Shown piece by piece: positions 1 through 64,000 of a stretch of DNA of 64,000 nt. Both the position numbers and the translations under genes were made by a program. The stretch is from Anaerofustis stercorihominis DSM 17244 (lineage in GTDB: Bacteria > Bacillota > Clostridia > Eubacteriales > Anaerofustaceae): positions 62,001 to 126,000 of the forward strand of contig NZ_DS560019.1 in the NCBI RefSeq assembly GCF_000154825.1, given 5' to 3'. Within the stretch, counting starts at the first letter, position 1. Every line of letters starts with the position of its first letter. The notes below the pieces were generated by a model that had not been told where the DNA came from, ran no database searches, and saw only the letters and a list, made by a program, of their open reading frames with translations.

Positions 1-422
1 TTTATGGTACCACAACTGTCTTCATCAGCACGTGCACCGATTGCAGCACTCCCGCCATTATAATAAGAACCTCCGGTAGCATAAAGCTTTCCGTCTCCTT
101 TTATTGTAAGTACAGCACCCTCGGGAACATGGATCCCGCAGCCTATACCATCGATAGTAGCGGCAAGCCTATTTACCCCTTTAATGATTAATGTTAAATT
201 TGACCCAGGCTTAATATCTATACAAGTGCCTCCCGATATGCTGACATCCGTCAATGTTATAGTTGCGTTAACATTCTCAGCCACGGAAATACTTCCCGGG
301 GATCCAGTAAACTCATAGGATCCGTCAGTAGTAATCGGGCTTGCCGAAAATATATAGTTAGGCATAAAAAACAATGAAATCAAACAACAGAATATAAATC
401 CCAATATTTTTCTTTTACACAT
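1..422 (-). CDS. Secreted beta-rich surface protein, N-terminal part only
   Basis: This reading frame opens at an ATG at 422-420 behind an AAGAGG ribosome binding site and runs off the left edge without a stop, so only about 140 N-terminal residues are visible. The first 26 residues form a signal peptide (basic start MCKRK, long hydrophobic core, cleavage near FSA-S). The mature part is rich in Gly, Thr, Ser and Ile with repeating strand-like segments such as NLTLIIKG, GIHVPEGAVLTIKG and GKLYATGG. That pattern is typical of right-handed beta-solenoid or carbohydrate-binding repeat regions of large clostridial cell-surface proteins. Export is well supported; ligand and full length are unknown because the rest is outside the window. 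Confidence 0.75.
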   Translation of the reverse strand, partial: MCKRKILGFIFCCLISLFFMPNYIFSASPITTDGSYEFTGSPGSISVAENVNATITLTDVSISGGTCIDIKPGSNLTLIIKGVNRLAATIDGIGCGIHVPEGAVLTIKGDGKLYATGGSYYNGGSAAIGARADEDSCGTI

Positions 423-550
423 AAAAACCTCTTAATTCTTTTCCCATACAAAAACAAAAACTGGTTACTTTACCTTTATATTAGATATTATAGCATAAAT
501 ATTCAACTGTGCAATTATTTTACCACAATACTCAAATGCTCATTTAAATA

Positions 551-579
551 AAAAAATGACCTAGAACAGGTCATTTTTT
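551..579 (-). terminator. Intrinsic terminator of argH
   Basis: A perfect 12-bp stem (551-562 with 568-579) and 5-base loop lie 10 bases after the argH stop; on the minus strand the stem ends in a run of T. Confidence 0.85.
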
Positions 580-588
580 GTCTTATTT

Positions 589-1959
589 CTACTTTATTTC
601 ATCCAATATCTCGTCTATATATCTCTTAACTATTTCTTCTTTGGGAGAAGCCGTCATATTCTTTTTATTCATTCCCGTTGTAACATGAAGCACTTCGTAT
701 ATATCATCTTCGAAAAGTCCGCTTTGCTCTTTAAATTCACTTAAAGTTAAATCCTGCAGGAATTTATCCTCATTCACGCATTTGCCAACAAGGTTACCGA
801 CTATAAAATGAGCATCTCTGAAGGGACATCCTTTTTTAACGAGGTATTCCGCAACGTCCGTAGCATTCATAAAACTATTTACACAGGCTTCTTTTAAAAC
901 ATCTTCGTTTACAGTAATAGTCGATATCATTCCCGTAAATATACTTATACATTGTTTTACGGTATTTACACTGTCGAATGTAGCTTCCTTATCTTCCTGC
1001 ATATCTTTATTGTAAGCAAGAGGTATACCTTTCATAACGGTAAGCATTGCCATCAAATTTCCGTAAACCCTACCGGTCTTACCCCTGATAAGTTCCGCAA
1101 CATCGGGATTTTTCTTTTGAGGCATCATAGACGAACCAGTGGAATATTTATCGGAAACCACAATGAATTTGAATTCATCACTTGCCCAGTAAATGATTTC
1201 TTCGCTGAAACGAGATAAATGCATCATTATTATGGCTAAATCATTTAAAAGCTCTATTACATAATCTCTATCTGAAACCGTATCGAGAGAATTTAGAGTT
1301 ATATTATCAAAATCAAGAAGCTCGGCTACATAGTCCCTGTCTATATCAAATGTAGAGCAGGCAAGGGCTCCCGCACCGAGAGGCATAACGTTTGTTCTTT
1401 TATATGTATCTTTAAGTCTATCTACATCTCTTCTAAACATCTCAGAGTAAGCACATAAATGATGTGCAAAAGTGACCGTCTGTGCTCTTTGCATATGAGT
1501 ATATCCGGGCATTATGGTTTTCGTATTATCCTTCGCAATTTCAAGTAGTGTGTATAAAAGATTTTTAATAAGTGAGATGACTTCTTTGATTTCCGCTTTA
1601 ACATACATCTTCATATCCAGCGCGACCTGATCGTTCCTGCTTCTGCATGTATGTATCCTCTTTGCACTGTCCCCTATCCTGTCGGTCAATATACTTTCGA
1701 CTGCCATATGGATATCTTCATATTCTTCATCAAAAGTTACTTTTCCCTCATCAATATCTTTCATCAAATCATTTAATGATTTAACAAGTTTTTCTTCATC
1801 ATCCTTGGAAATGATATTTTGCTTAGAAAGCATTTTTACATGTGCTATACTCCCTAAAATATCATATTTATATAAAACCTTATCAAAGTGAAGAGAATTA
1901 TTAAAAATATCCACTTCCTTTGCATTTTGTTCGGAAAATCTTCCTGCCCACATCTTCAT
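589..1959 (-). CDS. argH: Argininosuccinate lyase
   Basis: Splits argininosuccinate into arginine and fumarate, the last step of arginine synthesis, in the cytosol. The 456-residue length is normal for the fumarase/aspartase superfamily. Visible hallmarks are SRNDQV at about 107-112, the THMQ catalytic-region motif at 154-157 and the family signature GSSMMPQKKNPD at 275-286. The ATG at 1959 follows an AGGAG site at good spacing. argG, which makes its substrate, lies 2.2 kb upstream on the same strand but is separated by two other genes and its own terminator, so the two are probably separate transcripts rather than an argGH operon. A promoter is proposed at 2003-2031. Confidence 0.97.
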   Translation of the reverse strand: MKMWAGRFSEQNAKEVDIFNNSLHFDKVLYKYDILGSIAHVKMLSKQNIISKDDEEKLVKSLNDLMKDIDEGKVTFDEEYEDIHMAVESILTDRIGDSAKRIHTCRSRNDQVALDMKMYVKAEIKEVISLIKNLLYTLLEIAKDNTKTIMPGYTHMQRAQTVTFAHHLCAYSEMFRRDVDRLKDTYKRTNVMPLGAGALACSTFDIDRDYVAELLDFDNITLNSLDTVSDRDYVIELLNDLAIIMMHLSRFSEEIIYWASDEFKFIVVSDKYSTGSSMMPQKKNPDVAELIRGKTGRVYGNLMAMLTVMKGIPLAYNKDMQEDKEATFDSVNTVKQCISIFTGMISTITVNEDVLKEACVNSFMNATDVAEYLVKKGCPFRDAHFIVGNLVGKCVNEDKFLQDLTLSEFKEQSGLFEDDIYEVLHVTTGMNKKNMTASPKEEIVKRYIDEILDEIK

Positions 1960-2002
1960 AATAAATTACTCCTATATCTTAAACATTTATTCTACGTCTT
2001 AT

Positions 2003-2031
2003 ACAATACCATATTATCCATTTTGTGACAA
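2003..2031 (-). promoter_or_regulatory. Putative sigma-A promoter of argH
   Basis: On the minus strand TTGTCA (2026-2031) and TATTGT (2003-2008) are separated by exactly 17 bases, about 45 bases before the argH start. The rest of 1960-2379, an AT-rich 420-base gap, shows no ORF with a ribosome binding site and no clear structure. Confidence 0.5.
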
Positions 2032-2379
2032 TATTTTAATCCTCTAAAAAGATTATAAAATCCCAATTAAACTAATTAAAAGCCTCAAAATTGATTTTAC
2101 ATTTTATTTATATATCGGAAATCAAACAGTGCAAAATTGCTATATTAAATCTAATGTAGCATTATTTAAAATTTATCAAAAAACTTCTTTAAAATATAAT
2201 ATATGATTTTTTATATATTATTTTAAATTCTGTTATAAATTGTTATTTATAAACGATGTCTTAAATTATCAGAAAACTTACTTTTTATAAAAGTTAGTAA
2301 AAATTATTTTTATTTTATATCCAATTTTAATTTAATATTTATAATCAATCATTCATATTAAATAAAAATGTAATGATAA

Positions 2380-2982
2380 CTATAAAGCCTCTACCTTTCC
2401 GAAGAAGATCAACGCTTCCGCATTATTTTTCTTAAAGTATTTACAAGCAATCAATTCGCCTTTTTTTAAACTTTCATCATAGCAAGAATCTTTAAGAAGA
2501 GAAAATATATAAATATTTTCTTTTAATATATAATCATATGACCTTACCCACATCTTTTCCACGTAACCCTCCTTATAGGGAATAACGATCTCCACATCAT
2601 CGGGGTAAGCCCTGCTTCTTAAATTGTCTATCTCTATTCTGTCTCTGACCTTTTCAATATGTGCTTCACCGTAGTGTTTATCTGTATGCTTTCTGATTAT
2701 TTCAAGGCTTGGGATTTCCTCTTGGATTATTTCTATGTCAAAATCTTCTATTAAATCGTATCCGGCAACGGATATTTTTTCTTTTAAATACTTTTCATGA
2801 ACTTCATTTTCAGTATTGCCAAGTAGCCTTAGTGTAACACCTCTATTATTATCCACATACATATATCCTATAAAAGGTTCTTTGACATCTTCTTCACCCA
2901 TTTTTGAAAGCACGTTTCCCGAATTTGAAACCTCTACAAATTTCTTTTCGTAATCTCTGAAATGATGATCTCTTAATTTCAT
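2380..2982 (-). CDS. Hypothetical protein, unknown family
   Basis: I do not recognise this protein. It is about 200 residues, soluble and rich in charged residues (Glu, Lys, Asp), with no signal peptide or membrane segment and alternating predicted strands and helices. The preferred start is the ATG at 2982 (MKLRDHHF...), preceded by AAAGGG; the frame stays open to an ATG at 3057 that also has an AAAGGT site, so a 225-residue form is possible. It stands alone between the aldo/keto reductase gene and argH, with 110 bases upstream and a 420-base AT-rich gap downstream. Codon use looks like its neighbours. Confidence 0.7.
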   Translation of the reverse strand: MKLRDHHFRDYEKKFVEVSNSGNVLSKMGEEDVKEPFIGYMYVDNNRGVTLRLLGNTENEVHEKYLKEKISVAGYDLIEDFDIEIIQEEIPSLEIIRKHTDKHYGEAHIEKVRDRIEIDNLRSRAYPDDVEIVIPYKEGYVEKMWVRSYDYILKENIYIFSLLKDSCYDESLKKGELIACKYFKKNNAEALIFFGKVEAL

Positions 2983-3167
2983 TTTTTCCCTTTCTTTTTG
3001 ACTTTTTACCAATATTAATTTCCAAGTAATTTTATAATAACGATGTTGATTAAACATTGGTTACCTTTATTTATCAATTCTTAATACCAGTTCAAATAAT
3101 AATGAATATTTTAATCTTATCCCATATATAATATTAAAATATTTATTATTTCCCTTTATATCAATAA

Positions 3168-3980
3168 TCAATACCAACCGAATAAGCTCTTTTTGGTATC
3201 TAATTTTTCTATTCTACATATATCTTCGTCACTTAACTCAAAATCAAATATATCAATATTTTCTTTTAGTCTTTCTTTATTAGACGATTTAGGTATTACA
3301 ACAATACCCCTTTCCACAAAATACCGAAGACTTACCTGAGCGGCGGTTTTTCCATATTTGGTTCCTATTGATAATAACACTTCATTTTGAAATATATTAT
3401 TTTTCCCCGCAGCAAAAGGACTCCATGCATTCATTAAAGTGCCATGTTCTTTCATTACTTCCCAAAGCTCTTTTTGCTGATGAAATATATGTGTTTCAAC
3501 TTGATTGACAGAAGGGATTATATCACATTTATCTATAAAACTTAAATACTCATCTATATTGAAATTAGATATCCCTATACTTCTTATTATCCCCTCATTA
3601 TAAGCTTCTTCCAAAGCTCCGTACATATCAAGTGCTTCTCTGTATGGCTCATGGATAAGCATTAAATCTATATAATCCGTCCTTAAATTATTTAAAGACT
3701 CCTTTATACCTTCCTTTGCCAGCTTATAACTTCTGCTTGGAGAAAACAATTTCGTGGTTATAAATAAATCCTCTCTTTTAATACCTAAATTCTCTTTTGA
3801 ACTTTTTATCGCATCGGCAAGTATATGTTCATTATTATACATCTGTGCGGTATCAATCAAAGTGTAGCCAATATTTATCGCTTCTTCTATTGCCTCACGG
3901 CCTTTAATACCCAATAACTGATATATACCAAGCCCCAGTATCGGCATTTTGACGCCATTATTTAAAGTTACTTCATTCAT
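3168..3980 (-). CDS. Aldo/keto reductase
   Basis: A cytosolic NADPH-dependent oxidoreductase of the aldo/keto reductase superfamily, 270 residues, the usual length for the bacterial AKR5-like subgroup. The catalytic tetrad is visible: Asp43 and Tyr48 (IDTAQMYNN), Lys77 (ITTKLF) and His110 (LLIHEP). The C-terminal cofactor region has the IPKSSNKERLKEN phosphate-binding loop. Family members reduce small aldehydes and ketones, such as methylglyoxal; the substrate cannot be read from sequence. The ATG at 3980 follows AAAGGA. It lies 140 bases downstream of argG, beyond the argG terminator, so it is probably transcribed alone. Confidence 0.92.
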   Translation of the reverse strand: MNEVTLNNGVKMPILGLGIYQLLGIKGREAIEEAINIGYTLIDTAQMYNNEHILADAIKSSKENLGIKREDLFITTKLFSPSRSYKLAKEGIKESLNNLRTDYIDLMLIHEPYREALDMYGALEEAYNEGIIRSIGISNFNIDEYLSFIDKCDIIPSVNQVETHIFHQQKELWEVMKEHGTLMNAWSPFAAGKNNIFQNEVLLSIGTKYGKTAAQVSLRYFVERGIVVIPKSSNKERLKENIDIFDFELSDEDICRIEKLDTKKSLFGWY

Positions 3981-4057
3981 TTTATTTCCTTTTATAAAAT
4001 ATTTCTCTATATTTAACGATTATACTATAAAACCTCTTAAATCCCAATATATAAAAA

Positions 4058-4079
4058 CACTCCCCATTGTAGAGGAGTG
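4058..4079 (-). terminator. Intrinsic terminator of argG
   Basis: A 6-bp stem CACTCC/GGAGTG (4058-4063 with 4074-4079) followed on the minus strand by five T, 40 bases after the argG stop. Moderate strength. Confidence 0.6.
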
Positions 4080-4119
4080 CGAGAAAAATAGAAAGATAAA
4101 AATTATTTTTAACTACTTT

Positions 4120-5337
4120 TTATTTATCTTCAGTATTTTGTTTCATAAAAGCTCTAATTTTTAGAGGAAGTCCATAAAGTTTGATAAAGCCTGCCGCGTC
4201 ATTATGATCATATAATTCACCGGTATCGAATGAAGCGATTTCTTCATTGTATACGGAGTATGGACTTTCAATACCTTTTGTGATTTTATTTCCTTTATAT
4301 AATCTAAGTGAAACTTTACCTGTAACTGTTTCCTGAGTCTTATCTACAAAAGCATCAAGCGCTTCTCTTAACGGAGAGAACCACATTCCCGAATACACAA
4401 GGTCGGCATATTTGACTGCAACAGTTCTTTTATATGCTTGAGTTTCTCTGTCTAAACAAAGCTGTTCAAGTTCATTGTGTGCATAATATAAAATACTTCC
4501 TCCCGGAGTTTCATAAATACCTCTGGATTTCATACCTACGACCCTGTTTTCGACCATATCAATAACACCTATTCCGTGTTTACCGCCGATTTCATTTAGT
4601 TTTGTAAGAAGCATTACACCATCCATTTTTTCACCGTTCAAGCTTACAGGTATACCTTTTTCAAATTCGATTGAAATTTCTTCGGCTTCGTCGGGAGCGT
4701 CTTCGACATATGTAGTCATTTGAAGAAGATTTCTGTAGTCAGGCATATTTGCAGGGTCTTCAAGTTCAAGTCCCTCATGAGATAAATGCCAGATATTCAT
4801 ATCTCTTGAATAACTTTCTTCCGCTGACATATTAAGTTTTATATCATGTTGTATACAGTAATCAAGCGCATCTTGTCTTGATTTTATATCCCAAAGTCTC
4901 CAAGGTGCGATTATCTTGATATCGGGAGCAAGCGCCATAATAGTAAGCTCGAAACGAACTTGGTCGTTACCTTTACCCGTAGCACCATGACAAATACAAT
5001 TTGCACCAAGTTCCCTTGCTTTATCTACCAAAATCTTAGATATTAATGGTCTTGCAATGGAAGTACCGAGTAAATATTTGTTTTCATATTTACCCCCTGA
5101 TTTTAGCATTGGGAATATGTAGTCATTAACAAGTTCTTCAGTAGCATCTATAATATCTATACTGTCTGCACCATACTCTATAGCTCTTTTTTCCAAATCA
5201 GGCTTTTCATTATCATCGACCTGTCCTACATCTACGCACACTGCATGTACTTCGCAGTCGTAATTATTTTTAAGCCAAGGAACTATTGTAGATGTATCAA
5301 GTCCCCCGGAATAAGCTAAAACTATTTTATCTTTCAT
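4120..5337 (-). CDS. argG: Argininosuccinate synthase
   Basis: Condenses citrulline and aspartate with ATP to argininosuccinate, the step before ArgH. The N-terminal PP-loop AYSGGLDTS (residues 8-16) marks the N-type ATP pyrophosphatase domain, and the 405-residue length is normal. The start is the ATG at 5337, directly behind a strong GGAGGT site; the frame extends upstream to 5415 but that stretch is the promoter. Transcription is likely from the palindromic promoter at 5384-5412, giving a leader of about 40 bases. A terminator follows at 4058-4079, so argG is probably monocistronic. Confidence 0.97.
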
Positions 5338-5377
5338 TATATATATACCTCCAAAATAAATCTCTGATTTAAAATAC

Positions 5378-5412
5378 TGACTAATTATACATAAAAATGT
5401 ATAATTAGTCAA
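5378..5412. promoter_or_regulatory. Palindromic argG promoter, possibly bidirectional
   Basis: On the minus strand TTGACT (5407-5412), a 17-base spacer and a perfect TATAAT (5384-5389) form a strong sigma-A promoter for argG. The same DNA is a perfect inverted repeat: 15-base arms 5378-5392 and 5397-5411 around AAAA. As a result the plus strand also carries CTGACT (5377-5382), 17 bases and TATAAT (5400-5405), a mirror promoter pointing at the structured RNA. The symmetry suggests either divergent transcription or an operator covering the whole promoter. Confidence 0.8.
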
Positions 5413-5526
5413 CACCTAATTTATATATTTTACTATTTTATCAGTATTTATTTAAGTTTTTAAATCACATTGATTTTATATAATTATAAATTACCATATT
5501 TTAATAATTATTAATAGTCTTTTATG

Positions 5527-5555
5527 TTGATATTTTTACTATTTAATCATATAAT
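5527..5555 (+). promoter_or_regulatory. Sigma-A promoter of the structured RNA
   Basis: TTGATA (5527-5532), exactly 17 bases, then consensus TATAAT (5550-5555). Transcription would begin around 5562, at the first base of the RNA closing stem. Confidence 0.75.
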
Positions 5556-5561
5556 ATATAT

Positions 5562-5728
5562 GACCTTAAAAGGACTGCTGTTATTTTGAACCTACACTTT
5601 TATACAGGGATACCGAGTCTTTATGTGGATGTCACGCCTCTATAAGTGGACGGCAGAAGCGGTAAGCAGGTAACCCACCTATCTTTTTAGATAGGATCAA
5701 AATTCTAGCACCTTTAAGGTCTTTTTTA
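5562..5728 (+). ncRNA. Structured noncoding RNA, probably 6S-like
   Basis: About 165 bases, much richer in G and C than the AT-rich DNA on either side, with its own promoter and no ORF. The ends pair as a closing stem (GACCTTAAAAGG at 5562-5573 with CCTTTAAGGTC at 5711-5721), followed by T-rich DNA that can end transcription. Inside, ATTTTGA pairs with TCAAAAT, a hairpin CCTATCT-TTTT-AGATAGG sits on the 3-prime side of an internal bubble, and TACCG pairs with CGGTA in the apical arm. A long irregular rod with a central bubble and a 3-prime bubble hairpin is the layout of 6S RNA, which binds sigma-70 RNA polymerase. The clostridial raiA RNA class is an alternative. Its status as an RNA gene is firmer than the class. 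Confidence 0.7.
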
Positions 5729-6032
5729 TTTTAAACAAATTTAAAAATAAAATAACTTACTTATTTTATAATAATGTTATTTTACATTTTACTTCTTTTA
5801 TTATATTATTTAGTTAAAATGATTAATTAAATAAGATTTTATTATTAATATTATTTATGTTTTAATTTCTATCATCATAAAATCAATAAATATTTATAAT
5901 TAATATAGTTTTAATATAGTCTTTATTTGACATTTAACAATTTAAACACTAGAATTTTATTATAGCTGAATTTACTATAATAAAATCAATACAAAATCAA
6001 ACAACAGACAAAAAATAAATGGAGTTTTATAA
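5729..6032. other. AT-rich spacer with nothing recognised
   Basis: About 300 bases of very AT-rich sequence between the structured RNA and the membrane methyltransferase-like gene. I see no ORF with a ribosome binding site, no strong hairpin and no convincing promoter. Confidence 0.6.
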
Positions 6033-6551
6033 ATGGGATTTATCTTACTTATACCTTTTTTCCTCTTTCGTTTCGGTCTTTTATCTATATTAAATAAAGA
6101 AGCGGTAAAACGTGCAGCTTACTTTGCACCGCTACTTAACAAAGAAAAAACCGCTTATTATATATATCAAATTTCAAATATATTTATAATCATATATTTA
6201 TTTTTTCTTAAAATAAAAACTTCTCCCACTTGGCTTTTCTTTATTGATCTATTTATTTACATCTTCGGTGCTTTCCTCCTTATGATATCTATAATAAATT
6301 TTTCGTATCCTTCCAAAAAGGGAATAAATAAAAATGGTATATATAAAATTTCAAGAAATCCTATGTACTTGTCATACTTTATATTTTTCTTCGGATGTGT
6401 TTTAATTACGCAATCATTATTGCTTCTTGCCTTTGTAATATTATTTATAATAACGTCGCATGTAATAATTATCAGCGAAGAAAGATGGTGTATAAATGAA
6501 TTCGGTAAAGAATATCTTGATTATATGAAAAAAGTCAGACGTTATATTTGA
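6033..6551 (+). CDS. Isoprenylcysteine methyltransferase-like membrane protein
   Basis: A 172-residue integral membrane protein with about four hydrophobic segments. The C-terminal half has the signature of the isoprenylcysteine carboxyl methyltransferase/phospholipid methyltransferase-like family: YKISRNPMYLSYF (the RHPMY-type SAM-binding motif, here RNPMY), a hydrophobic hairpin, then EERWCINEFGKEYLDY and a basic end. Family members transfer methyl groups from SAM to lipid-like or membrane substrates; most bacterial members have no known substrate. The ATG follows GGAG with an 8-base gap. It is flanked by AT-rich spacer and by the separately promoted ferritin gene, so context gives no hint of substrate. 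Confidence 0.8.
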   Translation: MGFILLIPFFLFRFGLLSILNKEAVKRAAYFAPLLNKEKTAYYIYQISNIFIIIYLFFLKIKTSPTWLFFIDLFIYIFGAFLLMISIINFSYPSKKGINKNGIYKISRNPMYLSYFIFFFGCVLITQSLLLLAFVILFIITSHVIIISEERWCINEFGKEYLDYMKKVRRYI

Positions 6552-6612
6552 TATTTAAAGTTACATTTTTAAAAAATTTACCATATTCTCGTAAAAAAAT
6601 TTAATAAAAGAC

Positions 6613-6640
6613 TTGACTTTTAAATTGGAATGATTATAAT
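6613..6640 (+). promoter_or_regulatory. Sigma-A promoter of the ferritin gene
   Basis: TTGACT (6613-6618), a 16-base spacer and TATAAT (6635-6640), ending about 35 bases before the ferritin ATG. The AT-rich sequence around the -10 box has a weak likeness to a PerR box half, not enough to call one. Confidence 0.75.
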
Positions 6641-6674
6641 TTAAATATAAATTAAATAAAAGGAGAAACGAAAA

Positions 6675-7190
6675 ATGTTAGATAAAAAAGTTGCCGAACT
6701 ATTAAATGATCAAATAAATAAAGAATTATACTCTGCTTATATCTATTTAGATATGGCAAACTTCTACGCTGATTACGGCTTAGACGGATTTGAAAATTGG
6801 TTTTATATTCAAGCTCAGGAAGAAAGAGACCATGCTATGTTAATCAGAAATTACTTAAAAGACAACGGTCATAAAATCACTTCTGAAGCAATCGAAAAAC
6901 CTGAATATACATACAGCGATATCAAAGACCCTCTTAATGTAACTCTTGAACATGAAAAAATCGTTACAGGTCTTATCAACAATATCTATGCAGCAGCTCA
7001 TGATGTTAAAGACTACAGAACTATGCACTTCTTAGATTGGTTTGTAAATGAACAAATGGAAGAAGAAAAGAATGCTGAAGACAATATCAGAAAATTTGAA
7101 TTATTTGCTTCAGACCCTAAGGGTTTATACTTATTAGATCAAGAATTCTTAGGAAGAGCTTATGCAGCTCCTAGTATCGCTGCAGAATAA
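6675..7190 (+). CDS. ftn: Bacterial non-heme ferritin
   Basis: Forms the 24-subunit iron storage shell that oxidises Fe(II) and keeps it as a ferric mineral. The 171-residue four-helix protein has all the expected ferroxidase-centre ligands: Glu17, Glu50 and His53 (EERDH), Glu94 (EHEK), and Gln127 with Glu130 in NEQMEEE. No heme-ligating Met is positioned as in bacterioferritin. The ATG follows AGGAGAAACGAAAA. A strong promoter lies just upstream and a terminator just downstream, so it is a single-gene transcript. Codon use is biased toward common codons, as expected for an abundant protein. Confidence 0.96.
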   Translation: MLDKKVAELLNDQINKELYSAYIYLDMANFYADYGLDGFENWFYIQAQEERDHAMLIRNYLKDNGHKITSEAIEKPEYTYSDIKDPLNVTLEHEKIVTGLINNIYAAAHDVKDYRTMHFLDWFVNEQMEEEKNAEDNIRKFELFASDPKGLYLLDQEFLGRAYAAPSIAAE

Positions 7191-7251
7191 TTATAACCTT
7201 ACCAACAAATTTATATTAAATATAACCTAACGATAACCTTACGTATTAAAC

Positions 7252-7285
7252 AAAAAAGCACCTTATTAACCTTGGTGTCTTTTTT
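7252..7285. terminator. Bidirectional terminator between ftn and the arsenic module
   Basis: A-tract, CACC stem, loop, GGTG and T-tract (7252-7262 with 7274-7285, one bulged base) lie between two converging genes and can serve both strands. Confidence 0.7.
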
Positions 7286-7294
7286 GTTATCTTA

Positions 7295-7645
7295 TTAAAT
7301 CCATTTATATTCTCTTTTTAAAATCTCTATGACTTCTTTTTTGGATATGACCTTTCCGTAACATACAACTTTCTTATCCAAGACCAATGCAGGTGTAGAC
7401 ATCACACCATATGAAGCAATCTGTGAAAAATCGGTAATATGCTCTATTTCACTATTCATATTCAATTCTTTTAAAGCTTCTCTAACATTATTTTCAAGTT
7501 CATTACATTTTATACACCCTGACCCTAAAACTTTAATAAAAGTACCTTGTTTTTGTTCAGCATTATCCTTTGATATTTCCTCCAATGAAATACTTTTATC
7601 GGAACGACAGCATTTACAATCATTTTTCCTTTTAAATATCGACAT
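7295..7645 (-). CDS. Small thioredoxin-fold redox protein of the arsenic module
   Basis: A 116-residue cytosolic protein whose residues 35-116 have the thioredoxin fold of the redox-active disulfide protein family: strand, GSGCIKC active site with Cys44 and Cys47, helix, then the cis-proline segment MSTPALVLD. Proteins of this type are often coded next to UPF0718/ArsP permeases and are thought to serve them as thiol partners. The N-terminal 34 residues are an unusual addition with a DCKCC cluster (Cys10, 12, 13) that could bind thiophilic metal. It starts 19 bases after arsP, so it is the last gene of that transcript, behind an AGGAGG-type site. Confidence 0.85.
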   Translation of the reverse strand: MSIFKRKNDCKCCRSDKSISLEEISKDNAEQKQGTFIKVLGSGCIKCNELENNVREALKELNMNSEIEHITDFSQIASYGVMSTPALVLDKKVVCYGKVISKKEVIEILKREYKWI

Positions 7646-7663
7646 TTTATTTCCTCCTATATT

Positions 7664-8677
7664 TTATATAAATAAAAATCCTAACAAATTAAACAAATAT
7701 CCAATTATAATTATTCCTACAGTTACGATAGTGATAAATATGGCAAGTAACTTAGGCTTTACAGCTTTTTTAAGCATTATCATCGATGGAAGAGATAATG
7801 CAGTGACTCCCATCATAAAGGATAATACAGTCCCAAGACCTGCTCCTTTTATAAATAAGCTTTCAGCTATCGGTATTGTTCCAAATATATCGGCATACAT
7901 AGGGACGCCGACAAAAGCAGCAAGAGGTACAGAGTACCATTTATCGGCACCAAGTATATTTTCTATAAAGGCTTCGGGAATATAGTTATGTATCAATGCT
8001 CCGATCGCAACACCCACAAAAATATACGGTGCCACTTTTCTTACAGTTTCAAAAACCTGCTCCTTTGCATAAATAATCCTATCCTTTCTCCTTAATTCCG
8101 GAACATCAATATCTATAGCCGATGCATTTTTTATAAAACTTTCCACATACTTTTCCAAACTTAATTTTTCTATCAAACTTCCCCCTGCAACAGCAAGAAC
8201 TAATCCGACGATTACATAAGCAAATGCTATCTTAACTCCAAAAATACTCGTAAGTAAAACAAGAGAACCTATATCAACAAGAGGAGAAGAAATCAAAAAA
8301 GAAAAAGTAACGCCTAGGGGTAAACCGGCACTTGTAAATCCCATAAATAACGGTATTGATGAGCAGGAACAAAAAGGTGTTACAGTTCCGAGAAGTGCAG
8401 AAAGAGTATTAGCCCAAAGACCATGAAACCTCCCCAGGATTTTTTTTGTCCTCTCGGGAGGGAAATAGCTTTGTATATATGAAATCATAAAAATCAACAC
8501 AGATAATAAAATAAAAATTTTTATAGTATCGTATATAAAAAATTTTAGACTTCCCCCAAAACGAGTGGTTAAATCTAATCCAAGTTTTTCTAAAAACTCT
8601 CCCAAAAGTATATTTAACCATTTCATTCCTAAAATTTGATCTTGTATAAACATCCCAATATTTTCAATTAAAATCAT
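7664..8677 (-). CDS. arsP: ArsP-type permease (UPF0718/DUF318)
   Basis: A 337-residue inner membrane permease with about eight to ten hydrophobic segments. It carries the family signature TPFCSCSSIPLFMGF around residues 100-114 (Cys103, Cys105) and the second-half counterpart VGVPMYADIFGTIP. Characterised ArsP proteins export trivalent organoarsenicals such as roxarsone(III) and methylarsenite, using these Cys residues; other family members have no known substrate. The flanking arsR with a CxC metal site and a dithiol protein support an arsenic or related metalloid role. The ATG follows AAAGGAAG. The terminator-like hairpin at 8732-8754 separates it from arsR, so it may have its own weak promoter or depend on readthrough. 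Confidence 0.88.
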   Translation of the reverse strand: MILIENIGMFIQDQILGMKWLNILLGEFLEKLGLDLTTRFGGSLKFFIYDTIKIFILLSVLIFMISYIQSYFPPERTKKILGRFHGLWANTLSALLGTVTPFCSCSSIPLFMGFTSAGLPLGVTFSFLISSPLVDIGSLVLLTSIFGVKIAFAYVIVGLVLAVAGGSLIEKLSLEKYVESFIKNASAIDIDVPELRRKDRIIYAKEQVFETVRKVAPYIFVGVAIGALIHNYIPEAFIENILGADKWYSVPLAAFVGVPMYADIFGTIPIAESLFIKGAGLGTVLSFMMGVTALSLPSMIMLKKAVKPKLLAIFITIVTVGIIIIGYLFNLLGFLFI

Positions 8678-8731
8678 AAAAACTTCCTTTCATATTCATA
8701 AATTTACAAGTATCGATATATTAATCATTTT

Positions 8732-8754
8732 AAAACCATCCTTTGGATGGTTTT
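8732..8754 (-). terminator. Hairpin between arsR and arsP
   Basis: Perfect 10-bp stem (8732-8741 with 8745-8754), 3-base loop, ending in TTTT on the minus strand. It lies 18 bases after the arsR stop and may uncouple or attenuate arsP transcription. Confidence 0.75.
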
Positions 8755-8771
8755 ATTACATAACTTAATTT

Positions 8772-9032
8772 TTATATACTTTCCAACAAATCAATTATAT
8801 TTTGTACTTCATCTTTATTGATACGATAATGCATCCACTTGCCTTCTTTTCTAAATATAACCAAGCCTGCATCGCATAATATTTTCATATGGTGTGATAA
8901 AGTTGATTGACTTATATTCAATTCATCCAATAGTTTGCATGCACATTTCTCATTATTTTTAAGTGAATGAATTATAGTTAATCTATTTTCATCGCTCAGT
9001 GCTTTAAATTTTTTAATTTCATCTTGATACAT
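8772..9032 (-). CDS. arsR: ArsR-family metalloregulator
   Basis: An 86-residue winged-helix repressor of the ArsR/SmtB family. The helix-turn-helix is at about residues 30-60 (LLDELNISQSTLSHHMKIL). The CAC motif at Cys30-Cys32 at the start of that helix matches the arsenite site of classical ArsR (the CVC motif), so trivalent arsenic or antimony is the likely inducer. It sits first in the arsR-arsP-thioredoxin group. Its promoter at 9065-9093 overlaps an inverted repeat at 9077-9096, fitting autorepression. The protein is shorter than most ArsR members, ending right after the wing. Confidence 0.93.
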   Translation of the reverse strand: MYQDEIKKFKALSDENRLTIIHSLKNNEKCACKLLDELNISQSTLSHHMKILCDAGLVIFRKEGKWMHYRINKDEVQNIIDLLESI

Positions 9033-9064
9033 TACAATACCTCATATTCATACTTGTCGATATA

Positions 9065-9093
9065 ATTATATTTCACATATTGATAAATGTCAA
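9065..9093 (-). promoter_or_regulatory. Consensus sigma-A promoter of arsR
   Basis: Perfect TTGACA (9088-9093), 17-base spacer and perfect TATAAT (9065-9070) on the minus strand. Such a strong promoter fits a tightly repressed metalloid operon. Confidence 0.85.
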
Positions 9094-9096
9094 TAT
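9077..9096. promoter_or_regulatory. Probable ArsR operator
   Basis: Inverted repeat ATATTGA - 6 bases - TCAATAT (9077-9083, 9090-9096) covering the arsR -35 box, similar in form to ArsR/SmtB operators. Confidence 0.6.
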
Positions 9097-9138
9097 ATAT
9101 AACATCGATTTAATAAAAAAGCACTATACAAAGTTCCT

Positions 9139-10380
9139 TTATTTTATCTTATTTATAAAATCATCAAGACTTTGCCCGTAATTCATCCTTACTCTATTCA
9201 ACAATAAAGGGTCGTCTCCGGGATAAACTTTTCCGTAATTGGTCGTGAGTGCACATAATACCCCTGCATTTCTTAAAGCAATTTCACAGCTTTCACTGTA
9301 ATCTCCGAAGGGATATGCGAAAGCTTCACTATGACCGCATATCTTAAAAGAAGTTTTTAGATCTTTGATTATATCTTCTTCAGTGAGTGCAGTCATAACT
9401 CCGCCGTGACCAACTGTTCCCCCTGATCTATGCATATCATGTGAATGTGACTGAAATGTTATATACTTACTTTTATAATCTTTTACTTTTTTCTTACCAT
9501 TATGAGAAGTTATAATAAATGAAGTTGCAGGGATTTTAAGCTCATTTAAAATAGGAACACCATTATCAAGAAACGACTGAGCGGCATCATCAAATGTTAT
9601 GACTATGCTCTTTTTTGGTAGTAACAATCTGCCTTCGGTATATTCCTTCACTTCCTTCCATGTCGGGAAATAATAATCATTATCTTTCAAATATTGCATT
9701 TCATCCCTTAAATCATTTACTTCTATGAAGTTTCCTCTATTTGCGGAATTCATACTAACGGGGACATTATTTTTATCATAAACATAATGATACATACAAA
9801 TACTAAGTCCACCGGTTTTATAATCAGTATTTTGAATAACTCTGATTTTCCTTATACGCTTCGTTGTATTTCCTTTTTTATCTGTTAGCAAATAAGTAAT
9901 ATTATATACCCCTACCCTTTTTAAATCAGGGATATTTACTTTTACGTTTTTGACTAAACTATTTCCATCATCATCTTCAGCACCGTAACCCTCTTCTTTA
10001 TAGTTCTCACCCAGCTTTAATGTTATATCGTCACTGCCCTTAAGACTAAGCTCTGGTATCATTTTATCCAATACCTTTACTTTTCTGACAACACTTTTGT
10101 TATGATATCTGTAAGTTATGGTATAAACTCCGGGGACATCGGTATTGACTATGCCATCTTTTTTAATGTCATCACTTACATCTTTATTGTTGTTTAAAGC
10201 CTTTGCTCCCTTATCCTTATAAACAGAGTATCTCCCAACGGTGATTTCACTTTCACCTATTATATTAAGCTTTTCTAAATTTGTATAATAAACATTTACG
10301 ACTCCGGATATTACAACAACCAAAAGTACAATACCTATTATAATTTTAATCCAATTTTGTATACTTAATTTCCCTCTCAT
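9139..10380 (-). CDS. Membrane-anchored polysaccharide deacetylase with Ig-like domains
   Basis: A 413-residue type II membrane protein: one N-terminal transmembrane anchor (about residues 11-31), two DUF5011-like Ig-type domains (about 40-105 and 108-182), then a NodB-homology carbohydrate esterase 4 domain. Metal and catalytic motifs are visible: TFDD at 262-265, HSHDMH at 312-317 (the HxxxH zinc motif) and AYPFG at 355-359. Such enzymes remove acetyl groups from peptidoglycan or other wall glycans outside the membrane, often giving lysozyme resistance. The Ig-like domains probably act as wall spacers. The ATG follows CGGAG. It appears monocistronic, transcribed toward the arsenic module. 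Confidence 0.92.
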   Translation of the reverse strand: MRGKLSIQNWIKIIIGIVLLVVVISGVVNVYYTNLEKLNIIGESEITVGRYSVYKDKGAKALNNNKDVSDDIKKDGIVNTDVPGVYTITYRYHNKSVVRKVKVLDKMIPELSLKGSDDITLKLGENYKEEGYGAEDDDGNSLVKNVKVNIPDLKRVGVYNITYLLTDKKGNTTKRIRKIRVIQNTDYKTGGLSICMYHYVYDKNNVPVSMNSANRGNFIEVNDLRDEMQYLKDNDYYFPTWKEVKEYTEGRLLLPKKSIVITFDDAAQSFLDNGVPILNELKIPATSFIITSHNGKKKVKDYKSKYITFQSHSHDMHRSGGTVGHGGVMTALTEEDIIKDLKTSFKICGHSEAFAYPFGDYSESCEIALRNAGVLCALTTNYGKVYPGDDPLLLNRVRMNYGQSLDDFINKIK

Positions 10381-10454
10381 AATAATTCTCCGAATATGTA
10401 ATATATAATGATATTATATCATTTTATAAGTTATTTTGATATCTTAAAAACCAT

Positions 10455-10480
10455 AAGAAAACACCTCACGGTGCTTTCTT
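10455..10480. terminator. Terminator after the small helical protein gene
   Basis: Stem AAGAAA-CACC with GGTG-TTTCTT, loop TCAC, one internal mismatch, 68 bases past the stop of the 10548-10763 gene. Confidence 0.55.
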
Positions 10481-10547
10481 TAATTTTATTTATGATATTT
10501 TTTATTTAATTATGAAAGATTTATATGTAATTATTTTTATTTTACGA

Positions 10548-10763
10548 TTAAACCAATGATATTGCCAAATCCATATATTTATTTTTTAATTTCAAAATCG
10601 TATTTTGTATTTTAAAATATTTTTTATACATGTTTATTATATTAGTATTCATAACATCACAATTATTTCTCAGTTCATCTTGAATTTTTCCTCTTAGTTT
10701 TACTCCCTTTTTTTCATAAAAATCTATTAAATATTCAAGTATAAACAGCTGTCCTCTTTTCAT
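10548..10763 (-). CDS. Small helical hypothetical protein
   Basis: 71 residues, strongly basic (Lys-rich) and predicted mostly alpha-helical, with a coiled-coil-like C-terminal half. I do not recognise a family. It is likely real: a textbook AGGAGG site lies 8 bases before the ATG, codon use matches, and a terminator follows. It is divergent from an XRE regulator gene 223 bases away, which could control it. Short basic helical proteins in this arrangement can be DNA-associated factors or antitoxin/toxin partners, but nothing in the sequence decides this. Confidence 0.6.
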   Translation of the reverse strand: MKRGQLFILEYLIDFYEKKGVKLRGKIQDELRNNCDVMNTNIINMYKKYFKIQNTILKLKNKYMDLAISLV

Positions 10764-10986
10764 TTTAATGTCCTCCTGTTGTTTTTTGTTATTTGTTGTC
10801 TAAATTATAGAACAACCATTATGTAGAAATTTGTCGAAAAATAGAACTATAAAGCATATTTTTGTAAAAAATAGTATTTTAATGCTTAATTTACTTTAAT
10901 TTAATTGAGTAAAATGGTAGAATATTGTCAGATATAGTCGAATAAGAAGATTAAAAGGATTTCTTAAATTAAAAAGGAATGTTCAA

Positions 10987-11364
10987 ATGATTAAGATTAA
11001 CTACGAAAATTTAGGAAAACAAATAAAAAAATATAGGAAACAAAAGAAATATTCGCAGTCCGATTTAGCAGAGAAAATAGATAAATCGGTACAGCATATA
11101 AGTAAGATCGAAAGAGGAATAAGCAAAGCATCGCTTCAAACTCTCGTTGACATAACCAATGCTCTTGATATCAGTATGGATGAACTTTTAAACATGAGTG
11201 TTAAAAAGAGTTCGGATAATTTTCTAAATAAGGATTTTATAAATATATTTTCCGATTGTTCACTGAAAGAACGAACTTTTCTAATGGAAAATTTATTATT
11301 CTTTAAATCACAGCTGAAAAAAATAAAAAATACAGATAATGAAAATTCAATAAAGCAAATATAA
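10987..11364 (+). CDS. XRE-family transcriptional regulator
   Basis: 125 residues with a clear Cro/CI-type helix-turn-helix at about 9-66 (YSQSDLAEKIDKSVQHISKIERG), followed by a hydrophilic Lys- and Asn-rich tail of unknown role. The N-terminal domain resembles chromosomal SinR/phage-repressor-like regulators common in Clostridia. It is divergent from the small helical protein gene; the 223-base AT-rich spacer between them is the probable control region, though no clear operator is visible. The ATG follows AAAGGAATG. A terminator follows at 11376-11401. No ligand domain is seen. Confidence 0.9.
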   Translation: MIKINYENLGKQIKKYRKQKKYSQSDLAEKIDKSVQHISKIERGISKASLQTLVDITNALDISMDELLNMSVKKSSDNFLNKDFINIFSDCSLKERTFLMENLLFFKSQLKKIKNTDNENSIKQI

Positions 11365-11375
11365 ATATGCAACAA

Positions 11376-11401
11376 AAAAACAGCACATACGCGCTGTTTT
11401 T
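11376..11401. terminator. Terminator of the XRE gene
   Basis: 9-bp stem AAAAACAGC/GCTGTTTTT (11376-11384 with 11393-11401) with an 8-base loop and T-tract; symmetrical, so it can act on both strands. Confidence 0.8.
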
Positions 11402-11415
11402 ATTTTTATTTCTAT

Positions 11416-11457
11416 CGGGGCACTACGCCGACTGACGTCGATTCCGCGCCCCTTACT
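11416..11457 (-). repeat. Structured dispersed repeat, copy 1
   Basis: A GC-rich block in AT-rich DNA between two converging genes. Read on the minus strand it begins AGTAAGGGGCGCGGAAT and ends GCGTAGTGCCCCG, the same ends as copy 2 at 49061-49102. GGGGC pairs with GCCCC as an outer stem, and the 12-base centre forms its own hairpin CGAC-GTCA-GTCG. The centre differs from copy 2 but is still self-complementary. Confidence 0.8.
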
Positions 11458-11464
11458 TATCCTA

Positions 11465-12343
11465 TTATTCGCTCTTAAGAGTAATCAAATTTATTTCAAA
11501 AGGATTAAAAAACCTGAAATTCACAGTGTAGTTTCCAAGCCCGGCACTTACTATCATATTTGTATCATTCAAAGTATATAAACCGTGATAATATCTTGGA
11601 AACCAATCCTGATCCGGAGAAAGAAGTCCGCCTTTAAAAGGGATCCTGACTATTCCCCCATGAATATGACCGGTCAAAATCAAATCTACTTTACTTTTTT
11701 CATATACTTCAAAATACAACGGATCGTGAGTTAAAAGAACATTGAATTTATCTTTTTCAAAGGTCTCTTTATTTATGGTCTTAGAAAAATTTCGCTCGCT
11801 GTATTTAATATTAGAATTTTTTAAATCATTTTGTGTAGAATAATAAATCAAATCTATGTTCAGCCCATACATATTTATATATGAGGAGCCTTTTCTGACC
11901 TGAACCTTTTTATTTTTAAGTACATGTACTCCAAGATTTTTAAGAGATGCTATATAATCGTCATATACACTCACATTATTATACTGAACAAGCTGTTCGT
12001 GGTTTCCGTCTATATAGTAAACCGGATAATTTTTCGTAAGCTTTCCCGCTAAATTTATAAATACATTTCCTTCATCATCTGTGGAATTCATCATATCACC
12101 TGTACAAACTATTACATCAGGGTCTACTTTATCGATTTTCTTGATTAAATTTTTATTATTCTTTCCAAACCTTCTTGAATGTAAATCCGAAAGCTGTAAA
12201 ATTTTATATCCGTTGAAACTGCTGTCTATCTTGTTAGAAACTATATCTGTCTTATCCACTGTAATCAAAGAGGTATTTTCAAAATATAAATATACAAAAA
12301 GCAGTAAAATAGCTACTAAAAAACAAATTTTAAATTTTCTCAA
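11465..12343 (-). CDS. Membrane-anchored metallophosphoesterase (YkuE-like)
   Basis: A calcineurin-like phosphoesterase of about 292 residues with one N-terminal membrane anchor, so its active site is outside the cytoplasm. Metal-binding motifs are all present: DLH (Asp53, His55), GDMM (82-85), GNHE (113-116), LTHDP (204-208) and GHIHGG (225-230). Family members hydrolyse phosphodiesters or phosphomonoesters of lipids such as UDP-diacylglucosamine or wall-related substrates. The start chosen is TTG at 12343, because AAGGAGG sits 6 bases before it; the longer frame to 12403 is rejected since that TTG is the -35 box of its promoter. Confidence 0.9.
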   Translation of the reverse strand: MRKFKICFLVAILLLFVYLYFENTSLITVDKTDIVSNKIDSSFNGYKILQLSDLHSRRFGKNNKNLIKKIDKVDPDVIVCTGDMMNSTDDEGNVFINLAGKLTKNYPVYYIDGNHEQLVQYNNVSVYDDYIASLKNLGVHVLKNKKVQVRKGSSYINMYGLNIDLIYYSTQNDLKNSNIKYSERNFSKTINKETFEKDKFNVLLTHDPLYFEVYEKSKVDLILTGHIHGGIVRIPFKGGLLSPDQDWFPRYYHGLYTLNDTNMIVSAGLGNYTVNFRFFNPFEINLITLKSE

Positions 12344-12374
12344 TTGAAACCTCCTTATATATAGTTTATCAGTT

Positions 12375-12403
12375 ATTATATCATAATATGTTTTTTTACC
12401 CAA
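12375..12403 (-). promoter_or_regulatory. Promoter of the metallophosphoesterase gene
   Basis: TTGGGT (12398-12403), 17 bases, perfect TATAAT (12375-12380) on the minus strand, about 32 bases before the TTG start codon. Confidence 0.7.
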
Positions 12404-12567
12404 TGTTATATAAAATTTTTATGAAAGTAAATTTTATGTTATAATATAAGCCATGATTTTAAAAGAACTATCGCTCCAACCACAAGCTAAAGCGGTAGAT
12501 AAAAAGAATTACAAATTTATTTAAATAATAATCTAATTAATATAATTTTAAACATTAAGGAGAACAT

Positions 12568-13356
12568 ATGAAAAAGGAAGATTTAAAAGATATAAAACTT
12601 TTCGTACTAGATATGGACGGGACGATTTATTTAAGCAATACTCTGATAGAAGGCTCATTGGATTTTATAAGTCACTTAAGAAAAACAAATAAAGGTATTC
12701 TGTTCTTTACAAACAATTCTTCAAGGACGGGAGAAACATATGTAAAAAAGCTTAATGATATGGGATTTGATGTAGAGGACAAAGATGTTATGACTTCGGG
12801 AGATGTAACAATCAAATATCTTCAAACAAAATATAAAGGTAAAAAAGTCTATCTTGCAGCCACTCCTAAGGTCTATAAAAGTTTTAAAGAAGCAGGGATT
12901 AAACTTGTAGATGAAAATCCGGATATCGTTGTAATGACTTTTGATACCACTCTTACATATGAAAAACTTGATAAAGCCTGTCATTATATCAGAAACGGAG
13001 CACTGTTCTTAGCAACACATTTAGACATAAACTGCCCTACCATAGACGGATTTATGCCGGACTGCGGAGCTATGTGTGAACTTATTACAAAATCTACCGA
13101 AGTAAAACCCAAATATCTGGGAAAGCCTTTTGAAGAAACAGTAGATATGATAGTGGAAAGCACAGGATACAAAAGAGAAGAAATCGCATTTATAGGAGAT
13201 AGGATTTATACTGACGTTGCAACGGGAGTAAATAACGGAGCAAAAGGGATTTTAGTTTTAAGCGGGGAAACAAAAGAAGAAGACATATCAAAATTCGATA
13301 CTGCTCCGGATTTAATATTTGATAAAGCATTCGATATGATACCATATATAAAATAA
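12568..13356 (+). CDS. HAD-superfamily subclass IIA phosphatase (NagD/YutF-like)
   Basis: A 262-residue cytosolic phosphatase. Motif I is DMDGT (Asp15 nucleophile, Asp17), motif II TNNSSR (about 48-53), the motif III lysine lies in PKYLGKP, and motif IV is GDRIYTD. The long insertion between motifs II and III is the C2A cap typical of NagD, YutF, AraL and p-nitrophenylphosphatases. Substrates of this group are sugar phosphates, nucleotides or phosphoglycolate-like damage products; this one cannot be assigned further. The ATG follows AAGGAG. A leader hairpin is noted at 12468-12498, and a strong terminator follows the stop. Confidence 0.93.
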   Translation: MKKEDLKDIKLFVLDMDGTIYLSNTLIEGSLDFISHLRKTNKGILFFTNNSSRTGETYVKKLNDMGFDVEDKDVMTSGDVTIKYLQTKYKGKKVYLAATPKVYKSFKEAGIKLVDENPDIVVMTFDTTLTYEKLDKACHYIRNGALFLATHLDINCPTIDGFMPDCGAMCELITKSTEVKPKYLGKPFEETVDMIVESTGYKREEIAFIGDRIYTDVATGVNNGAKGILVLSGETKEEDISKFDTAPDLIFDKAFDMIPYIK

Positions 13357-13384
13357 AAAAGAATGATTAATATCATTCTTTTTT
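13355..13384. terminator. Bidirectional terminator
   Basis: GAATGAT-TAAT-ATCATTC stem flanked by A6 and T6, between the converging HAD phosphatase and DUF1905 genes, overlapping both ends. Confidence 0.85.
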
Positions 13385-13652
13385 ATTTTCTTTCTTTTAT
13401 CGTTACATGAATAATATCTCCTGCTTGCTTACCTATTTTTGCTCTGATATCTTTTCTTATACCAATTATATGGCATGAAGTTTTCATTCTTACAAGACTT
13501 CCGTCATAAGGAAAATCGTCAAATGTAGCATGAACTTTCACTCTGCCTTTATTAAATTCCTCTTTAACATCATAAGGGAATTCAATATACGCACCGTCAA
13601 TACCTTCAACTTTTTTTATTACAGCATTAAATTCATATGTTTTTTCTTTCAT
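13383..13652 (-). CDS. DUF1905 family protein
   Basis: 89 residues matching the DUF1905 pattern: FNAVIKKVEGIDGAYIEFP near the start, then HATFDDFPYDGSLVRM, CHIIGIRKDIRAKIGK and GDIIHVTI. The family is a small beta-barrel related in shape to AbrB-like folds; its molecular function is not established, though it sometimes occurs fused to YdeI-type domains. The protein is complete and soluble. It starts 15 bases after the MurE-like gene on the same strand, behind a short-spaced AGGA site, and may be transcribed with it. Confidence 0.85.
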   Translation of the reverse strand: MKEKTYEFNAVIKKVEGIDGAYIEFPYDVKEEFNKGRVKVHATFDDFPYDGSLVRMKTSCHIIGIRKDIRAKIGKQAGDIIHVTIKERK

Positions 13653-13667
13653 AATCCTATTATTTTC

Positions 13668-15182
13668 TTAAATTTGATTTATATTCTTATTATATTCCTC
13701 TACAAATATTTTCGCATTTACACTATCGGATATATAATCTCTTGATATACCATTATAGTTCTGACTGGTCTCGGAGCCTTTCCCCAAAATAGATATTATC
13801 GTTTCTTCATTTTTATAGGAATTTACTGCTTCCTTTATGGCTTCTGTCCTATTTTCTATTACTCTGATCTTTTTATACTTAGGAATAAAACTCATGATTT
13901 CAGAACATATATTATCAAAACTTTCATAAAAGGGATCATCCGAAGTAAGGATTATCTCGTCACAGTTTTTATAACAAAGAGTCCCGATCTCTTTTCTTCT
14001 GTTCAAAGCCTTTCCTCCCGGAGCCCCTATTATACAGATATGCTTTTTACCTTTAAATTCATCTTTAACAAATTCAAAATACCTTTTAAGGCTGAGTTCA
14101 TTATGAGCATAATCAACTATCAAAGTTTTCTTCCCGTCTTTGGTTTTATATATCTCTCCTCTGCCTTTTACGGCAGAACCTAAAATACCTTTAAAAATAT
14201 ATTTATAATCGATACATAATATTTCACAAACTATAATAGCAGCTATAGCATTCTCCACATTATATAAACCGCTCATCAAGAGATTATAATTTTTAAGTTC
14301 ACCATTATGAACCAAATCAAATGAAGTAAATCTATTTTTTCTTTTTATATTCATCGCCTTATAATCAGCTTTATCATCAATGGAAAATGTAAAAATTTTA
14401 TCCTTTTCTTTATTATTTAATACTTCGTTTATTTCATCATACCTTAATAAGTCTTTGTTGATCACTATATATTCGCTATTTTCAAGAAGTTTTATCTTTG
14501 AAGAAAAGTAATCATCAAAATCCTTATGTTCTACATCTGAAATATGATCGTATCCAATATTCAAAAATACTCCCACATTAAAATTTGCACCATATACCCT
14601 GCTGTACTTATACGCTATTGAAGAAATTTCACATACAAAATATTCAAGCTCATTATTAACAGCATTATTTAATAACTTATAAAATTCCAGGCTCTCAGGA
14701 GTGGTAAGTAAGGATTCACTAAGTTCACTTCCGTCATAAGTATCGATAGTGGAAATTATACCCGAAGACATTTTACCTTTACTTTTTAAATATAAATCAA
14801 GTATATTTTTAATAAAAAAAGAAGTAGTACTTTTCCCTTTTGTTCCGGTTACCCCGATAAGCTTAAGCTTTTCTGTTTTGTCTGAGTAGAACAATTTAGA
14901 TATGAGTGCAAAAGATTTTCGTACGTCTTTTACTATAATATAAGGTATATTATAGTTATATATTTTTTCACTTATATAAAGACCGCAACCTCTGCTTATG
15001 GCATCTGTTAAGTACTCTTCTTTAAAGTTCAGACCTTTACATACAAATACATCTTTATCTTTTACCGCTTTTGAATTATAAGTAACATCACTTATGATAT
15101 CACTTTGATTTAAAACCTTTATTTCAACTATCTAATTTTCTCTGTTTAGGATATTAATAATATCCTTTACTTTTATATTCAT
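13668..15182 (-). pseudogene. MurE-type Mur ligase with in-frame amber stop
   Basis: The full reading frame starts with ATG at 15182 behind GAGGGAA and runs 504 codons in one frame to 13668, but codon 17 is TAG (15134-15132). The part after the stop still reads as a MurE N-terminal domain (SDVTYNSKAVKDKDVFVC, then RGCGLYISEK), joined to the ATP-binding domain with GTKGKST (113-119) and a C-terminal domain with LGKGSETSQ. MurE adds the third residue, diaminopimelate or lysine, to UDP-MurNAc-L-Ala-D-Glu. The diaminopimelate motif DNPR is not seen; DDPF stands there. No ATG, GTG or TTG follows the stop until TTG at 14894, which would remove the UDP-binding domain. It is probably inactivated, unless the base is an error or the stop is read through. 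Confidence 0.75.
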
Positions 15183-15297
15183 AACAATTCCCTCTTAAAA
15201 AATATGTAAAAATACGTTATAAATATTATACACTAAAAAATATATTCATAGTAGCATTTAATTTTATATTAAAAATATATTCATAGCTTTTTAAGAT

Positions 15298-15711
15298 TTA
15301 TATTGATTTTGAAGCGTTTAAAAACATTTCATGGAAGTTCGGAGCATGTTTCTTTAAATTTATTATCTTTCCATTATGTAAAAAACAATGTTTGCTGTAT
15401 CCGATATTTACGATTTCACCGCTTTCTTTATTTGTGATGATATACTTAAGCTCCAGCCTTATACCGTTATATTTTACTATATCTACATGAATTATCACTG
15501 TATCATCGAAATAGACCATATTCTTATATTCACTTCTGACTTCAAGTACGGGAGATATGATTTGAGCCTCTTCCATTTTCTTATAGCTTATTCCAAGTAT
15601 ATCCATAAAATTGATCCTTGCGTCTTCATACCACTTTATATAGTTTGAATGGTGTATTATACCCATTTTATCTGTTTCGTGATATCTTGCTTTATGTTCA
15701 TAATCTTTCAT
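15298..15711 (-). CDS. Acyl-CoA thioesterase, hotdog fold (YbgC/FadM-like)
   Basis: About 137 residues of the 4-hydroxybenzoyl-CoA thioesterase-like hotdog family. The N-terminal motif HETDKMGIIHHSNYIKWYEDAR contains the catalytic Asp and the conserved H-x-x-Y pattern of the YbgC group. Such cytosolic enzymes hydrolyse short- to medium-chain acyl-CoA or acyl-ACP. The chosen start is the ATG at 15711 behind AAGGAGGATATA; an in-frame ATG at 15732 has no such site. It appears to be a single gene. The gap of 115 bases to the murE-like gene holds no clear terminator, so readthrough is possible. Confidence 0.92.
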   Translation of the reverse strand: MKDYEHKARYHETDKMGIIHHSNYIKWYEDARINFMDILGISYKKMEEAQIISPVLEVRSEYKNMVYFDDTVIIHVDIVKYNGIRLELKYIITNKESGEIVNIGYSKHCFLHNGKIINLKKHAPNFHEMFLNASKSI

Positions 15712-16164
15712 TATATCCTCCTTATATTTCAAATCATTTTTTATATTAACTAAATTGGTACACTTATTATAACTTTAATTATTTGAAATTGAAAGTAAAC
15801 GAGTTCTAAATATATTTAAATAATATAGAACATTAAGATGTTTAAAAATAATAGATCAATAATACTTACCGCCATTATGATTATCATTTATAACAATATA
15901 AACATCACAGAAATGATAATGACTACTTCCAAAACAGGTATATCATTAGCATTATAAAAATAATTAATATCAAATAACTTTACTTTAAAACTTTTATAAT
16001 ATAATGATAATAAAATATTACAAATAAAATTATTGACAATGTAAATTTTAGATAATAAAATTCAACTATATTTATAAAAACAGATAAAAGAAACTATTAT
16101 ATATACACAAACATTTATATAAATAAGTCAAATAAAAAAAACATTAAAGTAATTAAGGAAATAA
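15712..16164. other. AT-rich spacer with an inverted repeat
   Basis: About 450 bases without a convincing gene between divergent genes. A 10-bp inverted repeat ATTATCATTT/AAATGATAAT occurs at 15880-15889 and 15911-15920. A 26-codon frame from 15878 lacks a ribosome binding site. Nothing else is recognised. Confidence 0.5.
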
Positions 16165-16713
16165 ATGAAAAATTATAAAAGAGACTACGCCCTATTATCA
16201 TTATGCGGATTAAACTGCGGATTATGTACCATGCATATTGACGGATACTGCCCCGGATGCGGAGGCGGAGACGGTCATCAATCATGCAAAATAGTGAAAT
16301 GTGCTATTACAACAAGTTCACCGGAATTCTGCAGCTTATGCAGTGAATATCCATGTAAAAATTACGAACACATAACAGATTTCGATTCATTTATAACACA
16401 CCAAAATATGTTTGCTAATCTAAAAAAGTTAAATAATATAGGAATAGAACAATATAAAAAAGAATTAGAAGAAAAAATCAAAATACTAAATCTCTTATTA
16501 AATAAATATAACGATGGAAGGAAAAAATCATTTTACTGCCTCGCGGTAAATTTACTTGAACTAAATGATATAAATGAAGTTATTTCGAAATTAAATGAAA
16601 AAACTAGAAACGAAACTGATTTAAAGAAAAAAGCAAAAATTGCACAAGAATTATTTAATTCAGCGGCAAAAAATAAAAATATCACTTTAAAACTGAATAA
16701 GAAAAGGAAATGA
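16165..16713 (+). CDS. DUF3795 cysteine-rich protein
   Basis: A 182-residue soluble protein whose N-terminal 75 residues carry the DUF3795 cysteine pattern: CGLNCGLC, GYCPGCGGG, a C-x-x-x-x-C step, then CSLCSEYPC. The spacing implies bound zinc or another metal. The rest is a Lys-rich helical region. DUF3795 proteins are common in anaerobic Clostridia and archaea and have no established function. The ATG follows AAGGAAATAA. It stands alone, followed by the tRNA operon; codon use is typical. Confidence 0.88.
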   Translation: MKNYKRDYALLSLCGLNCGLCTMHIDGYCPGCGGGDGHQSCKIVKCAITTSSPEFCSLCSEYPCKNYEHITDFDSFITHQNMFANLKKLNNIGIEQYKKELEEKIKILNLLLNKYNDGRKKSFYCLAVNLLELNDINEVISKLNEKTRNETDLKKKAKIAQELFNSAAKNKNITLKLNKKRK

Positions 16714-16833
16714 TTTTCAATATCATAAATCACATAATAAATATAAATATTAGAAAATAAAGACAACCTTAAATCAATCATCTCGGCTTTATAAACAAAT
16801 TTTTTCTTTTTTTTAATAAAATAAAAAAAATAC

Positions 16834-16861
16834 TTGCATTTGCCCCTTTTTCGTGTATAAT
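16834..16861 (+). promoter_or_regulatory. Promoter of the tRNA operon
   Basis: TTGCAT (16834-16839), 16 bases, TATAAT (16856-16861), ending 19 bases before the first tRNA. The spacer is GC-rich compared with its surroundings. Confidence 0.7.
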
Positions 16862-16880
16862 AAAAAAGGACTGTTCACAA

Positions 16881-16955
16881 GGCCCCTTGGTCAAGCGGTT
16901 AAGACGTCGCCCTTTCACGGCGAAAACAGGAGTTCGATTCTCCTAGGGGTCACCA
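16881..16955 (+). tRNA. tRNA-Glu (TTC)
   Basis: Cloverleaf with acceptor stem 16881-16887/16945-16951, anticodon TTC in loop CTTTCAC, T-loop GTTCGATTC, and CCA encoded in the DNA. First gene of a three-tRNA operon. Confidence 0.97.
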
Positions 16956-16970
16956 AAGTCTTTTTATTAT

Positions 16971-17047
16971 GGCTCGGTAGTTCAGCTGGTTAGAATGCTA
17001 GCCTGTCACGCTAGAGGTCGAGGGTTCGAGTCCCTTCCGAGTCGCCA
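16971..17047 (+). tRNA. tRNA-Asp (GTC)
   Basis: Acceptor stem GGCTCGG with CCGAGTC, anticodon GTC in loop CTGTCAC, T-loop GTTCGAGTC, discriminator G and encoded CCA. 15 bases after tRNA-Glu. Confidence 0.97.
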
Positions 17048-17062
17048 TTTTTAATTTAATAT

Positions 17063-17147
17063 GGGGGAGTGCCCGAGTGGCTAAAGGGGGCGGACTGTAA
17101 ATCCGTTGGCTCAGCCTACAATGGTTCGAATCCATTCTCCCCCACCA
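17063..17147 (+). tRNA. tRNA-Tyr (GTA)
   Basis: Class II tRNA of 85 bases with a long variable arm, acceptor stem GGGGGAG with CTCCCCC, anticodon GTA (ACTGTAAAT), T-loop GTTCGAATC and encoded CCA. Last of the operon. Confidence 0.97.
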
Positions 17148-17161
17148 TCCTTTCGATTTTA

Positions 17162-17189
17162 ACATCTTTCATTTGAAAGATGTTTTTTT
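17162..17189 (+). terminator. Terminator of the tRNA operon
   Basis: Perfect 9-bp stem ACATCTTTC/GAAAGATGT with loop ATTT and a run of seven T, 15 bases after tRNA-Tyr. Confidence 0.92.
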
Positions 17190-17436
17190 ATTATCGAATT
17201 TACATGATATAATATAAATATAAATAATATATACAATTGCTTATATTATTTATATAAACAAAAATAATCACAAAACAATCAACCATAATATATTTTTATA
17301 TATACGTAGTATATAATTTATATATTAAGAAAAACAAAATTATTGATTTACCTCTTTAATTAATATATAATTGTGAAATATTTGTTTAAATAGAATATTT
17401 TTCATTAATATTTTTTCATTAAAGGGGTGTATAAGA

Positions 17437-18708
17437 ATGACAACAACACAAATTATCTCAGTAATTATATTTCTTATCACAATGACTGCAATAATGACAG
17501 AAAGAGTACATCGTACCGTAGCAACCATTGCAGGAGCAATCCTCCTGATAGTAACTCATATTTTAACAATAGAAAAAAGTATATCATATGTAGATATGAA
17601 CACTATAGGTGTGCTTGTCGGCATGATGTTATTCGTAGCAGTAGTAAAGAACTCGGGTATCTTTGAATACATAGCCATAAAATCCGCAAAGATAGCAAAA
17701 GGAAAACCGGTCAATATTATGATAATATTCATAATAATTACAGCAGTCCTTTCCGCATTCCTCGATAACGTAACCACTGTACTTCTTGTCGGACCTATGA
17801 CAATAGCAATAACAAGGATTTTGGATATAAGTCCGGTACCATTTTTGATAACTCAAATCATGGCCTCCAATATCGGCGGTACCGCTACACTGGTAGGTGA
17901 CCCTCCCAATATTATGATAGGAAGTGCCGCAAACCTAAGTTTTACGGATTTTATTTTAAACACAGGTGTACCTGCAGTTATAGCTCTTATTGCCGCAATA
18001 ATTTATTTCTTGATTTTATACAAAAAACATATGCAGGTAAAAGAGAGTGCCATAGAAAATATAATGAAAATGGACGAAAACAAAGCCATAAAAGATAAAT
18101 CTTTGATGATAAAAAGTATTATAATGATAATACTCGTTGTAGTAGCCTTTGTATTCCATTCTCAGCTCGGTATGGAATCATGCACAATTGCATTAACCGC
18201 AGCAATAATAATGCTTCTATTCGGCGGTCAGGACGCAGAAGAAGTTATTATAAGCGTCGAATGGTCTACGATACTATTTTTTATCGGATTATTCATCGTA
18301 GTCGGGGGATTGGAAGAAACGGGAATCATAGAAAAACTTGCAAATATGCTAATAAGTGCTACAAACGGAAACATGGTCCTAACTATGATAATAATACTTT
18401 GGGCGTCTGCAATAATATCTTCATTCCTAGATAATATCCCATTTGTTGCAACATTAATCCCATTAATAATCACTATGCAGCAAGCAGGCGGGATAGATGT
18501 AATGCCACTATGGTGGGCACTTTCTCTCGGAGCATGTCTCGGAGGTAACGGAACTCTTATAGGTGCTTCTGCTAATGTGGTCCTTTCCAGTATAAGTAAT
18601 AAAAACGGATACCCGATAACTTTTAAGGATTATTTTAAAGTGGGATTTCCGATGATGATAGTTTCAATAATAATATGTACCGGATATCTACTATTAAGAT
18701 TTGCATAA
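17437..18708 (+). CDS. ArsB/NhaD-type ion transporter
   Basis: A 423-residue inner membrane protein with 10-12 hydrophobic segments and the inverted-repeat layout of the ion transporter superfamily. Two paired signature loops are clear: AFLDNVTTVLLVGP with SNIGGTATLVGDPPNIMIG in the first half, and SFLDNIPFVATLIP with ACLGGNGTLIGASANVV in the second. These match the ArsB/NhaD/P-protein branch, whose members move arsenite, Na+/H+, citrate or other anions. It is far from the arsR module and has no ArsA, so the substrate is open. The ATG follows AAAGGGGTG. The next gene begins 20 bases later and is probably cotranscribed. Confidence 0.9.
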   Translation: MTTTQIISVIIFLITMTAIMTERVHRTVATIAGAILLIVTHILTIEKSISYVDMNTIGVLVGMMLFVAVVKNSGIFEYIAIKSAKIAKGKPVNIMIIFIIITAVLSAFLDNVTTVLLVGPMTIAITRILDISPVPFLITQIMASNIGGTATLVGDPPNIMIGSAANLSFTDFILNTGVPAVIALIAAIIYFLILYKKHMQVKESAIENIMKMDENKAIKDKSLMIKSIIMIILVVVAFVFHSQLGMESCTIALTAAIIMLLFGGQDAEEVIISVEWSTILFFIGLFIVVGGLEETGIIEKLANMLISATNGNMVLTMIIILWASAIISSFLDNIPFVATLIPLIITMQQAGGIDVMPLWWALSLGACLGGNGTLIGASANVVLSSISNKNGYPITFKDYFKVGFPMMIVSIIICTGYLLLRFA

Positions 18709-18728
18709 ATTTAAAAGGAGAATAAAAT

Positions 18729-19205
18729 ATGAACAGAAATTCAGTAAGCGGCGATATAATAGATTTAAACCTAAGGCAGCTAGGTGGAAAAGTAAGCCAG
18801 TTCAACAGTCAAATGCACCTTGTGGAGTTTGATATAAGCGAAGACTGCGTAGTATCCTATATATTCACAATAACAAACCAAGATAAATTTTATCTTCAAA
18901 GGATAAAACCATATCCACTAAGTGAAGAAAAATATTCAAACGTTCAGCAGATAGTTGAATTTATAAAAAAAGATATTGATAAATTCAAAAATGCAACGAA
19001 CAGTAAAAACTTTAATAAGTTTATAGAAATAGCACAAAGCAGTATATATATAGCACAGTATATGGAAGATTTATTCTTAAATTACAATGTAGACAGAGAA
19101 ATGATGGACAACATTGAAATCGGAATTAAAGAAATCATGGAAGTAATTAAAATGCATAACTGCAAAGATGCATATAAACCAATAAAAATCGAAGAAGAAA
19201 AATAA
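18729..19205 (+). CDS. Hypothetical protein downstream of the transporter
   Basis: 158 residues, acidic and soluble, with no signal peptide or membrane segment. The N-terminal half looks strand-rich (VSQFNSQMHLVEFDI, CVVSYIFTITNQDKFYLQRI) and the C-terminal half helical. I do not recognise the family. It begins 20 bases after the transporter stop with a strong AAAGGAG site and is followed at once by a terminator, so the two genes form one transcript and may act together, for example as a regulatory partner, but this is inference only. Confidence 0.75.
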   Translation: MNRNSVSGDIIDLNLRQLGGKVSQFNSQMHLVEFDISEDCVVSYIFTITNQDKFYLQRIKPYPLSEEKYSNVQQIVEFIKKDIDKFKNATNSKNFNKFIEIAQSSIYIAQYMEDLFLNYNVDREMMDNIEIGIKEIMEVIKMHNCKDAYKPIKIEEEK

Positions 19206-19230
19206 AAGACATCAATTTGATGTCTTTTTT
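19204..19230. terminator. Bidirectional terminator
   Basis: AAAAGACATC-loop-GATGTCTTTTTT between the converging hypothetical and TraX-like genes; overlaps the ends of both. Confidence 0.88.
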
Positions 19231-19999
19231 AATACAGTGGTATACCACATACAAATATTCTAATCAATGTAAAGACCAATAAATGAGCCGGATAAAACCA
19301 GTAGAAAACATATTTTAAATTTACCTTTCCCCTGCTTCCGTTATAAAAATGTATAGGTATCAAAGACAGAACAGCAGAATATAAAAACACTTTGGATTCA
19401 TATATACAAAGTACAGATAAGATAAGCATCATAAGAATTTTATTCTTGTCACCTCTGAGAAGATAAAATGTTGCAATAAAGAGTATACCTATAAAATCAT
19501 AGTCGGTCTTAAATAAATATGCAAAAGCACAGCTTAATGCAACTATAACTCCCTGCATTAAATAATCCTTTTCAAATTTTCTAAGAAATATAAGCATTAT
19601 AATTCCTATGAAGAATGTAAATAATACATTCAAATAAGAAAAATCAAAATATGTATTAAATAGAGCCATAGAAAAAGGTATTTGAGAAATAAAGGCAAAC
19701 AAACCAACCCTAAGCAAATACTTTTTAACATTTTTAGTATGTAAGAAACCTTCTACGATCAAAAAACAAAATATGGGAAAGGAAATCCTTCCGATCATTC
19801 TGGTCATAAATGTTATGGTATTCATTAGATTTCCCCATGAAGTAGCCATAATTGCATTATTAACTGCTTCATTTTGATACTGCATAACTCCGGTTTCTAA
19901 AATAACCCCTCCGATATGGTCGATTATCATTGTTATCATTGCAATTAATTTAAGCATATTACCGCTTAAACTTATTGTATTTGCTCTTTTTTGTTTCAT
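19229..19999 (-). CDS. TraX-family membrane acyltransferase-like protein
   Basis: 256 residues with about seven to eight transmembrane segments. The N-terminal LKLIAMITMIIDHIGG and the RISFPIFCFLIVEGFLHT block are the TraX family signature. TraX of the F plasmid acetylates the pilin N-terminus; chromosomal Firmicutes members are common, lack any conjugation genes nearby and have no known substrate. No conjugation genes are seen here either, so this is likely a chromosomal acyltransferase for a peptide or wall component. The ATG follows AGGTAC, a weak site. It is separated from the metallo-hydrolase gene by about 37 bases. Confidence 0.88.
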   Translation of the reverse strand: MKQKRANTISLSGNMLKLIAMITMIIDHIGGVILETGVMQYQNEAVNNAIMATSWGNLMNTITFMTRMIGRISFPIFCFLIVEGFLHTKNVKKYLLRVGLFAFISQIPFSMALFNTYFDFSYLNVLFTFFIGIIMLIFLRKFEKDYLMQGVIVALSCAFAYLFKTDYDFIGILFIATFYLLRGDKNKILMMLILSVLCIYESKVFLYSAVLSLIPIHFYNGSRGKVNLKYVFYWFYPAHLLVFTLIRIFVCGIPLY

Positions 20000-20036
20000 T
20001 ATAATGTACCTGTTGACTTATATAGTTATAATATAA

Positions 20037-20753
20037 TCAAATTTCAACTTTTAGCATAGGTAAAGCAAGCAATATTTCCTCATCAGAACCTTTTTTTGCA
20101 TCAAAGAGATATTCTTTTCTATCTATAAAGGGTGCCAAATGAGTGATCATCAGCTTTTTAACCTTCATTTCCTTAGCCGTTTTGGCTGCCTCATAAGAGC
20201 TCATATGTGTGTTCCTATTTAATTTTTGACTGCTTAAAAACGCACCGTCCAGAAGTGCAAAATCCACACCTTTTATAAATGTTTTTAAATTATCATTAAC
20301 TATACTGTCCCCGCTGTAAACAAAAATTTTATTATCATATTCAATCTTCGTCATAAAGGTATCTACGGGATGTTGGGTACTTAAAAATGATATTTTAATA
20401 TCATCCAATTCCACTTCCGTATCATCTTCCAACACTTTAACATCAAAACATTCTTCATCTTTAAACCTATCAAATTCACTGCTTGGACTATTTGGAGCAT
20501 AAAGAGGTATTTTTTTATCTATAAGTTTTAAATAATACCTGAGGACAAACAAATCATTTATATGGTCCGAATGAAGATGAGAAAGGATTATCATATCTAT
20601 ATCCTCAATCCTGCATACTTTTTGAAGATTGACAAGAGAACCCGAGCCTATATCCATCAATATTTTTTTATTATTTACTTCCATCAAATACGAACTTGTA
20701 GGACCGTCATTTCCTGAAACAGGTCCGTAGCAACCTAAAATATGTAATTTCAT
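20037..20753 (-). CDS. Metallo-beta-lactamase fold hydrolase, RNase Z-like
   Basis: A 238-residue cytosolic MBL-fold protein. The metal motif is SHLHSDHIND, further ligands are the His of STQHPVDT, the Asp of VYSGDS and the His of HMSSYEA, matching the RNase Z/phosphodiesterase-like branch. Members of this subgroup act as tRNA 3-prime endonuclease or as small phosphodiesterases; it lacks the long exosite arm of true RNase Z, so a hydrolase of unknown substrate is the safer call. The ATG at 20753 follows AAGGAG; a TTG one codon upstream is rejected. It starts 14 bases after the 20768-21343 gene, so they are cotranscribed. Confidence 0.9.
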   Translation of the reverse strand: MKLHILGCYGPVSGNDGPTSSYLMEVNNKKILMDIGSGSLVNLQKVCRIEDIDMIILSHLHSDHINDLFVLRYYLKLIDKKIPLYAPNSPSSEFDRFKDEECFDVKVLEDDTEVELDDIKISFLSTQHPVDTFMTKIEYDNKIFVYSGDSIVNDNLKTFIKGVDFALLDGAFLSSQKLNRNTHMSSYEAAKTAKEMKVKKLMITHLAPFIDRKEYLFDAKKGSDEEILLALPMLKVEI

Positions 20754-20767
20754 CAACTTTCTCCTTA

Positions 20768-21343
20768 TTAATAATTATTTGGAAAATATTCTTTACCCAA
20801 TTGCCATAAATATCTGTCTATATCCTTTAAATCAAACTTTTCTAATTTATAAAAACTTTTAAATTCATAAAGAACTTCAGTAAATTTTTTATAATCTTTT
20901 AATTCGTATTTTTTAAATTCACAAAAACAATCTAAATCTCTAAAATATCCTAGTATTTTATCTACATAGCTATCATAAATAGGAAAATCCTTATTATTAT
21001 GATGTGAACAATATTTTGTTGCAAAAGAATAAAATCTTTTTTTCTTTCCATTTATTGTCACATTTGCAATATCCTCTATTAAAGATAAATCTCCATTACT
21101 TAACCTGCTATCAATATTTAAATATAAAATGTGTTTTGCAACCGAATATATAGAAAATATATTTGTACTATAAAAATCATTAAGCGTACTGCATTTCAAA
21201 AGTATATCTTCTATATTTTTATTTTGGGGAATTAATTCCCCAAATAGTTTATTGAGACTATTTTCCTGTAAAACATAATTTTCTTTTAAATCCCATTTCT
21301 TTATATATTTAACTACTTCTTCCTCAGTTGGTTTAGGTATCAT
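20768..21343 (-). CDS. Hypothetical protein with YCSxHN...PIYDS motif
   Basis: 191 residues, soluble, mainly helical. The most conserved-looking part is SFATKYCSHHNNKDFPIYDSYV (the core is KYCSHHN and PIYDS, about residues 108-126), a pattern seen in uncharacterised bacterial proteins and faintly like the helical core of HhH base-excision glycosylases; I do not claim that function. The C-terminus ends in RYLWQLGKEYFP. The ATG follows AAGGAT. It is the first gene of a two-gene transcript with the MBL hydrolase, and it is divergent from minDE. Confidence 0.75.
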   Translation of the reverse strand: MIPKPTEEEVVKYIKKWDLKENYVLQENSLNKLFGELIPQNKNIEDILLKCSTLNDFYSTNIFSIYSVAKHILYLNIDSRLSNGDLSLIEDIANVTINGKKKRFYSFATKYCSHHNNKDFPIYDSYVDKILGYFRDLDCFCEFKKYELKDYKKFTEVLYEFKSFYKLEKFDLKDIDRYLWQLGKEYFPNNY

Positions 21344-21536
21344 TACAGTTAAATCCTTATATTAATATTCTATAAAATATATAAACAATAATTTATTTAT
21401 TAACTAAATATATTCTAACATAAATAAAATTAATTTCAAATTTTATGTTAGTTAACAAATAAAGACAAAAAATTTTACATTATCTTGCTATTATTTACTA
21501 AAAACAGTGAAAAGAGAAAAGAGGAAGAAAGCGAAA

Positions 21537-22328
21537 ATGGGAAAGACTTTAGTAGTTACATCGGGTAAAGGCGGCGTCGGAAAGACAACCTCTACCGCTA
21601 ATATAGGAGTGGCACTCAGCAAATTAGGGAAAAAGACAGTTGTTATCGATGCTGATATAGGACTTAGAAATTTAGATGTAGTATTAGGGCTTGAGAACAG
21701 GATCGTTTATACGATAGTTGATATTGTTGAAAAAAGATGCAGATTAAAGCAAGCTTTGATAAGAGACAAGCGATACGACGGTTTATATCTGCTCCCGGCC
21801 TCGCAGACAAAAGATAAAAGTGCGGTGCGTCCATCACAGATAAAGAAAGTTTGCAGAGAACTGGAAAATACTTTTGATTACATAATAGTCGACTCTCCTG
21901 CGGGGATAGAACAGGGTTTTCAAAATGCCATTGCGGGAGCAGAAGAAGCAATAGTCGTTACTACTCCCGAAGTTTCAGCGGTAAGAGATGCGGACAGGAT
22001 AATATCTTTACTCGACGTAAATGAAATAGAAAATACGAAACTTATTATAAACAGGGCCAAGGAAGACATGATGAAAAAAGGTCAGATGATGGATACCAAC
22101 GATATATTGGATATTTTGGGTATTGAGCTTATAGGTATAGTTCCCGATGAAAAAGAAATCGTTATATCTTCTAACAGAGGTGAACCGGTAGCAGGAAAAA
22201 ATGACCTTATAACCGGACAGGCTTATATGGATATAGCAAGAAGGATAACGGGAGAAGAGATACCTATAACGGAAATAGTAAAGAAAGAAAATCTTGTCAG
22301 AAGACTCGTTCACAGTCTTGGATTTTAG
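21537..22328 (+). CDS. minD: Septum site-determining ATPase MinD
   Basis: A 263-residue membrane-associated ATPase that positions the division septum by recruiting MinC and MinE-dependent cycling. The deviant Walker A motif SGKGGVGKTT (about 9-18) with the signature lysine, the switch I block DADIGLRNLD, switch II DSPAGIE, and a C-terminal amphipathic membrane helix (ENLVRRLVHSLGF) are all present. The ATG at 21537 is chosen, with AGAGGAAG about ten bases upstream; a GTG at 21507 adds a lysine-rich stretch and is unlikely. minE overlaps its end by spacing of 8 bases. The upstream spacer has no minC, which is normally the neighbour. Confidence 0.96.
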   Translation: MGKTLVVTSGKGGVGKTTSTANIGVALSKLGKKTVVIDADIGLRNLDVVLGLENRIVYTIVDIVEKRCRLKQALIRDKRYDGLYLLPASQTKDKSAVRPSQIKKVCRELENTFDYIIVDSPAGIEQGFQNAIAGAEEAIVVTTPEVSAVRDADRIISLLDVNEIENTKLIINRAKEDMMKKGQMMDTNDILDILGIELIGIVPDEKEIVISSNRGEPVAGKNDLITGQAYMDIARRITGEEIPITEIVKKENLVRRLVHSLGF

Positions 22329-22336
22329 GAGGAGAT

Positions 22337-22600
22337 ATGTTTGATTTTTTAAAAGATAAAACAGATGAAAGCAAAAGCAAAGATGTCGCAAAAGAAAGGC
22401 TTCAAAACATACTGATGAAAGAAAGGACCAATATTTCAAACGATAAACTCGAGATGGTAAAAAAAGATGTCTTATCGGTGGTAAACGAATATTTTGAAGT
22501 AAATGAAATGAGAAGCAAAACTTATCTTACAAAGATGAAAATCGGGAAAGAGAAAAAAGAAGAAAACGTCTTGGTTTCGCTTATGGTAATAAAAGAATGA
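22337..22600 (+). CDS. minE: Cell division topological specificity factor MinE
   Basis: 87 residues, the normal size. The N-terminal MFDFLKDK is the membrane-targeting segment, AKERLQNILMKER the MinD-binding helix, and the C-terminal half the dimeric topological specificity domain. It stimulates MinD ATPase and drives its movement between poles. The AGGAGG site overlaps the end of minD, so the pair is translationally linked. A strong terminator follows directly. The presence of MinE and absence of DivIVA-type partners here point to an oscillating Min system, as in some Clostridia. Confidence 0.93.
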   Translation: MFDFLKDKTDESKSKDVAKERLQNILMKERTNISNDKLEMVKKDVLSVVNEYFEVNEMRSKTYLTKMKIGKEKKEENVLVSLMVIKE

Positions 22601-22601
22601 T

Positions 22602-22636
22602 AAAAAGTCCTATAAACTAAATTATAGGACTTTTTT
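22602..22636 (+). terminator. Terminator of minDE
   Basis: 14-bp perfect stem AAAAAGTCCTATAA/TTATAGGACTTTTT with a short loop and T-tract, two bases after the minE stop. Confidence 0.93.
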
Positions 22637-22665
22637 AATGTTTAAATATAAATAAACGGTTTAAA

Positions 22666-22965
22666 CTAATTATAATATATTTCTTTTAATTTATAAGTAT
22701 ATATTCTTTCAACATTTTTTGAACATACCGCACTAAATTTACACTTATTACCGGAAATAAAATTGGTTATTACATCTATTGCCGAGTCGATATAATTGCC
22801 GTTTTCATCAAAACAATCGAAAGTAATTTGAACATAACCGAAATTTTGATTACTTTTATTATATAGATCCCCTTTTATATAAAAGCAGTTATTGTCTTGA
22901 TTTTTATATGAAGTTGTCTTTTCAAAAATTTCAATATCTGAGTTTTTATATTCTTTACAAATCAC
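22666..22965 (-). CDS. FxLYD-domain small protein
   Basis: 99 residues that amount to a single FxLYD-type beta domain: FYIKGDLYNKSNQNFGYVQITFDCFDENGN is the family pattern of a strand, xG-x-hydrophobic-x-N, and FDxxG (core residues about 28-58). Such domains usually sit in secreted lipoproteins, but this protein has no signal peptide or lipobox. The start is GTG at 22965 with GGGGT 8 bases before it. A near-perfect promoter at 22998-23026 places the transcript start only about 25 bases upstream, leaving no room for a missing signal-peptide exon, so the short form seems genuine. It is divergent from an XRE regulator. Confidence 0.7.
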   Translation of the reverse strand: MICKEYKNSDIEIFEKTTSYKNQDNNCFYIKGDLYNKSNQNFGYVQITFDCFDENGNYIDSAIDVITNFISGNKCKFSAVCSKNVERIYTYKLKEIYYN

Positions 22966-22997
22966 CGATGTTTACCCCGTACATATTTTTAATAATC

Positions 22998-23026
22998 ATT
23001 ATACACCACATAAGTTGTATAGTCAA
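22998..23026 (-). promoter_or_regulatory. Promoter of the FxLYD protein gene
   Basis: TTGACT (23021-23026), exactly 17 bases, perfect TATAAT (22998-23003) on the minus strand. Confidence 0.75.
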
Positions 23027-23074
23027 TTATTAAAACCTACCTTGATTATAATAATTTTTAATGGAGGGGTGTAT

Positions 23075-23296
23075 ATGGAAAAATATGCAGAAATCCTAAG
23101 AGAACTGAGGGAAGATAATTTCCTTAAGCAAAGCGAAGTAGCAGCTATTATAAAGACAACTCAGCAAGTATATTCAAGATACGAACTTGGCATAAATGAA
23201 CTGCCTCTTAGGCATCTTATAACTCTGTCTGACTTTTATAACGTGTCAACAGATTATATTTTGGGAAGAACTAAAAATAAGAAAATAAACAAATAA
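23075..23296 (+). CDS. Small XRE-family regulator
   Basis: A 73-residue single-domain Cro/CI helix-turn-helix protein (LKQSEVAAIIKTTQQVYSRYELG at about 17-40; FYNVSTDYILGRT near the end is the usual fifth helix). The ATG at 23075 follows GGAGGGGTG; the open frame upstream to 23015 has no site. Divergent to the FxLYD gene with only 109 bases between starts, so it may regulate it and itself. Followed by a strong bidirectional terminator. Confidence 0.9.
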   Translation: MEKYAEILRELREDNFLKQSEVAAIIKTTQQVYSRYELGINELPLRHLITLSDFYNVSTDYILGRTKNKKINK

Positions 23297-23320
23297 AAGC
23301 TCACAATTATGTGAGCTTTT
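23295..23320. terminator. Bidirectional terminator
   Basis: Perfect 11-bp stem AAAAGCTCACA/TGTGAGCTTTT with loop ATTA between the converging XRE and RsgI-like genes. Confidence 0.9.
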
Positions 23321-23339
23321 ATGGTTATCAAATCAATCA

Positions 23340-24191
23340 TTAATCATCGTCTTCGTCATGATAGTCATCTTCATCATGGTCATCGTCATGGTCGGAGTCG
23401 TGTCTGTCATCTTCGTCATCGTCGTCTTTTTCATACTTATGTTCCTCGCGGTCTTCACGATCTTCCCTTTCATCTTCTTCCTTTTCTCGTTTTTCTTCTA
23501 ACCTGTCTTCTTCTGCTTCTGCTTCATCTTCTCTTTTTTCTCTTGCTTCTTCAGCTTGCTCTTCATGTCTTTCTTTTTCATCTTCCAATAAATCTTCTAA
23601 ATTATCATTGTATTCATCTATTAGTTCATCTACATCTAATTTATTTTCTTTTGCAAACTGTATCAATTCATCTATGCTGTATTTTGATAATTCTTCCAAC
23701 GTTATATTATCTTCATCGTCATTCAACAGTTTTTCTATGATTGCATATTTACCAAACGAAACATTATTATTATGAGCATCTTCTACCATTTTTTCATTAA
23801 ACTGTATATCCTGATTTAATACAAAAGACTTAAGATTGTTTTCGGCAAGTGCCTCGTTTACTTCATCATTAACAACTTTAAGTGCATTTGCAGAATCGGA
23901 TTTACTTCCTGAAACCATGATACAATTTCTCTGACTCTCTTTAACATAACCTGCATTGATCAGTCTGTTCATGATTACCTCAACAACATCATCCAAATCT
24001 TCGTTTGTTGGGTCATATCCCTTTAAAAGCTCCTTTGCGTCTTCATTCACTGTGTTTATTCCAGCTACGTTCCCGAACCTGTTTATTTCGATTTCAAAAC
24101 TTGGATTGACATCAAAGGATATTGCTTTTACGGGCTTCGACATATATGACCATGTGCAAATGCCTATGACTGCTACTGCAATGACTCCCAA
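23340..24191 (-). CDS. RsgI-like membrane protein with hyperacidic tail (second copy)
   Basis: About 283 residues: a short N-terminal membrane segment, then the outer RsgI middle domain opening with SFDVNPSFEI (about 25-34), then an extremely Asp/Glu/His-rich tail over the last 80 residues. In RsgI proteins the N-P bond of DVNPS is an autocleavage site used in signalling, and the N-terminal cytosolic part binds the sigma factor. Here that cytosolic part is missing: the frame opens only at a TTG (24191) with a stop close upstream and no ribosome binding site, while a good AAAGGAG lies about 40 bases before, in another frame. The gene looks N-terminally decayed or frameshifted. It is a tandem relative of the next gene. 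Confidence 0.7.
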   Translation of the reverse strand: MGVIAVAVIGICTWSYMSKPVKAISFDVNPSFEIEINRFGNVAGINTVNEDAKELLKGYDPTNEDLDDVVEVIMNRLINAGYVKESQRNCIMVSGSKSDSANALKVVNDEVNEALAENNLKSFVLNQDIQFNEKMVEDAHNNNVSFGKYAIIEKLLNDDEDNITLEELSKYSIDELIQFAKENKLDVDELIDEYNDNLEDLLEDEKERHEEQAEEAREKREDEAEAEEDRLEEKREKEEDEREDREDREEHKYEKDDDDEDDRHDSDHDDDHDEDDYHDEDDD

Positions 24192-24302
24192 ACATGTGAA
24201 TTAATTTTTTTTGTATTTTTCTATTTTTATGTTCTCCTTTTTTTCCTATTTATATATATAACTAAGGAAGAGAACATTTTATTGCATTAAATTTCAAATT
24301 AT

Positions 24303-25325
24303 TTAATCATCTTCTTCTCTTTCGACTTCATCCTCATCATCGTCTTCATTGTTACTGTCTTTCTCGTCATCTTCGTCATCGTCATCACTTTTATTTTTAT
24401 TCTTATTGACTACGGTTTTCTTTTTATTATCATCGTCATCTCTTTCTTCTTTTTCATCATCGCTGTCGTCATCTTTCTCGTCATCCCTGTCATCATATTT
24501 ATCATCATAATCGTCTTTATAGCTGCTATTTTTAGGGACATCTCTTTTTATGACATTCTTAACCTTCTTTTTATCCTTAACTTCTATAATGTCGTCTTTA
24601 TCATCATCAGTCAAATCGTAATATATTTCAATAAGTTTCTTTACAGAGTATTTTTTAAGTTTATTAATATCTCTGTTAGGGCTTAACTTGATTATCCTTT
24701 GAATCAATTTATATTTTCCAAGAGACATATTGTAATTTTTAGCTATCTCTTTTGCAGATTTATCATCGTCATAAAACTGTTTTAAAATAATGGAATCTAT
24801 ATCATATTTAGATAGGTAATCATAGATATCGTCATCTAAGCTGTTTAAAAGTTCTTTGCTTTCTTCCAGTCTTTTATTATCGGAAGACAACATCATGAAA
24901 TCATACCCCTTTACAAGATATTTATTTTCTATCATTTTATCCAATATCATGTTTACAACTACTTTTATATCTTGATTTTTATAATCCAGAGAAGATATTA
25001 TCTTCTTTGCGTCATCATTATAAACTTCTATATCAATTACTTTATCTTTCTTATTCGTTACTATTTCCATACTCGGATTCACATCAAAATCAACTAAGTT
25101 ATAAGGCATAAGATTTTGAGAATACCAAAATACAAATATGATCAAACAACATGTAACGGCACTAAGTGCGGGAGCAAAAAACTTTTTAAAATCAAATTTC
25201 TTTTTATCAGATGTTATTTCATCATCTTCTTCCATTTTGATGATAGCTTCTTCATAAAGTTCGTCCGGATCCAGTAAAGGAGCTTGATATATCGCGTTCT
25301 TTAGCTTTTCTTCATATTTATTCAT
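24303..25325 (-). CDS. RsgI-like transmembrane anti-sigma factor with acidic tail
   Basis: 340 residues in the layout of an anti-sigma factor: cytosolic N-terminal region (1-49), one transmembrane segment (about 50-69), an outer RsgI-type middle domain starting with DFDVNPSMEI (79-88, containing the N-P autocleavage pair), and a C-terminal tail of about 90 residues made almost only of Asp, Glu, Lys and Asn. Its start overlaps the end of the sigma gene by 8 bases, the usual coupling of a sigma/anti-sigma pair. RsgI tails normally carry carbohydrate-binding or other sensor domains; here the acidic tail could bind cations or basic wall polymers, which is inference. Confidence 0.85.
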   Translation of the reverse strand: MNKYEEKLKNAIYQAPLLDPDELYEEAIIKMEEDDEITSDKKKFDFKKFFAPALSAVTCCLIIFVFWYSQNLMPYNLVDFDVNPSMEIVTNKKDKVIDIEVYNDDAKKIISSLDYKNQDIKVVVNMILDKMIENKYLVKGYDFMMLSSDNKRLEESKELLNSLDDDIYDYLSKYDIDSIILKQFYDDDKSAKEIAKNYNMSLGKYKLIQRIIKLSPNRDINKLKKYSVKKLIEIYYDLTDDDKDDIIEVKDKKKVKNVIKRDVPKNSSYKDDYDDKYDDRDDEKDDDSDDEKEERDDDDNKKKTVVNKNKNKSDDDDEDDEKDSNNEDDDEDEVEREEDD

Positions 25326-25911
25326 ATCTTACTCCTTTCTTTTCTAGAATATTTTTAAGTTTTTTTAATCCTCTGTTATATTTTGATAAAACCGTAGACA
25401 GCGGCAGTTTTAAATCCTCCGCGATTTCTTTATGCTTAAGTCCCGATATCGCATGAAGTAAAATTATGCTCCTCTCTTCATTAGAAAGTTCTTTAAGTAC
25501 GGTAATAAGAACCATTTTATCCTCAACGTCCGTCACATAAGAAAAGCTTAGATCATTTTCTATATCGGGTTTATCAGAATACAAGGTCCTTTTATTTTTG
25601 GTTATTTTGGTCATTGCAAGGTTTCTTGCAATGGTGAATACCCACGCCATAGGTTTATTCATGGGTTTATAAAGATGAGCCGCCGATCTTATTTTTATAT
25701 ATGTGTCATGAAGGACGTCCATAGTATCTTCATGATTTTTTAAAAATGATAGTATATAAGCATATAAGACTTTATCTGTAGCGTAATAAAACTTTTCAAA
25801 GGCTTCTTTGGAATTCTTACCTATTTCCATTATCATATCGTCATCTATAGGTATTTCCTTATTAGAATTTACGCTCTCGGCTCCTCCCAGAACTTCAGCA
25901 AAAAGTAACAT
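25318..25911 (-). CDS. Sigma-70 family (ECF/SigI-like) sigma factor
   Basis: 197 residues with sigma region 2 (about 36-105, including HEDTMDVLHDTYIKI and AWVFTIARNLA) and region 4 (about 140-190, LSNEERSIILLHAISGLKHKEIAEDLKLPLSTVLSKYNRGL), with no region 3, as in ECF sigma factors. It heads a minus-strand group with the two RsgI-like proteins, whose cytosolic domain would hold it inactive until an outer signal. The ATG follows AGAGGGGAAATT. No autoregulated promoter could be recognised upstream because the recognition sequence of this sigma is unknown. Confidence 0.93.
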   Translation of the reverse strand: MLLFAEVLGGAESVNSNKEIPIDDDMIMEIGKNSKEAFEKFYYATDKVLYAYILSFLKNHEDTMDVLHDTYIKIRSAAHLYKPMNKPMAWVFTIARNLAMTKITKNKRTLYSDKPDIENDLSFSYVTDVEDKMVLITVLKELSNEERSIILLHAISGLKHKEIAEDLKLPLSTVLSKYNRGLKKLKNILEKKGVRYE

Positions 25912-26023
25912 AATTTCCCCTCTTCATATAAAATATACTTATATTCTATATGAAAACTATTTCTATTTCAAACCTTTCATATATATAACAAAGAAATACG
26001 TATTTTTATTGCATAAAAATAAA

Positions 26024-26048
26024 AAAGGATATATAAAATATATCCTTT
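26024..26048 (-). terminator. Terminator of the PHP phosphatase gene
   Basis: 10-bp stem AAAGGATATA/TATATCCTTT with loop TAAAA and T-rich tail on the minus strand, overlapping the stop codon. Confidence 0.85.
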
Positions 26049-26892
26049 AAATATCAAATGAGATAAATCCCCTCTCTTTATTTGAGTAAGTATATAACTC
26101 GTTTATACCCGCTCTCTTTAATCTGTTTACACCCAAATCATACAAAACATCCAGCATTTCTATATTATGTGCGTCGCTTGACATGGTAAATTTTACACCT
26201 TTATCCTTTGCCATTTTTATTATTACATCAGAGGGATAAAGACTCCTTACTCCATGCTTATATCCTCCTCCGGTATTAAGCTCCAGCACACTGTCTATTT
26301 CCTTTATTTTATCAAGAACATCAGAAACCAAATCTTTATACCAGCTGCTTGACTCGTCAAAGAAAATTCCGTCTATATTGTTTTTCTTTATTAAATCTAT
26401 ATGTCCCGCCACTTCCGGTTTCAATTCATTCAAGTTATTGTAATAATTTTCAAAATAATCCGTCACAAATTTTCTTGCGTCATTATCATAACTTCTTTCC
26501 AAAGACTTTCTGAAAGTTGAACAAAGTTCATCTACAGGTTCCATTATTTCACCCGGATATGTAACATGAACGGAACCCACAATATAATCAAGTCTGGGTC
26601 TTATCTTGCTTAAATCGCTTACCAAATATCCCCTGTTAGAATATCTTTCGCTTTCTATCCCGGCAAAAAGTTCGATTTTATCCTTATATTTATCTCTGAG
26701 TTCATGTACTTTATCGACATATTCATCGTACTTATCGGGTTTTAAAGAATGGTCTTCATATCCGTAAGTACATACATGATCGGTAATACCAAAATGAGTA
26801 AATCCTCTCTCTATTGCAGCCAATACAATTTCTTCCATATCGGTTTTCCCGTCACTCAAAGTCGTATGATTATGCAGTGATACTTTATACAT
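26047..26892 (-). CDS. PHP-domain phosphatase (histidinol-phosphatase-like)
   Basis: 281 residues with the polymerase-and-histidinol-phosphatase (PHP) metal site: HNHTTLSDG at 7-15, GITDHV, GIESE, GSVHV, AGHIDLI and SSDAHN near the C-terminus. This is the HisK/HisJ type that dephosphorylates histidinol phosphate with three divalent metals, but no his genes are nearby, and related PHP proteins act on other phosphoesters, so the substrate is not certain. It begins 9 bases after holA and is the last gene of the comEC-holA-PHP transcript. Confidence 0.88.
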   Translation of the reverse strand: MYKVSLHNHTTLSDGKTDMEEIVLAAIERGFTHFGITDHVCTYGYEDHSLKPDKYDEYVDKVHELRDKYKDKIELFAGIESERYSNRGYLVSDLSKIRPRLDYIVGSVHVTYPGEIMEPVDELCSTFRKSLERSYDNDARKFVTDYFENYYNNLNELKPEVAGHIDLIKKNNIDGIFFDESSSWYKDLVSDVLDKIKEIDSVLELNTGGGYKHGVRSLYPSDVIIKMAKDKGVKFTMSSDAHNIEMLDVLYDLGVNRLKRAGINELYTYSNKERGFISFDI

Positions 26893-26901
26893 AGTTACCC
26901 C

Positions 26902-27912
26902 CTACCTGTTTGAAATTTTTTCTATTAATATTATTCCCGCTTCCCTGTTCCTCATTTCGCCTATCTTGATTTTATAATCCAAATCAAGACATAAATTCAA
27001 GGCTTCATGTATTTCTTTATCGGAATATTTCTTTGCGGAAATATTCGCCATCTTAACCGCATAAGGGTGCAGTGAATAATCTTTAACTATATCCTGTTCA
27101 CTCTTTCTCTTTTTCATATATTCCTTGCATAGATACATATTTTCGAGATTTCTTATTACAACAGCCAATATCTGCATGAAATTTACATTATTATATTCCA
27201 AATTACTAAGGAGTCTAAAGGCATAATCGGTATCCTTATCTCTGAGCGCATCGGTGAGCTTAAATATTTCATCCTTTATATTCACGCTTATTATCTTCTT
27301 TACATCTTCTAAATCGATTTCCCTTTTACCTAAACTTGAAAGCTTATCTATTTCACTGACGAAGTATCCGAGATCAACCTCACTGCCGTCCAGCAAATAT
27401 CCGCTGGCTTCTATAAAATAGCCTATTGCATCTTTAGTTAAAATAAGATTTTTATTTTTTATTTTACTCCTGATCCAGTTTTCAAGCTTATATTCCTTGA
27501 ACTTTTCAAAATCAACGATATCCCCCTCTTTTTTGATCGTTTTAAAAAGAGCTGTCCTTTTATCAAAACTTCCCTCAGACCAAATTATGATTACCGTTGA
27601 AGGAGGTATATCTTTGATAATTTCATTCAGCTTTTTGCTGAAATCCTTATTTTTGGCGTATTCGCTTTTTATCAGAATAAGTCTATGTTCATCAAGCATA
27701 GGAAGAGTTTCTATAAGCTCCGATATTTTATTTATATCAAGTTTTTTACCATCGAATACGGAGTAGTTGAAATCTTCATAATCCTTTAATATAAGGGCAT
27801 TTTTGAGGCTGTCCAGCATCATCTTCGCGATGTAATTCTCCCCGACGTTGAAGAGATATATATTTTTAAAATCCTTCTTTTTAATATTATCGTTTAATTT
27901 AATGTAATCCAT
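26902..27912 (-). CDS. holA: DNA polymerase III delta subunit
   Basis: A 336-residue clamp-loader subunit that opens the beta sliding clamp. The N-terminal part has the typical YLFNVGENYIAKMM opening, in place of the P-loop, the middle contains VIIIWSEGSFDKRTALFK, and the C-terminal collar domain holds DEIFKLTDAL and LLSNLEYNNVNFMQILAVVIRNLENMY. Directly downstream of comEC with 42 bases between, the standard comEC-holA arrangement of Firmicutes. The chosen start is the ATG at 27912 behind GGGAGAG; a weak upstream ATG at 27933 is rejected. rpsT, often next, is absent here. Confidence 0.93.
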   Translation of the reverse strand: MDYIKLNDNIKKKDFKNIYLFNVGENYIAKMMLDSLKNALILKDYEDFNYSVFDGKKLDINKISELIETLPMLDEHRLILIKSEYAKNKDFSKKLNEIIKDIPPSTVIIIWSEGSFDKRTALFKTIKKEGDIVDFEKFKEYKLENWIRSKIKNKNLILTKDAIGYFIEASGYLLDGSEVDLGYFVSEIDKLSSLGKREIDLEDVKKIISVNIKDEIFKLTDALRDKDTDYAFRLLSNLEYNNVNFMQILAVVIRNLENMYLCKEYMKKRKSEQDIVKDYSLHPYAVKMANISAKKYSDKEIHEALNLCLDLDYKIKIGEMRNREAGIILIEKISNR

Positions 27913-27954
27913 AACTCTCTCCCATATGGACATTGTAACATAAAAATATGATAA

Positions 27955-29451
27955 TTAAAATTCACTTTTTTTCTTTTTGGAAATAGTTATATATCCCGCA
28001 AATATTAGAAGCAAAGTATAATAAAGGAATAAAACAACAATGTTCAAATGACCGACAGATACCGAAGCAAAGGGAACGGAAGCCAGTATTTTAACGAGTC
28101 TTCTGATAAAAGTCAAAATCATATCCAAAAGATTTAATACTATATACCCAAACACGAACCTGCCGGATAGCCCGCCTATCAATCCCATTATAATAATGGG
28201 TGCAATAAACGGAACTATTATTAAATTGCATAATATACTTATAACAGACATGGCACCGAAAGTATTTATGATTATCGGAAGTGTGAATAAATACGCAGAA
28301 GTACTTATGCAAAATAGCTCGATAAAATATTTCACAATGTTATTATCTTCATTGAATACATCGAGAAGTTTATTTCTCATCACCGGAGATAAAAGAAAGA
28401 TACCCATAACTGCGGAGAATGAAAGCTGAAAACTTACATGGAAGATACTTAGCGGGTTTATAAGCAGAAGTATCGATGCGATTATAAAAGTATGGTTGAA
28501 AGGATCGTTGTCTTCTTCGTGTTTCATGGATAAAACTTCATTAAACAGACATAACATCATAGCTCTGGTAGCAGAAAAAGACATACCGGCAAGCATTACA
28601 TATATAAATAAAACTGGAGCAATGATAAATACTCTGTAGCGTTTCTTTATATCAAACATTGAAAGAAAATAAACTATCACAGCATAAATAAGACCGACAT
28701 GAAGTCCGGAAACCGCAAGGACATGACTCAGACCTGTGATCTTAAAATTTGCATAAGTTTCATCATCTACATTCTTTTCGGAGAAAAGCATTCCCATTAA
28801 AAGGTTGACGTTATCTTCGCTCTTCATATTTATTTCCAAGTTACTTCTGTATCTATCTCTTAAAACAAATGCCTTATCCAAATAAAATGGAAAGTGGTCT
28901 TCCATTACAAAATCGATATTTTTATAATTTACATTCATATAGTTATACACATTCAAAGTCCTAAGAAATAAATTATAGTTAAAATCTTTGAGGGCAATGG
29001 GATGTTTTACTTTTCCGTAAAACCTGTAATAGCTACCGACTTTGTATTTTCCGTTATCATTATAAATAACTATTTGCAGTTTATCTTTGGAAGTATATAT
29101 CTTACCATCAAGTTCATACTTTACATCTTTTACATAAATCCAAGTAGTTTTCTCTTTATAGGAAGGAGCACTCACTACTTTTGCGGTTATGCTTATATTG
29201 TCATCGGTGAATTTATCCAAATCGCTTATATAATCAAGCCTGTAAGATGTATGAAAGAAAGTAAATGTACCAAGAAAGATACAAATCATAAAGATGATCC
29301 TAAGAGAATTATCCCTAAATATAATGAAAAGCATAACAAAGGAGATAAAAAGTAAGGTAAAGAATATGATATTTGCTACATTAAAATAAGACATTAAAAG
29401 TCCATATAAAATATATAAAAATATTATCACCGCAGGTCTTTTTATACTCAT
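27955..29451 (-). CDS. comEC: ComEC/Rec2 channel, competence domain only
   Basis: A polytopic membrane protein of about 498 residues. It has an N-terminal DUF4131 region with OB-like part, then the competence domain with GLSHVLAVSGLHVGLIYA and SFSATRAMMLCLF, the core of the DNA-uptake channel. The usual C-terminal metallo-beta-lactamase domain is missing: the protein ends right after the last membrane helix with ISKKKKSEF. A free-standing ComEC-type MBL lipoprotein is coded at 36962-37858. The start is uncertain: ATG at 29451 is preferred, but the frame is open to 29550. holA follows in the same transcript. Confidence 0.9.
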   Translation of the reverse strand: MSIKRPAVIIFLYILYGLLMSYFNVANIIFFTLLFISFVMLFIIFRDNSLRIIFMICIFLGTFTFFHTSYRLDYISDLDKFTDDNISITAKVVSAPSYKEKTTWIYVKDVKYELDGKIYTSKDKLQIVIYNDNGKYKVGSYYRFYGKVKHPIALKDFNYNLFLRTLNVYNYMNVNYKNIDFVMEDHFPFYLDKAFVLRDRYRSNLEINMKSEDNVNLLMGMLFSEKNVDDETYANFKITGLSHVLAVSGLHVGLIYAVIVYFLSMFDIKKRYRVFIIAPVLFIYVMLAGMSFSATRAMMLCLFNEVLSMKHEEDNDPFNHTFIIASILLLINPLSIFHVSFQLSFSAVMGIFLLSPVMRNKLLDVFNEDNNIVKYFIELFCISTSAYLFTLPIIINTFGAMSVISILCNLIIVPFIAPIIIMGLIGGLSGRFVFGYIVLNLLDMILTFIRRLVKILASVPFASVSVGHLNIVVLFLYYTLLLIFAGYITISKKKKSEF

Positions 29452-29542
29452 ATCCATCTTCCGTATTTCGACATTTTTCTTAAATTTTAGCATATAGAAA
29501 TCAGCTTTTAATACTACCAGTCGGAATGATAAGACGGGAGAG

Positions 29543-29563
29543 TTATCCACAGTTAATCCACAA
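29543..29563. promoter_or_regulatory. Two tandem DnaA-box-like sites
   Basis: A perfect DnaA box TTATCCACA (29543-29551) is followed by TTAATCCACA (29554-29563), just upstream of comEC and beyond the terminator of the amidohydrolase gene. Confidence 0.45.
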
Positions 29564-29588
29564 AAAAAGCTCCCAAAAGGAAACTTTT
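29562..29588 (-). terminator. Terminator of the amidohydrolase gene
   Basis: Stem AAAGTTTCC/GGGAGCTTT (29566-29574 with 29579-29587, two G-U pairs) with loop TTTT and T7 tail on the minus strand; it ends the long run that begins at purL. Confidence 0.8.
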
Positions 29589-29601
29589 ATTTTATAGATA
29601 T

Positions 29602-30753
29602 TTATTCAATTGCACCTAAAGTCTTTAATATATTGATATCACCCATTACTCCATATATAAGACTCTCTTCATCAAAGTTAAAGCATGCATTATGAAGAGG
29701 ATGAACATAACCTTTATCCTCTTCTCTTATACCGAGCTCATAGAAAAAGCAAGGTACTTCTTCACTGTAAAAAGAGAAATCCTCCGCACTTAAAATCGCA
29801 TCACCGAGAATGTAATCATCTTTAAATGCAGGAACCACTTTTTCATATAATTCTTTATCATTATAGGTTATCCCATAGAATGGTCTCCAGTCATAAGTTA
29901 TTTTACAGTCATAAGCTTCGCTTAAACCTTCTGCGAGAGTATGCATCCTTTTATCTATGATATTATATGTTTCTTTATCAAGGGTCCTTATGGTACCTTC
30001 CATTTCGACGTGTTCGGCGATTATATTTATCCTATCTCCCCCGTTAATAGTACCAATGGTAACAAGCCCCTCTCTTATGGGATTTATATTTCTGCTCACT
30101 ATGCTTTGAATTCCATTTATATACTGTGCTGCAATAACTATACAATCCATACCGTTATGAGGAGCAGCACCGTGAGAAGCCTTTCCGTCAATGAAGACCG
30201 TAAATTCGGTGGAAGCAGCATAAAAACCGTAAGGTTTTGAAGAATATTTTCCCTTCGGAACATTGGGGCTTAAATGAAGAGCAAATACATTCGCTACATT
30301 ATATTTTTTCAGTACCCCTTCTTTGATAATGATTTTTGCTCCTCCGGGGCCTTCTTCCGCCGGCTGGAATATAAGTAAAATATTATCTTTGAGTTTATCT
30401 TTATTCTCAGATAAATATTTTGCAAATATCAATAATATAGACATATGACCGTCGTGACCGCAGGCATGCATCATATCAGGGTGAGTGCTTTTAAAGTCGA
30501 TTTCATTGTTTTCAACGATGCTGAGTCCGTCCATATCCGTCCTGAAAGCATAGGTCGTTTCACTTCCCACATCGATATAACATAATACTCCGGTACCAGC
30601 TATCTCTTCGTATTCAAGACCGAGGCCTGTAAGATAGTCCTTTATATACTGACTTGTTTTAAACTCTTTAAGCCCTTCTTCAGGTATCCTGTGAAGGTCT
30701 CTTCTCAGTCTTTTTATTTCATCAAAATATTTATCTTTTAAAGTATCAAACAT
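29602..30753 (-). CDS. M20-family amidohydrolase
   Basis: A 383-residue dinuclear-metal peptidase/aminoacylase of the M20D group. Motifs in order: DLHRIPEEGLKEF, FRTDMDGL, MHACGHDGHM with metal ligands, QPAEEGPGGA with the catalytic Glu pair, HLSPNVPKG, a dimerisation lid domain, and LSAEDFSF near the C-terminus. Members remove acyl groups from amino acids (hippurate, IAA-amino acid, N-acetyl-diaminopimelate); the substrate here is unknown. The ATG at 30753 follows an AGGAGAC site. It lies 33 bases after the lipoprotein gene and ends the operon run with its own terminator. Confidence 0.92.
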   Translation of the reverse strand: MFDTLKDKYFDEIKRLRRDLHRIPEEGLKEFKTSQYIKDYLTGLGLEYEEIAGTGVLCYIDVGSETTYAFRTDMDGLSIVENNEIDFKSTHPDMMHACGHDGHMSILLIFAKYLSENKDKLKDNILLIFQPAEEGPGGAKIIIKEGVLKKYNVANVFALHLSPNVPKGKYSSKPYGFYAASTEFTVFIDGKASHGAAPHNGMDCIVIAAQYINGIQSIVSRNINPIREGLVTIGTINGGDRINIIAEHVEMEGTIRTLDKETYNIIDKRMHTLAEGLSEAYDCKITYDWRPFYGITYNDKELYEKVVPAFKDDYILGDAILSAEDFSFYSEEVPCFFYELGIREEDKGYVHPLHNACFNFDEESLIYGVMGDINILKTLGAIE

Positions 30754-30786
30754 TTTTGTCTCCTATTATAAGAAACACTACAAAAA

Positions 30787-31260
30787 TTATTTTGTAGTGT
30801 TGTTATTTGTTTTATCCGCATTTCCGTCATCCCAAGGAAGAGCTTCCGAATATTCTCTATACACCGTATGTACTTCTCTGCCTTTAGAATCTGTATTGTA
30901 AAGATGTAAAATCTTTGCTCCGGGATCGTAATTAAAAGTATATTCTATGGTTTCGCCATTTCCGGAAGCAGTAAACTTTCCGTCGCTTGCTCCGTTTACG
31001 GTATATGTAGTAGTTTTAGGTGAACCTTTTTTTGATGTAACGGTAACAGTCATAGATGAATCATCAAGCACCATATCCGTCTTCGTATTTTTAACAGGTT
31101 TCTTTGCATGTGCGTCTATGTAGATACTGTCCTGTGTCCATTTATTTTTTGCATCGGAAAAATCGCTGCTGTGTGCAGATGGTTCGGTACCGCAGCCGGC
31201 TAAAGCTCCCAAAAGTATAGTAATAATTAAAATGCTAAGTATTTGCTTCATTCTCTTCAT
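30787..31260 (-). CDS. Lipoprotein of unknown function
   Basis: 157 residues with a type II signal peptide and lipobox LAGC (Cys22), so it is anchored outside the membrane. The mature part is beta-strand rich, with SSMTVTVTSKKGSPKTTTYTV and YTFNYDPGAKILHLYN, resembling small lipocalin-like or DUF-type calycin folds, but I do not recognise a specific family. The ATG follows GAGGTAATC. It lies 69 bases after mnmA. A hairpin (30774-30801) without a good T-tract overlaps its stop codon and could be an mRNA-stabilising or processing structure. Confidence 0.8.
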   Translation of the reverse strand: MKRMKQILSILIITILLGALAGCGTEPSAHSSDFSDAKNKWTQDSIYIDAHAKKPVKNTKTDMVLDDSSMTVTVTSKKGSPKTTTYTVNGASDGKFTASGNGETIEYTFNYDPGAKILHLYNTDSKGREVHTVYREYSEALPWDDGNADKTNNNTTK

Positions 31261-31329
31261 AATTGATTACCTCTTTTCATTCAACATATATTTTACCATA
31301 AAGAAAATTAAATATATAGAAAAAATATG

Positions 31330-32415
31330 TTAAAATTTGATTAATTTATCTATAGTTCCTCCGCCGAGACACACTTCTCCGTCATAAAAGACCGCTATCT
31401 GCCCCGGAGTCACACCGCTTTGTTCTTCATCAAATATAACTCTTGCAGTACTTTCGTCTATTACTTCCACCGTAGCTTTTTTTAGCGGCTGAAGATGTCT
31501 GAACCTCATTTCACATTCAAACTTATCAGACGGATAATGACCCGAAATCATATTTACATCAGTGGCGATAAATCCGTTTTTATAAAGTTTCGGATTTTTA
31601 TCTCCCTGAACTATATATAAAATATTATTATTTAAGTCTTTATCGGCAACGTACCACCTTTCCCCGCTTCCGCAGCCTCCAACGCCAAGACCTCTTCTCT
31701 GCCCCAAGGTATAATACATTAGACCTATATGTTCGCCTTTTTTCTCTCCGGTATCCATATCTATCATATCTCCCGGCTGATTTGGAAGATAATTTTGAAG
31801 GAACTGAGTAAAGTTTCTCTCTCCTATAAAGCATATCCCCGTAGAGTCCTTTTTCTTGGCATTTCTGAAGCCTTCCCTTTCAGCAATTTCCCTAACTTCG
31901 CCTTTTTCCACATCCGCAAGGGGAAAAATAACTCTTTCAAGCTGTTTTTCTTTAAGTAAAGACAGAAAATAAGTTTGGTCTTTATGCTGGTCTTTTGCTT
32001 TTAAAAGACGAGTACCTTCTTTTGTATGCTCAACTTTCGCATAATGTCCCGTAGCTATATAATCCGCATTAAGCACATTTATGGCATAATCCAAGAAACA
32101 TTTGAATTTGATTTCTTTATTGCATAAAACATCGGGGTTTGGCGTTCTTCCCTTCTTATATTCATCAAGGAAATAAGTAAATACATTATCCCAATATTCT
32201 TTTGTAAAGTTGACGGTGTAACAAGGAATATTGAGCTTCAGGCATACGGCTCTCGCATCGTCGTAGTCTTCTTCAGCACTACATTCTCCGTTTTCATCCG
32301 TCTCATCCCAGTTTTTCATGAATAAGCCTATGACATCATATCCCTGCTTTTTTAACAGATAAGCACTTACGGTACTGTCTACTCCGCCGCTCATTCCTAT
32401 GACAACTTTCTTCAA
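31330..32415 (-). CDS. mnmA: tRNA-specific 2-thiouridylase MnmA
   Basis: 361 residues; puts sulfur on U34 of tRNA-Glu, tRNA-Gln and tRNA-Lys using ATP and a persulfide relay. The PP-loop is GMSGGVDST (7-15), the catalytic cysteines are Cys98 (NPDVLCN) and Cys195 ([10 protein letters not shown]), and the C-terminal beta-barrel includes [11 protein letters not shown] and RFRHLQP. The ATG follows AAGGAG. It begins 12 bases after yhaN and so probably belongs to the long minus-strand transcript. The IscS-type desulfurase partner is not in the window. Confidence 0.96.
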
Positions 32416-32427
32416 TTAAATTCTCCT

Positions 32428-34878
32428 TTATAAAACGATTTTATTATAATCTATTCCAAGTTCGTTAAGTGCTCTTGCTTCTCTCGTATGACATGTAAAC
32501 ATGATTATTTGTTTTTCACCGCATACGCTGTAAAGATACTCAAGAACTTCTTTAAGTCTGTAATCATCATACTGAACAAAACAATCATCTAAAATGATAG
32601 GCATTTTGTTGTTATATAAAAGATTATCAATAATACTGAACCTTAAAGCCAAATAAATCTGGTCTATAGTACCGTTACTTAAACTTTCGGCGTCAACCAT
32701 TTGACCGCTGACTTCATCAAGAACCATTACGTCCATGTTGTCATCTACTTTGACCGTAGAATATTTACCTTTAGTGATTTTAGTCATGATAGTACCCAAA
32801 GTCTCATTTAGACTAGGTGCGACGCTTGTATGGATTTCCTTGGAAATGTTGTTTATCGTTGCTATGGCAGTTTCCAAAGCAAGCAATTTATGTTCATATT
32901 CTTTTATCTTGTTTTCATATTTATAAATATCTTCGTTTATTACGCAAAGATTTTCATTAAACGCATTGGATTCTTCCAAGATACCGTTTATCCTTGAAAG
33001 CTCCGCAGACACTCCCGTGATTTCATCATTCAAATCATCTACACTGTTTGTAAGGAATGCACTGTCATTTGACTTTATCGTATCCAACGTAGCTCGGTCT
33101 ATTTCTTCACCTGCAAATTTTTTCTCGAGTTCAGCTATATCATTGCCGTCGATGATATTCAATAAAAGTTTATTGTTGCTTTCATATCTTTCAATGGATT
33201 TTTCATACTCTTCTCTTTTTTCAAGGGCATCTTTGAACTCTTCTATACTCGAAATATTATTGTTAACAAGTATCTCATTCATCTTGTAGATGTTGTCGCT
33301 TATCTTTTGTTCTAAAATTTCGGTTGTACCTTCAAAATCTTCAAGGTCCATTTTATATTTTTCAAGCTTACTTTGATTTACGGAAGCCTCTTTTGCAATG
33401 ATACTCTTCTCTTCAAGTATTTCAATGAGCTTATAAGGATCTTCTTCTTCATAATCCATTAAAAGTTTATTGATTTCAACTTCATTGAGCTCTATCATAT
33501 TTTGAGTCCTGATAAGTGAAGTATCGTATTTATCATACTTCTTGCTTGTTTCCTTAAATACACTCATTATGACTAACTTCATTATACCGAGAACTACCGT
33601 AGCGCCTAGAGCAATGTAGAAATAAAGAAGCAGGCTCTTTGAAATAGTAAAGCTGAATGCAAGCATGAATAGGGTTATTATAGCACTTACTACGAAAACT
33701 ATATTTATGACTTTATTGGTAGTGCTCTTGGAAGAGTAATCTTTCTCAACGGAAACATCTTTCTTTTCAGATAATCTCCCTTTAAGTCTTTCGATATTGC
33801 CGAGTCTGTCTTTTAGTATCTCTATATCATTTACTATTTTATTGTAGTCTTTACCTTTTGTTTCTTTATTTACTTCTTTTGCTTCACCGTCAAGTTCCAT
33901 AAGGGTGTTATTGACATATTCCTGTTTATTTTTCAAATCTTCAAGCTGTTCGTTCAAAGATTTGTTTTCTGTATAAAGATTTAAGAATTCTGCATAAATA
34001 TCGTTATTTATATCTTTATACTTCTTTAATTCTTCGATTTTCTCTCTTATCTGATTATTTTCATCTTCGACGGCTTTATATTTAAAGAAAATATGCTTTT
34101 CCCTGTTTCTCGCTATATCATTTAAGTCTTTTACTAATTTTCTCTTTTTCTTTCTCAGTTCTTTGAGCTTTTCTTCCAAAGCTTTTACCTGAAGATAATA
34201 ATCCTTGTTTTCGTCCATTGCAAGGATAGCTTTTTCTTTGGATTTTTTTAATTCTTCAAGTTTTATGACCGCACTTCCGTAATTGGATTTGGACTGCTTC
34301 CTCGTTCCGATTTCAGCCTTTTGCTTTTCAAGATATGCAATGGCTTTATTTACGGAAATATTATTGTCATTTCCCTTTTCATAATTGGCAAGGGTCTCGC
34401 TGATTTCCTTTTTAAAATCCTTTTCAGTCTTATTTCCAAGCTGAGCTATTGAAATGGTATTGTTGAATAATACGCTGTTTAATCTTATAACGGGAGATAT
34501 TATACGCTGCTTGGTAGAACCGTCGTAAGGAAGCTTGTCCGTTAATTCTTCTCCCGTAATATTATCAAACAGTTTAAAATCTTCATTCTTTTTATCGAAG
34601 TTTCTTTCGATCCTATACTCGCTTTTACCTATGGTAAATTCAAGGCTTCCTTTATATAGCTCGCTGTTCCATGGTTTGTATCTTTTATACTCATCACTGT
34701 AGAGTTTATTTTTACTGTAAGGCTTAAAAAAACCGAAGAACATCCCTTGAATGAACTTATGTGTGGTAGATTTCCCGGCTTCGTTATTTCCGTATACTAT
34801 GTTGAGTCCGTTTTTAAATTCGATTTCCTTATCTTGGAATTTACCGAAACTCTTTATACCTAATTTTTTTATCTTCAT
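32428..34878 (-). CDS. yhaN: YhaN-like SMC/Rad50-type ATPase with membrane segments
   Basis: 816 residues in the layout of B. subtilis YhaN, a SbcC relative: Walker A GNNEAGKST (30-38), long coiled coil arms (about 170-380 and 440-670), then the ABC signature SLSNGTIDQIYLALR, Walker B PIILDDCFVQYD and a His switch near the end. Between the arms lies a hydrophobic stretch of two transmembrane-like segments (about 390-440) instead of a zinc hook. With YhaO it is thought to form a Mre11/Rad50-like nuclease complex. It starts directly after yhaO with no gap (stop at 34879). Confidence 0.88.
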   Translation of the reverse strand: MKIKKLGIKSFGKFQDKEIEFKNGLNIVYGNNEAGKSTTHKFIQGMFFGFFKPYSKNKLYSDEYKRYKPWNSELYKGSLEFTIGKSEYRIERNFDKKNEDFKLFDNITGEELTDKLPYDGSTKQRIISPVIRLNSVLFNNTISIAQLGNKTEKDFKKEISETLANYEKGNDNNISVNKAIAYLEKQKAEIGTRKQSKSNYGSAVIKLEELKKSKEKAILAMDENKDYYLQVKALEEKLKELRKKKRKLVKDLNDIARNREKHIFFKYKAVEDENNQIREKIEELKKYKDINNDIYAEFLNLYTENKSLNEQLEDLKNKQEYVNNTLMELDGEAKEVNKETKGKDYNKIVNDIEILKDRLGNIERLKGRLSEKKDVSVEKDYSSKSTTNKVINIVFVVSAIITLFMLAFSFTISKSLLLYFYIALGATVVLGIMKLVIMSVFKETSKKYDKYDTSLIRTQNMIELNEVEINKLLMDYEEEDPYKLIEILEEKSIIAKEASVNQSKLEKYKMDLEDFEGTTEILEQKISDNIYKMNEILVNNNISSIEEFKDALEKREEYEKSIERYESNNKLLLNIIDGNDIAELEKKFAGEEIDRATLDTIKSNDSAFLTNSVDDLNDEITGVSAELSRINGILEESNAFNENLCVINEDIYKYENKIKEYEHKLLALETAIATINNISKEIHTSVAPSLNETLGTIMTKITKGKYSTVKVDDNMDVMVLDEVSGQMVDAESLSNGTIDQIYLALRFSIIDNLLYNNKMPIILDDCFVQYDDYRLKEVLEYLYSVCGEKQIIMFTCHTREARALNELGIDYNKIVL

Positions 34879-35955
34879 CTATTTAGCCCCCTCGTTAAGA
34901 AGTGCATCAAGACCCAGATACAATGCTTCCATATCTATTTCGTCGTCTTTGCCTTTTAATGCTTTCATATAATGACCTATCACGTTATCCTTATTTTCCG
35001 CATAAATCTTAGCTATATTATAATCAACCGTTGTACTGTCGATCACTTCTATATAGTAAAATTCTTCATTTAATCTGGTTTTTATATCTTCCATTTTAAC
35101 GAGGTCACTTAAAGTACCTTCGATATTTACTCTAAACAAGAACTTGTCCAGACCGATTTTAGCTTCGGTTTTTATTACGTTTATTATCTCTTCAAGAGAT
35201 TCCATACTCGTTACATTTACGTCCAAACTAACAAACTGCTTTATATTGCTCTTTATCAACTTGACACCGACCTTCTTATCAACTATCTCTCCATAAATAT
35301 ATCCATGATATCCCGTTTCCGAAAAGTCCAAAGGCTCCAAACTGCCCGGATATACCGAATTATTGGATAACTTCACAGATTTATGTATATGCCCCAAAGC
35401 ACAGTAATCAAAGCCCGAATCGGCAAGCTTATTCTTATCGATAGGAAGATAATCACTCGCCTTACTTATTGCATCACAGTGAAGAACAAGTATATTATTT
35501 TTACTGTAATCAAGTTCGGGAACTTCCAAAATATCCTCTTCATAATGTTTTTTAAGGAAACTAAGTCCGTAAACACATGTATTTATATCATCAAACTCGA
35601 TTTTATCCAATGTATCGCTATCGAATATAGTTACGTTCTTTGGGAAAGTCAGTAATTTATAAAAAGACTTTTCATGGATATAATCGTGATTTCCCGCTGC
35701 TATAACCACTTTTACTTCGGGGATCATTTTAAATCCGTCTATTATCCTGTTTACATCACTCGCCCTGACCAACTCATCTTCAAATAAATCACCTGCAATC
35801 AAAAGAAGATCCGCTTCTCTTTTTTTGCAGGCTGCTATCAATTTATTAAATGCTTTGAATAAATCTTCTCTTCTTTCTTTTGCGGTATTTTTATCAAAAG
35901 AAGAAGATAGAAACGAAGAACCAAGATGCAAATCCGCTGTATGTATAAACTTCAT
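34879..35955 (-). CDS. yhaO: YhaO-like Mre11/SbcD-type nuclease
   Basis: 358 residues with the calcineurin-like nuclease motifs: HTADLHLGSS, AGDLFED, GNHD, HCD and GHIH. The order and the MKFIHTADLHLG start are those of SbcD/YhaO DNA exonucleases that pair with SbcC/YhaN. The C-terminal half is the capping domain. The ATG at 35955 is chosen because AGGAGGTATATT lies just before it; the open frame further upstream overlaps the preceding gene. It is translationally close to both neighbours (10 bases after the MerR-like gene, abutting yhaN). Confidence 0.92.
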   Translation of the reverse strand: MKFIHTADLHLGSSFLSSSFDKNTAKERREDLFKAFNKLIAACKKREADLLLIAGDLFEDELVRASDVNRIIDGFKMIPEVKVVIAAGNHDYIHEKSFYKLLTFPKNVTIFDSDTLDKIEFDDINTCVYGLSFLKKHYEEDILEVPELDYSKNNILVLHCDAISKASDYLPIDKNKLADSGFDYCALGHIHKSVKLSNNSVYPGSLEPLDFSETGYHGYIYGEIVDKKVGVKLIKSNIKQFVSLDVNVTSMESLEEIINVIKTEAKIGLDKFLFRVNIEGTLSDLVKMEDIKTRLNEEFYYIEVIDSTTVDYNIAKIYAENKDNVIGHYMKALKGKDDEIDMEALYLGLDALLNEGAK

Positions 35956-35965
35956 AATATACCTC

Positions 35966-36757
35966 CTATCCCTCATAGTTTTTGTCAAATTCCATGCTTT
36001 CCAAATCTTCCAAAGCTTTTTTATATTTATAGTCATTGTCTTCCGTCATAGGTTTTCTGATGATTTTCTTATCGACTTTACTTAAAACGATTGACTCTAA
36101 AAGATAAGTGTAAAGCCATGAATTATCTTTATCACTGTTGATTAAATATGAAATTTCATTCGCAATACTGTTTAGTTTTGAAATCTCGCTTATTCTCTCG
36201 ATCAGCTGTCCGCTTGCATTTTTATTTTGTTTCTTTACTTTTATCAAGTTCTTTATACAAATCAAAATATAAAGCTCATAACTGTTGTAAGTATCTTTAT
36301 CCGAAATGACTCCCGTATCAACGGCTAAATCAAGTATACTTCCGTCGCTGTCGAGCTTTTCCAAGATATCTACTTTGGTATAAGTCTTATTATCATTAAG
36401 TTCGCTTTTAATTAGATCCGCTTCTTCTCTTTCCACTATACCAAGCTTTTTAATGATGTCGTTTATATTGGAACTGTCTAAATCATCGTTTTTGATTTTG
36501 ATAAGTAAATCATCATTTTCTTTAAAAATTTCATCTTTGATTTTGGCTATACTTTTTCCTGCTTTTTTATTGGATAAAATCCTTTTAAGTCTGATATAAT
36601 GAAAGTCTGCATATAAAGCCTGATTAGGACATTTATACTCCGGTTTTTGAAGGATACCTATATCGATATAGTGTTTTATCATCCTTCCCGTAATGCTGTA
36701 TCCGTCGGCTTTCAGCCTTGAAATCAATTCTTTCATTTTCATGTAATATTCGCTCAT
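35966..36757 (-). CDS. MerR-like HTH protein upstream of yhaO
   Basis: 263 residues with an N-terminal MerR-type winged helix region (about 1-75: MKELISRLKADGYSITGRMIKHYIDIGILQ, with tyrosine and arginine placement of MerR helices), then a long helical charged region without Cys clusters or a drug-binding fold. It is a probable DNA-binding regulator or nucleoid-type factor, not a typical MerR. The ATG follows GGGGAG. It is in tight order with yhaO (10 bases) and DUF3006 (18 bases), so it may control or assist the nuclease pair; no operator could be identified. Confidence 0.75.
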   Translation of the reverse strand: MSEYYMKMKELISRLKADGYSITGRMIKHYIDIGILQKPEYKCPNQALYADFHYIRLKRILSNKKAGKSIAKIKDEIFKENDDLLIKIKNDDLDSSNINDIIKKLGIVEREEADLIKSELNDNKTYTKVDILEKLDSDGSILDLAVDTGVISDKDTYNSYELYILICIKNLIKVKKQNKNASGQLIERISEISKLNSIANEISYLINSDKDNSWLYTYLLESIVLSKVDKKIIRKPMTEDNDYKYKKALEDLESMEFDKNYEG

Positions 36758-36775
36758 AAATATCTCCCCATATGA

Positions 36776-36958
36776 CTATTTGAATAGTTCATCAATATCA
36801 ATATTTTTTGTGTGTTTTGTATCTATGTTAAGAGTTACTTCATCCCCTTCTTTTATACCTTTTTTAAAGATATTCTTGGGGAGAACTCCGATTTTCAAAT
36901 CTTCAAATTCTATTACGACTTTATCGTTTTCAAATCTATCTATTATACCTTTTATCAT
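36776..36958 (-). CDS. DUF3006 small protein
   Basis: 60 residues matching DUF3006: KGIIDRFENDKVVIEFED, LPKNIF and EGDEVTLNID. This small beta-barrel is very often coded next to, or fused with, ComEC-type metallo-beta-lactamase hydrolases, as here (3 bases after the MBL lipoprotein). Its function is not established; it is probably a partner or chaperone of that hydrolase. Confidence 0.88.
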   Translation of the reverse strand: MIKGIIDRFENDKVVIEFEDLKIGVLPKNIFKKGIKEGDEVTLNIDTKHTKNIDIDELFK

Positions 36959-36961
36959 AAT

Positions 36962-37858
36962 CTACCTGCTAGTATTTACTTTAATACTTCCGTCATTATT
37001 TATTGTAAATCCGATATTTCCGCTAAGATCCGTCCTGTAGACTTTGACATTATATTTATCCAGTCTATTCAAAGCGGACTTAGATGGATGGTCATACTTA
37101 TTATCTTCACCTACACCTATCATTGCATATGTAGGTTTTGAAGCCATTAATAATTCTTTGCAGGTTGCTTTATGACTTCCGTGATGAGCAACCTTTAAGA
37201 TATCTATCCTGCCTATCCTCGGTATCAGTTTGATCTCAGTTTCCTTGAATATATCTCCCGTAAACAATACTTTTCTGCCGTTTTTTTTAAGCATACATAC
37301 CGCATCGGAATTATCCAAGTCCTTCAAAGACATATCCTTTGTCGGAGACAAAAAGTTTATACTGCTCCCTTTGCCGAGACTTATCTTGACACCGCTCTTG
37401 GCTTCTTTAAAGTAAAGATTTTTCTCTTTTACTTTATTTATCATCTTTTTAAATGTAGCGGTATTATGCGTCATTTTGGGCATATAAATATTTTCCACTT
37501 GAAAATTATCAAGTACACCTGTCATCCCTCCTATATGGTCGGAATGAGGGTGAGTCAAAATAACGTAATCTATTTTTTTGATACCTCTCTTTTTAAGGTG
37601 AGAAACCAAAATATCTTTATGCTCGGTATCTCCGGTATCTATGAGTATATTCCCGAAACCGCTATTGGAAATCAAATAGCTGTCGCCCTGTCCTACATCT
37701 ATATCTTCTACGAGAGTGGCACCGTCTTCGATTTTTGATATGTAATCGTCCCCGCTTACAAAAGAATATAAATCCTGTAAATCAGAACTGCAGGCAGCAG
37801 TCATAAAAGTTAAAACTACTGCCAGCAATGTTATTATTATTTTTTTAGTTTTAGTCAT
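36962..37858 (-). CDS. ComEC-type metallo-beta-lactamase lipoprotein
   Basis: 298 residues with a lipoprotein signal peptide (lipobox TAAC, Cys23), so the enzyme sits outside the membrane. The MBL domain has LVEDIDVGQGDSYLI, ILIDTGD, the metal motif TLTHPHSDHIGG-like LTHPHSDHIGG, FTGD and VAHHGSHKA, all typical of the C-terminal domain of ComEC/Rec2. ComEC here (27955-29451) lacks this domain, so this protein may supply the DNA strand-degrading activity during uptake. It follows purD by 12 bases and is followed by DUF3006, thus it is probably transcribed with the purine operon. Confidence 0.9.
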   Translation of the reverse strand: MTKTKKIIITLLAVVLTFMTAACSSDLQDLYSFVSGDDYISKIEDGATLVEDIDVGQGDSYLISNSGFGNILIDTGDTEHKDILVSHLKKRGIKKIDYVILTHPHSDHIGGMTGVLDNFQVENIYMPKMTHNTATFKKMINKVKEKNLYFKEAKSGVKISLGKGSSINFLSPTKDMSLKDLDNSDAVCMLKKNGRKVLFTGDIFKETEIKLIPRIGRIDILKVAHHGSHKATCKELLMASKPTYAMIGVGEDNKYDHPSKSALNRLDKYNVKVYRTDLSGNIGFTINNDGSIKVNTSR

Positions 37859-37870
37859 TAGTTACCTTAT

Positions 37871-39121
37871 TTATCTTGCAATATCGTTTCTGAAATATGC
37901 GCCGTCGTAAGAAATCTTATTTACTTCGTTATAAACTTTTTCTCTTGCTTCGTCCAAAGTTTCACCGACCGCACAAATATTAAGGACTCTGCCGCCGTTA
38001 GTTACGATATCTTCGCCTTCTCTTTTTGTTCCCGCATGGAATACTATAACGTCTTCGCTCACCTTATCGAGACCGCTTATCACTTTTCCGTTTTCATAGC
38101 TTTCGGGATATCCTCCTGAAACCATAACCACGCATACTGAAGATTCATCAGACCATACGATGTCGTCTTCTTCGAGGATACCGTCAGCGGTATTAAGCAT
38201 GATATTCGCAAGGTCGCTTTCAAGCCTTAGCATTACCACTTGTGTTTCGGGGTCACCGAAACGAACATTGAATTCAAGAACTTTAGGTTCTCCGTTTTCA
38301 ACCATAAGACCAATGAAAAGCACGCCTTTATAGTCCAGTTCTTCGCTTTTAAATCCCTTTATGATAGGGTCTAAAATCTTTGTCCTGACTTTCGCATTTA
38401 GCTTATCATCAAAGATCTTATTTGGAGAATAGTTTCCCATTCCACCGGTATTAAGACCTTCATCGTTATCGTAAGCAGGTTTATAATCCCTCGCACTTTC
38501 CATAGGGATGATTTTATTGCCGTCTACAAAACAAAGTGTGGAAAGTTCGGTTCCCGTTAAAAATTCTTCGATAACTACGCTGTTGCCGGAATCTCCGAAT
38601 ACTTTATCGACCATAATATCTTTTAAAGCATTGACAGCCATTTCCCTGTTTTCGCAGATTATAACGCCTTTGCCCGCAGCAAGTCCGTCCGCTTTGACAA
38701 CCACAGGAAAACCGAAGTTTTCAAGGTTTTTCACACCTTCTTCATATGTGGTGACTTCCAAATATTTAGCTGTAGGTATTTTATATTTTTCCAAAAATCT
38801 TTTCGTAAGCCCTTTGCTTCCTTCAAAAGCAGCACACTTTTTGTTAGGACCGAAAACTTTAAGACCTTCTTTTTCAAATTCATCCACAATACCCATAACT
38901 AACGGAAGTTCTGGACCTATTACGGTAAGCCCTATTTCGTTTGTCTTGGCAAACTCCTTAAGAGAGTCTATATCGTCTACTTTGATATCTACGCATTCCG
39001 CAATATTCGCTATTCCCGCATTACCGGGAGCACAGAACACCTCCGTAACCAAAGGGCTCTGTTTTAATTTGTAAACTAATGCGTGTTCCCTGCCACCGGA
39101 ACCAACTACTAAAACTTTCAT
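37871..39121 (-). CDS. purD: Phosphoribosylamine-glycine ligase
   Basis: GAR synthetase, step 2 of de novo purine synthesis, 416 residues with an ATP-grasp fold. The N-terminal KVLVVGSGGREHAL, the KADGLAAGKGV ATP-binding lysine region, the EEFLTGTELS block and LEFNVRFGDPETQ metal site are all visible. Last pur gene of the operon, 14 bases after purH; the ATG follows AAGGAG. Its stop is only 12 bases before the MBL lipoprotein start. Confidence 0.97.
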   Translation of the reverse strand: MKVLVVGSGGREHALVYKLKQSPLVTEVFCAPGNAGIANIAECVDIKVDDIDSLKEFAKTNEIGLTVIGPELPLVMGIVDEFEKEGLKVFGPNKKCAAFEGSKGLTKRFLEKYKIPTAKYLEVTTYEEGVKNLENFGFPVVVKADGLAAGKGVIICENREMAVNALKDIMVDKVFGDSGNSVVIEEFLTGTELSTLCFVDGNKIIPMESARDYKPAYDNDEGLNTGGMGNYSPNKIFDDKLNAKVRTKILDPIIKGFKSEELDYKGVLFIGLMVENGEPKVLEFNVRFGDPETQVVMLRLESDLANIMLNTADGILEEDDIVWSDESSVCVVMVSGGYPESYENGKVISGLDKVSEDVIVFHAGTKREGEDIVTNGGRVLNICAVGETLDEAREKVYNEVNKISYDGAYFRNDIAR

Positions 39122-39135
39122 TTCAATTTCTCCTT

Positions 39136-40677
39136 TTATGAATGTTTAAAATGCCTAACACCTGTAAATACCATGGCGATACCATATTCATTACAAGCCT
39201 TTATAGAATCTTCATCTCTTATCGAACCGCCCGGCTGGATTATGGCGGTTATACCCGCTTCATAAGCAGCTTTTACACAGTCGTCAAACGGGAAGAATGC
39301 ATCGGAAGCAAGAACTGCTCCTTTTACTCTCTCTCCGCCTTGTTTAACAGCATTTTCAAGTGCCCATATCCTGCTTACCTGCCCCGGACCGTTGGCAACG
39401 AGTATTTTATCTTTTGCTATGGAAATAGCATTCGACTTAGTATGCTTAACGGCTTTCCATGAGAAAATCAAATCCTGCATTTCTTTATTTGTAGGCTGTC
39501 TTTTTGTAACCACTTTTAATTCATCGCTTAAAAGCTTTGTATCTCTTGCCTGCATAAGAAGCCCGCCCATAACTTTCTTAATATCTTTGCCTTCCTGATT
39601 GTGTTTTATATCATCAAGCTGCAATATTCTTATATTTTTCTTCTTTGTAAGTATTTTTAAAGCTTCTTCGGTATAGCTTGGAGCAACTACCACTTCAATA
39701 AAAATATTGCTTATTTGAAGAGCTGTTTCCTCGTCTATTTCTTCGTTTGAAGCTATGATACCTCCGAATATAGACTGAGGATCCGCTTCGTAGCATTTTT
39801 TGAATGCAACCGCAATGGAAACATCTGAAGCTATCCCGCAAGGATTGGCGTGTTTTACCGCTACTATAGTCGGCTCATCGCTGTATTCCTTTAATATTTC
39901 AAGTGCACCGTTGGTGTCGTTGATATTATTATAAGAAAGCTCTTTACCGTGAAGCTGTTTTGAAAGAGGTAAAGAACCTTTCATAGGACGTACTTCTTTA
40001 TAAAAAACAGCGTCTTGATGAGGATTTTCTCCGTATCTGAGATCCTGAGCTTTATCATAGCAAAGGGTAAGAGTTTCAGGATATGAATCATCTCCCACCT
40101 GTTCTCTCAAATAACTTGCTATTAATGTATCATAATAACTTGTCGACATAAATACTTTTTTAGCTAAATTTAGTTTTGTATCATAAGAAACTTCGCCATT
40201 TTCTCTAAGTTCACCTAAAACAACATCGTAATCGTTCGGGTCGATTACAACAGCAACGTCTTGGAAATTTTTAGCGGCAGCTCTGAGCATCGTAGGTCCG
40301 CCGATATCTATATTTTCGATTGCTTCTTCAAAAGTGCAACCTTCTCTTAAAATTGTATTCTTGAAAGGATATAAGTTTACAATTATCATATCGATAGGTT
40401 CGATAGATAAATCAAATAAATGCTGCATATGTTCTTCGTTATCTCTTTTGGCAAGAAGTCCCGCCATTACTCCGGGATGAAGAGTCTTTACTCTTCCGTT
40501 CAAACATTCGGGAAATCCCGTTACTTCTTCAACTGAAATAACTTTTATGCCTTCTTCTTCCAGAGTTTTTTTCGTTCCGCCCGTAGAAATTATTTCTACT
40601 CCCATCTCTTCGAGTTCTCTTGCTACATCTACTATGCCCGTCTTATCGGAAACGCTTATAAGTGCTCTTTTAATCAT
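39136..40677 (-). CDS. purH: Bifunctional AICAR transformylase/IMP cyclohydrolase
   Basis: 513 residues; does the last two steps to IMP. The N-terminal IMP cyclohydrolase domain (about 1-200) opens with [15 protein letters not shown] and has STGGT and [12 protein letters not shown]; the AICAR transformylase domain contains [10 protein letters not shown], with the catalytic Lys-His pair, and [11 protein letters not shown]. The C-terminus is normal. 27 bases after purN. Confidence 0.97.
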
Positions 40678-40704
40678 TGGTATATCTCCTTAATAAAATC
40701 TGAT

Positions 40705-41325
40705 TTATTCTTTAATATATACTATCCTGCCTTTTACCACAAGCTTATCCAAACAGAATAAACTTACCGCCTTAGGCAAGATCATGTGTTCAACTTCCAA
40801 AACTCTTTTTTGTAAGATCTCGGGAGTATCTTCCGCAAAAACAGGGACGGTACCCTGGATTATTATAGGCCCGGTATCTGCTCCTTCATCAGCAAAATGC
40901 ACTGTAGCTCCGGTTATCTTAGAACCATAGCTTAAAACCGCTTCATGGACCTTTATCCCGTAATACCCTTTACCGCAGAAGGAAGGTATCAAAGAAGGAT
41001 GTACATTTATTATCCTATTTTTAAATGTCTTGGCAAATGAAGGGGGAAGGATTTTCATAAACCCTGCAAGGACTATCAAATCGATTTCTCTTTTTAATAA
41101 TTCTTCTTTTATTTTATCCGCAAAGTCTTCTCTTGAAGGATAGTTTTTATTATTTATAACCAAAGTATCTATATCGGCATTTTTGGCTCTTATTAGTCCG
41201 TACGCATCATCTTCATCGGAAATCACAACATCTATGATCCCGTCTTTTTTATGTACTTTATCTATTACGGCTTGAAGATTGCTTCCGCCTCCGCTTATCA
41301 AAACAGCGATTTTTTTTAAAGACAT
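40705..41325 (-). CDS. purN: Phosphoribosylglycinamide formyltransferase
   Basis: GAR transformylase, 206 residues, uses 10-formyl-tetrahydrofolate. The N-terminal [16 protein letters not shown], the catalytic [11 protein letters not shown] (Asn-His) and [15 protein letters not shown] (Asp) motifs are present. Its start lies 10 bases inside the end of purM, so the two are translationally coupled. No formate-dependent PurT was seen. Confidence 0.96.
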
Positions 41326-42347
41326 AATTCGATCTTCTCCTTGCCTTCGGTCACTTCTCCGAATACCACCGGTTTTTCGCCTAAACTTTCAAGTTCTTTA
41401 ACTGTCTTATCCACATCTTTGTCATCAACAACAACCGCAAAACCGATACCCATATTGAAAGTGGAGAACATTTCTTTTCTGTCGATTTCTCCTTCTTTTG
41501 ATATCAAATCGAATATAGGAAGTACGTCTACTTTTTTGGTATCTATTTTAGCACAAAGACCCTCAGGGATAACACGAGGGATGTTTTCAACAAATCCGCC
41601 CCCTGTAATATGACACATACCCTTTATATCTACTTTATCAAGCAAAGGAAGGATACTCTTTACGTAAATCTTCGTAGGAGTCAAAAGTGCTTTTCCTATC
41701 GTGGTACCAAGACTTTCAACGTAAGTATCTACTTCATAGCCTTTTATATCAAAGAATAATTTTCTGAGAAGTGAATATCCGTTGCTGTGAGGACCGCTTG
41801 AAGGAAGACCTATGATTTTATCTCCCGCTTTGATATCTTTTCCGGAGATAAATTTATCTTTGTCTACAACACCTACGCAAAAACCCGCAAGGTCATAGTC
41901 TTCTTCTTTATACATTCCAGGCATTTCGGCGGTCTCACCGCCTACCAATGCACATTCTCCCTGTTTACAGCCTTCGCTTACACCTTTTACTATAGCTTCG
42001 ATTTTTTCGGGGAAGTTTTTCCCGCAGGCTATATAATCAAGGAAAAATAAAGGTCTTGCACCGTGACATAAAATATCGTTGACACACATTGCGACAAGGT
42101 CGATACCTACCGTATCGTGGATATCCTGTTTATGAGCAAGTACAAGCTTTGTACCGACACCGTCGGTACCGCTTATAAGAACCGGCTTTTTATATCCTTC
42201 GGGAAGCTCCACCGCTCCTCCGAAACTGCCAAGCCCCGTTAAAACATATTCGCTGAATGTTTCCTTAACGTGTTTTTTTATAAGTTCAACACTTTCATAT
42301 CCGGCTTCTTTATCTACACCGCTGTTTTTATATGTTAATTTTTCCAC
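41316..42347 (-). CDS. purM: Phosphoribosylformylglycinamidine cyclo-ligase
   Basis: AIR synthetase, 343 residues. Ligates FGAM to AIR with ATP. Visible motifs are [44 protein letters not shown] and [13 protein letters not shown], all typical of the PurM/SelD fold. One base separates it from purF and it overlaps purN by 10 bases. Confidence 0.97.
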
Positions 42348-42348
42348 T

Positions 42349-43767
42349 TTATTTACTGCTCCTTACCTGTTCTTCTTTAAAAGGCACTTCCATAGGATAA
42401 TCACCGTTGAAACATGCCATACAGTAACCTTTGTCAAAGTCGGCGACTGTTTGTTTAAGTTCATCTATAGTTAAATAATATAAAGAATCCGCACCTATGA
42501 AATCTTTGATTTCTTCCATTGATAACTTGGAAGAAATAAGCTTATCTCTGTTCGGTGTATCGATACCGAAGAAACAGCTGTATGATGTCGGAGGAGAAGC
42601 AACTCTGAAGTGGACTTCTTTGGCACCGGCTTTTTTAAGTTTATCGACTATCCTCTTTGAAGTAGTACCTCTGACTATAGAGTCGTCTATCAAAACTACG
42701 CTTTTTCCTTCAACGTTTGACCTTAAAACATTTAGTTTTATATCGACACCTTCTTCACGCATAGACTGAGTAGGCTGAATAAAAGTCCTTCCGATATATC
42801 TGTTTTTGATAAGCCCCACGCCGTAAGGTATACCGGACTCTTCCGCATATCCTATCGCAGCGGAAACTCCGCTGTCGGGAACCGCCATTACTACGTCCGC
42901 ATTTATCTTTCCTTCGTCTACCTTCGCGAGGAGTTTTCCCGCTCTGGCTCTGGATTCGTGGACTTCATCGCCGTCGATCAAACTATCGGGTCTTGCAAAG
43001 TATACGAGTTCGAATATACATCTTCTAGGTTTTGCCCAGCTTTCTATTTTGTAGCTTTCTATATTCTTATCGCTTATAACGATTATTTCTCCCGGTTCGA
43101 CGTCTCTTACAAACTTGGCGTTTATTGCGTCAAGTGCACAGGACTCGCTTGCCAAGGCGTAACCGCCGTTATCAAGCTGACCTAAGCATAACGGTCTAAG
43201 TCCGTAAGGATCCCTTACACCGATAAGCATATCTCCCATAGTAAGGACGAGAGCATAAGCACCTTTAACTATTTGACCCACTCTTTTAAGAGCCTCTACT
43301 ATACCGAATTTATAGTTTCTCGCAATCAAGTTCGCGATAACCTCGGTATCGGAGCTGGTCATAAATATTACACCGTCATCCTGAAGCATATTTTTTATTG
43401 CGTCTGCATTTACAAGATTACCGTTATGAGCAAGGGCTATCTGCCAGTCTTTGCAATTTACCGTAAGAGGCTGAGCGTTTTTGATATCGCTGTCCCCCGC
43501 CGTGGAATATCTTACATGTCCTATGGCAATATCGCCTTTTTGTTTCCTTAACTCTTCGGATGTGAATACATCTCCGACAAGTCCCATTCCTCTGTGCTGA
43601 GTGATCTCAGTATCGTTGTTTACTGCTATACCGCAGCTTTCCTGTCCTCTGTGCTGAAGAGCATAAAGTCCCAAATATACATATGCAGCAGTATTTTCGG
43701 GTGTATCCTGAAGGACACCCATTACACCGCATTCATCTTTAAATTTATCTGATTGATACAAAGTCAT
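42349..43767 (-). CDS. purF: Amidophosphoribosyltransferase
   Basis: 472 residues; commits PRPP and glutamine to purine synthesis. After a short propeptide the catalytic Cys13 (DECGVMGV) begins the mature N-terminal glutaminase; GHVRYSTAG and HNGNL follow, and the PRPP-binding motif [15 protein letters not shown] lies in the C-terminal domain. The AAGGAG site is only two bases from the ATG at 43767, closer than usual; a TTG two codons on would give better spacing and an equally usable propeptide. The Cys pattern for a 4Fe-4S cluster, as in the B. subtilis type ([11 protein letters not shown] near the end), is partly present. Confidence 0.96.
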
Positions 43768-43809
43768 TTCTCCTTATTTCATAAGTATTAAATACTAAAT
43801 CAAACTAAA

Positions 43810-44514
43810 CTATTTGCTTATTCTGTCTAAAACTTCTTTATATGTTTCTTCAACATCACCAAGGTCTCTTCTAAATCTGTCTTTGTCCATTTTTCTGTTT
43901 GTATCTTTATCCCAAAGTCTGCAAGTATCAGGAGAGATTTCATCAGCTAAAACGATTTGTCCGTTATATCTTCCGAATTCGATTTTGAAATCGATAAGTT
44001 TTAGATTGCTTTTCATAAAGAATTCTTTTAGAAGTTCATTGATTTTAAAAGTATAATCTTTTATAGTTTCGATTTCTTCTTTTGTAGCAAGTCCCATTGC
44101 AAGTACATGGTAGTCATTGATCAAAGGATCGTCGTATTTATCTTCTTTATAACAGAATTCGAATACTGTAGGATCAAGCTCCATTCCTTCTTCCAAACCT
44201 AAGTTTTTACAAATAGAACCCGCAGCAACATTTCTGATGATTACTTCAACAGGCACGATTTCAACTGCTTTTACAAGCTGATGTGTGTCGTCAAGCATTT
44301 TAATAAAATGTGTAGGAACACCTTTTTCTTCAAGCATACCAAAGATAATGCTCGTCATCTTATTATTTACTACACCTTTATTTGAAATAGTATCTTTTTT
44401 CTTTCCGTTGAATGCTGTCGCGTCATCTTTATATTCGATGATATATTCATCTTTCTTGTCGGTCTTAAATACTTTTTTTGCTTTTCCTTCGTATAACATT
44501 TCTAATTTTTCCAT
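43810..44514 (-). CDS. purC: SAICAR synthetase
   Basis: 234 residues; ligates CAIR with aspartate. [38 protein letters not shown] and [12 protein letters not shown] are the family motifs in order. The ATG follows AGGAGAG. It is placed between purE and purF. purB, which acts on its product, is outside the window. Confidence 0.97.
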
Positions 44515-44528
44515 TTTAAATACTCTCC

Positions 44529-45017
44529 TTAAATTCTTTCTTGTAACTTTCTATCTTTTTCAACAACTTCTTTTTCCATTGTTACTTTATATTCTTCAAG
44601 CTTCTTTTCCAAGTCTTTATCTTTTAGGGCAATCATTTGAATAGCTAAAAGAGCCGCATTTTCCGCACCGTCAACCGCTACCGTTGCAACGGGTATACCT
44701 TTAGGCATTTGAACTATGCTGAGAAGCGAATCCATACCGCCCATCAAAGATGTCTTTATCGGTATACCGATAACGGGAAGAGTAGTCATAGCCGCCAAAA
44801 CTCCGCCTAAATGAGCAGCTTTACCTGCCGCCGCAATGATAACATCAAATCCGTTTTCCTTTGCATTTCTCGCAAAGTCTTCCGCCTGCTTCGGAGTCCT
44901 GTGTGCGGAGATCACTCTCGCTTCATATTCAACACCGAAATCCTTTAATACTTTTAAACCTTTTTCAACAACTCCTAAATCGGAGTCGCTTCCCATTATA
45001 ACTGCTACTTTACCCAT
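44529..45017 (-). CDS. purE: N5-CAIR mutase, catalytic subunit
   Basis: 162 residues, class I PurE with [32 protein letters not shown] and PVIGIPI. Class I PurE normally works with PurK, the N5-CAIR synthetase, but no purK is in this operon; some anaerobic Firmicutes use PurE alone at high CO2, or purK lies elsewhere. 14 bases precede purC. Confidence 0.96.
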
Positions 45018-45029
45018 TTTTCTCTCCTT

Positions 45030-48000
45030 TTATTTAAAATATTCAACACCGCTAAGGAATATATTTTGTTCCATTTCACCATAGATATTCTTATATAGGT
45101 TTGTGCCTTTTCTTTCACTATGTCCCATTTTACCCAAGATCCTTCCGTCAGGAGATGTTATACCCTCTATGGCGCATACACTTCCGTTTTGGTTTACTCT
45201 AGGAGAAGAGGATAAGTTTCCGTCTGCATCTACGTACTGAGTTGCGACCTGTCCGTTTTCTATAAGTGAAGAGAGCACTTCATCGTTACATACAAACCTT
45301 CCTTCTCCGTGTGAGATAGGATTTATGAAAGTATCTCCTACCTTTACGTTTTTGAACCAAGGCGATAAGTTTGAAGCAACTTTTATATAAGATATATTCG
45401 CAATATGTCTGTTTGTTAAATTAAATGTAAGCGTAGGACTGGTTTCGTCCAAATCCCTTATTTCTCCGTAAGGAACAAGACCCGTCTTTATAAGTGCTTG
45501 GAAGCCGTTGCAAATACCGAGCATCAAACCGTCACGTTTTTTAAGAAGATCCATGACAGCATCTTTTATCCTCTCGTTTTTAAATACACTTACGATGAAT
45601 TTAGCCGAACCGTCAGGCTCATCTCCCGCAGAGAAACCTCCCGGAAGAGCTATCATTTGTGAGCTTCTTATCCTTCTTTCAAGTTCTTTTACGGAATCTT
45701 CGATATCATTTTGAGTTTTATTTTTAAATACGAATATATCGCTTTCTGCCCCTGCTTCATCAAAGGCTTTCGTCGTATCATATTCGCAGTTGTTACCCGG
45801 GAATACCGGAACGAGGACTTTCGGAGAAGCTATGCTCGTCTTTCTCGTGATAATGCTTCCCTTTGTATATTCGATTTCTTTAACTTTTGTTTCGACACCG
45901 CTGTCGATTGGGAATACGCCTGTTAGAGGATTTTCCCATTTTTCTATAAGTGTATCGAGGTCTAATTCTTCATTTCCTACCTTGATGATTTTTGCTTCTG
46001 TTGTCTTACCCAGTAAAACAGCATTCTTATCATTCAAATCTTCGCTTGTTTCGATTATTATGTCGCCGTAGTTTTTAGCGTAAATATCATAATCACTATC
46101 CAAGAATTCAAAACCTATTTTATTACCGAAGCACATTTTTGATACCGCTTCTGCGACTCCGCCTACGGTAATGGATTTACTTGATTTTACTTTTCCTTCT
46201 TCGATCAACTTATGAACCAAATCAAAAGCACTTCTTACGCTGTCGTAGTTTGGAGTATTGTTTTCGGTTTTATCTATTTTTATTACATATACATTATTAC
46301 CTGCATTTTTAAAGTCACTGCTTACAACTTTATTTGCATCCACCACACCAACAGCGAATGAAATAAGCGTAGGAGGAACGTCTATATCTTCAAAAGAACC
46401 CGACATACTGTCTTTTCCGCCTATTGCGGGAGTATTTAATTCAAGCTGAACTTTTAAAGCACCGAGAAGTGCAATGAAAGGTTTAGCCCATCTGGTAGGG
46501 TCTTTTCTTAGTCTTTCGAAATATTCCTGGAACGAAAGTCTGAGTTTCTTATAATCGGCACCCATGCTTACAGCTTTCGATACGGAAGAAAGCACCGCAT
46601 AAACCGCTCCTATATATGGATTTTCACTTAAAAGCTCAGGGTCGAATCCGTTGGTCATAACCGTAGCGGTAGTTGTATCACCTTTTTCAAGAGGTACTTT
46701 TGAAACCATTCCGTCCACTTCACTTAACATATATTTACCGCCATAAGGCATCAAAACATTGTTTGCCCCGATAGTATTGTCAAAATATTCAACAAGACCC
46801 TTTTGAGAACAAACATTGTGATTTGTGAGTATATTTATAAAGTTTTCTTTATGAGATTTGTTTTTATCTGCTAAAGTTGATATTTCATCGGAAGTTTTTC
46901 CTACTTTTATAGAAGCATTCTTGCTTGCTCCGTTTGTATCTACGAAGCTTCTCTTTATTTTAAGTACTTCTTCGCCGTCTTTTGTCATTACGATATTTCC
47001 GTCGTTTGTAACGGTAGCCACTTGAACGGCTTCAAGATTTTCTTTTTTAGCGGCTTCGATAAATTTATCTTTATCTTCTTTTGCTATTACGACAGCCATT
47101 CTTTCCTGAGACTCGCTTATTGCTATTTCCGTAGCATCCAGTCCGTCATATTTTTTAAGTACACTGTCGAGATTTATATTCAAACTGTCTGCAAGCTCGC
47201 CTACTGCAACGCTTACGCCGCCTGCTCCGAAGTCGTTGCATTTTTTTATCATCTTCGCAACTTCATCTGTCCTGAACAGTCTTTGAAGCTTTCTTTCTTC
47301 TATAGGGTTGCCCTTTTGAACTTCACTTCCCGCTGTCAATACGGATTTTTCGGTATGCTCTTTTGACGAACCGCTAGCGCCTCCGATACCGTCTCTTCCC
47401 GTTCTTCCTCCAACTAGGATTATTACATCTCCCGGGTCGGAAGTAAGTCTTTTTACGTTTTCTTCTTTAGCCGCAGCTATAACAGCTCCGACTTCCATTC
47501 TTTTTGCTACATAATTCGGATGATAATATTCTTTGACTTGTCCTGTTTGAAGACCTATTTGGTTTCCGTAAGAAGAAAAACCGTGGCATGCACCTGTAGT
47601 TATCTTTCTTTGAGAGAGTTTACCCTTTAAAGTCTTATCGTAAGGAACTGTAGGGTCTGCACTTCCCGTTACTCTCATAGACTGATAAACATAAGCTCTT
47701 CCCGAAAGAGGATCTCTGATAGCTCCGCCAAGACAAGTTGCGGCACCCCCGAAAGGTTCTATTTCCGTAGGGTGATTATGTGTTTCGTTCTTGAACATGA
47801 TCAGATATTTTTCGTCTTTACCGTCAACATCGACATCCGCCCTTATACTGCATGCGTTTATTTCATCGCTTTCTTCAAGATCGGGAACAAGTCCTCTGTC
47901 TTTTATTTCTTTCGTACCTATCACAGCCATATCCATTAATGTAACAGGTTTATTTTTTCCCGCATATAATTTATCTCTGAGTGATAAGTATTCATCATAA

Positions 48001-48752
48001 ACCGACTTGATTTCGTCGTTTACTCCGCCTTCTTCGATTTCTATATCTGTAAGATGAGTAGAGAAAGTAGTATGACGGCAGTGATCCGACCAGTATGTAT
48101 CCAAAACCCTGATTTCGGTTAAAGTCGGATTTCTCTTTTCGTCATTTTTGAAGTACTCCTGAATTAGTTTTAGGTCATTTATATCCATAGCAAGACCCAT
48201 TTCATTTAAAAGATTATTCAAATAATCTTCATCACCATCTGTAAATCCTTCTATTATCGGAGTCTTTTTAACTTCGACTTCTTCTTCGCTTAGATCTATC
48301 TTACTGTTTACATCAACTTCTCTTGAATCAACGGGATTTATAAGATAATTTTTTATTTCTTCCAAATCTTTATCTGTTATATCCCCTTCAAGTATATATA
48401 TCCTTGCGTTTTTGATTTTTAAATCTTTATTGGACATGATCAAATTTGCACATTGTTCCGCAGAATCTGCTCTTTGGTCGTACTGTCCGGGAAGATATTC
48501 AACACCAAAAATTTTAGCACCGTCAAATTTAGGAAGTTCATCGACAAACACATCATCTACATTTACTTCGCTCAGAACATTTTTAACAAGATTATCAAAA
48601 TGTTCCTCACTGTCTACAAGTAAGTCATAACGATTGAATATACTAAGCTTCGCTAAACCCGATATATTTAAGTTTACTTTTAAGTCTGACAGTAAATTTG
48701 CACCTGAAGTGTCAAATCCATCTTTTTTACCTATAAATACTCTTTTTATCAT
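45030..48752 (-). CDS. purL: Phosphoribosylformylglycinamidine synthase, large single chain
   Basis: 1240 residues: one protein holding N-terminal domain, two AIRS-like halves and a C-terminal triad glutaminase, the form known from Proteobacteria and many Clostridia, as opposed to the B. subtilis PurS-PurQ-PurL split. Seen motifs: NETHNHPTEIEPFGGAATC-type ATP site (core THNHPTEIEPF), GAGGVSVAVGELAD, GKDSMSGSFEDI, then PGGFSAGDE, LGICNGFQAL (nucleophile Cys) and SHGEGRF with His and Glu. First gene of the operon, behind GGAGTAAAAG. A palindrome lies 50 bases upstream at 48802-48818. Confidence 0.97.
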   Translation of the reverse strand: MIKRVFIGKKDGFDTSGANLLSDLKVNLNISGLAKLSIFNRYDLLVDSEEHFDNLVKNVLSEVNVDDVFVDELPKFDGAKIFGVEYLPGQYDQRADSAEQCANLIMSNKDLKIKNARIYILEGDITDKDLEEIKNYLINPVDSREVDVNSKIDLSEEEVEVKKTPIIEGFTDGDEDYLNNLLNEMGLAMDINDLKLIQEYFKNDEKRNPTLTEIRVLDTYWSDHCRHTTFSTHLTDIEIEEGGVNDEIKSVYDEYLSLRDKLYAGKNKPVTLMDMAVIGTKEIKDRGLVPDLEESDEINACSIRADVDVDGKDEKYLIMFKNETHNHPTEIEPFGGAATCLGGAIRDPLSGRAYVYQSMRVTGSADPTVPYDKTLKGKLSQRKITTGACHGFSSYGNQIGLQTGQVKEYYHPNYVAKRMEVGAVIAAAKEENVKRLTSDPGDVIILVGGRTGRDGIGGASGSSKEHTEKSVLTAGSEVQKGNPIEERKLQRLFRTDEVAKMIKKCNDFGAGGVSVAVGELADSLNINLDSVLKKYDGLDATEIAISESQERMAVVIAKEDKDKFIEAAKKENLEAVQVATVTNDGNIVMTKDGEEVLKIKRSFVDTNGASKNASIKVGKTSDEISTLADKNKSHKENFINILTNHNVCSQKGLVEYFDNTIGANNVLMPYGGKYMLSEVDGMVSKVPLEKGDTTTATVMTNGFDPELLSENPYIGAVYAVLSSVSKAVSMGADYKKLRLSFQEYFERLRKDPTRWAKPFIALLGALKVQLELNTPAIGGKDSMSGSFEDIDVPPTLISFAVGVVDANKVVSSDFKNAGNNVYVIKIDKTENNTPNYDSVRSAFDLVHKLIEEGKVKSSKSITVGGVAEAVSKMCFGNKIGFEFLDSDYDIYAKNYGDIIIETSEDLNDKNAVLLGKTTEAKIIKVGNEELDLDTLIEKWENPLTGVFPIDSGVETKVKEIEYTKGSIITRKTSIASPKVLVPVFPGNNCEYDTTKAFDEAGAESDIFVFKNKTQNDIEDSVKELERRIRSSQMIALPGGFSAGDEPDGSAKFIVSVFKNERIKDAVMDLLKKRDGLMLGICNGFQALIKTGLVPYGEIRDLDETSPTLTFNLTNRHIANISYIKVASNLSPWFKNVKVGDTFINPISHGEGRFVCNDEVLSSLIENGQVATQYVDADGNLSSSPRVNQNGSVCAIEGITSPDGRILGKMGHSERKGTNLYKNIYGEMEQNIFLSGVEYFK

Positions 48753-49060
48753 CTTTTACTCCAAATCATGTAATAATATTAAAAATTTTATAACTTTTTG
48801 TGTATTATTTAATAATACCACATTTTTATAAAAAGTAATTAGTCTTTTTATACTTTTTTATATAAAAAACTATAAAATTTTGTTATAAATCAGACAATTT
48901 CTCTTAAATAAATTTTTATATAACATGTGTCACATTATGTGTTTTTCATTAAAAGAAATACGCTAAATTTTACACTATATGATGATTTTTTTCAATGTTT
49001 TTAAGTTTTAATTTTAGGTTATTTAATTAAAAAGATTCGAATTTTCAGTTAAGAGAGAAA
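48753..49060. other. purL upstream region
   Basis: AT-rich sequence before the purine operon. It holds the palindrome at 48802-48818 but no purine riboswitch, T-box or other known aptamer that I can recognise, and no further gene. Confidence 0.55.
48802..48818. promoter_or_regulatory. 17-base palindrome upstream of purL
   Basis: Perfect inverted repeat GTATTATT-T-AATAATAC. It lies about 50 bases before the purL start and overlaps a possible -10 element on the minus strand, so it may be a repressor site. Confidence 0.45.
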
Positions 49061-49102
49061 AGTAAGGGACGCGGAATCTGCCGAAGGCAGGCGTAGTGCC
49101 CC
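49061..49102 (+). repeat. Structured dispersed repeat, copy 2
   Basis: Begins AGTAAGGGACGCGGAAT and ends GCGTAGTGCCCCG, nearly identical at both ends to copy 1 (11416-11457, opposite strand). The outer arms pair (one mismatch) and the central 13 bases form a different hairpin, CTGCC-GAA-GGCAG. It sits just past the terminator of the dehydrogenase operon. Confidence 0.8.
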
Positions 49103-49112
49103 GAAATATAAA

Positions 49113-49141
49113 ATCCCCTCCTCATGATTAAAGGAAGGGAT
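49113..49141 (-). terminator. Terminator of the 2-oxoacid dehydrogenase operon
   Basis: Stem ATCCC-TCCT with AGGA-GGGAT (49113-49122 with 49132-49141, one mismatch) and a T-rich tail on the minus strand, about 20 bases after the E1 stop. Confidence 0.8.
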
Positions 49142-49159
49142 AAATAAAATTATTCAGTA

Positions 49160-51622
49160 TTATACGCCTAGTTTACTTTCTCTGATTAGTTCGGTATCGG
49201 TGAAATTATGAGATGGTGAATATCCCGGTATAGGCATTATATTTTCATGGAATGCGTCTACTATCCACTCAGGCTGAGGGAAGAATGTATGGTCAAGTTC
49301 ATGTGCAGGTGTTATCCAGTTTTTAGCTCCCACTACTACAGGAGGTCCGTCCAAATAATCGAATACAAGTCTTGTTATGTTACTTGCCATATCCTGAAGA
49401 TGTGAACCTCTGGTTACCGCATCCGATGCGAGGATTATCTTGCCGGTTTTCTTAACAGATTCAATAACAACTTCATAATTGAAAGGAACAAGGCTCCTTG
49501 CGTCGATTACTTCCGCACTTATACCATATTCGCTGAGTTTATCCGCAGCTTCTATTGCGGTATATAATGTAGGTCCTATCGTAAGTATCGTTACATCGGT
49601 TCCTTTTCTCTTTATGCTCGGTTCACCGAATTCCACTTCGTAATATCCTTCGGGAACTTCCGCTTCAAATTCTTCGCCTTTATCGTACATCTTTTGGCTT
49701 TCAACGAATATTACAGGGTCGGTTCCTCTTAGGGCAGAATTCATAAGACCTTTTGCATCGTAAGGAGTATTAGGATAAACTACTTTAAGTCCCGGTATAT
49801 GGGTACAAAGTCCGCTCCAGTCCTGAGAATGCTGTGCACCGTATTTGTTGCCCACAGGAAGTCTCAGTATTACAGGTATCTTAAGTACCCCCGCACTCAT
49901 CGCATGCCATTTAGCCATTTGGTTGAATACTTCATCTCCGCATCTTCCTATGAAATCTGCATACATAAGTTCAGCTATGACTCTTCCGCCCGCCATTGCA
50001 TATCCTACTGCGGTACCTGCTATGGCTGCTTCAGAAATAGGAGAGTTAAATAGTCTGTGATAAGGAAGTGCTTCCGTAAGACCTCTGTATACGGCGAAGG
50101 CTCCGCCCCAGTCACGACATTCTTCGCCGTACGCTATTAACGTAGAGTCATTTTTATATCCTTCCAGTATAGCCTCAAATAAGCCGTCTCTGATTTGGAA
50201 TGTCTTATTCTTGGACACTGCTTTTCCGTCTTTATCATAAGCAGACCTTACTTTTCTTGATATGGCATTTACTCTCGGATTATCTTCAAGGTTTATCTCT
50301 GGAGTCCTGCTTTCATCTCTGTTTACTATTTTTTCATCACTGAACATGATGTTTTCCATAAGTTCTGGATGATTATCCAAATCCATTCTAGGAGAGATTT
50401 CAGGGTCTATGGAAAGTTTAACGGCTTTTTTGATATCTTCTCTTACTTTTAGTTCGATATCTTTTAAATCTTTTTCGTCGCATATACCGGCTTCAATCAT
50501 TTGATTTCCGAAATCGATTATAGAATCCTGAGCTTCCCAAGCGGTAACTTCTTCTTTTGTCCTGTATGTAGAAGCGTCTGAAGGAGAATGTCCTGTAAAC
50601 CTGTATGTAATCACTTCAAGCAGAACGGGACCTTCGCCCTCTTCGATTATCTTTCTCTTTCTTCTGTATGCGTCTATTACCGCAAGAGGATTGTATCCGT
50701 CTACTCTTTCCGCGTGCATTTGGTTAGGAGTCACTCCCGCACCAAGTCTTGCCACCATATCGTAAGCCATGGTTTCGCCTTTTGTTTGTCCACCCATTCC
50801 GTAGCTGTTGTTGAATACATTGTATATTATAGGAAGTCCGCCGTTATATCCCTCTTCCCAAAGTCCTCTTAGCTGGTCCATACTCGCAAAGTTCATTGAT
50901 TCATATACGGGACCGCAGCCGATTGCTCCGTCTCCGCAGTTGGAAATTACTATACCTTTTTTCTTGTTAGCTCTTTTAAATAGTGCCGCACCCGTTGCTA
51001 TAGGAGCACAACCTCCTACAATGGCATTGTTAGGATAAAGTCCGAAAGGCAAGAAATAAGCATGCATCGAACCCCCGAGACCTTTTGAAAATCCCGTTTC
51101 TTTTGCAAATATTTCAGCAAGGAAACCATACAGATAAAAGTCTCTTGCTATTTCTTTTACATCATCAGTATCCGTATTTTCTTTTATTATCTTATATATC
51201 TTTCCTTCATCGAATTCTTCCATGATTTTAATAAGTTCTTCATCGCTTAATTTTTCTATTGCGGAAAGACCTTTAGCCAATACTTCTCCGTGGGCACGGT
51301 GAGAGCCGAAAGAAAAATCGTCTATTGTAAGGTCGTAAGCCTGACCTACATAAGCCGCTTCCTGACCTATTGCAAGATGCGCCGGTCCCGGGTTATTATA
51401 TTCCATACCCTCATAGCTGTTCGTGGTCTTTATTAGATTGAGCATCGTTTCAAATTCTCTTATGTACCACATATCTCTGTAAATCCTCTTAAAATCATCT
51501 TTAGAGAATTCATCTGTAACATCTTTAACTTTCTTTTGATACTCGTTAACTTTTATATTTTCAAACTTTATTTCACCCTTTTTTCTCATTTCATTAGGGT
51601 CTACAAATATGCTTTTAGTCAT
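49160..51622 (-). CDS. Fused E1 alpha-beta of a 2-oxoacid dehydrogenase
   Basis: 820 residues joining an E1 alpha domain (about 40-420) and an E1 beta domain (about 460-810) that are usually two proteins. The alpha part has the thiamine diphosphate motif GDGAIG (230-235) with Asn244, and GGSMHAYF; the beta part has IRDGLFEAI, the catalytic Glu in YGEECRDWGG, and EVIDARSLVPFN. Decarboxylates pyruvate or a related 2-oxoacid and acylates E2. It is the last gene of E2-E3-E1. The fusion removes the need for alpha-beta balance. Whether the substrate is pyruvate, acetoin or a branched 2-oxoacid is open. Confidence 0.9.
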   Translation of the reverse strand: MTKSIFVDPNEMRKKGEIKFENIKVNEYQKKVKDVTDEFSKDDFKRIYRDMWYIREFETMLNLIKTTNSYEGMEYNNPGPAHLAIGQEAAYVGQAYDLTIDDFSFGSHRAHGEVLAKGLSAIEKLSDEELIKIMEEFDEGKIYKIIKENTDTDDVKEIARDFYLYGFLAEIFAKETGFSKGLGGSMHAYFLPFGLYPNNAIVGGCAPIATGAALFKRANKKKGIVISNCGDGAIGCGPVYESMNFASMDQLRGLWEEGYNGGLPIIYNVFNNSYGMGGQTKGETMAYDMVARLGAGVTPNQMHAERVDGYNPLAVIDAYRRKRKIIEEGEGPVLLEVITYRFTGHSPSDASTYRTKEEVTAWEAQDSIIDFGNQMIEAGICDEKDLKDIELKVREDIKKAVKLSIDPEISPRMDLDNHPELMENIMFSDEKIVNRDESRTPEINLEDNPRVNAISRKVRSAYDKDGKAVSKNKTFQIRDGLFEAILEGYKNDSTLIAYGEECRDWGGAFAVYRGLTEALPYHRLFNSPISEAAIAGTAVGYAMAGGRVIAELMYADFIGRCGDEVFNQMAKWHAMSAGVLKIPVILRLPVGNKYGAQHSQDWSGLCTHIPGLKVVYPNTPYDAKGLMNSALRGTDPVIFVESQKMYDKGEEFEAEVPEGYYEVEFGEPSIKRKGTDVTILTIGPTLYTAIEAADKLSEYGISAEVIDARSLVPFNYEVVIESVKKTGKIILASDAVTRGSHLQDMASNITRLVFDYLDGPPVVVGAKNWITPAHELDHTFFPQPEWIVDAFHENIMPIPGYSPSHNFTDTELIRESKLGV

Positions 51623-51634
51623 TTTTAACTCTCC

Positions 51635-52996
51635 TTATAAAGTAAATATCGCTTCTCTTATAATTTCGCCTACACTCGGATGAGGGAATATTATTTTCTT
51701 GATTTCATCTATACTAATTTGGCTTTCTACCATAGTCACGGCACCTAGTATGAGTTCGCTTGCATAGTTCGCTATCATATGTACGCCAACAAGCGTATTC
51801 CATTTTTTATCCACGACTATTCTTATGATACCGCTTCCGCCTTCGTTTTCCGCAACGTATCTTCCGGAATACTGCATAGGAAGTTCTTTTACAATTACGT
51901 CCATTCCCTTTTCTTTTGCGCTTTCTTCGCTCTCTCCAACAGAGGCTATTTCGGGATTTGTATAAATAACGCTCGGAACCGCATTATACTTCATCCTATC
52001 TTTTTTACCGAGGATATTGTTTACCGCTACTTCCGCTTCTCTGTAAGCGGTATGAGCAAGCATGATACCTCCTACACAGTCTCCAACGGCATAGACGTTC
52101 GCTACGTTCGTTTCCTGTCTTTCATCTACCTTTATACATCCGCGTTCTATAAATATATTTAAATTCTCAAGACCGAGACCTATCGTATTTGCTCTTCTGC
52201 CTATTGAAAGAAGGACTTTATCCGCTTTTACTTTTTCTTCTTTTCCGTCCTTTTCAAAATATACATATTCATTATCAAGCTTCGTTACTCTGGAACTTAA
52301 GTTAAATGTTATGCCTTTCTTTTCGTATTCTTTCTTTAAAATCCCGGAAATTTTAGCATCGGTCGGCCCTGCAATTTTATCAAGCATTTCAACTACTGTC
52401 ACTTTGCTTCCGATACTGTTGAAATAACTTGCCATTTCAAGACCTATGACTCCTCCTCCTATCACAACGAACTCTTTCGGAGGTTCATCAAGCTTTAATA
52501 CTTCTTTGTTCGTAAGCACAAATCCGCTTTCAAGCCCCTCTAAAACCCCGGGGATAGGAGGTTTAACACTGTCCGAACCGCTGGCGATTATCAAATATGT
52601 ACTTTCCTTTATTTCTCCATTTACTTCGACTTGTACCTTGCCGTCCTTTTTACCTTTTATAACGGCACTTCCTGTTATTACATCCACTTTTTTCGATTTA
52701 AGAGCCGCAGATACACCACCGACCAAAGTCTTTATTACTTTATCTTTTCTTTTTATTACGGCTTTATGGTCTATACTTATCTTTTCAGCCTTAACTCCGT
52801 ATTTATCTCCGTGAAGAGCTCCGTCGTATAATTTGGCTGAATATAATAATGTCTTTGTAGGTATACATCCTTCGTTAAGACATACACCGCCGATATGTTC
52901 CTTTTCTATCAAAAGAGTTTTCTTTCCGCCTTCCGCCGCTCTTTCGGCAGCAAGGTATCCGCCCGGACCTGCTCCAATAACGATTACATCATACAT
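51635..52996 (-). CDS. lpdA: Dihydrolipoamide dehydrogenase (E3)
   Basis: 453-residue FAD disulfide reductase that reoxidises E2 lipoamide with NAD+. N-terminal FAD motif VIGAGPGGYLAAERA, redox pair Cys39/Cys44 (GGVCLNEGC), second dinucleotide motif VIGGGVIGLEMA, YAVGDCVGG and the C-terminal catalytic HPSVGE (His439). No extra lipoyl domain is fused. 12 bases separate it from E1, 14 from E2. The AGGAGG-type site is clear. Confidence 0.96.
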   Translation of the reverse strand: MYDVIVIGAGPGGYLAAERAAEGGKKTLLIEKEHIGGVCLNEGCIPTKTLLYSAKLYDGALHGDKYGVKAEKISIDHKAVIKRKDKVIKTLVGGVSAALKSKKVDVITGSAVIKGKKDGKVQVEVNGEIKESTYLIIASGSDSVKPPIPGVLEGLESGFVLTNKEVLKLDEPPKEFVVIGGGVIGLEMASYFNSIGSKVTVVEMLDKIAGPTDAKISGILKKEYEKKGITFNLSSRVTKLDNEYVYFEKDGKEEKVKADKVLLSIGRRANTIGLGLENLNIFIERGCIKVDERQETNVANVYAVGDCVGGIMLAHTAYREAEVAVNNILGKKDRMKYNAVPSVIYTNPEIASVGESEESAKEKGMDVIVKELPMQYSGRYVAENEGGSGIIRIVVDKKWNTLVGVHMIANYASELILGAVTMVESQISIDEIKKIIFPHPSVGEIIREAIFTL

Positions 52997-53010
52997 AAAA
53001 ATATTTCCTC

Positions 53011-54270
53011 CTATTTTGCAAGTAATGCACTAAAGTTTTCCAAGTTTTCGCATAAATCTTTGAGTAACCTTGCCGCGTCCGCTCCGTCAACAGCTCTGTG
53101 GTCACAAGTAAATGATAAGTTCATAGATTTATAAGGAACGATATTCCCTTCTACCACTTTTACTTTGTCCGTAAGCCCGCATACACCGAGTATCCCTGTT
53201 TGAGGAGGATTTACTATAGGTGTAAAACTTTCGATACCGAATGAACCAAGGTTGCTGACCGTAAAGCTGGCTCCCGTAAGAAGATCTGGACTTATTTTCC
53301 CTTCTCCTGCCATAGAACCGAGTTCTTTGGCTCTTATAGATATTTCATTTAACGACATTTTATTTGCATTAAATATGGTCGGAACAAGAAGTCCTCTAGG
53401 CGTATCTACAGCCATACCTAAATTAACATTATTGAATACTCTTAACTTTTCATCATCATAATGAGCATTGAAGCTCTTATGTTGAAGTAAAGTCCTTGAA
53501 ACAGCGTACATTATTATATCGTTGATGGTTATATTGACAAGCCCCATCGCTTCACTGCTTTTCTTTAAAGTCTTTCTGTAAGACATCATTTCTGTTGCGT
53601 CAAATGACCTGTTAAAAGTAAGCTGAGCCATATTTGTAAGCGAAGCATGCATGGATTTTGCAATAACTTTTCTTACATTTGAATGTTTGATATCTTCATA
53701 TTCAGCGATTTCTGCATTATTTGCAACGTTTACATCAACGGCGTCACAAACCTCTTTATTATCTTCACCTTTTACGATTTTAAATCCGTTTTTAGCGAGA
53801 GTCAAAACATCTCTTTCAATTATCCTTCCGTCAGGTCCCGTAGGGACTGCTTTAGACAAATCAAGATTTTTTTCCTCTGCCATCATCTTTGCCCTAGGAG
53901 AAACTTTCTCTTCATCTCCCTTTTTGGTTGATACGATAACAACTTCTTCTTTTGCTTCACCAGCTTCATTTTTAACTTCCGCTTCTTCTTCGATCCCGGA
54001 TGAAGCACTTAAAAATTCACTGATGTCATCTCCTTCATTTCCTATCACACATACCGTGTCAAGACAAGGCACGTCGTCTCCTTCTTCCGCTAAAATTTCC
54101 AAAACGGTACCGTTCACTTTAGCTTCTTCTTCAAAAGCAGCTTTATCCGTTTCATATTCGAATAAAACATCTCCTTCTTTTACGCTGTCACCTTTTTTAA
54201 CGTTCCACTTAGTGATGATACAGCTTTCGACTGACTGCCCCTGTCTGGGCATAATAACACCGGTTGCCAT
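53011..54270 (-). CDS. Dihydrolipoamide acyltransferase (E2)
   Basis: 419 residues: one lipoyl domain with the target Lys43 in ETDKAAFE, a linker rich in Glu and Ala, an E1/E3-binding domain (SPRAKMMAEEKNLDL ... GPDGRIIERDVL, about 140-180), and a catalytic domain with the active site CDHRAVDGADAA (His391, Asp395). It forms the core of the complex and transfers the acyl group to CoA. It is the first gene of the E2-E3-E1 group. No lipoate ligase or octanoyltransferase is in the window; lipoylation must be supplied elsewhere. Confidence 0.93.
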   Translation of the reverse strand: MATGVIMPRQGQSVESCIITKWNVKKGDSVKEGDVLFEYETDKAAFEEEAKVNGTVLEILAEEGDDVPCLDTVCVIGNEGDDISEFLSASSGIEEEAEVKNEAGEAKEEVVIVSTKKGDEEKVSPRAKMMAEEKNLDLSKAVPTGPDGRIIERDVLTLAKNGFKIVKGEDNKEVCDAVDVNVANNAEIAEYEDIKHSNVRKVIAKSMHASLTNMAQLTFNRSFDATEMMSYRKTLKKSSEAMGLVNITINDIIMYAVSRTLLQHKSFNAHYDDEKLRVFNNVNLGMAVDTPRGLLVPTIFNANKMSLNEISIRAKELGSMAGEGKISPDLLTGASFTVSNLGSFGIESFTPIVNPPQTGILGVCGLTDKVKVVEGNIVPYKSMNLSFTCDHRAVDGADAARLLKDLCENLENFSALLAK

Positions 54271-54314
54271 ACATTACCTCCTAATAAAATATTGTTATTT
54301 TAAATAGTTATTTA

Positions 54315-55457
54315 CTATTTTTTATCTATAAAATTTTTAATAAGATAATCTGCTATCCTATCAGAACTGTTTCCGTCCAGATATTTATAATGGGTATTTA
54401 TAAATTCATCATAGCCGCTTAAATCAAATTTGTTGTCCTTTATGAGCCTTATCACATCGTCCGTCTTTTTTACCTGTTCGCCTATCATCTCTGTTTCAAA
54501 ATCCTGATAAAATCCCGGATCATCTATATATTCTTCAAGGTCGTATACATAAAGTATAAGAGGTTTTCTTAAAACAGAATATTCTATTACCGCAGAGGAG
54601 TAATCGGTGATTAATATATCGCAGACAGGCATCACCTTATTCAAAACATCTTCCTTATCTAAATACTTTATGAAATCATCATCTTTATTATCTTCGGATT
54701 TCGCATTTAAATGAGGTTTATACAAAAGGACATATCCCAAACTTTGGAGTTCCTCTTTCATTTTTTCGACATTCAAATGAAGTTTTGTATCTTTTTCATT
54801 TCCTCTTCCTCTGAACGTAGGAGCATATAGGATGATTTTCTTACTCTTTAGATTTGGATATTTATCATAGAATTCATTTTCCACTCTATCCAAAACATCT
54901 TCTTTAAAGAACAGATCCGTTCTGGCACTTCCGAGCACCAAGACCTTCTCTTCGTCCATACCGAATGCGGTGGCATAATGCTTCTTTGAAAAATCGCTTC
55001 CCATTATGCAGTAGTCATAATTCTTATGTCTGAACTTATCCTCAACGGCTTCTTCTTTGATTTCAACATCATTACCGAATTTTTTCATCGCTCCGGCAGC
55101 ATGCCAAACCTGAATTACCACAGTCCTTTTTTTATGCTTTATGACATGAACTGGGAAATAAGCATTATCTACTATAAATACTCTTGAAGTTGCAAGATGA
55201 TATACCCCTTTAACAAGTCTTAAAAGGTATAAAATCTTACCTTTGAGTGAATAATCGTATTTATCAAATAAAAATACAAACTTTAAATCGTCTCTTTTTT
55301 CTTTTAATGCCCTATATATATATTTTATATTTCCGTCCAGTTTTGTATTTCTCGGAGTGGAAAATGTGATTTTTTTATTATTTACGGGTATCAAACAAAA
55401 AAGATAATAAAAGAAATGTAAAAATATGTTCGATAATGTATATTCTAACTTGTTCAT
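54315..55457 (-). CDS. CDP-glycerol glycerophosphotransferase family enzyme
   Basis: 380 residues of the TagB/TagF family, which builds poly(glycerol phosphate) or similar teichoic acid chains at the membrane face. N-terminal hydrophobic membrane-binding part (about 1-25), then the GT-B-like catalytic domain with the diagnostic VIQVWHAAGAMKKFG, FGMDEEKVLVLGSARTD, YAPTFRG, YKPH and DILITDYSSAVIEYSVL. Compared with full TagF it lacks a long N-terminal half, so it may be a TagB-like primase or a glycosyl-phosphate transferase for another polymer. A perfect promoter lies at 55494-55522. Confidence 0.9.
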   Translation of the reverse strand: MNKLEYTLSNIFLHFFYYLFCLIPVNNKKITFSTPRNTKLDGNIKYIYRALKEKRDDLKFVFLFDKYDYSLKGKILYLLRLVKGVYHLATSRVFIVDNAYFPVHVIKHKKRTVVIQVWHAAGAMKKFGNDVEIKEEAVEDKFRHKNYDYCIMGSDFSKKHYATAFGMDEEKVLVLGSARTDLFFKEDVLDRVENEFYDKYPNLKSKKIILYAPTFRGRGNEKDTKLHLNVEKMKEELQSLGYVLLYKPHLNAKSEDNKDDDFIKYLDKEDVLNKVMPVCDILITDYSSAVIEYSVLRKPLILYVYDLEEYIDDPGFYQDFETEMIGEQVKKTDDVIRLIKDNKFDLSGYDEFINTHYKYLDGNSSDRIADYLIKNFIDKK

Positions 55458-55493
55458 ATATTGTCCTTTTCCTTTTTATATTTCTATACCGTA

Positions 55494-55522
55494 ATTATAC
55501 TTTATAAAGTTTCTTTTGTCAA
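55494..55522 (-). promoter_or_regulatory. Consensus sigma-A promoter of the teichoic acid enzyme gene
   Basis: Perfect TTGACA (55517-55522), 17 bases, perfect TATAAT (55494-55499), about 35 bases before the ATG at 55457. Confidence 0.85.
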
Positions 55523-55716
55523 AGAAAAATCAGCTTTAAAACGTAAAAAATGCTTGTTTTTATTTTCATCACGAAACTAAATGTAAGTATTTAATGGTAA
55601 TAAATCAATTTTAAAAAATTTAAAATTTTCAGACAAATCGATTATGACTATTACTTTTTTTTATAGTTATGATACAATATTTTACCATGATAAATATTAA
55701 AAAAGAGGTAAGTAGT

Positions 55717-57066
55717 ATGTTTTACATCGATATGATAATATCAAAATTAATAATATTTTTAATAAACATTATTGATAAAAGCAGAGGAACGGATCTGCCG
55801 GGAAAAATCGCTTTAAAACTTAATAAAAACTTCCCGCTGGGATTTAAAAATATAGATTACGATAAGGTGATTTTCGTAACGGGGACCAACGGAAAATCCA
55901 CAACGACGAATTTGATACATCACGTACTTAAATCAAATGATTTCAGCGTAGCTTCAAACCTTGAAGGAGCGAACCTTATAGCGGGTATCACGACGACACT
56001 TATCAAAAACTCAACAATAACAGGAAAATTAAAACCTGAATACTTCGTATTTGAAATAGATGAAAGGTCTCTTAAGAATATACACAGAGTTATTCCCGCA
56101 AAACACTTGGTGATAACAAATCTTCAAAAAGACCAGGTACACAGAAATGCCGACCCCGATTTTATCTTAAGGAAAATAAAAGATGTAGTCAAAGAAGATA
56201 TGCACTTATACTTAAATAATGAAGAACCGAGAAGCAAGTCTTTTGAAGACAGTGCCGATACGGTCACCTACTACAGCGTAGATAAAAATTCAAGGTCTGT
56301 AGTCGATGAAGACAGACTCGGAGTAACGATGCCTTGTCCTAAATGCAACCATAAAATCAATTTCAATTATTATAATGTAGACAACGTAGGAGATTTTAAC
56401 TGTACAAACTGCGGGTTCAAAAGTAAAGAAACCCCTAAATACCAAATGAAAGATGTGGATTTCGAAAACGCAACTTTCACATACGACGGGACAACATTCA
56501 AAATGCCTTACAACGTTCCTTTCATGATGTATAACTACGCACTTGTTATCGCTCTCGGAGATACACTTGGGCTTACAAAAGAACAAATGCAGCATTCTTT
56601 CAACACCTTTATAAATATCGGCGGAAGAATAGAGACTATAAAATACAAAGATAAAGAACTTAAATATATAAGGATAAAACAGGAAAACCCTGAAACTCTC
56701 CAGTCTGCAATAGATGTAGTGGCAAATGACAAGGAAGAAAAGACTTTTATTTTGGGACTTTGTATAATAAAAGACGAACCGCCTCACTATACAAATACAT
56801 TTTACGCTTACGACTGCAACTTCAATGAACTGGTAAACTCGAACGTAAAAAAATACATCGCCTTTTCGGAATATGTATGCTACGATACGGCAAACAGATT
56901 CGTATATGAAGGTGTGGATAAAGAAAAAATAGCTGTTTTAAACACGGATAATGTTGAAAAGATACTTGAAGAAGTGGATAAAGCAGGATGTAACAATGTG
57001 TACTTGATAACATGGCTAGAAACATTTATAGACATCAAAAATTACGTTAAGAAAAACAATTTATAG
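55717..57066 (+). CDS. murT: MurT-like Mur ligase, divergent
   Basis: 449 residues. Like MurT it has the Mur ATP-binding domain (VTGTNGKST, 54-62), a Cys4 zinc ribbon (Cys207, 210, 229, 232) inserted in the central domain, and a C-terminal MurT-type domain. MurT, with the glutaminase GatD, amidates the second-position glutamate of lipid II. Differences from the usual family: the NPAGxNQ-type segment reads ENPETLQ (323-329), and the LNDNxADGRDVSWIWD-type segment reads IIKDEPPHYTNTFYAYD (350-366). It is coupled to gatD by 9 bases. The ATG at 55717 follows GAGGTAAGTAGT. Confidence 0.8.
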   Translation: MFYIDMIISKLIIFLINIIDKSRGTDLPGKIALKLNKNFPLGFKNIDYDKVIFVTGTNGKSTTTNLIHHVLKSNDFSVASNLEGANLIAGITTTLIKNSTITGKLKPEYFVFEIDERSLKNIHRVIPAKHLVITNLQKDQVHRNADPDFILRKIKDVVKEDMHLYLNNEEPRSKSFEDSADTVTYYSVDKNSRSVVDEDRLGVTMPCPKCNHKINFNYYNVDNVGDFNCTNCGFKSKETPKYQMKDVDFENATFTYDGTTFKMPYNVPFMMYNYALVIALGDTLGLTKEQMQHSFNTFINIGGRIETIKYKDKELKYIRIKQENPETLQSAIDVVANDKEEKTFILGLCIIKDEPPHYTNTFYAYDCNFNELVNSNVKKYIAFSEYVCYDTANRFVYEGVDKEKIAVLNTDNVEKILEEVDKAGCNNVYLITWLETFIDIKNYVKKNNL

Positions 57067-57075
57067 GAGAGAAAA

Positions 57076-57825
57076 ATGGGAAAAGAAATAAATTTAGCTT
57101 ACCTATATCCGGATATATTAAATCTTCACGGCGACAGAGGAAACGTCCTTGCTTTTGAAAAGGCAGCAAAAGATATGGGGATCGAGTTGGTAACAACAAG
57201 GATAGACAGTATCAGCGAGAAAATAGATTTTGATAAGTTTGATATTATCCTTTTGTCTCCGGGAGAACTGAAAGTAATGGATACCATAGCAAATGCTTTC
57301 GATAAACAAAGAGACGAACTGGAAAAATATATAGAAGAAAACAAATATTTATTCGTTATCGGGACTACGGGGGCGATACTGGCAAAAGATATAATATTTG
57401 AAAACGGAAACAAAAAAGAAGGTCTAGGTATCTTCGATATGACAGCGGAGGAAAGAAGCTCCATATACGGAGACGATTTGACATTCAATGCAGATATAAA
57501 CGGACAGGAAATGGAAATAATCTCTTGCCAGATAAATTCCATAAACATGAAATTTAATACGGATATAACTCCTTTCGGAAGGGTAACTTACGGATACGGA
57601 AATGACAGCGAACATAAAGAAGGAGCAAGAAGAAACAATCTTATTTACACAAATGCTTTGGGACCGGTATTTATTAAAAACCCTTGGATGACCCAGGAAA
57701 TAATCATTGATATAGCTGATAAAAAAGGTATTGACGTAGAAAACAAAGACTTGGATTTTTCTTTAGAAATAGCGTCAAAAGAAACAATAAAAGATTTTAT
57801 CAGTAAAAAGGAAGCGGTAAAATAA
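57076..57825 (+). CDS. gatD: GatD-like protein lacking glutaminase active-site residues
   Basis: 249 residues, class I amidotransferase (CobB/GatD) fold: LAYLYPDILNLHGDRGNVLAFEKAA at the start is the family opening, and YTNALGPVFIKNP near 191-203 is the family C-terminal block. The usual nucleophile segment (CGGYQ) reads GTTGAI (96-101), so the catalytic Cys is absent; the usual HGP triad His is Leu195 (ALGP). It therefore should not hydrolyse glutamine. Whether it is an inactive structural partner or serves another reaction is not clear. It follows murT by 9 bases and ends at a strong terminator. Confidence 0.85.
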   Translation: MGKEINLAYLYPDILNLHGDRGNVLAFEKAAKDMGIELVTTRIDSISEKIDFDKFDIILLSPGELKVMDTIANAFDKQRDELEKYIEENKYLFVIGTTGAILAKDIIFENGNKKEGLGIFDMTAEERSSIYGDDLTFNADINGQEMEIISCQINSINMKFNTDITPFGRVTYGYGNDSEHKEGARRNNLIYTNALGPVFIKNPWMTQEIIIDIADKKGIDVENKDLDFSLEIASKETIKDFISKKEAVK

Positions 57826-57850
57826 AAAAGAGGCGTTATGCCTCTTTTTT
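57824..57850. terminator. Bidirectional terminator
   Basis: AAAAAAGAGGC-loop-GCCTCTTTTTT (GAGGC 57830-57834, GCCTC 57840-57844) between converging gatD-like and EamA genes. Confidence 0.9.
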
Positions 57851-58747
57851 TTATTTAAGTTTCGTATTGGAAACATATACACCCAAAAGGACCAAAATGC
57901 TGCCGACAAGCTGGAGAATAGTAAAACTTTCGGAAAGTATCACTATACCGCTCAATATGGAAACAACGGTAGAAAGCCCTACAAAAGAGGCAGTCTTATT
58001 GGTACCGAGATATCCGATAGCAGTATTAGAAAGGAGAAATGCAATTATTGAAGCACCAAGCCCCAAATATAATGCTGTAATCAAGAATTCACGGTTAACA
58101 AAAGGGAGCACGATGAAATCATAAAAAGTACCCTTTATCAAGTTATCTCCCATACCAAGTGCCCCAAAGAATACAAAACCCATACTTATCATTATGTAAG
58201 TCTTTTCGATATTTGTAAAGTTATCTGATTTTTTACAGTATACGGAATATAGGCTGTAAGACAAAACAGCCATGAAAAGCATTGAGTAACCAAGTATATC
58301 GAATGAAGCAGATAAACCTTTTACTATAACGGTAATTACGACTCCGATGAAAGTAAGGCTTATACCGACTATCTGATTTTTGTTTGGTTTTTCCTTTAAA
58401 ATAAGTGCCGAACATAATATAGTCACGATAGGTATGCTCGCTATTATAGTTCCGCTTTCGCTTGCAGTGGTAAGCTCTATACCGAAAGTCTCCGAGGTAA
58501 AATAAATGACCGGACAAAACAAAGCAGTCATTAATATAGGTTTTAAACTTTTATCCTTAAAATCTACTTTTATTACCTTAAATAACAAGCATAAGTTGAT
58601 ACCTATAAAAGCAATGATAAATCTCCAGCTTAAAACATCAATGGGAGTAAAAGATAACGTGATATTTTTCGTAAATAAATAACTGAGTCCGAATATAGTT
58701 TCGCAGACCGCCGCACAAATGATCCCGATGGTAAACTTTTTGTTCAT
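57851..58747 (-). CDS. EamA/DMT-family transporter
   Basis: 298 residues with ten transmembrane segments and two tandem EamA (DUF6) repeats (about 8-140 and 155-295), the layout of drug/metabolite transporters. The motif LSWRFIIAFIGI and the GYLGTNKTASFVGLSTVVS block are typical. Family substrates include amino acids, nucleosides and toxic metabolites; none can be assigned. It stands alone, followed on its strand by the shared terminator. Its start ATG at 58747 has only a weak ribosome binding site. Confidence 0.9.
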   Translation of the reverse strand: MNKKFTIGIICAAVCETIFGLSYLFTKNITLSFTPIDVLSWRFIIAFIGINLCLLFKVIKVDFKDKSLKPILMTALFCPVIYFTSETFGIELTTASESGTIIASIPIVTILCSALILKEKPNKNQIVGISLTFIGVVITVIVKGLSASFDILGYSMLFMAVLSYSLYSVYCKKSDNFTNIEKTYIMISMGFVFFGALGMGDNLIKGTFYDFIVLPFVNREFLITALYLGLGASIIAFLLSNTAIGYLGTNKTASFVGLSTVVSILSGIVILSESFTILQLVGSILVLLGVYVSNTKLK

Positions 58748-59015
58748 TTTGTATCTCTCTGTATTTAAATTTAAATCATTAATAATGATACATTAAATGA
58801 AAATCAAAAACAAATTTAACAAGGAATTTTAGAGAAAAACCGATAAAAAGTGCGATATTACATAAAAAAATACAAAATTTTGCACAGTTTGCGATATGTC
58901 ACACATATTCTGTCGTAAAAAATACTATTATTAAATATATATTTTTATATCCTCCAATCCTAAAAATGTACGTACTAACTTCGATATCAATAATATTTTT
59001 AAGGAGGATTTATTC

Positions 59016-59252
59016 ATGAATTTAAGGAAAGCAGTAACAGACAGAATTAAAGAATTATGTAGGGAAAATCATATGAGCATAAATGCAATGGCAAATATGT
59101 GCGGCATGCCTCCATCTACTATTTACAGTATAATGAAAGGCAAGAGTCAAAATCCGTGTTTGAACACCGTATATCATATTTGTTTAGGCATGAATATGCC
59201 ACTGTCCGAATTCTTTGACAGCCCGATATTCAGTGAATACGAAGATATATAA
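59016..59252 (+). CDS. Small XRE-family regulator
   Basis: 78 residues, one helix-turn-helix domain (MSINAMANMCGMPPSTIYSIMKGK, about 19-42) and a typical clostridial C-terminus (NMPLSEFFDSPIFSEYEDI). Proteins of this type are common single-domain regulators. The ATG follows AAGGAGG with a good gap. TGCGATAT occurs twice upstream (58851-58858, 58890-58897), a possible autoregulatory site. A strong terminator ends the gene. Confidence 0.92.
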   Translation: MNLRKAVTDRIKELCRENHMSINAMANMCGMPPSTIYSIMKGKSQNPCLNTVYHICLGMNMPLSEFFDSPIFSEYEDI

Positions 59253-59258
59253 AAATGT

Positions 59259-59291
59259 AAAAGGACCGCTTTAATATAAAGCGGTCCTTTT
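59259..59291. terminator. Bidirectional terminator
   Basis: 15-bp perfect stem AAAAGGACCGCTTTA/TAAAGCGGTCCTTTT with a 3-base loop; serves the XRE gene and the converging isomerase gene. Confidence 0.93.
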
Positions 59292-59331
59292 AAAGAAAAA
59301 ATGGTAAACATATATAATTATTTGGAAATAA

Positions 59332-59790
59332 TTAGCCTTTATATTTTTCGTCAAGCTTTGTTACTTCATCCACATTGCTTTGACTCTTGCATCCCTCTAC
59401 AAAATCATTATCCAACCAGTGTTTCAAAACAACCTTTGCTGTTTCTTTCCCTATTACCCTGTATCCCATAGTAATGATTTTTGCATTGTTGCTTAAGCTT
59501 GCTCTTTCAGCAGAATACGGGTCATGGCAAACAGTAGCGAATACTCCGGGAACTTTATTTGCGGCAATACTCATACCAATACCAGTACCGCAGAACAGAA
59601 GTCCTCTGTCGTAATCTTCGTCCCTTACAGCCAAAGCAACCTTTTCAGCAACGTTAGCATAGAAAGTCTTGTCGCTTTCTTCTTTTACACCAAGGTCCGT
59701 AACTCCGTATCCTTCATCTTTCAAATAAGATACTATTTCATCTTTCAAAAGTAAACCGACAGCGTCGGCACCGACTGCTATTTTTTTCAT
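59332..59790 (-). CDS. rpiB: RpiB-family isomerase, tetrose-phosphate type
   Basis: 152 residues of the RpiB/LacAB sugar-phosphate isomerase family with catalytic Cys67 (LFCGTGIGMS), His89 and SLSNNAKIITMGYRVIG. The usual N-terminal DHAG of ribose-5-phosphate isomerase B is DAVG (9-12), and the FYAN (43-46) plus ALSNNAxIITMGxRVIG pattern resembles EryI/DerI, the D-erythrulose-4-phosphate isomerases of tetritol pathways. I therefore expect a four-carbon sugar phosphate or an RpiB variant. It starts 14 bases after the GpsA-like gene and shares its transcript. Confidence 0.85.
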   Translation of the reverse strand: MKKIAVGADAVGLLLKDEIVSYLKDEGYGVTDLGVKEESDKTFYANVAEKVALAVRDEDYDRGLLFCGTGIGMSIAANKVPGVFATVCHDPYSAERASLSNNAKIITMGYRVIGKETAKVVLKHWLDNDFVEGCKSQSNVDEVTKLDEKYKG

Positions 59791-59804
59791 CTAATCTCTC
59801 CTTA

Positions 59805-60875
59805 TTATTCGTAATCAAATCCGGTACATTTATTCATGACTTTTACTATTGTGTCATATGCGTTTTTATCTTCAAAAAGTATTTCATACAAAGCCTGAAG
59901 GAACGGAAGTTTACTTCTGTCAAGTACACCTTTTTCTTCAAGCTGAGGGATAAGTTCCCATGCAAACTTTATCGCATTATAACCTTCAACGGTTATATCT
60001 TCGTCTCTCATCTTCTTTATAGCTTTCGTTCCGGGCATTCCGCCCCCGCACACTTCACCCAATATCCTGTTCCTGCCGGCTTCACATGTGATTTCCAAAT
60101 CCCCTACTCCCGGCTGTCCGATAACAGAAGAATAGCTTCCGCCCATTGCTTTTGTAAGGACACCCATTTCCGCTACCGCAAAGGTAAACAGTGCCGCTTT
60201 ACAGTTATTGTTAAGCTTTCCGTCAAGTTCTTTAAAACCTTCCGCCATACCGAGTCCTATAGAATATGCATTCTTCATTGCCGCACAGATCTCTAACCCG
60301 ATCACATCACTTGATATACCTACATTGTATTTATCCGTCACAAGAAGGCTTCTCATGTATTTTGCAGCCTCTATATCTTTACTTGCATAATCTACCGAGT
60401 TAGGACATTCCCATACCACTTCGACAGCTTTACAAGGGCCTCCCACAAAGACAAAAGGAATTTTACCCACTAAATTTTCCGGAAGCAGTTCCTCTAAAAT
60501 ATCCGGAAGGATTATTACTTTATCCTTATCCTTCAAATCATATTCAAACCCTTTTGCCACACTTCCCACTACCATACCTTCTTTTAAATAAGGTATAGCT
60601 TTTTTAAATACACTAGCAAGTCCATCGCTTGTGATACCCATAATAACAAGGTCGGCATCCTTCATAGCTTCTTCCAGCTCTTCATTATAAAAATAATTTA
60701 TCCCGTCCTCGAGCTTACACTTATGTTTTATATGAGTACCGTCTTTTTTCAGCTGGTCTATAATTTTCGTATCAAGATGTGTCCCCCATAAATTAACATT
60801 GTGTCCGTTCTTTCTGAGCGGTGTGGTTAGGGCACTGCCCATCGCACCGGCGCCAAGTATTGTAACATTAGCCAT
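59805..60875 (-). CDS. GpsA-like NAD-dependent polyol-phosphate dehydrogenase
   Basis: 356 residues with the N-terminal Rossmann motif GAGAMGSAL (8-16) and the C-terminal domain of NAD-dependent glycerol-3-phosphate dehydrogenase (CAAMKNAYSIGLGMAEG with the catalytic Lys; GVGDLEITCEAGRNRILGE). It is a divergent paralog, not necessarily the housekeeping GpsA: residues around the substrate site differ and it is coupled to the tetrose-type RpiB. It may oxidise or reduce a polyol phosphate such as erythritol 4-phosphate; this is inference. The ATG at 60875 follows AGAGAGG; the frame upstream to 60986 lies within the terminator of the ABC operon. Confidence 0.85.
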   Translation of the reverse strand: MANVTILGAGAMGSALTTPLRKNGHNVNLWGTHLDTKIIDQLKKDGTHIKHKCKLEDGINYFYNEELEEAMKDADLVIMGITSDGLASVFKKAIPYLKEGMVVGSVAKGFEYDLKDKDKVIILPDILEELLPENLVGKIPFVFVGGPCKAVEVVWECPNSVDYASKDIEAAKYMRSLLVTDKYNVGISSDVIGLEICAAMKNAYSIGLGMAEGFKELDGKLNNNCKAALFTFAVAEMGVLTKAMGGSYSSVIGQPGVGDLEITCEAGRNRILGEVCGGGMPGTKAIKKMRDEDITVEGYNAIKFAWELIPQLEEKGVLDRSKLPFLQALYEILFEDKNAYDTIVKVMNKCTGFDYE

Positions 60876-60921
60876 ATTATATGTACCTCTCTTTATATAA
60901 TTACTATATATTATATAAAAA

Positions 60922-60968
60922 AACCATAACATAATAACACATTTACAATGTGCTCGTGTTATGGTTTC
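60922..60968 (-). terminator. Terminator of the ABC importer operon
   Basis: Two-level hairpin: outer stem AAACCATAACA/TGTTATGGTTT (60922-60932 with 60958-60968) and an inner ACACATT/AATGTG stem, with a T7 tail on the minus strand. Confidence 0.85.
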
Positions 60969-61043
60969 TCTTATAATCTCTTCCAAAACTTGTATTAAGT
61001 TATTAACATTATATACGAAATATGAAAATTTTTCAATATATTT

Positions 61044-61853
61044 TTAATCATATTTCACAACTTTTTTCTCCAAATATGAAACTAAGAAATACATAAGCCC
61101 CGCAACGACGGATAGGATAACGACTCCTGCCATTACAAGGTCAAGGTTGAAGACCTGAGAACCGTATACTATCAAATATCCGAGTCCCGCTTTACTTACC
61201 AGGAATTCACCCATAATGACCCCGACCCATGAAAGACCGACATTTATCTTCAAAGCATTGATTATATTTTTTATGCTCGAAGGGAATACGGCTTTGGTGA
61301 AAATCTGCATTTTACTGGCATTGAATGTCTTAAGTAAAATTATCTTTTCTTCGCTTGCCTGCATAAATCCGGAATATACGCCTATTATCGTAGCGACTAT
61401 GGAAATGGCAAGGGTCATGATCAAAATAGAACCCATGCCTGCTCCCGCCCATACGATTATAACGGGACCGAGCGCTACTTTTGGAAGTGCGTTGAGCACC
61501 ACCAAATAAGGATCCAGTATTTTAGCTAACCTTTCGCTCCACCATAGCATCATCGCTATTATGGTACCGAACACCGTTCCCAGAGTAAATCCGGCTACGG
61601 TTTCGAATGTCGTAACAAATAAATGGTTATATAAGCTGTGGGTCTTTATCAGATCCACTATAGTTTCAAATACTCTGCTTGGAGAGGAAGTAATAAATTG
61701 ATTTATCCATCCAAGTCTGGCTGCCATTTCCCATAAAACAAGAAATAAAACCAGGATACCTATCCTAGAAAAACTAACTATGAATCTTTCCTTTTTCTGC
61801 TTTATTAGAAATTGTTCATGTTCTCTCTCTTTTAATTCATTATATATGCACAT
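61044..61853 (-). CDS. ABC importer permease (SsuC/TauC-like)
   Basis: 269 residues with about six transmembrane segments and the inner membrane component EAA-loop EEKIILLKTFNASKMQIFTKAVFPSSIKNIINALK. It belongs to the BPD_transp_1 family of nitrate/sulfonate/taurine and thiamine-precursor importers. Its start overlaps the ATPase gene by 14 bases, so the two are coupled. It forms the channel of the transporter whose other parts are the next two genes. Confidence 0.93.
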   Translation of the reverse strand: MCIYNELKEREHEQFLIKQKKERFIVSFSRIGILVLFLVLWEMAARLGWINQFITSSPSRVFETIVDLIKTHSLYNHLFVTTFETVAGFTLGTVFGTIIAMMLWWSERLAKILDPYLVVLNALPKVALGPVIIVWAGAGMGSILIMTLAISIVATIIGVYSGFMQASEEKIILLKTFNASKMQIFTKAVFPSSIKNIINALKINVGLSWVGVIMGEFLVSKAGLGYLIVYGSQVFNLDLVMAGVVILSVVAGLMYFLVSYLEKKVVKYD

Positions 61854-62601
61854 CTAAATCCCTCCAAATCTTATCATAATAATCAGAAAACTCTTTAGCC
61901 TTTCGTCTTTCGACGGGCGATAAAGAATCGATTGAAAGGTTGATATCATATATATTTTTGACTTTTGCGGGTCTCGAAGAAACTACGATAACCCTGTCTG
62001 CCAAAGATATTGCCTCCGATAAATCATGGGTGACCAGTATTGCGGTCTTATGGCTATTCCTTATTGCAAGGCTTATATCCTCACTTACCGCAAGTCTGGT
62101 TTGATAATCGAGTGCCGAGAATGGTTCATCTAATAACAGTATATCCGGTTTAAGTGCAAGTGTCCTAATTAGAGCTACTCTTTGTCTCATCCCTCCCGAT
62201 AATTGTCTTGGGTATGCGTGCATAAAACTTTCAAGTCCATACATCTTTAAAAGCCCCAAAACATACTCTTTGTCTTCATCATCTATTTTTCCTTTACCTC
62301 TTATTTCAAGCCCCAAAAGAGCATTGTCTAATATGGTCCTAAAGGAAAAAAGCTGGTCTTGCTGAAGCATATATCCGATACTGGGATTTTCTTTTTTATA
62401 TTCATAGTAGCCCGAACTTGGTTCGATTAATCCTGAAAGCATTGATAGAATCGTACTTTTTCCGCACCCGCTAGGTCCTACGAGTGCGATAAACTCACCT
62501 TCATATACATCTAGAGAAAACCCTTCTACTGCCGTAACTACACTTTTTTTAGTATGAAAATTCTTAACTAAATCATTAATTTCTACTATAGGCTTTCTCA
62601 T
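61840..62601 (-). CDS. ABC importer ATPase (SsuB/TauB-like)
   Basis: 253 residues: Walker A GPSGCGKST (about 43-51), Q-loop YMLQQDQ, signature LSGGMRQR, Walker B LLLDEPF and His switch VTHDLSEA, in the order of importer ATPases of the nitrate/sulfonate group. It powers uptake with the 61044-61853 permease. The AGGAGT site lies 7 bases before the ATG, and the gene follows the binding protein by 19 bases. Confidence 0.94.
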   Translation of the reverse strand: MRKPIVEINDLVKNFHTKKSVVTAVEGFSLDVYEGEFIALVGPSGCGKSTILSMLSGLIEPSSGYYEYKKENPSIGYMLQQDQLFSFRTILDNALLGLEIRGKGKIDDEDKEYVLGLLKMYGLESFMHAYPRQLSGGMRQRVALIRTLALKPDILLLDEPFSALDYQTRLAVSEDISLAIRNSHKTAILVTHDLSEAISLADRVIVVSSRPAKVKNIYDINLSIDSLSPVERRKAKEFSDYYDKIWRDLDVHI

Positions 62602-62620
62602 AATATCTACTCCTTATAAT

Positions 62621-63610
62621 CTATTTTGCTTTTTCGGCAAATGTAGTGTTTACTAAATCTTTATAATCCGCTTTTTTATCCAATTGACCTGCTTCACTCA
62701 TGATGTCCTGAAGTCTGTCAAAAGAATCTTTTGTTAGTACCGGAGTATCTTTCCAAGCATCTATGTCTTTATATCTGTCTATTACTTTGACCAGTGTTTC
62801 TTTATCGTTATCAGGGAAGAAATCTTTGATTTGGTCAGCTATTTCTTCACTGCTTGCAGTCTGAACGTAATCAAGTCCTTTTTGAACCGCATTTGTAAAT
62901 TTCTGGATAAGTTCAGGGTTATCCTTTATGAAACTTTTCTTAGCATTGTAAACAGTATATGGGACTTCACCGCTTTCTTCTCCGATCGATTTAAGTACAT
63001 AACCTTGTTTATTAGCTTCAACTTCCGTTGCGCTAGGTTCGAATAAAGCTACGTAATCTCCGGTACCTCCGACGAATGTACCTGCCATTGCAGCAAACTG
63101 AATAGAAGTATCCATTTTCACATCTTTTTTGAGGTCAAGACCGTTTTTCTTTAAAACATATTCAAGAGTCATTTCAGGTACACCGCCCGCTCTGCCTGCA
63201 ATGATATGTTTGCCTTTTAAATCGGAATACTTAAATGATTTAGCATTATCTTTTCTTCCGACCAAGAAAGAACCGTCTCTTTTTGTTATTTGAGCAAAGT
63301 TCACGGGATAATCTTTTTCTCCGCCCTTTTGAACATAAATAGTTGCCTCAGGTCCGCAGAACCCGATATCGCTGTCTCCGCTTAAAACGGCTGCCGTAAC
63401 TTTATCGGCACCTTGAGCGGTAGTAAGTTCGATATCTATTCCTTCATCTTTGAAGTAACCTTTATTTATTGCCGCATACTGCGGAGCGTAGAAAATAGAA
63501 CGAGCGACTTCGCTCACCTTGACCTTTGTAAGGTCTTCACTTTTTCCGCAACCAACAAAACATGTAAGACACATCAGCGCACTAATAGCTAGTGCTATAA
63601 GTTTTTTCAA
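62621..63610 (-). CDS. ABC importer substrate-binding lipoprotein (SsuA/NMT1-like)
   Basis: 329 residues with a lipoprotein signal (lipobox TCFVGC) and an NMT1/THI5-like or SsuA-type periplasmic-binding fold: VKVSEVARSIFYAPQYAAINKGYFKDEGIDIEL is the family opening (core SEVARSIFYAPQYAAI). It catches the substrate outside and hands it to the permease. The start is TTG at 63610 behind AGGAGGGATT; an upstream ATG-like start is less likely. No TPP or SAM riboswitch was recognised before the operon. Candidate substrates are sulfonates, nitrate-like anions or a thiamine precursor. Confidence 0.92.
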   Translation of the reverse strand: MKKLIALAISALMCLTCFVGCGKSEDLTKVKVSEVARSIFYAPQYAAINKGYFKDEGIDIELTTAQGADKVTAAVLSGDSDIGFCGPEATIYVQKGGEKDYPVNFAQITKRDGSFLVGRKDNAKSFKYSDLKGKHIIAGRAGGVPEMTLEYVLKKNGLDLKKDVKMDTSIQFAAMAGTFVGGTGDYVALFEPSATEVEANKQGYVLKSIGEESGEVPYTVYNAKKSFIKDNPELIQKFTNAVQKGLDYVQTASSEEIADQIKDFFPDNDKETLVKVIDRYKDIDAWKDTPVLTKDSFDRLQDIMSEAGQLDKKADYKDLVNTTFAEKAK

Positions 63611-63691
63611 TATATAATCCCTCCTAAAATTATTATTCACATTATAATATGTGAAATGACCTTCTTTGGTGAGCCCATGTAAAGTCTTTTA

Positions 63692-63720
63692 TTGAAAATG
63701 TCATAAAAAAATAGTATTAT
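63692..63720 (+). promoter_or_regulatory. Promoter of the DUF554 gene
   Basis: TTGAAA (63692-63697), exactly 17 bases, TATTAT (63715-63720), about 28 bases before the ATG. Confidence 0.6.
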
Positions 63721-63748
63721 ATACATATGTCATTTTAAAGGAGCAAAC

Positions 63749-64000
63749 ATGGGGACGATCGTAAATATAATAGCGATACTAATTGGCAGCAGCATTGGTA
63801 TGGCAGGTAAAAAAATAGTAGATGATAAAATTGAAGCAAGTATAAAAAATGTATTGGGGCTTTCTACTATTATAGTAGGTATTTTGGGAATTATTACTTC
63901 CAGCATAACAATAAATAAAAACGGTACGCTTCAGTCAAACAGCACACTCCTGCTGGTAATAAGCCTCGTTATAGGTACACTTGTCGGAGAGCTTTTGGAT
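63749..64000 (+). CDS. DUF554 membrane protein, N-terminal part only
   Basis: The first 84 codons of a membrane protein that continues past the window. GTIVNIIAILIGSSIGMAGKK, then LGLSTIIVGILGI and LVISLVIGTLVGELLD, is the opening pattern of DUF554 (YdfK/YqgA-like) proteins, which have six to seven transmembrane segments and no proven substrate. The ATG at 63749 follows AAAGGAGCAAAC. The gene is divergent from the ABC importer operon. Confidence 0.88.
   Translation, partial: MGTIVNIIAILIGSSIGMAGKKIVDDKIEASIKNVLGLSTIIVGILGIITSSITINKNGTLQSNSTLLLVISLVIGTLVGELLD

Follow-up and report, generated by a model that had tools for sequence, protein, structure and literature searches.

The murT-gatD locus of Anaerofustis stercorihominis

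The window analysed here is a stretch of 64,000 nucleotides from the genome of the gut bacterium Anaerofustis stercorihominis DSM 17244 (contig NZ_DS560019.1, positions 62,001 to 126,000). Towards its end lie two adjoining genes whose products resemble the subunits of lipid II isoglutaminyl synthase, the ligase MurT and the glutaminase GatD. The main features of the pair, with residues placed by alignment, are:

55717..57066, + strand: murT-like gene, 449 amino acids, Mur ligase with Cys4 zinc ribbon
55879..55902, + strand: MurT P-loop TGTNGKST, kept
56335..56412, + strand: MurT Cys4 zinc-ribbon segment, C207 to C232, kept
56677..56703, + strand: MurT loop KQENPETLQ, longer by two residues than the KNPAGxNQ that it replaces
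56794..56796, + strand: MurT Asn360 at the place of the S. aureus triad residue Asp349 (role of D349 as reported in PMC6113224)
57076..57825, + strand: gatD-like gene, 249 amino acids, without the glutaminase residues
57358..57375, + strand: GatD IGTTGA (residues 95-100), the former nucleophile elbow, with Gly96 for Cys94
57658..57660, + strand: GatD Leu195 for His189

Both frames are open. That of murT stops with TAG at 57064-57066, overlapped by a GGAG that precedes the gatD ATG at 57076. A murT start at 55717 fits the relatives better than the longer frame from 55669; in the resulting 449-residue numbering, Asn360 is N376 of the 465-residue form.

Assignment to the family is clear for the ligase, which has the P-loop, the Mg-ligand Glu, the four Cys, a MurT_C domain (62.4 bits in Pfam, against a cut-off of 25) and an adjacent gatD, and which matches S. 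aureus MurT (PDB 7q8e) with an E-value of 3.5e-47. The second protein matches S. aureus GatD (6gs2; E 5.3e-24) and scores 19.7 bits with Pfam GATase_3, below the cut-off of 27. For both proteins the best NCBIfam models are the subunits of lipid II isoglutaminyl synthase, with cut-offs that are missed by far (MurT, 174.7 and 156.1 bits of 800; GatD, 93.2 of 450 and 83.4 of 400). AlphaFold2 models built from an input of three near-identical sequences were poor (mean pLDDT 51.7 for GatD and 42.4 for MurT). The host genome of 2.28 Mb holds a single MurT_C place, and a single place is likewise found with the window GatD as query; neither search found a second, canonical murT-gatD pair, which the preliminary description of this locus, made from the letters alone, had proposed looking for.

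Elsewhere in the window, at 23340-25911 on the minus strand, a sigma-factor-like gene is followed by genes for a pair of related proteins whose long tails are rich in Asp and Glu; judging by their sequences, these are possibly anti-sigma factors.

Residues lost, rebuilt and kept

Alignment with the S. aureus proteins places Gly96 of the window GatD at the nucleophile Cys94, Leu195 at His189 and Ile130 at Arg128, the residue that captures glutamine. The partner has changed as well: Asp349 of MurT, which in S. aureus is lent to the GatD triad, is Asn360, the NPAGMN segment has become KQENPETLQ in a loop two residues longer, and DGRDTSWIYD reads HYTNTFYAYD. Kept in MurT are the P-loop, E113 (S. 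aureus E108) and Cys 207, 210, 229 and 232. The preliminary description had reported a GTTGAI segment and Leu195 in GatD, a P-loop and Cys4 ribbon retained in MurT, and the absence of NPAGxNQ and DGRDVSWIWD; alignment bears out each of these readings.

Several of these positions have been mutated in the S. aureus enzyme. The GatD variants R128A, C94A and H189A are reported to show no glutamine deamidation (PMC5871853), C94G to abolish glutamine-dependent amidation (PMC3266927), and MurT D349N to abolish catalysis (PMC6113224).

Conservation and selection

A MurT_C match is present in 55 of the 67 genomes of the order, at 61 places in all. Sixty of these were aligned together with their GatDs, leaving out the second MurT of genome G056 and excluding duplicates (L001, L002, L006, L007, L072, L073), and they fall into three groups: 43 are window-like (F1), nine form a second Cys-less group (F2), and eight are canonical. 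Canonical pairs have CGGYQ, HG and mostly DGTDVSW; F2 GatDs have mostly TGNAxE with LGP or similar. The groups can occur together in one genome. Genome G009, of the same family as Anaerofustis, has three MurT-GatD pairs, all Cys-less (L016, L057 and L062; two F2, one F1), G055 has a canonical and a Cys-less pair (L065), and G056 a canonical pair and its second MurT.

Within F1 the replacements are essentially fixed. Cys94 is Gly in 43/43 GatDs and His189 is Leu in 42/42, position 128 is never Arg, and Asp349 of MurT is Asn in all 43. The ATP site, by comparison, is retained, with E108 in 43/43, the P-loop Lys in 41/41 and N267 in 42/43. New residues have been fixed in the MurT C-domain (465-residue numbering): Y374, N376 and Y379 are each found in 43/43 and R335 in 42/43, and these four together with Q338 and E339 are each present in 41 to 43 of the 43 F1 MurTs. 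Such recurrence of the same replacements in 43 sequences rules out sequencing error.

A displaced catalytic triad was considered in the preliminary description as something that would undo its reading. The 43 F1 GatDs have no Cys column in common; Cys occupies one column in 25/43 and another in 27/43, and the window protein has Cys at neither. A set of 12 diverse GatDs contains no invariant Cys or His. A His does recur at the position of S. aureus Tyr17, in 37/43 F1 GatDs (the window's included), 0/8 canonical and 0/9 F2. In the window it is His18 (57127-57129), which adjoins the former active site.

Comparison within the genus indicates that both genes are maintained. The frames are open in all three Anaerofustis genomes, that is, in two strains beyond the one that carries the window; the disruption in related strains that the preliminary description named as a refutation is not seen in these. 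Identity to the A. stercorihominis loci L006 and L007 is 97% and 92% for MurT and 94% and 79% for GatD. For gatD, dN/dS is 0.09 in the comparison with L006 and 0.07 in that with L007; for murT it is 0.04 with L006, the synonymous sites being saturated with L007. The Anaerofustis pair is a real and conserved glutaminase-less variant of MurT/GatD that is under constraint and not decaying. The preliminary description had argued from the joint divergence of the two partners that they had co-evolved toward another reaction. Constraint in place of decay is well supported by the dN/dS values, the fixed replacements, the searches that found no canonical pair in the genome, and the open frames; that the divergence led toward another reaction is a matter of interpretation, taken up below.

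Phylogeny and wider distribution

A quick maximum-likelihood tree of MurT was computed from 104 rows, comprising S. aureus MurT and 103 of 109 loci; the other six (L160, L169, L182, L184, L187, L188) were fragments or had no usable MurT. The preliminary description had called for a tree of the pairs that lack the Cys, and here nearly all of the window-like group comes together: of the 42 rows that carry the F1 label, 41 fall within a single 44-row branch, for which the SH-aLRT support is 100%. Three loci to which the motif rule gave other labels (L018 and L019 "F2", L068 "other") are placed by the tree in this main clade. A minimum of five changes between Cys-bearing and Cys-less states is needed on the tree, whose deeper joins are unsure and whose branches there are long.

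An F1 profile run on 391 sampled genomes of the class gave 14 genomes with at least 211 bits, the next scoring 146. Twelve of the 14 belong to the order. The remaining pair of genomes, G510 and G788, have a GatD without the Cys and His and a MurT with YTNTFY, as in F1. Among the 16 next-best loci that were read (L216-L231), 15 have both Cys and His and one is F2-like.

In a sample of the phylum, 137 of 398 genomes matched. Eleven of 49 loci read there are Cys-less, a count that is not a frequency, since the loci comprise the 29 best-scoring and 20 mostly chosen for low score. The His is kept in L174, L175 and L179 and is Gln in L178, L182 and L183. In four of these loci, L178 (G109), L179 (G138), L182 (G309) and L183 (G333), the Cys is replaced by Gly, Ala, Ala and Ser, respectively, and the His by Gln in three of the four; these are perhaps independent losses of the Cys. 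Family f30 (L174, L175, L177) has a separate lineage of Cys-less GatDs that adjoin an amidohydrolase gene and retain the catalytic His in two of three cases. One genome, G304, carries a canonical and a Cys-less pair together (L176, L177).

Neighbouring genes and the MurE motif

A glmM motif lies within 1.5 kb downstream of the pair, directly or after another gene, in 24/43 F1 loci, 0/8 canonical and 0/9 F2 loci; for many of the loci the sequence available beyond the pair amounts to no more than some 1.4 kb. As the 24 come from a single family, they represent one conserved arrangement. In Eubacterium- and Acetobacterium-like genomes a gene stands between gatD and glmM; it was considered as an amide ligase and rejected, as its product passes the cut-offs for the tRNA thiolase MnmA. 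In genus g26, murE is found near MurT-GatD in three of four genomes.

The substrate motif of MurE provides a possible view of the stem peptide. DNPR is the form usual for meso-DAP. The open MurE of Anaerofustis has this motif, which suggests that its stem may contain meso-DAP. Across the order, DNPA occurs in genera g13 and g15, which carry the Cys-less pair, DNSR in eight canonical genomes, and DNPR in six genomes of family f2 that are without MurT. Two exceptions are Anaerofustis itself, with DNPR and a Cys-less pair, and G059, with DNPR and an F2 pair; in addition G058, 97% complete, has the Eubacterium-like DNPA, and no MurT_C match was found in it. The association between MurE motif and MurT state is thus only suggestive.

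The window contains a second MurE-like gene (13668-15182, minus strand) with a P-loop GTKGKST, the motif DDPF and an in-frame TAG at codon 17. A related second MurE is open in G007 (523 residues), and none is found in G008 at E 1e-60.

Wall type in Eubacterium and Acetobacterium

Peptidoglycan of type B has its cross-bridge leaving from the alpha-carboxyl of D-Glu, the very group that MurT/GatD amidates, and Acetobacterium woodii is an organism with such a wall. The MurT-GatD of genome G036, taken as A. woodii, is F1. So is the sole MurT_C place in G042, taken as Eubacterium limosum ATCC 8486, where the only other match to the GatD profile (30 bits, in a 500-residue frame) is probably cobyric acid synthase. 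At the level of the genus, type B2alpha is listed for Eubacterium alongside type A forms (PMC11382707, Table 1), and the wall of the E. limosum type strain is reported to contain Ala, Glu, Lys, Orn and Ser (PMC4791908). The discoverers of GatD/MurT stated that homologs are encoded only by bacteria with reported amidated peptidoglycan (PMC3266927). An organism from a type B genus whose sole homolog is glutaminase-dead departs from this rule in an informative way. A literature search found no wall type for Anaerofustis, nor any wall papers on Acetobacterium or Pseudoramibacter.

A possible exchange of nucleophile

In the other Mur ligases the nucleophile is an amino acid. The simplest route to an alpha-linked bridge would be for the F1 ligase to use one too, and this is the reading favored here. 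MurT would bind ATP and activate the alpha-carboxyl of D-Glu at stem position 2, as is thought for the canonical enzyme; a free amino acid would then attack the acyl phosphate through its amino group, as in MurC to MurF, taking the place of ammonia made by GatD. In the product, the D-Glu alpha-carboxyl would bear this amino acid as the starting residue of a type B cross-bridge. GatD would have lost glutamine hydrolysis and persisted as a required, non-catalytic partner, and the C-domain of MurT would be altered so as to hold the amino acid. With such a nucleophile at the acyl phosphate, the glutaminase residues would be free to change and the MurT C-domain would have to. This scheme fits the fixation of new residues in a MurT whose ATP site is intact. 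Retention of a dead GatD is explained if the ligase needs it, since in S. aureus each subunit alone is reported to be inactive with any nitrogen donor (PMC3266927).

That MurT has come to ligate an amino acid in place of ammonia, and GatD to serve as its non-catalytic partner, we hold to be close to an even chance, if short of it. For the full reading, in which the glutaminase-less pair is the enzyme for the alpha-linked bridge of type B walls, we would put the probability at roughly 0.42. In its favor count the joint loss of the glutaminase residues in 43/43, the kept ATP site, the new residues of the MurT C-domain, the low dN/dS, the type B listing of Eubacterium, the glmM and murE neighbours in relatives and the presence in E. 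limosum of an F1 pair only; against it count DNPR in the Anaerofustis MurE, DNPA without MurT in G058 and the coexistence of canonical and Cys-less pairs in G055. The nucleophile, the carboxyl acted on and the role of GatD are the parts of this reading that we infer.

The main rival, unlikely on present evidence, is an isoglutaminyl synthase that amidates the D-Glu alpha-carboxyl with free ammonia and keeps GatD for structure, for which the ammonia-using carbamoyl phosphate synthetase I offers a parallel. Direct biochemical support comes from the S. aureus MurT/GatD C94G complex: it carries the identical Cys to Gly change and is reported to amidate lipid II with NH3 at pH 8.5, a result that also counts against the amino acid reading, but it made no use of ammonia at pH 7.5 (PMC3266927, Table 2). 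An ammonia user, moreover, would have no need of rebuilt MurT loops. The alpha-carboxyl of type B walls is occupied by the bridge (for the type scheme see PMC11382707), and E. limosum has the F1 pair only. The preliminary description had offered free ammonia, another amine or another substrate; an amino acid as the amine is now the best supported of these, by way of the reported Eubacterium type B wall, with ammonia persisting as a competitor.

Scarcely more probable than ammonia is some other substituent, with D-Glu capped by glycine or a small amine outside the cross-bridge, or another carboxyl of the muropeptide modified. An alpha-glycine is known in Micrococcus luteus, the MurE motif of Anaerofustis suggests a DAP stem, and Cys-less GatDs in several lineages (the 11 of 49 loci noted above, partly low-score picks) may differ in substrate; there is no positive evidence for such a product here. 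It is improbable that the pair has become a regulatory or non-peptidoglycan ligase descended from MurT/GatD: scores far below the NCBIfam cut-offs would accord with this, but in relatives the genes are syntenic with glmM and murE, and in E. limosum they replace the canonical pair. Decay into pseudoenzymes, to which the loss of the glutaminase residues might point, is highly improbable, given that both frames are open in each of the three Anaerofustis genomes, that dN/dS is 0.04-0.09 and that the replacements are fixed in 43 sequences.

Should the pair indeed use an amino acid, it would be a candidate for the step that sets type B peptidoglycan apart, and could account for the way in which an unusual kind of bacterial wall is made. 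A literature search found no enzyme named for the alpha-linked type B bridge step and no description of a glutaminase-less MurT/GatD variant. The proposed role is testable, as Acetobacterium and Eubacterium are reported to be engineerable (PMC12345282).

Comparison with known systems

The closest known system is the MurT/GatD lipid II isoglutaminyl synthase of S. aureus, S. pneumoniae and M. tuberculosis, with which the window pair shares gene pairing and order, a Cys4 Mur ligase, the ATP site and overall sequence. It differs in the replacement of GatD Cys94, His189 and Arg128 and of MurT Asp349, and in the rebuilding of the NPAG loop and the DGRD-SWIWD segment; for the F1 clade, "lipid II isoglutaminyl synthase" is probably a misnomer. 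The likeness to MurC to MurF lies in the fold family and the proposed amino acid nucleophile, whereas MurT lacks their UDP-binding N-terminal domain (PMC6113224) and would act on another substrate carboxyl. Archaeal MurT-like proteins provide a further case of a MurT relative uncoupled from glutaminase activity, but these are described as having no GatD (PMC11915815), and here GatD is present and conserved. The laboratory mutant GatD C94G shares the Cys to Gly change and is reported to keep its complex with MurT (PMC3266927); in the window the His, the Arg and the MurT Asp are replaced in addition, and the substitution has become fixed throughout a clade. The F1 pair is in this sense a natural, evolved counterpart of that mutant, and offers a test of what GatD does beyond the production of ammonia.
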